NCBI GenBank assembly: GCA_016748015.1
Contig: JAAOMT010000034.1
Coordinates: 458,277-522,276, forward strand
Source of the DNA: Geosiphon pyriformis
Taxonomy: Eukaryota > Glomeromycota > Glomeromycetes > Archaeosporales > Geosiphonaceae
Reading direction: 5' to 3'
DNA length: 64,000 nucleotides
Positions 1 to 64,000 of the stretch are shown here, in pieces. The stretch's first letter is position 1. Each line of letters opens with the position of its first letter. The position numbers and the translations under genes are program-made. The notes beneath the pieces are model-generated. The model ran no database searches and was not told where the DNA came from. It saw only the letters and a program-made list of their open reading frames with translations.

Positions 1-3000
1 ATTATTATTTTTATTAATAATTTAATATTTAGGCATATCAAACATAATTTTTTTATTTTGCATATATGACTTATAATTATTTAACAATTCAAAAATCATT
101 TGTTGTTTCTGAACACACTTTTTCTGCAGGTGAAAATATGATTACAAATATAAAGTCTTGCTTAGTATCTAAAATTATAAAAGCAATACAGTGTTTTTAA
201 TTATGGATGCAGGAATTATTAAAAAAAAATTAAATAATAATATAATATAATATAATGTTTTTAATAGTTAAACTTAAACATGTTTATAAACTTCAAACCA
301 AACTTGTTGTATATTATTACTTATAAAAATTAAAAATTATAATAATAAGTAAAATAGCCAATCAAAAATAAGCATAATAAAACAAGAAATTTCAGGATTT
401 TTTTTGAGAAATTGCAGAATTCCAAAATTCTAGTATTTTTCTTGAAAAATTACAGGATTCTTAAAAATTTCATATAACACAAATTATATATATATAGTAA
501 GAGTATTAGAAACAGAAAAGAGGCAGAATTCATTAAAGTTCAAAACAATAATACTTTTTCTTTTAAAATATAGTTTTCTATAACTTGAAGTAAAAACTCA
601 TTAATATCAATAAAAAAATATCTAATTATTATTTAAATCTATATTATTATTAATTGATTAAAAATATTAATTATTTTTCTATTATCAACATAAAATATTG
701 ATAGAATTCAATACTTAATTATATTGAACCAATAGTTCTTAATCATGGCTATTAATAAGATACTAATTTTTTATTTTTTTTTATTTTTTATTATTATTTT
801 TTGTTTTGTTTTTTTGTTGTTTATTAATTAATTAAAAGAATTAAGTATTAAGTATTTAATGTCAAGAATAGCCTATTAAAAAACCTGAAAATAAGAGTAA
901 AAACTTAAGAATAGCTTATTAAAAGGACATAACTATTAAAATAAACTGGTCACCACACTAAAAAAAAAATTTACAGAAAAAATCATCAATTAAATCTCTG
1001 TTCATTATACAAAAAACTCAATTAAAATCTTCAAACTCTAAAACTTTTAAAAATTACCAATATTTCCAGCTATTAAGTACTAAATTACAGATTTGTTATT
1101 TGTATTAATATCTCAAATAATTACCTGTAACAATGTATTTAAATTCAGTTCAAGTTTAATAATTTTAAGTTTGATTTAAGTTCGAGTTTAAAATTTTGCC
1201 AAATTTTTTATTTGAGTTTGGTTCAGTTCAATAGTTCAATTAAATTCAAACCAAACTGGATCAAATATTAAAATCTTATATAATACTTTTAATAAAAACA
1301 TAAAAACCAAATTATAATTAATAATATAAGTTTTTTTATTATATAATACTATAAAATTAAAAATATTATAAATAATAATACTTAATAAAAAAATATAAAA
1401 CAGTATTTAATATTTATTTTTTGTGTTCTATATTTGTTTATTAATATTAGTTTTAATTATATATATTGAATTTTTATTTATAAAAATTAATTAATTAATA
1501 ATTAATAATTTAATAATTGTATTATTATTAAACTTTATTATAGTTTTTTGCTATAAATTAATAAACTATATCTTAATGAAAAAAATCTTGTTAAACTTAA
1601 AAAAAGCTATAAATAATGTTAATTTAAAAAATTTAATTAGAATTTTCTTAATAATTATTTTTAATTTAATTAAATATTAATTTTTTATAATAATCAAATT
1701 TTTTGTCTAATTTAAGCTTTATTTAAAAGTAAAAATTTTAAGAAATTAAGATTTTTTCAAAATTATTTATTTAATAAAAATTTTTTTTGCTAATAATTAA
1801 TATATTAATATTTAATATAAATAATTTAACTAATTCAAATTTTTTTATAGAAAAAACAATTTTAAACTCTAAAACAACTAAAATTAATAATAAAAATTTA
1901 ATATATTATTATTATTTATATTGTTAATTAAAAATAAGTGTAATAATTTTATTAAATATATTTTTATTTAAGTTTAATATAAAGTTATATTATATTGCCT
2001 TTTAATTTATTTAAGATTACATAATATGTTTTTTTACAATAAAGTTTTTTAAATTTAAAATATTTAAAATATTGTTAAAATTACTAATTTTATTATTTAC
2101 TTTATTTTTTATAATTTAAGTATATTAAAAATATTAAAATTTAATATATTTAAAATTAAAAAATTAATAAATAAGTTTATTATACTAGTTTTAAAAACAA
2201 ATTTTTTTATTTTTTTATTTGTACTTTATAAATATTTATTAATAAAAACCAATTCTTTTTAATATTATTATTGGAAATTTTTTTACTTTTTTTTAATATT
2301 ATCAATATTATTTTGTTATTAATTCTGCTGTTAATAAAAGTTTATAAATCTTTAATAAGCTAATTTTTTTTAAAATATCTTTCTATACTTTAAACTATAT
2401 ATACTGTTAGATTTATAATAGAATAACTAATTTTATGCTAATTATTTTATAGTAAAGTTATTTTTTTTATAAAAATGTTTTATCTGTAAGTTTTTTAATA
2501 ATATATATAGTTATTTTGTTGTAAAAATTAACTTTTTTATAAGAAGTTTTGATTGTAAACTATTTAATAATATAAAAAAATAAAAGAAATAAATTAAAAA
2601 AATATAAAATAGATATTAAAATTATGTTTTAAGAAAGTTATTTTTAATTTAAATTTAAAAGTATTAACAATTATTAAAATTAGTAATTAATTAATTCAAA
2701 ATATTAGTTATAAATAAATGAATTTAAAACAATAATAATTGGAAATTTTTTGGGTTTTTAAAATGAGTTTTATTAAATTAATTTATAATAGCTAATTGTT
2801 AATTTTAATTGATATAAAAGATAAAAAATACATTTTTTCGAAGAAAAAAGTTTTTTTTTATACAATTTATTATAAAACTATTTAATATTTTAGTAATTAA
2901 AAATACATTTTGTTAAACTATAAATTATTGATTATTTAATCAAATTTTAATTATTTTAACAAATTTTAAATATTATATAATTTAAAATATTGCATAATTT

Positions 3001-3160
3001 AATTATATTTGTGTTTTATATAAATTAAGTTATTAATTGAATAATAATTTAGATAATTTAATAAAATAATAAGTAATAATTTAAAACAATAATATATATT
3101 AATTAATATTAAAAATTATAAAAATAATTATATGTTAATTAATAATTTAAATTTTTATTA
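1..3160. other. A+T-rich spacer with no recognisable gene
   Basis: This stretch is almost entirely A/T, with homopolymer runs and short alternating tracts. All six frames are densely closed and I see no recognisable protein, tRNA or rRNA. It ends at the 5' end of LINE copy A. It could be old, decayed transposon DNA, but no internal sequence proves that. Confidence 0.8.
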
Positions 3161-3279
3161 GAAAAAAACTCTTTTTCTCCTTCATTCCAAATTCCTAAAA
3201 AAGAATCATATTTTGAAAGTAGTTTTTTGTTTTTCACTTGCTGTATCTTAACATTTCTCTTACAAATAATCCTTTTGTT

Positions 3280-5187
3280 ATGGACTTGAAAGCTGCTTTT
3301 GGCAGTAGTATGTCGAATAAAAAAGCTTCTGTTGGTGCTTCTTCTGGTTCTGTCGGTGATCCCTCCTCTCAAAAAAAAAGGGTTTCCCTTCGCCATATGA
3401 ATTAGTCTGGTGATAGAAACAAAGCTGTTTTGGCCAAACCTCATTCTGGTAGGAGTCAATACTCAGATATGGAAAGTGATTCTGGTGACAGTGTTGCTGG
3501 TAGCATCTTGGCTGGTGGTGATGATGGGTCTCTTCTTGGCTCAGCTGCAACAACTCCTAAGGCAAAGAGAGTTAAGAATAATTTGAACTGCGGCTCCCTT
3601 CTTGGTTCGTTAGATTACAACATGAATGGTGATGATGGCGGTCTTCTCCCTTCTCCTCTTGGTATTTCTTTAGAAAAAATGTGGTTGGATCCCAAAATTG
3701 TTAAATCTCAAGTGGAAGTTGCTGTTAAGAAGTCCTTTGCATTAGATATTAATCTCTCAGCTGTGGAAGGCAAATTGGTGACTGCAAAAACCCAATTGAT
3801 CAGGAAATTGTTTTCAAAAATCAATGGTTTTGGGGGGGCCACTACTCCTTCAAAATTTGAAGAGATCATCAGATCGACGTTTACATCATCAAAGAGCTTG
3901 GAAAAGACCACATCATTGGCCAAGGAAAATAACATCATAGTAAACAGCAATCTTAAGAGACAAGGAATTTGCTCAGATCGGGCTGTAGTAATCAAGAAAA
4001 TTCCCATGAATATGCCAAAAGAAATGATTATTGCCGCAGTATCCGAATATGGTCAGATTGTGTCTATCAAAGTTCAGTTAATTGGGTTGTGGCAGAAGAC
4101 TGTAGTGGAGTTTGCCGAATCTAGCCAGACTGATCTGTTGACATCAAAATGGTCTTTTTTAGTTGAGAAAAATTCTGTGCGTGTGGCCAAGGCTGTGGAA
4201 GATCGTAAGACATGGGCTTTTAGGGATCAATTCAGGGCACTTCTGTTTACTTTGCCAGTAGGAATGACAGCTCATGATCTTGGGAATCTATTGGAAAGGG
4301 CTGGTGAGAAAACTTGTGTCATTAATTATTCATTGGAGACTGGCAATAGAACACGCTGTGCTGTGGTATGTTTTGAATCTGATGAAGCTATGGAATCAGT
4401 TTTTTACACAGAGCCAATCTTTGGTGGAGTGAAACTCTCATGGGCTAGGTTGGATTTGGTTCACTATGAATGGTGTGGAAAGTTCAGTCATTCTGCCCTG
4501 GAATGTGATGCTGAAGTTGCATTAGTTTCTCAGTCACCCAAGTCATTTAAAAAGCCTGCTAACTTGAATACTCATCTCCAATTGGCCAAATTATATGCTA
4601 AAAAAAAGGTTTCGATCTCTCGTCCTGTCGCTTTTGGAGGCAAATCCTGGGCCCAAGTGGTCTCAGTTGCTTCGGTTTCTCGTGGTTCTCTTGGCGGCTC
4701 TGGTTCTGGTTCTCTGCTCTTTGGTGCTTCGAGTTCTGGTGGTACCCCTTCTCCTCTCTCTATGGTTGATGCCCCTTTGGGTGTGTGTTTGGCGCATCTG
4801 AAACGCTCTGTAGAGCTTTTATCTGATCAAATTTCGAACATTCTTCTTCGTTTTGACAATCTCAGTTTGGTGCCTTTAGCTCCTCTTTCTAATATGATTC
4901 CTCCAGTGAATACTCCTCAACTGTTTGTCTCTGGTTCTCTTATGGTGGCTAACTCTGACTTGGATTTCAACATGGTATTAGACATTCCTTTGACTCAACC
5001 CATTTCTTTCCCTTCTAGCAATGATAATTCTCAATTGGGTCATAGCAGTTCCAAGGTGCTGACTTCTAAAGTTGGTGTTTTAGAGTCAAAGTTGGTTGCT
5101 CTCGATGCCTCCATTGATTCGATTTTGGCGAAGTTAGAGCAGATGTGTGCTGGTTTGGGTTCTTTGGTCCTCTCCTCATCTCAATGA
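3280..5187 (+). pseudogene. LINE copy A ORF1, RNA-binding nucleic-acid chaperone type, one in-frame stop
   Basis: ORF1 of non-LTR elements binds the element RNA. The start at 3280 (Met-Asp-Leu-Lys) matches the start of ORF1 in copy C. An in-frame TAG at 3403-3405 interrupts it after about 41 codons; the rest is open to the TGA at 5185. The middle has two RRM-like stretches: one begins with VVIKKIPMN, the second has ALLFTLPVGM as an RNP2-like strand and RCAVVCFES as an RNP1-like strand. The CCHC knuckle that is intact in copy C is scrambled here (WCGKFSHSALEC, lacking a Cys). A Ser/Gly/Leu-rich tail follows. The stop codon overlaps the ORF2 start as ATGA. Confidence 0.85.
5184..5187 (+). promoter_or_regulatory. 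ATGA stop-start overlap between LINE ORF1 and ORF2 (copy A)
   Basis: The ORF1 stop TGA (5185-5187) overlaps the ORF2 start ATG (5184-5186). The same four-base arrangement occurs in copy C although the flanking codons differ. Termination-coupled reinitiation is known for some other LINEs with overlapping stop/start codons; its use here is inference. Confidence 0.6.
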
Positions 5188-8100
5188 CCAGTTATATTTG
5201 GAAAATTGCCACGTGCAATGTTAGGGGTATGAACAATCCTGCGAAACAGAAGGATATTATTCATTGGCATAGAAAAATAAACAATATGATTTCAATTGTT
5301 ATTGAGACTAAGTTGAAAGATGGGGTTCGCCCTTGGATTATGAACAAGTTTGTTGGCATTTGGGTTTTTACTTCTGGTTTGAGTTCTGGTCACATGGGTT
5401 CTGGAGTTGCAATTATTATGAACAATTTCTTGGCTCGGCATGTGTGTAAGGTTTTAAACATTCCTGGCCAGTTTCTTTCTGTTAAGCTTCTCTTCAAAAA
5501 TAAACTGTCTGTGTTAATTTTGGGACTATATGCTGGATCATCTTTGGCAGTATGTTTCTCTTAGGTGGATGATATTAATTCTTTGATCACGAGGGCAGTA
5601 AATGAGTCTTCCTTTATCATTTTGGGTGGTAACTTCAATGAAGATGGTTCTCGCAAAAGTGTCAGCTTAAAAAAATGCTTTGATTTGGGTTTGGTCAACT
5701 CTTTGAGTGGAAGCTTGTTTGGAAAGGATGCTACGTGGAACAATTCTCGTGGAGTGGCTAAAGTTATTGATTATGTGTTTGTGTTGTCAAGTCTTGTTAA
5801 TGCAATTTTAGATCGTGATGTGTCTGGTGTCAAAGAGTATTTTGACACTGATCATAAAGCTGTTTCTGTCTCTGTGGATCTTGGTGGTTTGCTGGATGTG
5901 CAGTTAAACTCATTGTGCAATCAAGCGAATAAGGATCATTGGAAGTACAATTTTGTGAATGCTGGTGATGCCGATTGGATCAAGTTTAAAGAGGATACTT
6001 CGGCGAATGCTGCCATGCTCCATGATGAATTTTATGCTGCCAAGATATGTTTGGACCTGGACACAATATGGAGTTACCTTCACCAAGTGGTGTGTTTGTC
6101 AGCTGAGAACATTTTCAAAAAAAAATGGTTTAAGAGTTTTGACAGTGTCTATAATAGAGTATTATCCAGATTTCACAAATTAGAACTTTTGGTGTCAAAG
6201 ATTGTCAAAGCCTCTCGTCTGGTCTCTCATGAGGAATTTGTTTCTCTACTTAACACATAGAAGGAAATTGATACTGCTAATGCTTCTGTTGTGGAGTCTC
6301 TCTTTCTTTCGGGTTCTCATTTTGATGCCATTTGTTCAGCTTTGGCCAGGATAAGGAAATCTTACCGTTCATCTAAGTTGTCAGAATCAAATCATGCCAA
6401 AGAATCCCAGATCAAGTCGGCAATTGACAAGAGGATGGAGAGTTTTGAGTTGAACAAAGATCATACTGTACGTAGTGTTTTGGAACAACCCTTCCACAAG
6501 GTAGTTTTAAATCATTTGGTAGTGGGAGATGAGCTGGTGTTGGATCCTGCTCCTGTGAAGTCTAAGGTGGATGAGATTATGGAAGGCTGAACTAGAAAGT
6601 GAAGGGTGGTGCTCGACGTTAATGATGAGTGGTCTTACCAGTATTGTCCTTTAGATTATGTTTTCGACGAAGCTTTTTCTGGTGTAATGGGTGTAATCGA
6701 CTTCGACGAATTGTTTAAAGTTGTTTCCAACCTGCTGGATGACAAAGCTGCTGGCCTTTCAGGTATCTCGAATGAGCTTTGGAAACATTGCGATATTTCA
6801 GTCCTTAATATGCTCTTGGTGCTTTTGAACTCTTGCCTGTCTAAGGAATCTGTTTCTGGCCCTTGGAGAGAAGCTTGGGTTTCGATGATTCCCAAACCGT
6901 ATGAATGAGAGGGTGTTCTTACAAATACTCATCCTATTGCACTAATTGAGACAGCTCGCAAGATTCTCTCCAAAATACTCTCAGACAGGATTTCTTCAGC
7001 ATGCAGCACTTATGATGTTCTTCATGGTGACAATTTTTCGGTTTTGAAAGGTATGACGACACAGTCTCCCATTTTTGCAATTGGTTTGGTTGTTAAAAAT
7101 GCTCTGAAAAAAAACCAAGAGCTTTGGCTGGTCTTGCAGGATATGAGGAAGGCATATGATTCTGTTGGCTGGGAGCATTTGGAGAAGTGTTTGGTCAGAA
7201 TTAAAATGTGTGACAAGTTTATTCGGTTTTTTGGCAGCATTCACAGAGGTTGCACTAATCGAGTCATGACAGATTTTGGTTTGACAGATGATTATCGTGT
7301 CCATGATGGTTTAAATCAAGGAGAGGTCTTTTTTCCCCTCCTGTGGCACATTTTTTATGATCCTCTTTTGTGCGAAGTCAAGTGTCAGAAGAGTGTCTGT
7401 GAGTATAGGCTAATTTCTCATTTTGTTTCCAAGGGTGGTCATGTCGAATTGCAAGCTAGACTTTCTTCCTATTTTGCCGCTGGTGCCTTTGTTGATGATA
7501 CAATTTGGGTTGGTAGTAGTCAGAGAGCTACTCAACACATTTTGGACATTGCTAATGAGTTTTTTTGGATTAATGACATCTCAATAAACAATGACAAGAC
7601 AGTAACTATTCCTATCAATTGTAAAGTTGGAAATTCCGCTCTTTTCATTAGTGGTTCACCTATCTCTGTTGCCAAAAAAGGTGAATCCCATCAGTATTTG
7701 GGCATATTTCTGTCAACTGAGGGCCTTTCCAAACCCAGTTTAGCTAAGGTACATTCGGATGTTCGTTTTTTTACAAATTTGGTTCTGAAAAAAGCTATTT
7801 TAGATAAACAGTTCTTATATTTGGTCTCAGCAGTTCTCCAACCTATAATTAGCTACAGAACACAATTTAACTTTGTTCCTATAGGCATTTGCAACAAGTG
7901 GGATGCTATAATTCATAAGGGCCTGAAGCTCAAATCTGGACTTCCGCTTGACTTTCCTAGTGATTCGATTTACCACCCCTCCTTTTATGATTTGAGATCT
8001 TTCCTGCAGATTCAGTCTGAAGGCAAGGTTGCTTCTTTTATTAATTTTGCCAACTCTGGTGAGATTGTAGGACATTTGTTCTCTCATAAGTCTCATGACC

Positions 8101-9872
8101 TGCAGGTTTTATGTTGGCGCCCTATTCATCCGTTGAGTTCTCCTGTTCACATTCATGTTAGCGTCTCTAATAATTTTTTGGCGGGTGTGATTCGCATGCT
8201 TTATAATTGCAAATTGTCATTGGGTGGATTCTTTCCCAATTCCTTTCATGCCAATAGTGAGACACCCATGTCGACTGTTTTGGGTGAATCAGTTTTCTCT
8301 AGGTGTCTCCCTTCGCTTTGGCAGTATGGTGTGGCCTTTGTGGACCAACTTCGTGATCATTATGATACTGTCTTTGATTGGTTCACATTTAAGCGATGGA
8401 AGAAACTGGACACCCGTGGCCCTATTCCTGAGTGGTTTAGACTTTCTGCTGTGTTTTTTGCTAGTAAGGATTCCTCTCCTGCCCGCATCCCTCTTCTTGC
8501 TAATATTGGTCCCTTGAACATTCTGGGTTCCTCTGGTTTTGTGTCTGTCTGTGATTGTTTTTTGCAAGTCAATACAAAGGTGCTATTGGTCTATACTGAT
8601 GGGTCATTAAGAAATTTGGGTACGGTTGGCTGTGAAACAGGTGCTGCGGCCTTTTTCAAGGACATTGGTGTGGGTTTGGGTGTTGGCGTGTTTGGGTTGA
8701 TGTCATCTACTATGGCTGAGTTACAAGCAATTGCGTTGGCTCTCGAGTGTGTTTCTATTTTTAGTGTTGTTCATTTATTTTCGGATAGTCAGTCTGCTTT
8801 GGATGCTTGCAAATCGGAATTGGGTCTGGTGTTTCCTGATTTCTGTAATCGGTGTTGGGTTGAGTGTCAGCACATTGCCAACGTCATTTACAGTAAGGGC
8901 CTAAGAGTTAACTGGCACAAAGTCAAAGATCATTCTGGAATTTTGGGAAATGAGCATGCTGATGTGATTGCCGGTGCTGTTTTTGTTTCTAACTGGTTTC
9001 TTCCTCCTCGTCTGGATGAACACTTTTTGATGGCTGATGGCAACGTTGTTTCTGGCAATTCAAGGCACTTCATCCGTGACATTTTTCATGCCATGTATTA
9101 TGTGCATTGGGAGGTGGGGTCTGGTTCTAAATTTTTGTCTGTCGACTTGTGTGCTGATGTTGATTGGTCCCGCTCTTCTTTGGTGTGGCATCCTGATTTG
9201 CATATGGCCACCAGTTTCACTAACAAGAGTTTGGCTAATGTATGCTCTTATTTTATAAAGGCTTTGCATCATCGGTTGCCTGTGGCTGTTTGAAAATGGC
9301 TTTATAATAGACTTTATCCCAGTGTGTTGTGTTTATATTGTGGTGATATAGAGGTGTCGGATCATGTTTTTTCTTGTAAGGTCGATGATTCTGCTTGGCG
9401 TCAGTTGTTGGATTCTTACATGAACTCTTGGGAAACACTTTCTGGTTCTTCTGTTTCTTCTTTAGTTTTGTTGCAGTTGTTGTTGTCTTGTGTTTCAGGG
9501 TTCTCAGTGTCTATGGCTCTCCATAAGGGTTTTGTTTTTGATAAATGGTTCAGTGAAGCTGTTTTTGTCTTCCATAATCCCAAGGTGGCATGTTTGGAGG
9601 TCATTAATTTTGCACGTTTTCTTGGTCTCGCTTTTAGAGATGAGATCTGGTTGGTTCGGGCCAAATACTGTGCCTATATAGAAAAGCATAAACTGATTCC
9701 TTTAGATGGTTTATCTTCTATTTCGGTCTCTGGTTTGACTTCATGGCTTTCTGCTGGTGTGGTTGATTTGCTTGGTATTGATGAAGCTTTTGGTGTGCAT
9801 TTTAGTTTTTGCAAGTCTTGTATGTTTTTTTCTGGCATTGGTAATTCATCTTCTGTTTATATAACTGTGTAG
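5184..9872 (+). pseudogene. LINE copy A ORF2: endonuclease-reverse transcriptase-RNase H polyprotein with six in-frame stops
   Basis: The product would nick target DNA and copy the element RNA. Domains in order are: an AP-like endonuclease (ATCNVRGM, then IETKL; the usual GDFN is GGNFN at 5631, a catalytic Asp changed to Asn; IDYVF; TDHKAV), a reverse transcriptase with the palm motif FVDD at 7488-7499, an RNase H with YTDGS, AELQA, SDSQSA and NEHAD all present, and a C-terminal CLYC...H...C zinc motif. One frame runs through 4,689 nt with no frameshift. It is cut by TAG 5562, TAG 6258, TGA 6588, TGA 6600, TGA 6906 and TGA 9291. Copy C has Trp opposite 6258, 6588 and 6906, Gln opposite 5562, and Arg opposite 6600 and 9291. 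The element is therefore dead. Confidence 0.93.
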
Positions 9873-9881
9873 TATTGTTCT

Positions 9882-9902
9882 GACTGGCCCGAATGGCTGG
9901 TC
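9882..9902 (+). other. 3' UTR stem-loop 1 of LINE copy A
   Basis: GACTGGCC can pair over eight positions with GGCTGGTC, using two G-U pairs and a five-base loop CGAAT. It starts nine bases after the ORF2 stop. Copies B, C and D have the same stem length, loop length and distance from the stop, with pair-preserving changes. It is probably the site by which reverse transcriptase recognises the element RNA (inference from stringent-type LINEs). Confidence 0.65.
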
Positions 9903-9927
9903 ACGTGTAGAAAGTGCATGATTCATG

Positions 9928-9964
9928 CCTAGTTTAGATCATTTCTTTGATGTATAGTGCTAGG
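9928..9964 (+). other. 3' UTR stem-loop 2 of LINE copy A
   Basis: CCTAG and CTAGG close a 37-base element, with weaker ATCA/TGAT pairing inside. It starts 25 bases after stem-loop 1. The spacing is the same in the other three copies, and copy D has a perfect six-base inner stem (GAACCA/TGGTTC). Confidence 0.5.
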
Positions 9965-10009
9965 TTGTGTGTGGACCTCACTTATTAAATAAAAAAATAA
10001 ATTTATTAG

Positions 10010-10328
10010 TAATAATACTTAAATAGGTTTTTATATTAGTTTTTTTTTGTTTATAATTTTAATAAAAATTTTTATTAATATAAATAAAAATATATTAACA
10101 GAAATAGTTTATATAAATATTGAATAATAAAAAAATAAAGTAAAATAATTTTGTAATTTTTTATATTCTTAAGATTAATAAATAAACAGCTTAATAAAAT
10201 TATAAAAAACATAAAATTTTTAAAAAAAACAAATTTAAAAATTTATATAAAAATTTTAAACATTATATATTTAGATATTTAAAAATTTTAACTATTATAA
10301 AAAAGCTAAAATATTTACATAAAATTTG
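10010..10328. other. A+T-rich spacer between two tail-to-tail LINE copies
   Basis: Almost pure A/T with no open frame of note. It would be the loop of the inverted repeat formed by the 3' ends of copies A and B. Confidence 0.7.
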
Positions 10329-10440
10329 GTTTTTTTTTATTTTTTTTATTTTTTTTAACGAGTGAAATCCAAATGCGACCTAGTGCTATACATCATACAA
10401 ATGATCCAAACTAGGTGTGAATTATGTACTATCTACACGT

Positions 10441-10461
10441 GACCAGCCATTCAGGCCAGTC
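10441..10461 (-). other. 3' UTR stem-loop 1 of LINE copy B
   Basis: On the element strand GACTGGCC pairs with GGCTGGTC around the loop TGAAT. It starts nine bases after the ORF2 stop, as in the other copies. Confidence 0.65.
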
Positions 10462-10470
10462 AGGACTACA

Positions 10471-11223
10471 TTATACACCTATATGTACAGAAACTGGATC
10501 TCCAATACCTGAAAAAAATGAACAAAACTTATGAAACCCGAAACCAACTCCAAAAGCCTTAGCCACCCCCAACAATCTGACCACACCAGCCAAAAACACC
10601 ATAGGCAAACCAGAAACTGAAGCAGGAGCGGAGCCATCACGTAGAATCAAACCATGCTTTTCAATAAACACTCGGTGTCTGGTCCGGACCAACCAAACAT
10701 CATCCTGAAAAGCTAGACAAAATTCATGCACAAAGCTCACAATCTTCTTAGCACCCTCCTTAGAATCTTTAAAGACCAAGACAGACTCACAAAACCATTC
10801 ATCGAAAACAAAGCCCTTACACAGAGCAACACCAATTCCAACCTCAGAAACACAAAAAGCCAAGGCCTGTAAGACACATAAAAAAGAGCGAGAAAGACCA
10901 AAAAGAGCCTCCCAAGCTGAAGCATGTGCACCCAACAAACAAGCATGGCCAACGGCATCCTGAGGACACGAAAAGACATGATCCAAAGTCTCAATGTCAC
11001 CACAAAACAGACAGACCACACTGAGGTATTTTCTATCATATAAACGCTTGCGCACAGCAACAGGAAGCTGATAATAGAGAGCCTTCATAAAGTAAGTATG
11101 ACAGCCTGCCGTGCGCATGCTGGTAAAACCAGATGCCAAGTGAGAATCGGGGTGCCACACCATAGAAGACTTAGACCAATTGATATCAGCATGCAAACTA
11201 TCATCCACAACACGAGAACCCAC
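10471..11223 (-). pseudogene. LINE copy B ORF2 C-terminal fragment (250 residues)
   Basis: The fragment aligns with the part of copy A ORF2 downstream of RNase H: the WHPDSH region, then LPVAVRKRLY, then the zinc motif CLFC-x7-H-x3-C, then the conserved EKHGLILRDG region and the C-terminus SGIGDPVSVHIGV. It has no endonuclease, reverse transcriptase or RNase H and cannot act alone. Similarity continues a little upstream of 11223, so the first codon given is just the first Met in the fragment. It supplies the Arg (VAVRKRL) that became TGA at 9291 in copy A. Confidence 0.88.
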
Positions 11224-11243
11224 TCCAATCTTCCAACAATTGG

Positions 11244-12200
11244 TTTTTTGATTTAAAATTAATATTATTATGGCTATTATATCAAAATTTTAACAAGTAA
11301 TTAATTTTAAATTAAAAAATTTCAAATAATTTTATTTATTAAAGTTTATTTAATCATATTTAATTATATGTATTAATTATTTTATTTTTAGAAATAATTA
11401 TTAATATAATTATTAACTTAATTATTAATTTTTTTAAAATATATAAACAAAATTTTTTAAAGTTGTAAAAGTAATTTTAAATTAAAATTTAAAACAAAAA
11501 TTATTTTTACTTGGATTTTTTATTATTTTTTAGATTTTGTAAAATATATTAAATAAATATTTACTAAAAAATATAAATAATACTTGATATTAAAATTTAA
11601 AAGTATTAACATAAAACATAAAATTATATTAATATATAATTTTTATTAATAATATAAACTATTTTTCTACTTTTTAATTTTTTTATTGTTTTTTAAAAAG
11701 AATAATAATTAAAATATTTATGAAATTAATCTTATATATTAAATTTTTATAAATTTAATTTATTTATTAAGTCAAATTTACTTTTAATTATTTAAATTAT
11801 TATATAATAGTATTATTTTTTGTTATTTATTAGCATGTTATATTTAATTATAACAGTATATTAAAGTAAAAAAAAAATTTATTAAGAAATTTTAAAAATT
11901 AAATTAAATAACAAAAAATAAGTGCATTATTATAATTAGTTATATATATATAAATTTTTATTATAAAACATATATATATTGTAATTAAATAAATTTTTAT
12001 ATTAAAAAAAAATTTATAAGTATAACATTTTTATTTTGAAGGTTATTAATTAACTTAATTAATAATTATTAGTTGCAAAATATTTTGTTTGTGCAATTAT
12101 TGGATCATTATCCCTGAGATTTAGGGTTGATTTTCATTGATTTTCCGATCGGATTCAAAACGAAATCCAGAATGGTAGTTACATTTTATAGCACCATCCT
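11244..12200. other. A+T-rich spacer upstream of the dynactin gene
   Basis: Very A/T-rich to about 12080, then composition becomes more balanced over the last 200 bp before the dynactin start. That last part probably holds the promoter and 5' UTR. I see no gene. Confidence 0.7.
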
Positions 12201-12295
12201 TAAACTTAAATCTTAGGAAGGGCTCTTGAAACAGACTTTTTTTTGAAGTTCTCTTTGCTCGTTGCTTCATTACTTCGTAGAAAGAGGTTTAAAAT

Positions 12296-15200
12296 ATGGC
12301 CACAATTACTAAGCCGTTCGTTGGCGCGAGATGTGTAACTCACCATCAAAAAGGAGTCATTCGTTATGTTGGTACCACCGCGTTTGCCCCCGGTAAATGG
12401 ATAGGAGTAGAATTAGATGAAGAGGATGGCAAAAACGACGGCTCAGTCGGCGGGAAACAATATTTTGAATGTAAACCTAATCACGGTGTCTTTGTGAGAG
12501 CCTCTCAAATCAGAACCATTATTACTTCAGATACCCCGTCATCAAGTCAGGTTTTATGATTCCAAGTGTTGTTCAAATTGCTTTTACAAATTATTCGGCA
12601 ACTTTAAGCAAGGCTTAAATTCTTAATGAAATCTCGAATTTATTATAATAACTTCTGGTTCAAATATTCTCAAGCCTCCATCCTCCGAAGTTATACCTGG
12701 TCCACGTTTTGCACCTGCAAACGATCCAAATATGAATGATCCTAGGGGACGCCTTCGGTCACCAACAATGGTTTCAAATACTACGCTTCCGACTCGAATA
12801 AACACATCTGGTGGTTCTATAAAATCCTCAAATATGAAGCCACCCGGTTCACCAACAAGTATTAGGACAAGCTTTACACACTCGAAAACCCCAAGTACTC
12901 CCACCTTTCCGAAACAGACTCCAATGAATTTAGATGTTGTCAGTGTCGATGTAAAACGAATGGATAGTGACGCTGGCTATGTAACATTGGACAATATGGA
13001 AGATGATTCTGAGCCTTTTGAGGAAATTCAATATGATGAGCCCATGGATATATCTGAGACACCTCATAGACCACTTGAAACGTCTACGCTACCTGATCCA
13101 TTTTCATTACAAGACTCTACTTCGCGTGAACAGGTTTTATAAAAATTTCCACAGAATCTCTTTATCTATAGAAATTTACTCATGGGAAATTAATGACAAA
13201 AATTTTTAACAGTTCATCCCTTTTAAAGATTACGATGAGCTTCGAATGAAATTGAAAATAATGGAAAATAAGCGGCAAGAAGACAGGGAAAAAATTCGAG
13301 AGGCTGAAATGAAAAAGCAAGAAGCTGATCAATTTTTAAGCGTTAAACCAAAACTTCAAGGTTTGATAAAACATATTTCAACCGTTGCTTAATATAAATA
13401 TTTATTTTAACATTATTTAATTTGTGGTTTCAAAGCCAAAATGGCTGACATGCAACAAGAATTGCGTGATTTAAAGAAACAATTGAAGGATGCTCAAGGA
13501 GAAAAAGAACTTTACGAAAACAAGTATAATGAGGCTGTGGAGTCGATGGAAATGATGACTCTTGATAAAGAGATGGCCGAAGCGAAGGCTGATAATCTAC
13601 AGCACGAAGTTAATCTCTTGAAAGAAAAAATCGAAGAAATTAGCGTAGATTTAAACGTTTTCAAACAAGAAGGAGGTAGAGTGATGCAAAAAAAGCTCAA
13701 AAATGACTTTAGCTAAATATTTATCACTTACATTTTTGATGTAACATTATATGAAATACCATAGATCTCTTAAACCATGCTGAAGGTAATGGTGATGGAA
13801 GATCGGCTGTGGAAATAATTCAACTTGAACGACAGAACGAAAGGTTAAAGGAAGCCCTCGTTAGGTAACCCTCTTTCACTTGAAAATCGTTAAAATTTCA
13901 AGCATCAAAATATTCTTAGTTAAAAATTAGTTCTTCAATAGACTTCGAGATGTAACGAGTGAGCAAGAATCAGAATTAAACAGAAAAATAAAATCATTAG
14001 AGAAAGAACTATCCTCTCTTCAGGATATACAAGGCAAGTTACTTTTTTTACGTATTTTTGAATTTACCTTTACTGTCAGCTCATGAGACTTATAATTCTT
14101 TTAGTTCAACATGACCAGTTGAAAAATCACATGAAGGTAGCTGAAAGCCAGATTGATGACTTAAAGACTAGATTGGATGATGTCTTGAATGCTGATGACA
14201 TGCTTGAACAGCTAACAGAAAAGAATTTGGCTATGGGAGATGTAGGTTTTAGCAAATTCATGTTTATATAAAATCTTTGTGAACTCCCAATGCTCAAATT
14301 TAGTTTATTTCAGAAATTGGAAGAAATGCGGATGACAATTGAAGATCTTGAAGCTTTAAAAGAATTGAATGACGAACTCGAAGAAAGTCACATAGAGAAC
14401 GAGAAGCAACTTCAAACAGAAATTGGTTGGTCTTCGTAAATATCTTTCATTCTAACAAAAGTCTAATTCTTAAATTCAACTTGATACAACATAGATCACA
14501 AGGATAGTCTCATTAGGGAATACTTGAAACGTATCGAGTCAGCAGATGAAACAAATGCTGACTATGAGAATACCATCAGCCAATTTCGTGAGCTTGTCGC
14601 AAATTTACAGAGGTATTATTTTCACATACTCTGTGATAATTTTATTGACAAGTTATCTGATTGGATTAATTTCCTTTAGTGACCTTGATCAAACTCGACA
14701 AAAAGAAGAAAGTCAATATTCAGAATCGAAAAATCTAAGTAGTCAATCACAGACTATGCTTGACTTAACTTTCAAACTGCAATCCACCGTCATGAAGGCC
14801 CAAGCGAAGCAGATTGATCTTGAACTTCGAAAACTCGATGCAATTCAAGCATCTGACAACTTGGCTTATGTACAGGTAGATATGGAAACTATATATACTA
14901 TCAATGGACATAATATATATAAATTCAAATTATATACTCATATAAATAATCTTCTGCCAACAGCCTTACCTCCCTGATTCCTTCTTTAGCACTGAAAATG
15001 ATTCCATTCGTTGTTTGCTTCTCCTCAAACGTCTAGTCTTCAAATCTGAATTAATAATTAAGCAACTTGATCAAATTCATGACATACCCGAAAAACTCAA
15101 GACAACAGTACCAGAGGAATTAATAGCCGTATGCGAAGTAAGGGTTTCTATTAATACTTAAACAGAGATAATTGGACATATTATTTGTCTCGCAATTTCT

Positions 15201-17947
15201 ATTAACGGTTAATTTTTGTTTCGTTAAGATGAGACAAAAATTAGCATGGTTTTCTGATTTGGCAAAAAGATTAGTCTCATTTGTCAGTGCATGTCCAGTT
15301 GAAACGTTCTTGAAAATGGGACAGGTATATCATGATCTTATCGGGACAGAACGAAGGTCAGGATCTCGATTTCTCTAAATTTTTCTTAAAATTGAAAATG
15401 CTAACACTTCGATTTTTGGCAGATTGAATCTTATTGTCGAATTATTACGAAAAGAGGAGCTGAAGGAGGCAAGTTGGTTGTTAGATTTACAAAGGTAGTG
15501 TATCATAAATATTCCTTTTTTCATTGCTGGCCAGTTGATCTCAAATACTAATATCTGTCATAGATCAATTGCTCAACTGGAACATTTGGCCGAAATCTAT
15601 CTAACGGCTACAGATATAGACGATGCCGAAAAATATTATGCCTTTGTCAGGGCAATATATCTTAATGGGGATACTATATGTGTTACTCTCGGCCATATAA
15701 AACAAGCCGTTGCAATCGCATGTAAAGATGAAGGTAAATGGAAATGCCTGAATATAACTCCATTTTTTAATCTTCTGACTTCTTGTATTTATACCGTACG
15801 GATAGAAATAAAAATATCTGGCGCTGATCAATTTAATGTTGAATTCTTTCAACCGTTACAAAGCTTGGTTTCCCAATCTAAAAGCACCAAATCGATGGCG
15901 AGGTAATTTGTATTCCATTTTCCTTTAATAAAACGGTTCATTTAATAGTTGAATTTGATGAATTCAATTTTTACTGTGATAGGAAGCTACTGCGGCGATT
16001 AGATGAATTGTGCGAGCAATCCCTCGCTTTAAAAGCAGATTTCCTCCATCAATTCCACAGTTGTTTTACTATAAGTTCAATACTAGTTGACTTTTGTCTT
16101 AAGGTAATAATTCCATTTTGGAATCAAAAGCTTTCAAAATTATAGCATTACTTATCTAAATTAAGTTTATATAGACCTGGAAAGCAATCTCTGCCTATAT
16201 TAACGACAAAAAAGATACGAAAGAAGAATTGTTACTGAGTGGCTTACAGCAACTTATATACCGTGTAACAGAACAGATTCTCAATATCAATGAAGTGAAT
16301 ATGTGGGAAGGCTGTACAAAGTCTCTTCAGGGATTATGCCAAGAAATCGGAACCTTAGATAATATCACCAACGATAGTGAACGTTCTGAAACAGGCAAGC
16401 GCTATAATCATAGTTAATTAAAATTCATCCAATAGGCCAATATTTAATATAAAATTCTTTCTTATATTTACTACAGCTAAGAAAGGTGAATCACCCTGGG
16501 TTATTCGATCTAAAAATATTAAGGCGGAAGTCGTTGTAAACCAAGAAACAGAACGCAAATTACAGCAATCAGCTGAAGAGATTCGTGAACTCATGAAAGA
16601 GCTCAAAATGAAGGTACAGTTTTTTCACGATTTCATTCTTCCATTAATCAATATGAGTAATTGACCCTCAGTTTCTTATTCTTATAGGACCAAGCTCTAC
16701 AAGAAGGCCAAGTTAAAATAGAATTGCTTGAAAAACGCATTGAACACGCTAAGGGACAGGTATATATATATATATTTGATGCAAATTAACTTTTTCAACC
16801 ATATTAATTTTTACCCCAAAAGGCCGATACCATCTTGGCGCTTCAAGAACAGCTGGCCAGCTCGCGAAAGCAACAGAATGATTACGAAGAAGCAATGGAA
16901 AGTCTTCAAACTGAGCTTGAAACTTTAGAACAAGATAATAAGCAATTCAAGAAGTTAGCAGAGAATTTAGAAGATCAAAGTTCGTATGGTCCTATGCTTT
17001 AATTGATATATCATGAGGCAGAAACTATAAACAAACTTAATTGGCTTTATATCATGATTTAGGAATATCACCGCACTCTTCTAAGCGAAACACTTTGGCT
17101 AAAGATGAAGCCGAAGATTACGACAATATAATCCCAATACCCGACAATAATTCTATCGAGAATCAGAGGCTCAATGGCCAGGTATATTTTTTCAATGATT
17201 ACAAATCGAAGTTTGCCAATGATATTAAACTATTTTGATTTTGCTTTTAAAAAGATTGAAGCACTAAAATTCGCTGTGCGGTTTTTACGAGCCGAAAATT
17301 CACATTTAAAAGGAAGGGATGCATTGAATGTTTTAAATTTACATTTGCAACCCCAAAAGATCAAGGCCCTTAACGATAATGAAATGCTGAAATCCGTGGC
17401 ATTGGAAGCGAAATCCCTGCTTAAGGTTAAACATTGAAAATGCCCTTATATGTGGAATTTCTATCACTATATTTATGCTTGACGCCATGTTTTTTCAGGA
17501 CTTCCGTGCAGTGAGCGCATCGCCACGAATTGTAGATCTGACCAAAACAACAACTAATCATAAAGGATGGCAGCCAAAGAGCAAAATGCCCAATTATCAT
17601 TACCAAGCTCAACAATCAGTTATGTACACCTTGCAACTGAGGAGCAATGAACTAAAAACAAAATTAACTCAGATAGATAAGAACAATAAGCTGAAGGACC
17701 TCAAGGTTTGTATATTGAATAATCCTAAATAGAAGGTCAGGAAAATATGACGAAATTTTTTGTATTCCATTTATTACAGTTGCATAGTGCAGCGGGAAAA
17801 CCTCCATTTATCGGTCGGATTCAAGTTCCACTGCCAGATAACTCCCATCATTCAGACAGACCAAACGTCAAGACTTCTTTTCGCCATAGCATTAAGCTGA
17901 AAACTGCATCCGACTTCGAAAAGATTCATACTATATTTGTCAACTGA
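12296..17947 (+). CDS. Dynactin large subunit (p150Glued/Nip100 type)
   Basis: The large subunit of dynactin links cytoplasmic dynein to microtubules and cargo; in filamentous fungi it is needed for nuclear and vesicle transport. The ATG at 12296 opens a CAP-Gly domain (residues about 8-75) with GKWIGVELDEEDGKNDG, then GSVGGKQYF and GVFVR. A low-complexity Ser/Thr/Pro-rich basic exon follows (about 12676-13133), then long coiled coils from 13212 to about 14870. A conserved alpha-helical dynactin region starts near 14965 (LPDSFFSTENDSIRCLLLLK) and more coiled coil runs to the end. The gene is split by many short GT-AG introns (for example 12551 to about 12675, and 13134-13211). The last exon ends HTIFVN at TGA 17945. 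It is convergent with the Spa2-like gene. Confidence 0.9.
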
Positions 17948-18466
17948 TTTTAATTCAATTACTGGCAGAAAATTTCATAAATTATTGTTATTAGATCTGT
18001 AATTACTATATATCCCATTAAAATTAGAACTCCATTTTTGGATTTTTCATACATTCTCTTCATTTAATTACTGCATCATCAAACACATCCATAACGATAA
18101 ATATGGGGCTTTCATTTCGTGACAGATCATTCTACAATTTATTAATATTAGAAGCCTGACTTGCTAGGAAATAGAATTTTAGCAAAGACAGTGGTTGATG
18201 TGATATCAGTGACGGCATACAAAAAAGTGGTAATGCTCATATATACATACAGTGGTTGAGAAATTTTAGTACAATCAAAATTATATATCTAAATATTTTG
18301 GGATGTCTTCAATAATTGGGTGTGCTCGAAAATGAGATTACACAAATTGTTCTCGATATATTTGAGACAAAAAACCCAAGCGTTCCAGTGCAAATAAATA
18401 ATTTGACTAGAAAGCAATGATTAAAGCGCTCAAGAGGCAAAAAAAAAGGAAGCTAAATCTCATTTC
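17948..18466. other. Intergenic region between convergent dynactin and Spa2-like genes
   Basis: About 520 bp with short, broken frames and no recognised gene. It must contain both 3' UTRs and polyadenylation signals. No tRNA or repeat seen. Confidence 0.6.
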
Positions 18467-21400
18467 TTACTCGATTGACGCCACAAGCTCTTTGGTGAAC
18501 TTTGCTATTTGAAAAGAGGCGCTTGCCAAACGCTGTTTGAAAATTTTATTTGTTCCGAATTCCTCATAGTTGGCAGTGATGGTTTCGCGCATTTCATCCA
18601 ACAAATCTACGCTATTCTCGAGGTCCTTGAGAACTATTTCGCCTTTAGCTCGATAAGGTGCACCAGATGAAGACGTGAAGGCATTACGGCAAACAGCGAT
18701 AACATTTGATACAATTGTTGTGATATTATTGACGCTGTCATTAATTTCTCTGCTACTCGAATCGTTACGAATAAATGAGAGTAAACTTTGAATGGCCGAA
18801 ACTATCGTTTCGGTTTGTACTTCAAGAAATTTCTATCGAGTTTTAAAGGAATCGATCAATTTTTTATTTAATATATCCAATAATTTGTTGTTAGCAGATA
18901 TAAAGAAAATCTAGACAATTACCTTCACTTCATCAATATCAACTACCTCAGCGCCATTTTCCGTTGAAGGATCAACTTGACTAGAATTAAGATTACCCTT
19001 GCTGTTTTGAGATCGCAATGAACCGGAGGTTGGAGATGGAAGTGTTGGGCTTCGACTTCTTGGTGACAAATCATTCTGCTTATCCTCAGAGTGATTAATT
19101 AATTTTTGGAATTCTTCGTTATCTGGATCTTCATTTTCTTCTGTTGGTCTCAGTTTGATAAGCTTGACTAAATCCACCAAGGTAGCTGTTAAATGACTGG
19201 CAGCTGCATCTAATAAACTAACTGGAGATATTCCGTAGCCTCTTGCGTGATTCTTTGCTGCAGTCATGAGGTTGCTAAGAGTTGTTGAAAGATTTGATTT
19301 CAAAGAATAAAGTTTTTCTACATCTTCATCCTTTAATGAAGAAATTTTACGCTGCTCGTACTTCTCAACATCTTCTGTGATCCTCTTGCAAGCTATTACA
19401 ATTGATTTCATTGCCTTTATGACGTCGTTGGGGATGTCGGATCTAAGAGATTTCACGTAATAAGGCTTGGTAATTCATTTAAGGTTTCAAGACATTCGCA
19501 AATGAAAACTTAATTCGTACCGTCCTGCTCGCAATAAGTCATTTATAGCTGTTTGAAAAGAAATTATTATGCTTTCCTCTATTGCTCCATCGGGTGTTGG
19601 AACCAGCAGGTTACCTTTGATAATTTCAGTTTTCTGAGGTTCTTTGACAAATGAAGATGTTGCTAATTTAAATTGAAAAAAAGATTAAGTATTTTGTTGG
19701 AACGAATTTTCAATTTTCTAAATACCTTTGAAATTCCTTAACTCGATCCTCTTTCTTTCAAATTTCGTTTTCCATTCATTAACCTCTGCTTTTAATCCCT
19801 TAATTTGTGAAGCATCTTGTTCTTTTTCCAGAGACAGCTCATCATTACGTTTAGATAATGACTTAATTTCCTCCAATAGAGTAGTAGCTTCCTTCCTGAC
19901 CTCATTAGCAACCTTTTGGGTTTAAGCATCGCATAAGAAAACTGCTAGTAAGGATATCATAATAGAGTTTTCTTTTAATCCGAACCTCTTCTTGTTGGCT
20001 ATGATCATCGTTTAGTTTTGCAAATTCATTTTCTAATTTTGCCAATTTAGCAGACTGTTGTTGATTAATTTCTTTTTGTTTCTCTAATTGTCGTTCAAGA
20101 TCTTGAATTTTTCCACTATCATTGTAACTATTTGATTTTGCCTATGAAAATTTCAATATATTAAATTTCATTTTCCTCTAGCTTGATTCAGAAATTATGA
20201 AATAAGTTACCAAAAGTTCTGCTTCCAGCTCTTGAATACGCTTTTGCATAGAATTAAAACGGAATTCCTTTTCAGATTTGACTTTGTCAAAGTCTGGATT
20301 TAACTAAAATGGCGATCTAATTCAGTGATGATCGTCCATTATTATAATAATGATGCCAATTTGGCAAGGAAATGAGTGTTGACCATTGTTTAATAAAATT
20401 CATTCTTACCTTATCCTGTCCCAAACCATCTGCGATATTGAAATTGTCTGGAGGCTATCAAAAACCATGGAGTTATAAAGTGTAGCGTGTGAGTAGAAGA
20501 TTCAGTACAGCTAACTGGATTAAACTTGTAGATGATTTTTAAGGAACATATATTTGATGATATTTCTCATAGAGAATTGATAATAAATTTATGCAGGCGA
20601 AGGAAAGCACGAAATTGAATTCCATCTACCCTAGTCTAATCCTATTGAGCATCATTAGCAAATTGAATGTAGAAAATCACATACTTCTTTTCGGTTGATA
20701 TCAGTAGATGAAAAAGAAGAGGTCGTTTGTGAAGACATATTAGCCGCATATCCATCTGCACTAGGAATCTTATTGTGATCGAACATATTACCAATGTCAG
20801 CCATCAAACTATCAAGAGAAGCAATATTGAGCCCCTCGTTTTTGTTGCTCTTTTGGCTGCTAACAGTGTCCCTACTTCGATCTTTATTTGAACCTTCGCT
20901 ACTTATGCTCTGTATATAGCGGCGACCAAAATCAGAAACAGAAGAGCCTTGAGATTGCGTACGGCTGCGTGGTGATCGAGGGGAAGTATGCTCAGCGGGG
21001 ACAGCATGTGGCGGTTGTGGATGATTATTAGCTACAGTTTTATTGTTGTTGAGATTGTTGCCTGGATTTAAAGCAGAAATGTTGGAATTATCTGGACGAC
21101 TAGTTGGCTTTTGAATGGTATAATCCATGATTTCCTCTCTCAAAGTTCCCTTCTCAGGAACGATAGTGTTAGATTTGGGAGCTTGGGATGTAACACCCTC
21201 TACTAATTTAGAAGGCGGTGGGCCCGAATCATTTGGCTCTATTGAGGCAAACTAAATTTCACAAGAAATAATTTTTTCGAGTTAAGTTATATCATTATTT
21301 AAAAATGAGTTTTGAATGAATTTACCTCTGATTCTTTAAAATCTGGGAATCTTCTATCTAACTCGTAATAGACATCACTGGCTAAATCCTTGAATCGATT

Positions 21401-21931
21401 TTTAGGAAGAGTAGCAAGTTTCTGGCGAGCTTGATTCCTTTTGGGATGAAACTCATCTCGTACCGGAAGAAAAGGCACTGATTTGAGAAAGAAACTGAAT
21501 AAACTCTCTGATATAGGTATTCTGAATCGTAAAATTTTTTATTTCTGATACAATTTAAATTTAAATTTACGGAAAATCTACTTAGTTCCAATTTCACCAA
21601 AGTAAAAATTTACCATCAGCGTTATCCTTGATCCTCCTGGTTAGTTCATCATACACATCAGTGGAGAGTTCTTGAAATTGTGCTTTTGTCAGTCTTGTCA
21701 ATTTTTCCCTTGCATTGGTTCTTGAGCCCGCGCCACCAATTGGCTCTAAAGATTGATGATATTAGGGTGAGACCAACTTATGTAATACTCTTTAAACCTC
21801 TACTATTACCTTTAATTATCCATAAATTGAGTTTAAATAATCAAACTCGATAAGAATTCTAACATACCTCTGGCAATATGTGTGTCAAGAAACTTTTTTA
21901 ACGCCTCGTAGTGTGTACGAGCAACTTCCAT
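18467..21931 (-). CDS. Spa2-like polarity scaffold with two SHD repeats
   Basis: Spa2 is a polarisome scaffold at hyphal tips that binds formin regulators and MAP kinase kinases. The start at 21931 reads MEVARTHYEALKKFL. Two Spa2-homology repeats follow: AREKLTRLTKAQFQELSTDV with YDELTRRI, and ARQKLATLPKNRFKDLASDV with YYELDRRFP, joined by the typical FLPVRDEFHPKRNQ linker. This pair is diagnostic of Spa2/GIT proteins. A Ser/Asn/Pro-rich disordered region (about 20655-21230), a coiled coil (about 19690-20430) and a helical C-terminal domain ending FTKELVASIE (stop 18467) complete it. Absence of a visible ArfGAP domain argues for Spa2 over animal-type GIT. The gene has many small introns; internal exon limits are not all fixed. 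Confidence 0.87.
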
Positions 21932-22731
21932 TTTGACAACTGTTCTTTAGCAGTTTTGACAACTGAACGATTAACAGTTAAGGTATTAAGTGAAGATTTC
22001 TAAGGTAACTTGGAAATATCAAGAGTTTTGGAAGACTCAATAATGTAGAGATTGAAAATATTTATAATATAAAGATATTCAACACTTGGCAATCTTTAGC
22101 TCAAAATGGTCGGTCCTTCGAAGCACACATTTAGAATAAAATAAATTAGATAGATAATTTAAACATTAGAAAGTCCACATAATCACAGTAGTAACCATAG
22201 GTAATCTTTCACAGACATGTGATGCACAAACATGAAACATTTGAATCAATTATTTCCGAATCTTATAGAATGGTACTCTTGTTGTTGAAAACTTCAAGAA
22301 CAGTATTTATGTAATAGGTCTATAAAACGAGATTCATTAACGGAGAGTTTTTTTTTGCAAAAAACTTTTTTTTTTTAAATAATAAAATAATAAAATAATA
22401 AACTTTTAATTTTATTAAATTTAGTACAATATTTTTAATTATTAATAAAGTGTGTAATTTTATAAAAAAAAATTTTTGAAATCAAAACCAATAATAAATA
22501 ATTTTAATATTATTTAATCAATTACAATTTATAAAAAAATCAATATATTATAATGATTATAAAAATAATAAAATATGAATAATTATATGTTAAATAATTA
22601 AATATTAAATTAATAATAATTAAAATTATGATATTAAAAAAATGAGGTTTTTAATTTTTATTTTTAATTAGTATTATTGATTTATTAAATACTTAAAAAT
22701 ATTTTAAAAATATTTTGAGCTTTAAATTTTA

Positions 22732-22734
<3 letters not shown>

Positions 22735-22773
<39 letters not shown>
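22735..22773. repeat. (AAT)n microsatellite
   Basis: About 12-13 units of the trinucleotide AAT/ATA in tandem inside an A/T island. No gene is affected. Confidence 0.85.
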
Positions 22774-23981
22774 TAAAAAAATCTATGATAAATTTATTAT
22801 AATAATAAATGTTTTTAAAAAAAACAAAAATTTACTAATAACCAAAAATAATTATTAGAGAAATTACAATTAAAAATAATTAGTGTTGAATATAAAAATT
22901 TGATAATTCTAATTTAACAAATCAATATAATTTTTAAATCGATTTATATTTATATTTATATTTATATTACAAAGAAATTTATCTTTTTCCACTGTTATCG
23001 TAAAAAATCTGCCATGTCACAGTCTTATTACTCAATTTTTAATTATGACTTTCATTTAATTGATGATTCTCTGTTTGTTATGTTGATCATAATTAAATTA
23101 ATTCCCCTTACAACGCAAACTGCGTACCCTATGACCGATCGTTATTTTTGAAGTAACACCCCTTGGAAAAGAGTGGAGCTTATGAATATTACCATCAAAG
23201 TGACGTTAATGACTTGAGTACCAATTACAAATTTTTATTCTTTTAATCTAGCACATAAAATATAGGGTTTCTACCTAGTTGGGATGTTGCGTGCGCTCCC
23301 CTCTGTTGGTTTGTTTGCGGATCATCATGGCGTGTGGATCCTCAAGCGGTGACATTTAACTATAAATGCCACCTTTGTTGTCATATATATGACTCACTCA
23401 ACCATGGAAAAATACTGCGTACAGGTCTGCTGTGCTAGAGCCTATAATTAATAATATAATGAGGTTTTCTCGACTCATTAAAAAAATCTTTGATGTAATA
23501 TTAAACAAACAGTTTCTAAAGAAGTGGGTCCAAATATTTTAATTTACTTATTTGTAGTGTGAATGCTGGATAGAAATTAAACAAAAATGCAAATTATTTT
23601 GGCCAATGAAACAGTCGGGGAAATGGGATAGGATCAAATTGATGAAAATATTTGCTTAATAATGGTCAAATTCCCAGATTTTAGATAGGTTTAAGCAGAA
23701 ACTGTACTATCAAATATTTTTCATTCTTGCCTGAAATACTCAAAGTCTTATAATTTCTTTATCAATCATAATCACAGGACTTCAAAAGCTATTCTTCACT
23801 GGAACTTCCCGACATATGACATATTGAAAAATGATACCCCATTTGTTCCTAGTAAAGATAACTATTTAGAACCTGAATTATTTTAGATTATATCAGATAT
23901 ACGTGACTTAAATCACCACGCATCATTTTAGTGTTGGCTATTTTTGCATATACAGATTTTTTAAGCTTAATTGTTATGCAT

Positions 23982-24012
23982 TCTGTATTCTGTATTCTGT
24001 ATTCTGTATTCA
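23982..24012. repeat. Short tandem repeat of a 7-bp unit (ATTCTGT)
   Basis: Four near-perfect copies of ATTCTGT in a row in the Spa2-ATG2 spacer. It is a small minisatellite-like array with no link to a gene. Confidence 0.85.
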
Positions 24013-24960
24013 TAGCTTGATAAAATAAAGGTTCAGAAATTTCCAAGACATCCGCATTAGAAGCCTCATAAAAAATATTTCTGCAGCAAGTGGTGAATTG
24101 CTTACAAAGCCAATTTTACGTTCCTTTTATCTTTTTTGTTGAATTTTAGGATAATTTTTTTTTAAATTTTGTTAAAAATAGCACGAATAATATTTTTTCA
24201 GAATATAAATAGTATATCGATAAGGATTTATAATAGCTCATCTTTTTTTCTTTTATTTCACGCAGAAATTGTTACAATCTATAAGACTATTATTAAGGGA
24301 AAGAGCAGAAAAAGAATTTTTTTTTTTTTTTTTTGCAGTTGGGCAAAATGAATCTTAATGTTTAATCAAAAAAGACTTTTAAATCACAAGTCAATAATTC
24401 ATTTTAAAAAATAATCTTATTAAAAAATTATATAAACATTTTAATTTTAGTATTTTTTACACTAATTTAAATAATATATATATATAAATCTTATTATTAA
24501 TAAAAATAAGTTATAATTATAATTTTTCAATTTAAACTTTAAACCGAAATAATAATTATTAAAAAATATATATAAATAATTATAGATTAATAATTAGAAA
24601 TATAAAATGAAAATTTTTTATTAATTAACTTTTTGTTAAAAAAATAGGTAAATTAAATATTCATTACTTAATAAATAATATAATACCCAAAATCATTCAA
24701 TTCCTGTGGCGTCTTTTTTATTATGAATCACAGCGAGCCTTGAATATCTTATCAGCTGATATGTTTAGGCTTTGACCTACTGTTATTTCAATCAGTCAAT
24801 CTTTTAATTTGTCGCGCGAGTCCATGGTCTTCACTAAACTTTTTGCTTCCGGTTTTTGCTATTTTCATATTTATTTAGACTTTTTACTCTCAATTTCTTT
24901 TCTATCTATTTTTTACTTGGTCCACCTTAAATTCTCGTTTTAAAAGTTCCCTCTAAAATT

Positions 24961-27900
24961 ATGTATAACCCCTGGTTTTTTAGTGGTTGGAATCTGAATA
25001 TTAATATCCCGGCTACCATTCAAAAACGATTATTAAAGTTTCTCCTCAAAAAGGCCATTGGTCAATTCTTAGCTGATGAGTTAGATCTTGAAAATCTCGA
25101 GGTGGAGTTTGGTAAAGGCTTAGTACACTTGAGGGAGCTGCAGCTGAATGTTAAGGTACTTTTTTGTTGATCCTTTTGAAACACCTCCTGATGCTGTGAA
25201 AGACAAATGAGACTCACCATCAAAAGCTGAAAAAAAATTGTCTTTGACTCATCTCCCTATGATCACAATTTTTCATTTATGATCCTATTACCAAGCTGAA
25301 CGTATACTGATCATGGAAGATTATGGTCATTTTTCTTCTAGGTTCTTAACGAACTTCTCACTGATTTGCCTATTGTAATAAAAAATGGACGAATAGGGGG
25401 GATCATAGCTACCGTTCCTTGGAAAAATATTTGGAGTTGTGACTGTCAGTTGGAAATTTATGGATTGCAACTCACAGTCTTCCCAGAACAGCTGAAACCC
25501 AGGAATGGTAAATTAATAATTTAAATCAAGAAAAAAACCCAATATTAAAATAGTGTGGTGTGTAGCACAATTTTTATTTATTTCTATAAAGGCAAGACTA
25601 TTACTCAATATCTCTCTCTCTCTCTCTCTCTCTCTCTAAAAATGTCTGCAGCCAAAACTCAACCCGAAGATTCACACATATTATCATCATCGATACATTT
25701 TGCTGGAGACTTTCTTGCTCATGAAATTCAACCCGAAGAGGACGAAGAGCTCCGTAACTCGATTTACCAATCCTTTCACAGCAGTGCAAGTTATATGCCT
25801 GATAATCCACAAGAGACTAGCAATATCTCGTTGGATCACTCCGAATCCTTGCCTTCCCAACATCAATCTATATCCCAAGGTTCAGAAACCGGCATTGAAG
25901 GAGTGGAAGTGCTGGCCAGATTGATTGATAAGATCATGTCGAATGTAAAAGTAGTCTTCAGGGACACCTTAATTCGAATGTACCATAAATCCAGCGGATC
26001 ACCTGATATAAATGGTTTGATGAATGATGGTGCAATTCCTAAAGATTATTATTTTGATCTTGAAATTCCCTTGATTTCCTATCGAGACGAAACTTCAGGG
26101 CTAGTGGGTAACTCCACCTCTACTAAAGAGACATTTGGTGATTCCAGTATTACTTTACCTGCCGCCCAAACGGAGATCATTAAATCTATGACTATTTCAG
26201 GATTAAAATTGTGGATTCGGGAACAGAAACCAACAATCCCCGTAAAATCGAATGTTAGTAACCTTAAAACTAGTTCTATTGCTTTGAATTCCAACAATAA
26301 TCCTCGTCGATCACGCCGTCAAGTACCAGTTCCTGGAGACGAATTTAGTGAAATCCCTGAAATCCCGGGTACACCAGATAGTGGAGATGAATTTTATGAC
26401 GCGCAGCAGTCTGGTGAGTCGAGACCAACGTCTGAAGCCGGTGATCTCCCAACAGAGAATCAAGAATCAAACCAAACACCCTTGTATGAAGCTATGATCT
26501 TGACATGTGGAGAACACGATAACATAGGTCGAGTTACAATAAAACCAAAAGCTAATCCAGCGCTACATTTCGATCTCAACAATGCTTCTTCATCTTACAT
26601 GTATACTCAAGAGGCCATTCAGCAGGCTAATACCACCCAAACATGGAATTTCGATTGTAACATTAAATCAGCTGTTGCCTTACTAACTCCATGGCAAGCT
26701 AGTTTATTTACAGAATTAATCACTTCTCTGAGTCAAATTAAAGTTGGACGGGAAAGTAGGTCAACGAGTCACACGGAAAGCGATGATGATTTCATTCAAG
26801 ATGGCTCCAGGGTGCATGTTGGGCCAATAATAAATGACAATCAAACCAAAAAAAGAGACCAAAGAAATTCAAATCAACCAACCGACGTTGGATACCAAGC
26901 TACCTCTAAAACCCACCAACTAGATGATGATTATAGCTATACAGACGATTTCGTTTATCACTCACAAAATATTCCTCAAAATAATAATAGCTCACGATCT
27001 CGATTTAATACTTTGGATGGATCTAGACTTCAAGGCAAACAATACAATAATAGCTCTGCGAATACCCATTTTAGTAACAATGCTGGATTTTTTGATTTAT
27101 CTATTAATGATCGCGAACCTTTGCGTTCAGAATATTTAGCAAAAGAAAAGTTATATCCCTTGAGAAATCCTACTTATCATCCAAATCGCGCTTCTAATGT
27201 TCCTAATTTATCATCCTCTACCGTTTCACCTCCTTTATCCAATTCTCTACCTTCAATTATACCATCATCATCATCATCTCTGCCTGTGATAGACGTTAAT
27301 TTGAACTTTTCACTGATTGAACTTTTCTTCTTGTATGAAAATCCTGAAGGGTTTATTCCAGATCAAACCTTTTTTGAAACAAGATCTCAAATTCTCAATA
27401 AGGACCATCTAAAAATAGAAATTCAAGGTATAAAGTGTCGCCTTCAAACTTGGGAATTAGAATCAATCTCTGTGGGACGACGACGAAGTCTTGCTGGTTC
27501 GAGTGGTGGGGCGATGCCTCATGGACATAAAAGAAATCTTAATTCAGAGGAGGCATCCCAATTCATATTTGACATTATCATTAACGATCTCGATGTCTTT
27601 GAATGGTTGCAGGGGTTCGAAATTATTTCTGGCCATTTATCAGATCTTCCACAATTCAAAAAATATAATCAAATTCTTAGTTTTGACGAGGGAATTCTAA
27701 AATCCTATGATCCGGAAGAAACTGATTTTCCAACTTTCTCGCCAGAAAATATCGATCAAAGCCCTAAAAGTAATGCGCGTATGAAATCCAAATCAAATAC
27801 CAACAAGGCACCATCATCTATTGATAGGACTAACTCCAATGAAGCAATAAATATTCAAATAAAATGTGGCGCACAAGGCGGTGAAGGTAAAGTTAAGATA

Positions 27901-30900
27901 GTTTTCTACTTTAATCCCCTATCAATATTGAATGCTATTTTGATCAAATCATAATTAAAATGATGTTTTTCAGCTCAAGGAACTTTGAAGACTGATTCTT
28001 TCAATCTTTCAAATATCAATGTGAGCCTAAAGCCCATTAATTTACACCTTGACCTTCGAATAATTGATCGTCTCTCAAGGTATATGAATGTATCCGGGAG
28101 CTCCAGCAATTTTACACCATATAAACAAGACATCACAAAACCCCCGTATACCGAGCATTCTGCTGGTCAAAATATAATTGACGACTTGGATACCCAGAGG
28201 AGTAACCAAGTAAGCCATATTTGTGTTTAGTCTCACCGTAATAAACTTATTTTTCATATTTTGAGTTAATTACCAAAATCTGATTTGTTAGATCGCTCAG
28301 TCTCAAAGATCGTTCACAAAAGTGTATTGCGAGTTAGTTCGTGTTTGGATAATATGTCCTGATCTGAACACACCTTCACCCGACGATCTTGGGAATCCTT
28401 ATCGCATTCATTCCGATATTTTAATTGTAGATATTCGAAAGATTAATGTGCTGACAGGTGGGGCTCTCAAAACCTCCACCAATCTCTCTCCAGCTCATAG
28501 TTATGGGTTGCAAGATTCTGATGAAAAAATTTCAGTTGATCTTCAGCACAACACATTCAAAATTGAATTTGCATCGACTAGTTTATTTTTGAAACGTGCC
28601 AAAGGTAATGATCATTTGAACTTCAGAACTTAATATTCCCTTTTAACATTATTCTCCCTATTTATCAGAAAATGAGGCTAGATGCTTTGTGTCGATACAA
28701 AAGCTGAAATCCTGGGCAACATTTTACCCTCGCTCATTAGCGCCTATAACAAGTGGTTCGCCTAACGTTGAAGTGACCTATCGGCCCGTGGGCGCGGTGA
28801 CCAGTCGCCTTTCATTTGTTGGCAATGGATCTCATTCTTCACCATTTTCTCAAACCTTTGCCTACTTTGAAGGAGAAGAACGCGTGAATTGGCCAATGGA
28901 GAATGAAGAAGAAGAAATTTTAATGTTCAAACAACGGACAATAGAGAATTCGGTGAGTCAGCAGCAGGCTGATGTATTTTTGTTGTTCATCTCCTCTCAC
29001 CTTTGGTTATTGCTTCTCATATCCAGTCTTCTTGCATATTACCAGCTGTTCGTTTTCAACTGTTATTTTCCTATGACACGTGTACGCATTGCCAAAACAT
29101 CCTACGATGCTTTACAAATACTACTCAATGACCTTGCGCTTTGGCAACCCAAATTTACTACCCCCAACAAAGCAGATCTTGCGACTTTTTCATTACCGAA
29201 AAATTCTAATGCGATGAGCTGCGTGTTTGATGATCCTTCTCAAGGAGATAACTCTAATGAGAATGATTCATACGACGAAGATGACATGGAAATGCGGCGA
29301 CGAATGGAAGGTGGCTTTATTGATGTTCGTGAAGAGAGCATGGTTCCAATGAAACCAAGTTTGGCCTCCGTGGTTGTCCTATTAGCTAACGGTAAACGCT
29401 TAAATTTTGAAATTCATTTTACCTGATAGAATAAGATCTTTCTAACAGCGAAGAAAACGCTGGAATTGTCATATTTTTCTGAATAGCTGAAATCGGCATA
29501 ATATGTGACCACGAATTAGAGGAGATTCACTCTCCCCAATCGGTTCCGCGGTCTTATCAGCTTAATATGTCTGAACTCCGATTTTTTACTGTGATCAAAC
29601 ATCAGGGCAAAGTGTGTGCGAACCCTAGTTCTCTTTGTTTTGGCAAGATGTATAATTTCCAGCAGCTTCCCATGTCGCTATCATTCTTTATTAAATGCTC
29701 TTTCCTCCTAATTTCCAGGATGACACCTATGTATGCTTAGACAATGATGATTTCACTTTATGGGATATATCCAATTCACCGGAAAAATCGCAAATATTAT
29801 CGCGTACCATTAGTAAGGGAATCAAGGTGAAATGATCCGCTTATTTTTTATTGTTAGACACCGATTATTTTATATAAATTAAAATTGGCTGCTTCTTGTT
29901 CAGACCAAAAATACTCGTCCAATGATTTCTATTATCATGCTTACTTCCCTCGAGCCTGATATTGACTTAATTGTCAAGGAGACAAATCTGACGTTATCTA
30001 TCAATGGGCTAACTTTACGCTACTCAAAGAATCCCCGTTGGCCTGATGATCTTTTAGAGTTCCTCCAAACTCCTGAAATGGTATTTGTTAACTTTTCGAG
30101 ATTACTACAATTGAATTTCAAGACTCAATATTCAAATTTTTCTCTTAGGTTCCTTATGTAGACTTGCCTAACCAATTCACAAAGCTGATTGTTGTCGTGA
30201 ATGATTCCTCAATTGACTTGAAGCCAGACGATATTGATTCACGTGTTGTTGTCGTACTCGACAGTTTAAAGGTGTTTTATTAGGCTGAAGTATCCAATTC
30301 CTTTATTATATCAGCCGTATCCACTTAATCCTTGAAAAATGTTGTTTAACCTATAGGCCTCGAGTACTATCAATTCCGACTCACCTCTCTTTAAAGCAAA
30401 GTTGATCTCTCAGAACATTGATTTATTAGTTGTTGACAACATCAAAACACTGAACGAAAGGGTAACTGGCAGATTAAGTAGTAGCCCTATAGACGTCAAG
30501 ACTTATTGGAAGGTGCATTAATGAATATCGCTCTTAATCTACGACTTTTTTGAACTTACTCATCTGTGCCAAAATTCAATTGGATTTTTAGATTGTCGGT
30601 TTAGCACATGCTGCGAACGTGGATTTTCTTGAAATTTCTCTCATTGCAAATAAAGGAGAAATAATTCCGAAATTTGAAGTTTGTTTTAGTTTCTTATCTC
30701 CCAAACCATATATTTTCGGCAATATTTTTTTCAATTTTTCACCTTATTCCCAATAATTATGCAGCTTGCTTTGACAAATGAAAAATTAACAGTCGAAACA
30801 TGTGCGGACTCTTTTCACACGCTGCTTCATATTCTTAATCATCTGACGTCAAATGATCCTAGCCTCAAGAAAAAGTATATTGTTTAAACAAGAGAGTTCA

Positions 30901-33880
30901 TTAACCTATATTCCGTAGAAAATATTTGTACTGATATATGAAAAAATAATTTATAGAGTCGAGAAAAACCCAAAGAAAACCGTCGCACAAAGCTCACCAA
31001 ATGAAGATTCTAATGAAGATTCTAATGAAGCTGCCGTTCTGGAGATGTTGGGTATATTTCGTTGCATAGTTTTTACTATTGAACATTTGCAAAGTATTTT
31101 ATTTTAAATATTCTCAATAGCTAGCATTGACCAAAAGGCTTTCCAAAGTCCCGCCCAGCCGGTGGTAGGTCCAAATATTACAAGAGGGGTAACACAATCA
31201 ACCTTAAAATTTGTGGAGGAACATTACTCTATTGATAGCCAAAATCGTGGTGAAAATCTTGTATCCGACTTTGAGCATACTGTTTTATTCGATGATGACT
31301 TGAACGATGGTAAGAGTTTTCGAAATTATTATGCTTTCATGTCATCGAACATAGTTTCCGGCTAAATCACCTGGAAATGTAAGACTTCGTGATGGAACAA
31401 CAGTTGTATACCGTTGCCCCTTCACTTGGTATAAGACAGGGATCTGAAGCCTCGATTCCCGCTACTACATCAGATGGTGTTGTCCACACGCTCGATCAGG
31501 ATCCCCTGAATTTCGTGGAAAACCACTTTGCAATCCCTACCTTGAGTGAACTTGAAGAGGTCAAAGAGAAGTACGCATTTTATTTAGTGACTAACCTGAG
31601 TAGTATATCGTTACTAAATGGTTTGAACTTTTATAATTTCACTCCAGATTACCAGAGAGTTTGATTCGTATCCGGATACGAGATTTTAATATTTTATGGA
31701 AGCTATACGATGGGTATGACTGGGAAAATACCAGAGTGAATGTTCTCAACAATTTAGAACAAGCAAAATTTCAAGCAAAACAATCTGCTTCATCCAAACA
31801 AACAAAAAACGAATCCGATGCGAGACCTTTAACGCCCTTAGACCCAGAGTCCAATAGTTTCATTGATCATTTATATATAGGACCAAATTCCAGGAACTCT
31901 AATTATGATAGCTCATCCCAGGTTCCCTCAGAAATAGATTATAATGGGGAGGATCAGGGTGACCTTGCTAGTTTGACAAGTTCGCCAATAGAATCTCCTA
32001 ATGTTCATGATGGAAGTCGTCCTGAACAGCTTCCTCGTCCTCGACCGAAATTAATTCGTTCACGATCCAGTAAACTGGACATAAAGCTGGAAAAACTAAA
32101 CTTAGAGTTCGATTTATTCCCTGAAGGACAATTGGCTTCTCGGTTGCTCCTTTTGATACGAAACATTGAAATACTCGATAATATCAAGACCTCTGCTTGG
32201 CGTAAGTTTTTATCTCACATGCGACCGGAAAATGATTCAAATCCACGGGAGACTAAGTCTAATATGGTTCGAGTCGAACTACATAGCGTGCGGCCAATTC
32301 CGTTAGATCCTTCTGAAGAATTACGACTCAAGGTTCATATAAGCTATCTTATTGATAAAAATCTTGATTTCTACTTTTATTCGGCCCAACTTCAAATAAA
32401 TTTATTTCCAGGCTAGGCTATTACCATTACGGTTTTACATTGATCAAGATGCTCTAAACTTTATCATTCGGTTCTTCTCGTTTCAAGATACTTCTAAATT
32501 ACCCACATCAACAACACAAGACGAAGTTTATATACGTAAGCTTTAAATGCAATAACCATGACTTTTATTTGGAAGCTTCATTGATTTTTCTTATTTATAA
32601 ACAGAATATTGCGAAATACAGCCCATTGTAATGAAAATAGATTACAAACCAAAGCATATTGACTATACAAGTTTGAAAGAAGGGAATTTGGTAGAACTAA
32701 TGAACTTTTTTCACTTTGACGGTGCCGATATGACTTTACGGAATGTAAAATTACGAGGTGTATGTAAATTCAAGTTATTAACCATGAAAGTTATTATTAA
32801 GCACGATAAATTAATAGTGTTTCCACAACTCTTAATATCAGGTCAAAGGTTGGCAGCGGCTTTTAGAAGAACTAGGAGCGGCTTGGTTGCCGCACATTAA
32901 AAGTACTCAGGTCCCCAATGTAGTGTCTGGCGTTGCTCCCATTCGTTCTCTTGTCAATATTGGATCAGGTGTCGCTGATTTAATTCTGCTTCCAATTGAA
33001 CAGTATAAGAAAGATGGAAGAATAATTAGAGGTACTTAATTGGAATCCGTAAGAAGCAAATAATATGTTTATATTGCAGTAGCTTTTAACTCAATTTTGA
33101 TTATTTTATTACTAATAAATAAGGTTTGCAAAAAGGGACACAGTCATTTGCAAAAGCCACAACAATGGAGGCAATTAAATTCGGGACGAAATTAGCAGTT
33201 GGGACTCAAATTTTGCTAGAGCACGCAGACCAGATCCTTTCTTTCGAAACAGAGGGACAAACAAGTAATAGTAGTAGTACTAGTGGTGGTGGTAGTAATA
33301 GTAGTAATAGCAATAGTAAAAACCGGAATGTTGGTAGTACTAGCTACAATGTATCTGGACTTTCTAGGGCTGAATTTGCAGAGGATGGAGATAGTGACGA
33401 TGACAAAAAAATAAAAGAATTCATCAGCAAGTATGCAGACCAACCAGCGGATTTGAACGAAGGTAATATATTGAGCCACCCACAGGAAATCTGTTATCCC
33501 ATTAACAATGATCAGATTTTAACTTTATCATGTATATTGTCAAAATATAGGCATCGAAGAAGCATACAAAAGTTTACGGCAAAATTTCGGTTCAGCAGCA
33601 CATACCATATTTGCAGTACCTATGGAGGTATACGAAAAGGCTGGTGCACAAGGTTCAGTAAAGGCTGTTATTCGTGCTGTACCTGTTGCTGCTCTGAAAC
33701 CAATGATTGGGGCTTCCGAGGCTGTTTCTAAAGCATTGCTTGGGTTGCGTAATACGATTGACCCTAACAAGAAATTGCAGATGGAAGATGTAAGTTTTAA
33801 AGTTTTCAGTTTTGATGAAAAAAATTAGTTGCGGGGAACTTATTCTTTTCTTTTTTCACCAGAAATATAAAAAGCGATAA
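24961..33880 (+). CDS. Autophagy-related protein 2 (ATG2), lipid-transfer protein
   Basis: ATG2 bridges the endoplasmic reticulum and the growing phagophore and moves phospholipids between them. The ATG at 24961 begins the chorein-type N-terminus (WFFSGWNLNINIPATIQKRL, then FLADELDLENLEV and LPIVIKNGRIG with VPWKNIW), which is diagnostic. Exon 1 ends at 25155, exon 2 is 25342-25507, and the large third exon starts at 25652 after a CT-repeat tract. It carries SSSIHFAGDFLAHEI and EEDEELRNSIYQS, then long disordered stretches. The C-terminus has the ATG2 domain: RGLQKGTQSFAKATTMEA, an Ala-rich helix, and the AVPVAALKPMIGASEAVSKA region; the last exon ends KYKKR at TAA 33878. A possible one-base frame problem lies near 29060. 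Large size and many exons are usual for the family. Confidence 0.92.
25611..25637 (+). repeat. (TC)n microsatellite in an ATG2 intron
   Basis: Twenty-seven bases of pure alternating TC, ending 11 bases before the CAG of the probable acceptor at 25649-25651. It can serve as the polypyrimidine tract for exon 3. The reading frame happens to stay open through it, but the residues it encodes (Ser-Leu repeats) do not fit ATG2. Confidence 0.8.
33265..33330 (+). repeat. Trinucleotide-rich coding stretch for a Ser/Gly/Asn linker in ATG2
   Basis: Imperfect AGT/AAT/GGT codon repeats encode a Ser, Gly and Asn-rich linker between the helical C-terminal segments of ATG2. It is likely a variable-length linker with no fold of its own. 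Confidence 0.7.
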
Positions 33881-34197
33881 AGAATCTAGGATTGAAACCA
33901 GGATCTGACCAAGTAGGTGTATTATATTCATGCAAATTCCATTTAATCTTGTACTGTGTCGGAAGTTAGGACATTAAGCAGTTGTACTATATATTCATAA
34001 ATATCGTTGATATTACATCATGATAAAGACAGAGTTTCAAGTTGTAATTATTACCCGTAGTTATGTTGATCACAATAATGAATTGGTATCCGGAAACTAT
34101 TTTACACATTTTTTATAAATACGATTGTTCGAAGACAAATATTTGATTTGGAGTTCCTATTCAAAGGCAATAAGAAAGTCGTGCAATTATCAGAATC
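33881..34197. other. Intergenic region between convergent ATG2 and PUF60-like genes
   Basis: About 317 bp of 3' flank for both genes. No gene or repeat seen. Confidence 0.6.
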
Positions 34198-37098
34198 CTA
34201 AGAATAGTCACCCGATTGAAATTTTTTAAGATCAAATAAGGATGCTCTAATGCGACGCCCACCAAACCAACGGCCATCTAGTTTTTCTTTAGCCTTTTCA
34301 GCTCCTGCCCCAATGGAAGGGAATTAAAATTTAAATGAATTAAAGTCAGCAAGCTTTGAAAGTATTGGCAAGGAATATCAAATTCTTTTTTCACCTGATC
34401 CATCCACGAATTGAACGAAGATCTTAACAAGTCCGCGCTCGCCTTCAAATACCTCTTCAGGATCTGTATGGACAAACACACTCGCTACCTTTCCAAAATT
34501 ACTGCACTCATCTTGAAATTCTTCCTCGAGTGAATCATCAACGTCTGCAGGCGCCACTGCATTGCGTATTAAAACAACAGGGGACAACTATAAATTTTAT
34601 GCAAATTATTAAAATTTGAAGAGCAAAGTGCCAACATACTTTGTATTCATGTTTACCTCTTGCCTTGCCAACTTTTGCATTATGGCATAACGCTGACTAG
34701 CACTTATGCTCATGTTTTCTTCTTGTGCCACGGATTCTACAGCAGCTTGACCTCTGGCTGCTAAATCTGCTGCAATTTTGGCCGCTGCATTTTGAGCTTT
34801 AGCCGCTGCCGCTTTAGAATAGTATTAAGGAAAAGGGTTGAAAAATGTAAGGAGTTTTAAAGCTTCTGATAAAGTAAAAATTGAAATAAAAACCTGCAGC
34901 TGATACCGAAGGTGATGATGGAACGGTAATTGGGGTAGGATTTGCACCTGGTGGGAGTGGCGGCAATTTTTCAATAGCTTTCATACCTTCACTAAGTGGT
35001 CCTCCAATAACCGCTTTTCCGACGTGCAAAATCAATCCACCCAATTCAAAATTATTCATAGATATGACAGCCGTACTCGCAGCCAATTCATCATCAAATT
35101 CGATAAACCTAATTTGTATAAACAAAAAATACAAAAAGATTTAGTTAAGCAGATTATATACATTAGCTGTAAAAATTTTCTAGCGTCTCAAGGATAAATG
35201 CGTTGCTAGCAGATGCTGTCGGCGGAGAGTTTCGTATCCAAGATCAGAGATGCGAACACTGCCACTTTGGGCCGTCCTCGCGGATATGGCCATTCTTATT
35301 GAACGTATTGGGGATAATTACTGAAAAAAGTTGCCTGGCGTCCAATATTTCTGCATTTTGATGGTATTGGTGTATATGTAGAGAGATAGAGAAATAAAAA
35401 GGCAAGGGAGTAAAATGCGATATATAATAATAAACACATATTATGGTGGAGTGCATAGAGTGCATAGACGAAATATGAAGTGAGTGCTCAATGTCCCACA
35501 ACCACAATATCCAGATTTGCAAAAAGAAGCTGCTCGATAAATTTGGGACTAAAATCAGAAATTTCTCGACTGATTATGTTCAAGCTTCTGCAGTTGGCTA
35601 AAGAATCTTGGGTGGTAAATGTCTTTTGAATTGGGGTTTTAATGAAAGGAAAATCGCGGGAAGTAATGGGATAGGAAAGCAACAATGTAACGGTTGAAAG
35701 GATCGAAGCAAAAAAAGTTCTGCGCTAAGAATAAGGCTCTTTCTGCGTAGGAATATCCACGGTGACCTGACCGTTGAATATATGGAATGTATCATCAGAA
35801 TCAAAAAAACAATGGCACTCACCCATATCCTTTATGCTTCCTTGTTATAAGATCAGGCTGTAGATACAAAGCTTTTTGTTTTAAAAGGATAGTTATATTT
35901 ATAATTCAAAAAATTGATATAGATATAATACCATTAAAATGCATTGGATAATTTTTCCAAAAGACTCAAATATGCTCAATAGATTATCTTCGCTCACATA
36001 TTCATTGACATTTGACACATATATTCGGGTCTTGGGAGGGGGTAAAAGTCCTGTTTTGGTTCCTTTAGTAGCAAAATCTTGCCGGGCTGAAAGCAATAAA
36101 AGATACCAAGAAACCATATATTGATACTAACCAGCAGCGGTTGCAGCAGTATAATTGTTTGGTCTTCCAACTTTTAGTTGCCTAAATTATTAATAAATTC
36201 ACAGTTTAGTTGAAGGTGGTTGTGCAAATGAAATTTTCAAAGATTAAAATTAAGACTACCTTCCCCCTAACTCTGCACCATTCATCGAATCTAAAGCAAG
36301 AGATGCTCCTTCTGGCGTCTCGAATTCAATAAAGCAGAAGCCTTTATGCTTGCCAGTAATCGGATCTAGAGACATACTAACGCTTTTTATAGCACCGAAC
36401 TGACCAAAGACTACTCTAAGATGCTGTTCAGTCAATTCAAAATTGATTGAGCCAACGTAAATGCGTGACAATACAGATAAAGAACGAGGATCAATTCCAG
36501 ATGCTAGGCCAGGGTTTGATGAAAGAAGGATAGAAGGTATGGGAGGGGGTGTGTTGTTCTTTCCTGATGTTTTTAATAGCTTTGAAAAAGAATTAATTGG
36601 TTAAGCGTGAATGGATGAAAATTAATCAAATCAAATCGAGTAACTTACTACAGCTTGCATGTCGCGAGCGAAGCTTTTAGCTTTTTCCAAAGCCGCCTTC
36701 TGATCATCATCCAAGTGCAAAGCCGGCATTTTATCTAACCAAGAAGGTTTACTGAAACCCAAAGAGTGAGTATAAGTGGGCAAAGGATTCGTAAGCACTG
36801 GAAGAGTTATTGAAGTGGGGAGAGTTGGTATGATTGACATGTTCGTTATAAGAATTGAAGCAGCTGAAAAACTAGGAGTGAAAGAGATGGAATATGGAAA
36901 GCCACCCTCAAGTCTAGCCCTCTTTGTATCATCAAAAGAACGGGAACTCTCTTCGTTATCATGCACGCGTTTCTTGGCTTCTGCTGCCATCTTTTCTAGT
37001 TTCACGGATAAATACTCTGTTTCGGATAAAACGGTATCAGACATTGCCTCTGGTGAAATCTCCATAGGTTCGGTCTTAAGTTGAGTCGTTTCGGCCAT
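34198..37098 (-). CDS. PUF60/Half-pint-like splicing factor with three RRM domains
   Basis: PUF60-family proteins bind polypyrimidine tracts and help U2AF recognise 3' splice sites. The start at 37098 reads MAETTQLKTEPMEISP. RRM1 has RIYVGSINFEL and KGFCFIEFETPEGA (about 36256-36470). RRM2 has RIYVSNVNEYVSEDNLLSI and, across an intron, KHKGYG/FIEFDDELAASTAV. The last RRM (PVVLIRNAVAP, then VEGERGLVKIFVQF-like strands and WFGGRRIRASLFD) is of the UHM type that replaces RNP aromatic residues. The Ala-rich segment 34670-34810 links RRM2 to the UHM. The stop is TAG at 34198. An intron of about 715 bp (35107-35821) splits RRM2 and is long for this locus. The gene shares a 280-bp divergent promoter region with the ACBD5-like gene. 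Confidence 0.88.
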
Positions 37099-37377
37099 TG
37101 CACCTTTAGCACCAAGTGTGATGTTTTTAAGAGCACACTAAAACTTTTTGGGTTTTCAACAATAGATGCCCATATAAAGTCGTGATCCAAAATTGGATGT
37201 CGATACATCTCCACAAATAGCCTAAAATGGTTTAGCTCCTAACTCACTAGACTGATTTAAGCTAAGAAACTTGGGAAAGTTTTAAAAATCATTCTCCACC
37301 TGAGCTATTTTGCCACCAGCGTTTTCTTGTCTGTCCTTTGCCAAAGTCTTTATTTAAATGCGAGCAATTAAGGCAAT
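37099..37377. promoter_or_regulatory. Divergent promoter region of the PUF60-like and ACBD5-like genes
   Basis: Only 279 bp separate the two start codons, so both promoters must lie here or overlap. No specific factor site is identified. Confidence 0.5.
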
Positions 37378-38784
37378 ATGAGTTTAAATCTTCAGGAGTT
37401 GTCCAAAAAATTTCAAAAGGTTGATTCACATTTTAAAGAACTGCCACATATTCTTGGTTTAGACCCAACTGGGACGCAGGCTCTACAGGTTTCAAGCCTA
37501 AAATTGGATGTTCACCCTAATTTAATCGGACTTATGGGAGAGATCTAAAATAAAAAACATTTCCTATCTTTTTAGCTTTACGCTTTGCGAAAACAAGCCA
37601 TAAAGGGAAACTGCCAAAATGTCGTCATTGACTCAATCGACCAAAAAAAAAGAGAAAAAAGGTACCATAGGCAACCATTCACTCACCAATCCATAATTCA
37701 AACATTACTTACATTTAGGGAAGCGTGGAAAAAATTATGGGGAACGTCGCAGGATGAAGCCAAAGTCCAATATCTCCATTTAGGTCTTAAGGTTATTAAA
37801 GTAATCCCGTCTATTAATTGCGAGAAGCTAACGTTTACTGACTTTTTGAGATGTTCTAGTTACTCGAGACAAACAAAAATAACCCAAAAGTGAGAAAAGT
37901 TATCTCAGAATTGCAAAGTACGCTTTTTGCTATATTTTCCCAAATTAAGCTACTCGATTTATTTCTAATAGAATTATTATTCTAGACGCCAACGAGGACT
38001 TTTCAGACGGGGATTCACCTACAATCGAAGTATCGAGTGAATCGGTTGAATCCTTGTCTTCACCTTCTTGGCAACAATTACCATCTTCACAAGATCATAC
38101 ATACATTGAATTGGCGCCCTCGCCCATGAATTCCTCTTCTATACCTCCGCTGCAACTTGATCATCCATCAGGTGGCATAGCTTCAAGTAGAAATTCATTT
38201 ATCGCCGAAGGCACTAAGCAGACTAGTTACAGTTCATCCTCATCGGATGAATTTGAGGAGGCTAGTAATGACACACCACACATGGAGACATCCTCACAAA
38301 CATTAATTTCACTAAAGGACGAATTAATGTTTGATTCACGTATTACAACAATTGAAAAAACGTTAGAGAGGCTACAAGGAACACCAATTTATAATAGAAG
38401 AATTTCCGAAATTGAAAAAGCTTTGGAAAAATTGCAAGCCGAGGTGTCTGCCTCACATGAAAGGATAGAAGCATTTAGAAGAGATTTGATCGAAAACGAA
38501 AAAAAAAAACAAGTGGCAAAAAAGACTTGGATCTGGCTAATAAGGGTTAGAATTGATGATTTCTCAATAATACATAATTGGCAAAACAATACATTTTATA
38601 TTGAAAATTCAATTATTAGATAATAGCAAAGCACGCTATAATAAATGGAATTTTGATTTTGATCGTTTTTATGATCTTTGCGAGGGGAACTCCCATTGTG
38701 ACACATGTGGTAGGTCGCTCCCGTATGCAGCAGATTTGGAACTATACAAAAAGGTTATTGATTGACTGGAAGTACAACGCGTGA
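37378..38784 (+). CDS. Membrane-anchored acyl-CoA-binding protein (ACBD5/ATG37-like)
   Basis: Such proteins bind long-chain acyl-CoA at peroxisomes; fungal Atg37 takes part in pexophagy. Exon 1 (37378-37488) gives FQKVDSHFKELP and the start of the acyl-CoA-binding domain. Exon 2 (37576-37661) gives LYALRKQAIKGNC. Exon 3 from 37719 gives REAWKKLWGTSQDEAKVQYL, the family signature. A Ser-rich linker follows from 37986, then a coiled coil (about 38330-38520). The final exon 38620-38784 gives a hydrophobic segment (INGILILIVFMIF) and a short basic tail. The order ACBP, coiled coil, C-terminal membrane anchor is that of ACBD5/Atg37. The exon 3 donor near 37783 is uncertain, because the strongest GT at 37801 does not keep the frame with the acceptor at 37985. 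Confidence 0.78.
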
Positions 38785-38985
38785 AAGCGGAGGATAAGAA
38801 TCAAAGGACTTCATCAGGTTTTATTATACGACGTTTGTAATAATCTGGCATATTTTCTTTGAAATTTATTTGAGAACGATCTTGAATCGCAAAATATTGT
38901 CATTCTATATGGGTACAAGTTTGACATTGTTTTAATAGCCGTAAAAATGATAATACAACGTTGTTGCTTCCCGTGGAAGACTCTT

Positions 38986-41900
38986 TTACTGATGATAAAC
39001 CACTGTCCAAGTTTTTAAAGTTGCATCTTGACCAACAGAAGAAATAGTATTATTGTTAAGGAAAGTAACTCCTGTTACGGCGACTTGATGTGCTCCTAAC
39101 GGATTTCAAATAATAATGTAAGAAAAAACTCAATAGGACTATATTCAACCAAGAAATTTGCGGACCACATGGAGTTATCATATTCGTGATAAAGCCAAAT
39201 GGTCCTGAAAAGGTCAAGAGCCCATAAATCCCCCAAACTAATTCACAGTTGGTTAGGATTACGACTTTGAGCGGGGACAGCCTTAGAATCCACCAAGTAA
39301 TCCTTACCCATTGCCTTTAGGTGAAAATGTTAAGGTTAATTCAAATGGCTGTCTTCGCCCTTTGACCCTTTTGCGAGTATAAGACCACGTGTGAAGTAAA
39401 TGATTCACCAACACAGACAATCCCATATGGGGTCGCCAAACTTTGATGGCAACAAAAGACGATATCGAAAAAAGGGGCACTCGAGCCTGTTTGTCCCAAA
39501 GTCAATCGAATTGTCATTACCCAAGAAAGTTTAGGTTACCCAGGGATTACCATTCGAGAGCCATAGTATCTGGGTTGGTGGTGAATAATGTCTTCAGACA
39601 TACAAGAATTGATTAGAATAAAATTCACACCCTTTATAGCAATATTCTTGGTTGGTTTCTCGACACTCCAAACGTAAATGTTTGTATCCAATGATCCACT
39701 TGCAGCGTGAAGACCATCATGGGACCAAGCAAATGAATAAATTCGTGCTGCGTGATTTACCCAAGTTGATATTTTGACCTATCATAGTAGTTTGTTTAAA
39801 TCCATTTAGTATATTTAATAGATCAACTTATCGATACTAGATAATTTGGGCTTTACCTCGCCACTCTTGGAATCGTATACATAAATTTTTCCCAAGGAGT
39901 CACCCGCAGCAAGTAACGTTCCGTCAGGGGAATAAGCCAGAGTAGTGATTGGACCACGATTTGACGTGAGTTCGTTATTTTTTTCCACTAATCTTTCATT
40001 TTCCCATTTATAAAGATGGATCTTAGCGTCCTTTGTGAAGGAAGGCACCATACAAAGCAAAATGGATTTGTTATACCTACTTGATTATATGACTTATTAA
40101 CTAAGAAAATAAAATGACTTACTTCACCCCCAATAGCAATTTCAGTATCGTCATGGTTTATTGCTATAGCTCCAGGAGTATAAGGAACAGCAAGAGTAAA
40201 TAGTTTTTCGCCATCTTGAATTACCTGAATATCAGATATCGTGGCTAAAAAGATCTTGCCACTTCTTGCTAACGAGAGACCTTTTGGCAATAGGCCGGTA
40301 GGGACTACAGTGGCGCTTTCGAAATAGGATGTCCAATTCCTTGAGCCTCCAGTAAATTATCATCCAACATCAAAAATGAAGTTACCTGTAGGTTTTTTCA
40401 TCATCCTTTACTATTCTAACAGTATCATCCATTCCAGCAGAAACTATCTTCGTTTCATTGGAGGCTAATTGAGTAACTTGATTTGTATGGCCTTGACCAC
40501 TGATTTCGACCGCAATTCCTTCATCACCCGTCCAGGCATGTTTAATGTAATTTATTAAGGATTCACATATTTTAAAAACAATTGAATCAGAAAACGGACT
40601 TAATATACAACAAAGGATATAAATTCGACCATCATAACTTCCTGTATATAAGGTATTGTCTTTTGTGCGAGTTAAAGCTGTGATTGCTTTTTGATGTCCC
40701 TATTGTAAAGCACTAATTGTCATACGAAAGCTTCTCGTAAAAATTACAAAGTATATGAAGAGAGATAACACAAACCTTTACCACCTTTGTAGGTGATGCA
40801 GCTTTTTGATCCAAATAATTTAAATCCCCGGATAAAGATAAACTGATAATATGTTCTCCTTGCCAGAGGTTTCCAATTTGTTGATTTTCGATCGAGTCAG
40901 AAAATTCAAACGTACTTTTGAATCAGCCAAATCCTTCATGATTAATAATATTGTTTATGGATGTAAAGTAAAAAGAAAAAGCTCATTACCGGACAATTTT
41001 CTGAGCTGAAATATCCCAAATCTTGGCCGATTTGTCAGCCGAAGAGGTAATTATGTGTGCACTATCAGATGACCAAGATATTGCATAGATACCACCTTTA
41101 TGCGAATCCACACCAACCGTCTCTGAAAGATCAAGTAATTTTTCACCAGTCTTTCCTTCGTACAAAAACACCTGAAAGTTTTTATAGGATAGAAAAATGA
41201 TTAAAAATGAGAGGAATAGTTGTGAGATTTACTTAAAAAATACCATTCTTACTTTTTTATCAGACCCAATGCTCACAAGATATTCACCATTGGGCGAAAA
41301 TTTTACACCCTGAACAAAACTTGTGTGTCCTTGCAATGACTTGGCAAATTTGTAAGGAGCACCATGATAAAAAACAACTGTAAAATCATCTGATGCAGTA
41401 GCAGCACGAAATGGACGTTGTTGACGAATGCTGACACTATTTATAACACTGGAATGTCCGCTGATTTCACCCACAGATGACCCTGAGTCAAAGGAAAATG
41501 CGTGTCCATAACTTTAAGAGGAAAGGATTTGTCAAATTATTATATTCAATGATTTTTGAGGTAATAGCAATCAAGGGAAATTTACACAACCGTTCTTTAC
41601 CGCTGCCGACCCCTATGATTCTTTTACTTTCTACATCCCAAGCGATATCATTAATTCTACCCGAGATTATTTTGATCTCGTTTTTGAGAATCTGCTCAGC
41701 TTGGGTTGTGTCCCAAATTCGAATATTGCCATTTATATCTATTAATTCACAATCACTCTAATGAATCAATAATACCTCCTATGTAGACAGAAACTTCTAA
41801 CAGAGGAGTGCTTTTACCGCCAGAAGCAATATAATAACCACTTGGGGAATAGCGTGCAACAGTAGTTGGTGCAGCGTGGCCAGTGTATTCAGTGGCAATA

Positions 41901-42242
41901 GCGGGATTCTATGTTTAAAGAGTACAGGATTGATAGTTAATATAGCAAATTACTAAATAATAATGGATATATCCTAAAAAGATTTGCAAAAAGACTGACA
42001 GAAAGGTTTCGAATGAAAACGCTTTTCCCATTTGTGTAAAGAAAGTTTTCCCCCTTTGGATCAACATCTAATTGTACAGACTGCCCTCGAACCGTTGCAG
42101 GCGCACAAGCAAAGATACTCTCTATAAGAAAGAATTGGTTTTTTAAATTTGAATCATCTCAACAGTATGGCTTCTTCGAATACTGGTTTACATACTCCGT
42201 GTGTAGGACATCGAATGATAAAGGAGATATAATGCTAACCAT
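38986..42242 (-). CDS. Actin-interacting protein 1 (AIP1/WDR1), WD40 repeat protein
   Basis: AIP1 works with cofilin to disassemble actin filaments. It has two seven-bladed WD40 propellers. Recognisable blocks, in order on the minus strand, are NFLYTNGKSVFIRN, GHAAPTTVARYSPSGYYIAS, SSVGEISGHSSVINSVSIRQ, FVQGVKFSPNGEYLVSIGSD, the EGKTGEKLLDLSE block, HKGGIYAISWSSDSAHIITS with SADKSAKIWDI, then in the second propeller GAIAINHDDTEIAIGGE, GPITTLAYSPDGTLLAAGDS and the C-terminal SSVGQDATLKTWTV before TAA 38986. All match the WDR1 family in order and spacing. The first exon is tentative: an ATG at 42242 (MVSIISPLSFDV) lies just upstream of the conserved IFACAPATVRGQSVQLDVD exon. Many short introns; convergent with the ACBD5-like gene 200 bp away. 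Confidence 0.88.
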
Positions 42243-43189
42243 TTACAAGCAACTCGATCACTACTTAAAATTTTGATAGCCAATCACAAAATGATACTTG
42301 ATCAACCCTGGCGAGGCTAAAGATAAGATCAAAAGATACCGGAAATTCGTTTGATCAGCAATATTTGATCCTGCGATTTTACCACAAAAGCATAGATGGA
42401 TGGGGTCAAATGGGCGATTGGGGAGCAAAGGTTATTAATTTGTTACACTGAAATTCTCAGAAATCGCTTCCGTTTATGTGATCCCTACAATGTACAAAGA
42501 ATTTAAACCCATGAATCATAAATCTGAATTGTGTTTCGTATTGTGTAAAAATGGGCCTAGTATGAATAAGTTTGTCTTTACCTCGTGGGGCATCTACATC
42601 ATTGCGCAATAGTTTGTGGGGCACATATAATGCCCCGCCATTCATTTTTAAACCTCTTGATATCGAACTTGCCAAACACTCACATAAGTCAAAATAACAT
42701 TTATACATAGACAGAACCATTAATTCCTATACAATTGATAAAATCGCCTCTTCGTAATCGAGATGACTTTATTAATAGATCTCGAAATTTCATTCCTGAA
42801 ATGAATTCAGGTGTTACCCCAACAAAAAATTTCTCCGATTAAAAAATAATATGGTAAATAATCCATACCGGCGAAACGAAAAACTATATATATATCTTTC
42901 CAAAAACAGGTCCAGTTATGATCCAAATAATTGCTTGCCTAATTTAAAAGCAAGGAATTACAAGACCAGCGTTACCTTTAACCCGGTTTTCCTCGTCTCT
43001 TCAACAACTCTGCATTTTTTTGCTTCGTTCTCTTAACATTTCCAAAATAATTAGATTTTTGAAAGGTAAACAAAGAATGCAGGTCCTATAATTCTAGGCA
43101 TTTTGATCTTGCTTTTGACAAGGTTAATTATAATTATGTTATGCTTGTATAATTGAATTTGGAAAAAATAAGTTCAAAAGTTGAACAAA
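42243..43189. other. Divergent region between AIP1 and desaturase genes, with an unassigned reading frame
   Basis: Both promoters should lie here. On the minus strand, 42457-42720 is open (internal Met then NGGALYVPHKLLRNDV), and a second open piece at about 42735-42845 (including GMKFRDLLIKSSRLRRGDF) follows a TTTCAG. They could be exons of a small unrecognised gene or chance frames. I do not assign a product. Confidence 0.4.
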
Positions 43190-44876
43190 ATGAAAATCAT
43201 GAATGGGCCTGAAAAAGACGAGACATTTAGGGTGGCAAAGACAAATTCTGAAACCAAACCTTGGTACATAACTATTGATAAAAAGATATATGATATTCGA
43301 GATTTTGTACCTGACCATCCAGGTGGTGCAGTTATTTTGACTCACATAGGAAAAGATGCCACAGGTGAGTTTAATTACGTAATGGCATTAGTGTAACCGC
43401 GCGTTAACACATCAATATCATGATGTCTGTTAGACGCGTTCAGCTCCTTTCATCCCGAAAGTGCCTATGAAATATTAGCCAATTATTATGTGAAAGACGT
43501 TGAGCCAGTCAATTTTTCTCAAGAAAAAAATGGTATGTTTCATTTTCAAAATTTTAACCATTATGTAATATCGCCATCTTATAAGTCTCAATTTTCTTGT
43601 AAAGGATTTACTAATGATCTGCGAGCGATCAAAAAACAATTAATATTGGAAAATTATTTTGAATCATCGAAGGCATATTATGCTATGAAAGTATTGTCCA
43701 ATATCATGATTTGGGCAATGTCAATTTGGATTTTAGCCAATCATGGAAACACTCTTTTCGGAGTAACTTTTGCAGCTACAATAATGGGACTATTTTGGCA
43801 ACAATGTGGATGGCTCTCTCATGATTTTTTACATCATCAAGTATTCGAGGATAGAAAATATGGCAATTTAATGGGTGCATTTCTTGGCGGGGTTTGCCAA
43901 GGCTTCTCACCAAGCTGGTGAGTTTAAATCTTCAGAATACATTGAATGATATAAATCTATTATTAATTAGAACAATTACTTATCGTTTTACATCTTACCT
44001 TACATTGAAAGGTGGAAAGATAAACACAATACTCATCATGCAGCACCAAACGTTCATGGACAAGATCCTGATATTGCCACTCACCCACTATTGACGTGGT
44101 CTGAATACGCTCTAACCGATATGTTTGATCCAGAGATGTCAAAAAAATGCCCTATACCTAATGAATTTCCACCTGGGTTAGCCCGGTTCATGATAAAACA
44201 TCAAACCTTATTTTATTTCCCAATACTTTGTATCGCTCGAATCTCCTGGTGTATTCAGAGCTTCTTATTCGTTCTACCAGATGGCCAAAAGAATAAACCG
44301 TCAAAAGCCCGAATGCCTATATCCTCATCCGAACAAGTAGCACTGGCCATTCACTACACTTGGTATTTCGGCCTTATTTATATGAATATCCCCAACATTA
44401 AACTCGCTATTGTTTTCTTTTTCGCTTCTCAATCGATGTGTGGACTACTTCTTGCATTGGTATTTGCTTTGAATCATAACGGGATGCAAGTGCTCACTGA
44501 GAAAGAATCTCAAGAGATGGATTTCTTTGTGGAACAGGTGGTGACAGGAAGAGATGTTATTTCTTCGAGACCGGCTTTTCAATGGTGGATTGACTGGTTC
44601 TGTGGAGGTCTAAATTATCAAATAGAACACCATGTAAGTAAAACATTTTTTAGAAATTAGATTATTTTAAATATATTTAATTAAAGTTTCACTGAAATAC
44701 CTCCTCAGCTTTTCCCATCCATCCCACGTCATAATTACTACAAATTACAACCAATTATTGAAAATCTCTGTAACAAATATAAAGTACCGTATCACCGAAC
44801 AACTTTTTGGGAAGGCACATGGGAGGTATTTGCAAAATTGGGAGAGGTGTCCGCAGCGAGCAAGAAACTTGTTTAA
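43190..44876 (+). CDS. Cytochrome b5-fused front-end fatty-acid desaturase (delta-6 type likely)
   Basis: The enzyme puts a double bond between an existing one and the carboxyl end of a fatty acid, in the endoplasmic reticulum. Exons are 43190-43364, 43434-43917, 44012-44633 and 44709-44876. The N-terminal cytochrome b5 domain has the haem motif DHPGG and DATDAFSSFHP. Three histidine boxes are present: HDFLHH, HNTHH and QIEHH, the last with the Gln typical of front-end enzymes. Hydrophobic membrane segments lie between them. Splicing at 43364/43434 restores the conserved DATDAF and at 43917/44012 gives WWKDKHNTHH, so these junctions are well supported. Delta-5, delta-6 and sphingolipid delta-8 enzymes share these features; regioselectivity cannot be read from sequence alone. 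The Met at 43190 is chosen; a second in-frame Met lies three codons on. Confidence 0.92.
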
Positions 44877-45071
44877 ATCAAAGTAGCTTCATTAATAAAC
44901 TCCAAAAAAGAAAATTTAGGTTAACTTTAATCTGTTGTAATGTTGGTGGCCTTTTCCTAAATAGGTAGAGATAAATGAATTCAAAAAATCACTTGCGTCA
45001 AAACCTTATTAATGATAAGCTTGGGTTGCAAATATTTGGATCAAAGGTGATATTGAATAAGACTGAACAAT

Positions 45072-46321
45072 TTATTGAAGATCATCGCGAAAAACTGTCC
45101 CTGGTGATAGCAGAAATTGTGCCAAATCAAATTCATTTTTGCCATCAGGCCTCGTTGCAACTCCTTTTTCAGTTACAATAGCTGATATTAATTTAGCAGG
45201 AGTTACGTCAAAAGAAGGATTCCAAGTTTGAATGTTTGGCGCTATTTTAACCTTGATGGTATTTTCAGTCGACTCTTGAACACCACTCACAGATATCATC
45301 TCTTCTTGGGGGCGCTCTTCAATTATAATATTTTCCCCACTATTGATCTCCAGATCGATACTCGTGGAAGGTGCAGCAACAATAAACATTACCCCATGAT
45401 ATTTTGCGGTAATTGCAAGCTGATATGTTCCTATCTTGTTGGCAGTATCTCCATTTCTTGCCACTCTATCCGCACCTACAATGATAGCTGCAACCTGATT
45501 TTTTGAAAGCAATGCCGAGGCCATTGAATCGCATATCAAAGTACTAGGCATATTATCATGAAGCAATTCATAAGCTGTCAAACGAGAACCTTGGTTATAT
45601 GGTCGGGTTTCGGTGCAGTATGCATGTGAAAGTTTTTGTCTGTGATGCAACGAACGAATGATACCTAACGCGGTGCCATAGCCCGCGGTGGCCAAGGATC
45701 TGTTTGGATAGTTAAGCAGCAAATAAAATTGTTAAGATGAATGTAAAAACAAAATATATTTTTTGTGCCATACCCCGTGTTACAATGTGTCAGAACCTTG
45801 ATTTTACCCTCCATTTCAAAATTTTGAGCATTTTGAAGAAGGAATTCTGCACCATAGCGCCCAATATTTTTATTATCTTTTACATCATCTAGAAGCATAT
45901 TCTCAGCTCTAGTAACAACAGCCTCAATCACCTGGCGAGTTGTATGCGCAATTTTTGCATTTTCAATCGTGACAGACCATAAATCCTCTAAAGCGCGAGA
46001 TAAATTTACAGCAGTAGGCCGTGCGGTTTTAAGATAATTAATAGATGTATGGATGAATTCTACTAAAGAAGCAATGTTCTCAAAGCTGTTGTTGTTTTCC
46101 ACGTTTTGAAGCCGAAGTTGAAGATCTACGGCAAGGGACAAGGCAGCAACTATCCCAATCGCAGGCGCCCCACGAACTTTCATTTCTTTGATCGCTGAAT
46201 GGCCATCATAAATGCTAAGAGCAGATTCATACTTAGTTGTGTGCGGAAGAAGAAGTTGGTTAAGGATTAACAGTGAAGGAGGGTCCCGAATATAGCGAAA
46301 ACTCTCAAGAGTTGTTTCCAT
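45072..46321 (-). CDS. mri1: Methylthioribose-1-phosphate isomerase
   Basis: The enzyme converts methylthioribose-1-phosphate to methylthioribulose-1-phosphate in the methionine salvage pathway. Two exons: 46321-45774 and 45699-45072, with a 74-bp intron whose removal restores the family block [17 protein letters not shown]; its Cys is the catalytic residue in the family. Other signatures are [19 protein letters not shown], the CDSMASALL block, and [20 protein letters not shown], which has the catalytic Asp. Length (about 390 residues) fits the family and the related eIF2B-alpha fold. The protein ends FRDDLQ. The stop is 195 bp from the convergent desaturase stop. Confidence 0.95.
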
Positions 46322-48175
46322 AATAAAAGTCAGGTAAAGACAAGCACTTTGGCTATCTAAGTCTTTTTAATAAAAGCGAGCACCTTTGTAGTTGTAGCAA
46401 CGTTTATTCAATTATGTTCTTTATTTTTCTTTGAACTAACATGTAATATGATTAAATTTATATATCACGTGCGGTTCAGTTTGGGGCATTATCATTGGTT
46501 GGACGCATCATTGTTTGCCTGAATTCACGAGTTTTCTGAGCAGGTTATTTACATAAAAATATAACAGATAAATTAAATGAATATATAAATGTATTTCTGA
46601 ATATATACTCAAAATCACATAGAATTTGGTTTAATTTTTAAACTTATTTTGAATATAAATAAAATGCATTACATAATTTTCAGGTGGTATTTGTTGAATA
46701 TATTATTTTAACAAATGTTTTTAATATCAAATTTTAATGTTTACAAATCTTAATATAATCAAAATATTTTGTAAATAAATTTGTAAAACTGAATCAGCAA
46801 AATACTTTTTTATTAATTATTGCAAGTGTATTAACAATAATCAAACTTTATTTTTAAAAAAATTTATGTATTATATAATTATAAAATGTTCTAAATTAAA
46901 TATAATTTATGTATTTCTTATATATAATTAGAATAAATTTAGTTTAAATTAAATTATATTAAAAATATAAAAGTAAACTTATAAAAAAACCCATTTTATA
47001 AAAATTTTAACTAATTTGTTACTATTAAAAACCACATTTGCAAATATGTAATAGTTATATTAAAAATTTAAAGCTTTTAAAATTCTTTAATTTTGCAAAA
47101 AAATATTTGGTCTTTATTAATTATATTTTTATTACTATTTATATTTTATTTTAAAACTTATTATTTTTTTGCTTAAATTATTAATATTTTTTAATAATAT
47201 TAATATTTTTCTTAATTTTAAAAATTTATTTGTTTATTTTAACATTTAAGAAATAAATAATTTCAATTAATTTTAAAACCAAAAAAACAAAATATTAATA
47301 AGTTTAATAATAAATATATAAATTTTTTATTAATATTAATTATAAAAACTTAAATTTTATTAAACTTATTTATAATTTAAGATTAAGCTTTGTTTTTTAA
47401 CTTTAATTTAAATAATATTTCTTAAAATTTTGATATTATTCTATAAAGTTTTTTTTACTTACTAGAATTGTTTAAATTATTTATATTATAAATAATAATT
47501 TTAAATTAAACTAATTATTAAATAAATATAATAATAATTTTATTTTTAAAAACATAATATCAAAAAACTTAAAATTTTTATTATTTTGGTCTTTAAATTA
47601 TTTAATCTAGATATAAAAACCCAGAAATTTGAAATTTTTATTAAAATTATATTTAAACCAAAAATTAACATTATTACTAACCAATTTTTTATATTTTTTA
47701 ATGCAAAATTACAATATAATATGTAAATTTAATATAATTTATTTATATATACAGATTTTTTGTTAATTTAAAAATTTAATTTTATATTAAATAATTTTTT
47801 TATTTTTTATTTTTAAATTTGGTTTTTAAATACAAAATATTTTTAATAATTAATTAAAAAATTTTTAGATTATTTACTTAATTATATTTTTTGTGTTTTA
47901 ATAAAATTTGATTATTTTTTTAAAAAAATTTATATTAAGCTAGTTTTTGTTTAAAAACAATAATAGTAACAATATTTTTTTATTTTAAAATTTTATTTTA
48001 CAACTTTTTGGTTTTTTTTAAATTTTATAATAATTTATATATTTATATATAAATTATAATCTATAATTATATATAAAATAGTATATATTATTTAGTAAAT
48101 TTATTATTATTATTAAAAAAATTTCAAAATTTATAATTTTATTAAATAATAAAAAAATAATAATATATATTTTTT
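46322..48175. other. A+T-rich spacer between MRI1 and LINE copy C
   Basis: The first 200 bp probably hold the mri1 promoter. From about 46550 the sequence is nearly pure A/T, with no coding frame or recognisable element, up to the A-rich tail of LINE copy C. Confidence 0.75.
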
Positions 48176-48215
48176 TTATTTTTTTTTATTTTTTATGAGT
48201 GCAGCCCAACCACTA

Positions 48216-48251
48216 CCTAAGTACATAAATCAAACGAGGATCTAAATTAAG
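48216..48251 (-). other. 3' UTR stem-loop 2 of LINE copy C
   Basis: On the element strand CTTAA can pair with TTAGG (one G-U pair) to close a 36-base element. It lies 25 bases after stem-loop 1, as in the other copies. Inner pairing is weak here. Confidence 0.4.
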
Positions 48252-48276
48252 TGTGGCTCATGCATTTTCTATATGT

Positions 48277-48297
48277 GACTAGCCACTCAGGCTAATC
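48277..48297 (-). other. 3' UTR stem-loop 1 of LINE copy C
   Basis: On the element strand GATTAGCC pairs with GGCTAGTC around the loop TGAGT. Compared with copies A and B, stem position 4 is T-A instead of T-G and position 5 is A-T instead of G-T, so pairing is kept. It starts nine bases after the ORF2 stop. Confidence 0.65.
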
Positions 48298-48306
48298 AAA
48301 GCAACA

Positions 48307-51300
48307 TTACACACCTACACAGTCTACAACAGAAACACCATTTAGGAAACCAAAATCTAAACTAGACAAACATGAATACAGCCCAAAACTAACATATATG
48401 CCTAATTTAACACCGAAACCGCGGATAACATCAGAGGACCACAAGGAAAACAGACCTGAGACTGAGGGAATCGAAGAACCATCACGTGGCAAAAGATTAT
48501 GTTTCTCATAATATGCCCTCAGCTTAATAGCAGACAACCATATAAAAGAACAGTGATTCTCGGCGAAGTGTTAGACAAACCTGACAACAAGTGCACCACC
48601 ATCAGAATCAGCACCCAACCAGTGACACACGTCATCAACCCAAGATTTCAACACAAAACCTTTAGCTAGTGCCATATACAGCTCAGTAGACACAGCCGCC
48701 ATTCCCAAAAAACAAAAAACCACACCATCATCAGCACAAACACCCAATGAGTCAGCCCAATCAAGAGCAGCAGTAGACAGCAACTCTTTCTTAGCATCGT
48801 TATCAGAAAGGTAGGAGAAAGTGTGATCAGAATCCTCCAACAAGCCACACTTGATACAAGCAATGCTCGGATACTTAGAATTATACAATCTTTTCCTGGC
48901 AGCCACCAGCAAATGACAGTACAGTGCTTTCATAAAATACAAGCAGAGCGAAACCGACGTCAAGTTGGTAAAACCAGAGCTGATCTTGTCATCAAAATGC
49001 CAAACACTAAAAGTCCTAGTCCTGTCAAAACCACCATAGGAAATTGCATCCACAAAAACACTCGCACATCTGGCTTCCCAACCAACAAAGTTAACTGTAT
49101 TGAACAAAGCCTTAACAAATCGGCGAGCATTTCCAGAAACAGGCCTTCCTTCCACTCTGAAAAAATGAAAAGACACCACAGGGGTCAAAATAAAGCTAGA
49201 GGTAACAGCAAAATTGGTGTAGAAATCGGCATGCTCATTTCCAACATCACCAGAATGGCCCTTGACCTTATTCCAAGTAATTGATAAACCCTTTCTAGAA
49301 ATAATTTGACTAATATATTCCTTCTCAATCCAACATTTATCCCAAAAATCAGGACCAAACCCACCAGACCCAGAGCAGCACATGTCAAGTGATGCTTGAC
49401 TGTCCATAAACAACACAACCGAACTAGAACCAGGCACACATTCCAACACTAGAGCAATGGCTTGCAGCTTCACCAAGGTTGAAGAAAGCAACCCATTAAC
49501 ACTGATCTCAATGCTGGCATTAACCCCAGGAAAGTAAGCAGCCATATCTCTGTAAGCACCCACCAAACCCATACATTTGACAGACCCATTCATGTAAATG
49601 GTCACAGGATCCAAACCAGAAGCCAACAATTGGATATGAACATAACTAAAGTCACAAGAAACACCAGCTGAAGTGGAACAAGAAGGCGCAAACCCACCAC
49701 CTGACAAATCACCAGTACTAACAAAATTGACCAGAATAGTAAACCAAGCAGGAACTGGGCCTCTGAAGTCCAGCCTCTTCCATCGGTGAAAGATGTTCCA
49801 GGAAAAACAGGAACCATTGCGGTCCAGAATCTGGTTTACAAACACTACACCATATCACCTAAGATGTTTTGACACACATAAATAAGAATCAGAGCCCAAC
49901 ACATCCAGGACCGTCACACCACCACCAGCCCAAAAGACATCAAACATATCACCATCCAAGAACAGGTTGCATAAAACAAGGGCACATGTTACACCAGACA
50001 GAAAGCAGTCTATTGGATCTATCAGCAGTCTGATCAGAAACCAGAGAGGGTGCCTGGGCATCCAACTAGCAGCCTGCAAATCCATCACCCTATAATCAAA
50101 CAATCTGCCAAGAATTCCACCAGTATTAGCAAAACTAATTAAACTAGCCAAAAGATTCTCAGTAAGCACTTGCTCAAAAGTTCTCAAACCAAACAACTTA
50201 AGATAATGTAATGCATCACTAGAAAAGTCCTTAGGCAGGTTCGCTTTAAGCTTCAAGCCTTTTCTCAACATAACATCTCACTTATCACAGACACTCTTCA
50301 AAACACAACTAAACTGAAGCCTGTAAGAAACAATAGGCTGTAAAACAGCAGAAACCAAGTATAAAAATTGCTTTTCAGTGATGGCTTTCCTCAAAACCAC
50401 ATTCGAAAAAAACCTAACATCGGAATGGGCTTTGGCCAAGCTCGGTTTAAACAAACCATCAGATGAAATAAAAATTCCTAAGTACTGATGAGATTTCTTT
50501 CTTTTTGCAACTAAGATATTAGAACCACTAATAGAAAGTGATGCATCTTTGACTCCTTGGTTGATAGGAATAGCAACTGTTTTACTAGCATTAATAGATA
50601 TGTCGTTGACTGAGAAAAACTCGCTCACAATGTCCAATATCTTCTGTGTAGCAGATAAGCAGTTACCAATCCAAATGGTGTCATCAACAAAAGCACTGGC
50701 TGCAAAGTATGAAGTCAAATCACCCCGAGCATCCATCTTACCAGTCTTAGTAAAAAATTTTGAACTCAATCTGTACCCATACAATTGCTCATGTCTTTTT
50801 ACCTTGCAAAGTAAGAGGTCATAAAAAATTCTCCACAACAATAGTGAAAACACCTCACTCTGATCTAAGCCATCATGAACAATATATCCACTAGTGAGCC
50901 CAAAATCAGTCATTACCTGATTGGTCCGACCATTGTGTATATTTCTAAAAAATTTAATGAAGCGAGAGCACATCTTGATCCTAGCCAGACTGGCTTTAAG
51001 ATGGAACCAATCAACTGAGTCATAAGCCTTATGCATATCTTGAAGAACTAACCAAAGCTCTCTATTCTTCTCCAAAGCATCCTTAATTATTAAACCAATA
51101 ACAAAAATAGGAGTTTGTATAGACGTACCCTTTAAGACCAAAAAATTGTCACCACGCAAAACATCAAATCTACTACAGGCCAAAGAGATTCTGTCAGACA
51201 GAATCTTAGAAAGTATCTTCCTAGCAGTCTCAACCAAAGCAATAGGCTGAGTATTAGTAAGAGTTCCTTTCCAATTATATGGCTTTGGAATCATTGATAC

Positions 51301-52995
51301 CCAAGCCAACTTCTATTGTTTAGGCACTGTACCAGACACAAGACATGCATTGAGAATATCCAACAAACCACCCAGAACCTGCAAATTACCATGCTTCCAA
51401 AATTTGTTAGGAATACCAGAAAGTCCAGCAGACTTGCCATCAGGTAAATCATTAACTACTTTGAGAAACTCATCAGAGCTTATATTACACATAACTGCAA
51501 AAAATGCACAATCATTAACATGAACCAAAGGAGCATACTGAGCCAACCAATGAGGAGGCAGAGAATCGGGAACCACACGTTTCCTTGTCCAATCTTCCAT
51601 AATACCATTGACAGCAGATTTGACCTTACCAGGTTTGAGAATCAAATCATCCCCAATTATTAGGTGGTCAAGCACCATCTTCCGAAATGGATGCTCCAAG
51701 ACACTTTTGATCATGCAACTCTTATCAGAACAAAAATTCTCCATGCGCTTGTCAATAGCCTTCTTAATAAGGGCATCCTTAGCAACCCTAGATTCAAAGT
51801 ACTTAGACTTGTGATATTTTTTTTTGACCCCTGATAGGTGGTGCAGAATCATCTTAATATTGGCACTATTGTCAACCATAACGCAAACCTCAGCAGCATC
51901 ACTAACATCGATTTTGGACCAAGCATTAATAAGTTTAACTATACTAGAAACCTAATAAGAACCCAAGCTCCGCATCAATTTAGCCACCAAAAACTCCAGC
52001 TTGAAAAATTTCGAAGATTGCTTATTTCTCAAACACTCGAATTCACTGAACCAGAATCTTAAAAACATCTTATCAGCAGAGCTAGTTACCACCTCCCTAA
52101 TGATCTCCCACATAGCATCTAGATTACCACTAGTCTTAGTCTCATAGAATTCACCCGATCACTCCAGAAATCTAATTAAAGAGCAGTCTCGAAAACCCAA
52201 CCACTTGTCAGCACCCGCATCTTTGATTCTGAATTTCCACCTATCCTGATTAGCTTGCTTATGAACACTATTAAGATGAGCATTGAGAAGATCACTCAAA
52301 CCAATTGAAACCAATACAGCCTTGTGGTTCATATCAAAAAAATCTTGAACAGAAGCAACACTGTGACCAGCAATTGCAGCTGACAGACCTTTACTCACAA
52401 AAATAAAATCAATAACCTTCTCAACACCCCTTGAGTTGCCCCAAGTAGGAGCCCCAACCAAAGAGTGTCCCCCAAACAAATTAACCAAACCCAGATCAGA
52501 ACAAAATTTAAAACTTGCACTCTTCTTAGAGCCATCTTCATTAAAGTCACCACCAAAAACCACAAAAGTGCTGGAGTTTACAGTCTTAGTAATAAACAAA
52601 TTGATTTCTAAAGCCTGACTAAACTTAGTACCAGCAGAAGTGCTGACATAAAGACCCAAAACTGAAACTGAAAGCTTGCCCTTGAAGAGAAGCCACACTG
52701 AGATAAAATGACCAGGAACCTCTTTGACTTTAGAGACATGATGAGCCAAAGAATTGTCCATAATAATAGCCAGGTCAGCACCAAGGAAACCCACATCCAA
52801 CCCTAAAAAAAAAATTCTCACCCCATCAAATTTATCCGCAATTCATGGCCTAGTAGAAGACCTAAGCTTAGTTTCTGTAACTACTGAGATCAAATTACCA
52901 GAATTGAAATGCTAACATACAACATCCACTTGCTTAGTAGAAATGTTGATACCATGAACATTACACGTAGCTACTCTCCAAATCAGGTCACTCAT
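48307..52995 (-). pseudogene. LINE copy C ORF2: endonuclease-reverse transcriptase-RNase H polyprotein with eight in-frame stops
   Basis: Same order of domains as copy A ORF2. The endonuclease has VATCNVHGI, ETKL and GGDFNEDG, but the final Asp-His pair is Asn-His (NHKAV, 52327-52329). The reverse transcriptase motif FVDD is intact at 50680-50691. RNase H has lost two catalytic acids: YTDGS is YMNGS (49588-49590) and AELQA is VKLQA (49468-49470). The last ligand of the C-terminal zinc motif is Tyr (48811-48813). Stops are TAG 52912, TGA 52843, TGA 52159, TAG 51952, TAG 51313, TGA 50278, TGA 49855 and TAA 48571. Copy A has Trp opposite those at 52912, 52843, 51313 and 50278. The single frame is kept for all 4,689 nt. 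Confidence 0.92.
52992..52995 (-). promoter_or_regulatory. ATGA stop-start overlap between LINE ORF1 and ORF2 (copy C)
   Basis: On the element strand the ORF1 stop and ORF2 start share bases as ATGA, as in copy A at 5184-5187. Upstream codons differ (CCC CAA here, TCT CAA there), so the overlap itself is what is kept. Confidence 0.6.
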
Positions 52996-54866
52996 TGGGG
53001 TGAAGAAAGCGTCTGCAAACCCAAACTAATGCACAACTGATCTAACTTCTCCAAAATCACACCAACAAAGGCATCAAGAACCAACAACTTGGATTCCAAG
53101 GAACCCACTTTAGAGGTCAAAACCTTCAAACTACTTGAACCCAAATCTGAACCACTGAAAGGAAGCAGAGATGTCACTACAAGAATATTCGAGGTGTTAT
53201 CCAAAGCCATATTAAAACTGGCAGCTGCTGGTGCAGCCAAAACACCAGAAGTAGAAAGAGAAGGGACTGACAGCACCAGATTCACATTATTGAATTTGTG
53301 CATAATACCAAAAACCCGGTCATTTAGGATCTCCAATGAATGTTTCAAAGATGCCAAATGAACACTCAAAGATGAATTGACATTCGGAAGTAAAAGAGCA
53401 CCACCACCTAAACTAGAGGCGCCATGAGAGAAGGCACCAGAACCAAAACCAGAGCTGGAAGAGAAGTCAACAGAAAAGGATGCAAGAAACACCACTTGGG
53501 CCCATGACTTGTTCCCAAAAGCAGCAGGACGAGAGATAAAAACATTTTTTTTTGCATAAAGCCTGGCCAACTAAAGGCAATTGGCAAAGGAAGCAGGCGT
53601 TTTAAATGAAGATGAGAGCTCAGGAGATGACACAATTGAAGCATCACATTCAAGAGCTGAGTGACCAAGATGCCCACATTTCCCGCACCAAACCAAATCA
53701 AATCTAGCCCACGAGAGTCGAACACCACCAAGAATAGGCTCAGTAAGAAAAGCTGAATCCAAATCATTAGCAGATTCAAAGCACACTACTGCACAACAAA
53801 ATTTATTGCCAGTTTCCAATGAGTGATTAATGACACAAGTCTTTCCACCAACTTTATCTAAAAGAGTACTAATATCATGTGCAGTAGTTCCCACCAGCAA
53901 AGTAAACAAAAGTGCTCTGAAGCAATCCCTCGATGCCCAGATATCACAATCACTCACAGCTTTGGCTACATGCACTGAGTCTTTCCCAATTAGGAATGAC
54001 CACTTTAAGACCAACTAATCAGCTTGATTAAACTTGGCAAATTCCACCACAGCCTTTTGCCACATTCCAATTAACTGAATTTTAATTGATTTAATATCTC
54101 CAAACTCGGCTACTGCAGCGACAATTATTTCTTTAGACATATCCATAAGAATTTCTTTGATCACCACAGCCCAATCTGAACGCATTTCTTGTCTTTTGAG
54201 ATCAGTGTTTACAATGATGTTGTTATCTTTGGCCAATAAGATGGTTTTTTCCATGCTTGCTTCAGAAGTGAAGGTAGATCTGATGATCCTTTCAAATTTT
54301 GAGGGGGTAGTGGCCCCCCCAAAACCACTGATTTCTGAAAACAATTTTCTTATGACCTGAGTTTTGGCCGTTGCTGATTTCTCTTCCACAGCTGAAAGAT
54401 TGATGTCCAAAGCAAAAAATTTTCTCACAGACACCTCAACCTGAGTTTTAACAATTTTAGGATCAATCCACTTTTTATCCAGAGGGATAGATACACGAAG
54501 GGGAAGCACAATTTTATCATTATCCATAGCGAAATCAGGAAAGCCAAGTGGAGAACCAAACATTGTGCCAGTATTAACACGTTTTGCCTTGGGAGTGATC
54601 ACAGCTGAACTCAGAAGAGACTCTTTATGTACACCTATCATGCCAACATCCTCATTATTACCAGACAGACTATCCACATCAGAGTACACACTATTACCAG
54701 GCCCTGATTTACTCAAAGAGATATTCCTCTCATCACCAGAGTGTTTAACATTGCCAAGAACCACCCTTTTTTTTTGAGCAAAAGAATCACCAGCAAGACC
54801 ATGGAAAGCACCTTTGGACACCTTCTTTTTTGACATATCACTGCTCGAAGCAGTCTTCAAATCCAT
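52992..54866 (-). pseudogene. LINE copy C ORF1 with intact CCHC knuckle but two in-frame stops
   Basis: The start at 54866 reads MDLKTASSSDMSKKK and matches copy A, which supports the start chosen in both. Two RRM-like regions are followed by a good zinc knuckle, CGKCGHLGHSALEC (C-x2-C-x4-H-x4-C). In-frame TAG codons at 54015-54017 and 53571-53573 break the protein; the second aligns with Gln in copy A. The stop TGA (52994-52992) overlaps the ORF2 ATG (52995-52993). The frame is continuous otherwise. Confidence 0.87.
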
Positions 54867-54985
54867 AATGAAGGAGTTATTGTTTAAGGAAATGTTGAAA
54901 GAAAACTAACAAGAAAAAATTAAAAACTTTTTTATCAGAAAATACACTTTTTTGAGAATTTTTGGAGGTAAGAGAGAAAATAAAT

Positions 54986-55231
54986 TTATTAATATAATAT
55001 ATATTTAAAAAGCAAATAAAAATAAAATAATTAATCTAAATATTAGCTTTAAAATTTTATTATATTTTTTTAAACATATTTAATTTTAATTTAAAAATTT
55101 AACAATTAGATTTGTATTAAGATAATAATTAAATTAATATATATAATTTAATAAAACTATTTAAACTAAGATTTATTATTAAAAACAATAAAATAAAAAA
55201 ATAAAAAAATTTTTTAATATAAATAATAATA
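54986..55231. other. A+T-rich spacer between LINE copies C and D
   Basis: Nearly pure A/T with no gene. Confidence 0.7.
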
Positions 55232-55286
55232 TTTTTCAGGTATTGGGGACAAGATTTCTGTTCATATAGAAGTTTAGTGTTATTCT

Positions 55287-55307
55287 GATTGGTCTGAATG
55301 GCTAGTC
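55287..55307 (+). other. 3' UTR stem-loop 1 of LINE copy D
   Basis: GATTGGTC pairs with GGCTAGTC around the loop TGAAT, using three G-U pairs. It starts nine bases after the stop codon, the same as in copies A, B and C. Confidence 0.6.
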
Positions 55308-55332
55308 ATGTATAGAGAATGCATGATTCGAA

Positions 55333-55369
55333 CCTAGTTTGAACCATTTGTATGGTTCATAGCTTTAGG
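55333..55369 (+). other. 3' UTR stem-loop 2 of LINE copy D
   Basis: CCTAG and TTAGG close the element, and inside GAACCA pairs perfectly with TGGTTC. This is the strongest version of the second hairpin, 37 bases long and 25 bases after stem-loop 1. Confidence 0.55.
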
Positions 55370-55425
55370 CTGCATTTGGATTTCACTCATTAAATGTAAT
55401 AAAAAATAATAATAATAATAATAAA

Positions 55426-56764
55426 ACTTTAATAATATATGTTTAACAAATTTTTTAAACAGATTTTTAAAAAAATTACATTTTAATTTATATAATTAAA
55501 ATATTTACAATTTTTATAGTAAATTAAATTCAGTCTAATTTATATTAAATATATTTTAATAAATATTAAAATAGTATAATAAATCTTATTTTAAGCTTAA
55601 TATAAACAATAGTATATTAATTTTATTATTTATAACTAAATTATAATTAATAATATAAGTTTTTTTATTTATTTTATTTACCAAATTTTCAAAATTAAAA
55701 GTAATAATATTTATTAATAATGTTAATAATAGTGGTTTAAATCTATTTTGTTGTTTTTAAGTTTTATAATTTTTAATAAATTTAATAAAACTGTTACTAA
55801 TTAATATTAAATAAAAATTAAAAAATAGTTTGTTTTAATTTAGGAAATTTTACTACAATTTTTTATTATAGTTTAATTAATTATAAATCATTTTTTTAAA
55901 AATATTTATAAAAATTTTCTTGATATTTACAATCTAATTTGACAATATATTTGGCTTTTTAAAAATATTTTATAAATATATTCTTATTTTTGATTAATAT
56001 TATGATTTTAATTAAATTAAACTTTAATATTAATAATTTTCTGAAATTTTAAAAAGATAAAATTTTTTAAAACTATTTATTAATAAAAACATTTTTTTAA
56101 TCATTTGCATTTTTTTTATTAAGCATTTTTTTATAATTTATAGATTAATATTTAAAACATAAATTTTTTAATAATAATAATCAATTTTTTTTGATATTTT
56201 TAAAAGCAAAGTAATTCGACTTAAATAAAACAAATTACATTTAGCTTATTAAAATTTAAAAAAGTTTTATTTTTACTAATAGTATTAAATTTAACATTGA
56301 TTATTATTAATGCTTTTAACACATATTTAAAATTAGTTTTTATATCATTAAATACATTAAAAACAGCCATTTTTATTTTATTTAATGTGATAGCTATTTT
56401 ATTATCTAAAAATAAAAACTTTTTTCTTTGCAATCTTAAAAGTAATTGATTTTTTTTTGAAAAAATTATTTAAAATATAATTTTAGTTGGTTTAATATCT
56501 ATTATTTAATATATAAACAAAAAATTTTTTTGTTAAATTTAAGTTTGAATTGTATTTAATATAGATAATACTATAATACAATTTATTAATAATTTAGAAA
56601 AGCTTTAAAGTAAATAGTAAAGTTATTATAGCTTAGATAAATAGATATGTTTGTTTTGTACATATTTATTAATTTAAATTAAAAACTTAAAGATTTAACA
56701 GTTAGTAATTGATCAACATTCTTAAGCCACACAAGAACGCGTAGTTTGTCATTCACGAATTTCG
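55426..56764. other. A+T-rich spacer upstream of MLH1
   Basis: Very A/T-rich to about 56690, then about 75 bp of balanced sequence before the MLH1 start. No gene is recognised; a 70-codon open stretch on the minus strand near 56221-56433 is Lys/Asn/Ile-rich and looks like chance. Confidence 0.7.
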
Positions 56765-59700
56765 ATGGAGAAACCTGGCCAAAATCCAGACCCTCGACCC
56801 ATAGTCAAATTGGAAGAGATTGTTGTTAATAGAATCGCGGCTGGAGAGGTTTGCCTACCTAATTAAATCTTTATAACGCTCAAGGATCACTAAATATTTT
56901 TTTTAGATCATTCATCGACCCGCGAATGCTTTGAAAGAACTTATTGAAAACTCCTTGGATGCTGGTTCAACTAGCATTCAAATCTTAGTTAAAGAAGGTG
57001 GACTCAAATTATTGCAAATACATGACAATGGACACGGCATTCGGGTTGGTTTTCTTGTTGCTTTCAGCCTGGCAAATTTTCATAAATTTATGTTCTTTAT
57101 TCTTTAGAAAGAAGATATGGCTATTGTTTGTGAACGGTTTACGACAAGCAAGCTAAAAAGGGTTGAAGACCTAGCAACAATAGGAACCTATGGCTTTCGA
57201 GGAGAGGCTCTCGCGAGCATTACTCACGTTGCACACGTCACTATAACTACCAAAACTTCTGATTCGAGCTGTGCTTACAGGCGAGATTTTCATTTTCCGT
57301 CGATTTTCAGGGTTTGATTAACCAGTCTTATCAATGAATTTAAATACATTATCCAGAGGTCATTATTCTAATGGTAAGCTGGTTCCCCCTAAACCAGGTG
57401 CTAGTAACGAGCCGAAGCCTTGTGCTGGGAACACTGGAACTCAAATTACAGTAAATTTGACTCTCATTTTTAGTTGTTATCCAATCCGCGAAATTACACC
57501 TATTTTCTTCATTTTCAGGTGGAGGATCTTTTCTATAACATACCCACACGCAGAAAAGCCATGAAGAATTCCAGCGAAGAATACAATAAAATCCTCGATG
57601 TAGTCAATCGATATGCTATTCACAATGCTGGGATTAGCTTTGGATGCAAAAAAGTAGGTGGTTAATACTAAATTCTCCAGAGAATTCAAATTCTGACGTG
57701 CAAATTTCTTCAGCAAGGATCAAATCAACCTGATGTACAAACACTCTCAAATGCCTCAATACTGGACAATATTCGGCAAGTATATGGGGGAAGTACGGCA
57801 TCCGAGCTTTTAGAGATCAGCAAAGAATATCGTAAACTCGAATTCCGGGTTAAAGGATACATCTCCAACGCCAATTATCACGTTAAAAAAATTGGATTTC
57901 TTTTGTTTATCAATCGTAGGCTATTTCGCGTTTTTACTTTATTCTTAAAAAATTCAAGTCATCCACATCTACCTTTTGCCTTAACAGACAGAGCTGTTGA
58001 GAATTCGAGACTGAAGAAAACAATAGAAAGTATATATGCAACATATTTGCCGAAACAAACACACCCATTTGTTTATTTAAGCCTTAATATCAGTTCAAAA
58101 AATGTGGACGTAAATGTTCATCCCACTAAAAGCGAGGTCAGATATTCAATGATGCTGTAGTTTACTGTTCCCTTGGACTTACCACTTTTTACCATTGTAG
58201 GTTCATTTTCTGTATGAAAATGAAATAATAGCTAAGATTGGAGATGCAATACAAACCACTCTTGCTGGGGCCAGTTCTTCAAGATCGTTCTTGACCCAGG
58301 TCTTTCAGCTTTTCGGATGATATTTTTTTGTTCATGACAGACATTCACCCTTATCTTCACTCTCGAATTCTTAGACTTTATTACCAGGAGCCCCCTTATT
58401 AGGTGATCTCAATCAAGATGACAATCACAGTTTAGCCAATTCAAAGTCAGGTGAAAGATGTTATAAAAGACAGAGCTGGAATTACCTTTTCAACAGTAAA
58501 ATCCTTTGATTTTCTAACTTCATGAGTATACACATACCAGTTCGTGATTGTAAACTTGTGAGAACAGATTCACGAACCAGGACGTTGGACAAATTTTTCA
58601 CACCCGAGGATATTTTAACGTCTATCAAAAGAGCAAGAATCGATACCACAATTGGAAATGATCTCATCGGAAGCACCACAAAAAGGTTATCTTTTATTAG
58701 CCTATTCTCTGACTCCTAGAAAATTGATTTTATATTTTAAATGGGTGGATATTTGGGAAATATATAGCCTCCACTTGAGCGAGGAATCTTCAAAGCTGGA
58801 TCGAAGGCTAGAGTGGAAGGATACGCGTCTCTTGAGCATATTAACTCTGCGAAACCGCTTAAAAGAAGCCAGACACCAAGGTACTTTTGGCAGTCATTAA
58901 AAAGAAATTCAAAATTTTATGTTTAAAATATCATGTTTCTAGGTCTTGCCGACTTGCTTGCTAATCATACTCTTGTGGGATGCGTCGATGATAATCAAGG
59001 ATTAGCTCTTGTCCAATATCAAACAAAGCTATTCCTACTCAACTATAAGATGCTTAGGTATTTTAGCTTGTTTACACTCCAGACAATTTGCTCTTATAAT
59101 TATAATATCGATTCTGTGTGTTTAGTGAAGAGCTATTTTATCAATTAATCCTACAAGAATTCTCCAACTTTGGGCATATTCAATTGTCAAGATTTGCTCC
59201 TATTCGCGAGCTCATATTGCTGGCCCTCGATCAGATTGAGAATGAAGAATTAATGAAATGTTTAAAATCAAAAGAGCAAATTGCCGAGGTAAGTTCTTAA
59301 ATGCTTCTTTTATAGGCATGTTAACTCATCTTCATTTGATCAAATGTAGATCATCAACGGACAGCTGATACAGCAGAGAGATATGCTTGGGGAATATTTT
59401 TCGATGACAATTACAGAGACGGGTAAACTGACTACTTTGCCATTAATCATCAAGGGGTACGTTCCAAATTTGGAAAAACTACCTAATTTCTTGTTACGGC
59501 TTGGCACTGAGGTATCTCAATTTGGTCATTACTCATTTATTTTCCATTAATTATGGCCATTTAATCCATGTTTCTGCTCGGATCAAGGTTGATTGGACAA
59601 CCGAAATCGTATGCTTTGAAATTCTTGCTCGAGAATTGGGTCGTTTCTATGCAACCGAGCCTCCTAATATTTATAATGATGTTGATGAAATCCTTCACCC

Positions 59701-59968
59701 CTCGAAAGCCATTGATTTCAATGATGCTATTCCTATGGATATTTGCCAAGATCCAAAAGGCAAACAGAAAGAGCGACATGATAAAGACATAACCAACCCT
59801 AATCATGAAGAAAGAGCGTCGCTGGAAAAGTATAAATGGCAAGTCGAGCATTTGATTTTTCCCGCTTTTAGAAGTAACTTTGACCCCCCAAAGAGTATAG
59901 CTGAAAGCCGACAAATAGTTCAAATCGCTGATCTTCCAGCTTTGTATCGTATATTTGAGCGCTGTTAA
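56765..59968 (+). CDS. mlh1: DNA mismatch repair protein MLH1
   Basis: MLH1 pairs with PMS1/PMS2 or MLH3 to form MutL complexes in mismatch repair and meiotic crossing-over. The ATG at 56765 leads to [12 protein letters not shown], then, after an intron, [20 protein letters not shown]. The GHKL ATPase motifs DNGHGIR and [11 protein letters not shown] follow, with CERFTTSKL between. [12 protein letters not shown] and [12 protein letters not shown] mark the MutL transducer domain. The linker (about 58260-58700) is poorly conserved. The C-terminal domain ends LYRIFERC at TAA 59966; FERC is the MLH1-specific terminus, which separates it from PMS proteins. About ten or more short introns. Convergent with the IPP isomerase gene, stops 122 bp apart. 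Confidence 0.95.
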
Positions 59969-60090
59969 ATTACAGAATGAGCTAGGTAGCTAAAGATTTG
60001 AATATTACACATTTGCGTGAAAGCAAATCGAAAGTCAAAATTTCGATTCGCTTGTCTTGCTCCTTAAAAGTGAATGAAGCTCTTTGAATA

Positions 60091-61099
<1,009 letters not shown>

Positions 61100-61470
61100 T
61101 ATTTTTATTCTTTTCTGTTTACTCGAAAAGTCGGCCTATTTTAAATTCGAATTGAAAGCTGTTCTCTTTGAGCCTCGCTCGCAAATTTAGATCTTCAGAG
61201 TAATAGGCGAATCCACTGATACGGTGGAAACATTTACATACACATGATGTTCTTTATTGATCCGGGAAAAGATTTTATTGACAATAATTAAAAGAGATGT
61301 TGATATTCGAAATTGTTATCTGATCAAGATGAAATTTATCTCACATCATCTTCAAGTATTTAGGAAAATATACAAAGGTCCCTACAAGAACGTTCACAAT
61401 TTCCGAAATAGCCTACCGAATAAATAGTATTACGTTATAAAGAGTACATTGAAATTATGGGATTTAATAG
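61100..61470. other. Intergenic region between IPP isomerase and dihydrolipoamide dehydrogenase
   Basis: About 370 bp holding the idi1 promoter and the 3' flank of the next gene, both on the minus strand. No other feature seen. Confidence 0.6.
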
Positions 61471-63783
<2,313 letters not shown>

Positions 63784-64000
63784 TTTGAAGAGTATGACCT
63801 TTGGTGCGATTTATTTGTATTTTAAAAAGAAAAAAACGTTCAGAAATTGTTGGCTTATGTAATAAATAAGATCAAACTTTGATACAATAATCTTTAAAAA
63901 CCACAAAATATCAAATAAAAGAATTTTTGCACCAATCTTTTGCTTTCATCATAACTTGGATTGCGTTTGATAGACCCAAAAGTCATAATTGTTTCGAAGA
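63784..64000 (-). promoter_or_regulatory. Upstream region of the dihydrolipoamide dehydrogenase gene
   Basis: About 217 bp of 5' flank up to the window edge; presumably promoter and 5' UTR. No specific motif assigned. Confidence 0.4.

Follow-up and report, generated by a model that had tools for sequence, protein, structure and literature searches.

How LINE proteins select their template RNA, and why they favour the RNA that encoded them, has been resolved so far in few cases, namely some hairpin tails and R2. In the ZfL2 LINEs, deletion or exchange of the stem-loop abolishes retrotransposition, and the ORF2 protein (ORF2p) binds its cognate stem-loop (PMC4176376). SART1 of the R1 clade is described as a stringent-type LINE, and the plant L1 family ‘monocot 1a’ (Ohshima) shows a divergence of 0.144 in its last 45 nt, against 0.570 overall, together with compensatory stem changes (PMC3747384). 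R2 encodes one ORF and targets rDNA for insertion; for R2Bm, target-primed reverse transcription (TPRT) is initiated only on RNAs carrying its 3′ UTR, a 248-nt region modelled as 11 or more stems, of which a 40-nt, two-stem core has been resolved on the protein (PMC10499050).

We analysed a 64,000-nt stretch of the Geosiphon pyriformis genome, referred to here as the window, which contains four copies of one LINE 3′ end (copies A to D, Table 1). The initial annotation had described each copy as a stop codon, 9 bases, an 8-bp hairpin, 25 bases, a second hairpin, about 20 bases and an A-rich tail, and direct reading found all four in place and built to that plan. The stop codon TAG of copy A (9870–9872) is followed by 9 bases and then by hairpin 1, with GACTGGCC (9882–9889) and GGCTGGTC (9895–9902) on either side of the loop CGAAT (9890–9894); hairpin 2 and the A-rich tail come after. 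A degenerate hairpin-1 pattern, typed from the window and allowing up to 3 mismatches, matched only these four copies, with a mean of 0 matches in 100 dinucleotide shuffles. Covariance model R1, whose 72 rows include the four window copies, returned the same four and no others in the 64 kb at E values up to 10. The pair table reported for hairpin 1 proved right (pair 3, C-G or U-G; pair 4, U-G or U-A; pair 5, G-U or A-U; pair 7, C-G or U-G), and all eight pairs are formed in 4 of 4 copies; the true stem length is 9 bp, as U9881 and A9903 pair too. Calling these pairs ‘covarying’ on the strength of four copies was too strong. Each change is one-sided, of the wobble kind, and is therefore compatible with pairing, which speaks for tolerance and not for compensatory covariation.

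Table 1. Coordinates of the LINE features in the window and of the helices predicted for copy A
Feature	Position	Strand	Evidence
ORF1 of the LINE ending in copy A, 585 aa, with RRM (PF00076, E 4.3e-5)	3430..5187	+	Pfam
ORF2 frame of the same LINE; RT (PF00078) and RNase H (PF00075) within 7044-9293; six in-frame stops	5184..9872	+	Pfam, translation
Copy A, whole structured 3′ UTR module, from stop codon to start of A-rich tail	9870..9989	+	Read directly; R1 128.6 bits, E 1.2e-27, itself an R1 row
P1 5′ strand (stop-codon A and G, U, then GUUC), partner 9973-9982	9871..9880	+	RNAalifold; phylogenetic null
P2 (hairpin 1), 9-bp stem, loop CGAAU 9890-9894	9881..9903	+	Read directly; RNAalifold; phylogenetic null
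P3, short 5-bp hairpin between hairpins 1 and 2	9904..9920	+	RNAalifold; weak, 96/1000 under null
P4 (hairpin 2 extended outward): P4a 9924-9932 with 9960-9969, P4b 9935-9941 with 9948-9954	9924..9969	+	Phylogenetic null
P1 3′ strand (GGAC and CACU)	9973..9982	+	RNAalifold; phylogenetic null
7-nt linker (9983-9989) and A-rich tail	9983..10004	+	Read directly
Copy B module; upstream only the ORF2 end remains, from about 11289	10354..10473	-	Read directly; R1 match
Copy C module, ending a LINE at ~54905-48310 (minus strand, broken frames)	48191..48309	-	Read directly; R1 match
Copy D module; by eye, LINE sequence ends a short way before the stop codon	55275..55394	+	R1 match

The six in-frame stops in ORF2 indicate that the LINE ending in copy A is presumably inactive; the LINE ending in copy C is a second element, on the minus strand, and is likewise broken. 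By eye, the ORF1 of this second element contains a CCHC-like knuckle. Pfam matched only RRM, RT and RNase H, with no endonuclease domain match in the one fragment scanned; an endonuclease domain is suggested by eye. Compared with solved structures, the RT gave five sequence matches, named R2 proteins or ‘Reverse transcriptase-like protein’. Both tRNA and known RNA were ruled out, as ARAGORN returned 0 matches and Rfam 0 in the window at gathering score, with one chance-level match over the module (E 2.3).

The host genome is AT-rich (124.7 Mb in 406 contigs) and full of relatives of this LINE. A first look gave rough totals of 1468, 795, 361 and 901 candidates for the four tails, the best 40 of each being scored, and the matches were spread over many contigs. 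For the RT there were roughly 5895 such candidates; the weakest of the best 100, which were scored, are 68–70% identical. Among the RT matches listed, one (G000:C186:164296-165321) stands out by the length of its open frame, 3942 aa. An exact search for the 22-nt arbuscular-mycorrhizal 18S primer site AML2 gave 0 matches in this genome sequence, which may lack rDNA. The 150 RTs scored in a genome-wide PF00078 search were left out of the analysis.

All sequences used below come from this one genome. From 89 fetched loci and the window we collected 99 insertions; removal of 2 short fragments, 2 duplicates and 4 copies truncated inside P2 left 91, of which 72 were hand-chosen as set A1; the 19 not taken are closely related to copy A. 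Two fragments were dropped from each of sets A2 and A3. A further 75 held-out sequences, outside the derivation of the fold, were found and cut with R1, a model that contains the fold, and then realigned with MAFFT without structure. Sampling was also carried out by RT: 40 loci were hand-picked from 100 listed matches and 20 from 118, and the sequence 1.3–2.3 kb downstream was checked. The other 20 loci of the second batch of 40 were chosen by DNA similarity and not by RT. With three secondary matches left out, the RT-sampled test set comprised 52 copies.

The consensus is a single closed four-way junction of ~113 nt, supported by 166 genomic copies, which extends from within the stop codon to a point 7 nt short of the A-rich tail. 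In a helix numbering that omits a rare insertion column, the long-range stem P1 comprises 2–5/110–113 and 8–11/104–107, P2 comprises 12–20/26–34, P3 comprises 35–39/47–51, P4a comprises 55–57,59–63/91–95,98–100 and P4b comprises 66–67,69–72/79–82,84–85. The two hairpins, presented earlier as independent and at fixed spacing, are thus better described as two arms of this junction, whose long-range stem had been overlooked. The intervals treated as free spacers are mostly paired: the strands of P1 account for the 9 bases after the stop and the ~20 before the tail, P3 for the 25 between the hairpins, and the former hairpin 2 is the tip of P4. The stop-codon pair A2-U113 is formed in 165 of 166 copies. 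Stop codons are TAG in 151 copies, TAA in 14 and other in 1; among the 14 UAA-ending copies G3-C112 becomes A-C in 13 and A-U in 1, so this second stop-codon pair is not strictly kept. Position 5 of copy A (9874) is an A opposite C, and is unpaired.

RNAalifold with RIBOSUM scoring gave the same four-way junction for the 72 copies together and again for each half when a 3′-end motif was used to split them into two groups of 36. Without RIBOSUM it retained 25 pairs, 10 of them with changes on both sides: P2 and P4b were complete, P4a was half recovered, P1 kept 6 of its 8 pairs and P3 was missing. Across A1, 94.6% of cells are paired, compared with 33–40% when partners are slid by 1–3 columns, and the covariation score is 0.341 against 0.259 in shuffles (0/500); 15 pairs show changes on both sides, a number attained in 36 of 500 shuffles. 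In 69 of 166 copies, every one of the five helices has at least half of its pairs in the unconstrained minimum-energy fold; taken singly, each helix is at least half present in 59–76% of copies (P1, 73%), and in 0–2% of 56 mononucleotide-shuffled controls. The bare consensus pairs lie a median of 13.8 kcal/mol above the minimum free energy, with 4 of 166 copies within 3 kcal/mol. The minimum-energy fold of copy C is without P1 and P3, and that of copy D without P2, P3 and P4a. Stability of the window copies relative to dinucleotide shuffles is modest (z of -1.66, -1.76, -1.68 and -3.51).

We compared pairing in the genomic copies with phylogenetic nulls in which columns evolve along the tree independently of one another, each at its own rate and with its own types of change. 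Among the 166 copies, 299 of 5975 cells are unpaired, while the null expects 786 (sd 122), and none of 1000 simulations was as low. The 75 held-out sequences gave 148 of 2700 against 416 (sd 65), and the 52 RT-sampled copies 82 of 1872 against 239 (sd 49), again with 0/1000 each. Cells changed on both sides number 375 against 183 (sd 52) in the full set (1/1000) and 76 against 44 in the RT-sampled set (34/1000). The initial annotation had proposed a structured 3′ UTR of the stringent type under selection. That part is borne out, pairing in a larger alignment being kept well beyond the null, and its two-hairpin anatomy was incomplete. We conclude from these alignments that the predicted fold is maintained as a whole.

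Taken one by one, the helices are less well supported than the whole, P1 and P3 above all, and in the RT-sampled copies each of them is weak. P2 is imperfect in the 166 copies (62 of 1494 cells unpaired; null 172, sd 58; 5/1000) and ranks at 4/1000 in the held-out and 15/1000 in the RT-sampled copies. Unpaired-cell ranks for the full, held-out and RT-sampled sets are 1/1000, 0/1000 and 30/1000 for P4a and 15/1000, 19/1000 and 192/1000 for P4b. Double-changed cells are in excess in both parts of P4 among the 166 copies (P4a, 121 against 42, 6/1000; P4b, 152 against 19, 0/1000), and in P2 (673/1000) and P3 (810/1000) they stand at the null level. The comparative evidence for P2 and P4 as predicted helices is good, and that for P3 is weak (96/1000 in all copies, 156/1000 held-out, 77/1000 RT-sampled). 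The weakness of P3 suits a simpler reading, that only the two hairpins matter and that P1 and P3 are by-products of complementarity, as do the P1 ranks of 27/1000 in held-out and 91/1000 in RT-sampled copies, the latter not significant, and P1 double changes at the null level (340/1000). We consider this reading unlikely. In the full set P1 has 64 of 1327 cells unpaired against 193 (sd 60), with 1 simulation in 1000 as low; its pair 9-106 occurs as U-A in 97, C-G in 43 and U-G in 17 of 166 copies (p_G 0.0075); and the 6 of 8 P1 pairs recovered without RIBOSUM, like the presence of at least half of P1 in 73% of unconstrained folds, also argue against a by-product. The long-range stem P1 is likely to be real on this comparative evidence.

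Some sublineages depart from the consensus. One (L047, L058, L164-L169) has an extra P2 base and, by eye, an apparently re-paired P3 (in L164, AUAUGUU-GAC-AACAUAU). A third lineage with very similar tails (L134, L137-L140, L143-L145, L147, L148, L091:72-192) has a U-C mismatch at P2 pair 14-32, seen in 11 of 166 copies.

The module has defined borders, with the stop codon on its 5′ side and an A-rich or (TAA)n tail on its 3′ side; the structure lies next to the A-rich end, as in stringent-type LINE tails. Mean pairwise identity in 20-nt bins (127 sequences) is 0.73–0.82 over the module against 0.49–0.68 in the preceding 240 nt of ORF2; past the module the first 20 nt are at 0.65, and identity farther on is 0.42. 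This contrast is inflated because many copies were chosen by tail similarity. It is smaller in the 52 RT-sampled copies (module ~0.62–0.80, last 140 nt of coding sequence ~0.56–0.71), and in the 36 of these with 240 nt upstream the coding sequence is at 0.60–0.77 and the module at 0.82–0.84. The module was present at the expected offset downstream of RT in 35 of 40 loci of the first batch and in 18 of 20 of the second (17 complete and 1 cut by an assembly gap), 53 of 60 overall. Among the 7 loci lacking it, one region was short of the UTR, one element was broken off early, and at the remaining five nothing matched the LINE in the expected place, with runs of N in two of the five; none of the 7 had an intact LINE 3′ end without the module.

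Upstream of the 99 insertions, 94 had a blastn match to the window LINE within 450 nt and 5 had none. Four of the 94 are the window copies, and for L063 and L064 the matching sequence does not abut the insertion; two of the 5 have at most 2 upstream bases. No partner SINE was noticed upstream of these insertions, a sample ranked by tail similarity. Five UTR-only, 5′-truncated copies (L041, L063, L064, L067, L171), a small number that came from similarity-ranked matches, start, by eye, in apical P2 at about UTR positions 17–24, and none of the copies looked at starts in UTR positions 1–16, as if reverse transcription tended to halt at hairpin 1. The truncated copy L171 (C323:70980-71420) follows immediately on the A-rich tail of another, more diverged tail copy, a tail-into-tail insertion.

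Comparison of the copies demonstrates, at the level of sequence, that diverged lineages share a predicted module, that it keeps a fixed position between stop and tail, and that whole-structure pairing exceeds phylogenetic nulls. On these grounds the 3′ UTR is probably a single selected RNA module which, with the A-rich tail, is read by ORF2p, the element's RT, to start TPRT. We infer ORF2p to be the reader and the module to place the RNA 3′ end at the RT active site: the ORF2 protein would bind the module and, once bound, guide the A-rich terminus into the RT for TPRT, and selection would keep the fold because ORF2p must recognise it. The same evidence would suit any conserved 3′ UTR structure, since sequence does not name the binding partner, and the module starts at the stop codon; both points agree with a host-facing element acting in RNA stability, 3′-end formation, export or translation control. 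We regard such a role as improbable, given that the module lies immediately ahead of the A-rich tail at which TPRT would start, that it is common to lineages with diverged ORF2 ends, and that the LINE 3′ structures studied experimentally in PMC4176376 and PMC10499050 serve template recognition.

Evidence from individual pairs is mixed. The initial annotation had named a lack of significant covariation in a larger alignment as grounds for refutation, and the outcome depends on the test. An R-scape-like all-pairs G-test with APC and two phylogenetic nulls (129 sequences, 6786 pairs) found no pair, structural or not, at E<0.05, because a deep lineage split makes many unrelated columns correlate; its top-scoring column pairs were mostly non-structural, and by the standard set in the initial annotation its outcome is negative. 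With pair-specific nulls, 2 of 36 pairs pass Bonferroni correction in the G-test: 19-27, which is pair 7 of hairpin 1 (p_G 0.0005; C-G 105, U-G 23, G-U 13, A-U 7, U-A 3, unpaired 15), and 63-91 (G-C 88, A-U 66, G-U 9). Nine of 26 variable pairs have p_G<0.05, among them 14-32, for a non-pairing reason, the U-C mismatch in one lineage. By a pairing-aware score no single one of the 36 pairs passes Bonferroni, and the summed score is 8.57 against 4.39 (sd 1.19; 0/2000). Compensatory stem changes are therefore found in aggregate, with single pairs mixed and, by helix, an excess in P4 only. Among the 90 sequences of the larger lineage group by themselves, pairing holds up (0/500), double changes are without excess (196/500) and P2 taken singly is not significant (103/500). 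In the smaller group (39 sequences) pairing and double changes are both clear, and five pairs are unpaired at the inferred root.

The relatedness of the copies, the deep splits that correlate many columns, the mostly non-structural top hits and the finding of held-out sequences with a fold-containing model would all fit conservation of sequence by common ancestry alone, with structure arising by chance. This is very improbable, as none of 1000 simulations on the tree reached the observed whole-structure pairing, in the full, held-out and RT-sampled copies alike. Weakest of all is a stop-codon readthrough signal, by which the structure would let ribosomes run into a 19-codon extension; it draws on the arrangement of stop, short spacer and stable stem, on 19 open codons in 124 of 166 copies and on UAG in 151 of 166, but we reject it on the in-frame stops, which occur in 42 of 166 copies over the 19 codons downstream against 3 of 146 over the 19 upstream, while differences by codon position (0.27/0.32/0.41 downstream, 0.30/0.34/0.35 upstream) indicate no strong coding signal past the stop.

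Returning to recognition by ORF2p, the place of the closing stem allows a further, doubtful step. Because this stem starts at base 2 of the stop codon, a terminating ribosome would cover the P1 5′ strand and part of P2. The module could then close only after termination, beside newly released ORF2 protein. We speculate, with little confidence, that such a translation-gated recognition site could couple template choice to the RNA just translated and form the structural basis of LINE cis-preference.

A compact module with defined borders in a very large and diverse LINE population offers a clean target for probing and mutational work, and the covariance model can be used to find partner SINEs and relatives. 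The titles and abstract openings returned by searches of open-access literature, with subscription literature mostly outside their reach, mention neither a LINE tail with a four-way junction nor any 3′ structure for LINEs from arbuscular mycorrhizal fungi; the word ‘stem’ is absent from the main text of one paper on R. irregularis transposons.

Among the described systems, the R2 3′ UTR resembles the present module as a multi-stem 3′ UTR RNA, which in R2 is required for TPRT. The elements differ in build: in place of the single ORF of the R2 clade, the present LINE has two separate frames, ORF1 encoding an RRM and ORF2 encoding RT and RNase H, and the likeness to R2 RNA is no claim of homology. 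The ‘monocot 1a’ tail is similar in that the 3′ end is conserved in a LINE family that has diverged elsewhere; it is one hairpin of ~50 nt common to SINEs (PMC3747384), whereas here there is a multi-helix module, with no SINE noticed. Closest are the stringent-type tails of UnaL2, ZfL2-1/ZfL2-2 and SART1, which have in common with it a paired 3′-terminal RNA structure near a repetitive or A-rich LINE end and ORF2p as the proposed reader. In ZfL2 the recognised element is a stem-loop with specificity in the loop (PMC4176376), in contrast to the ~113-nt closed four-way junction predicted here. Judged from sequence, the module is most likely an elaborate variant of known LINE 3′ recognition structures. 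Its extent sets it apart from known tails: several helices are closed into one predicted module, and pairing begins within the stop codon.
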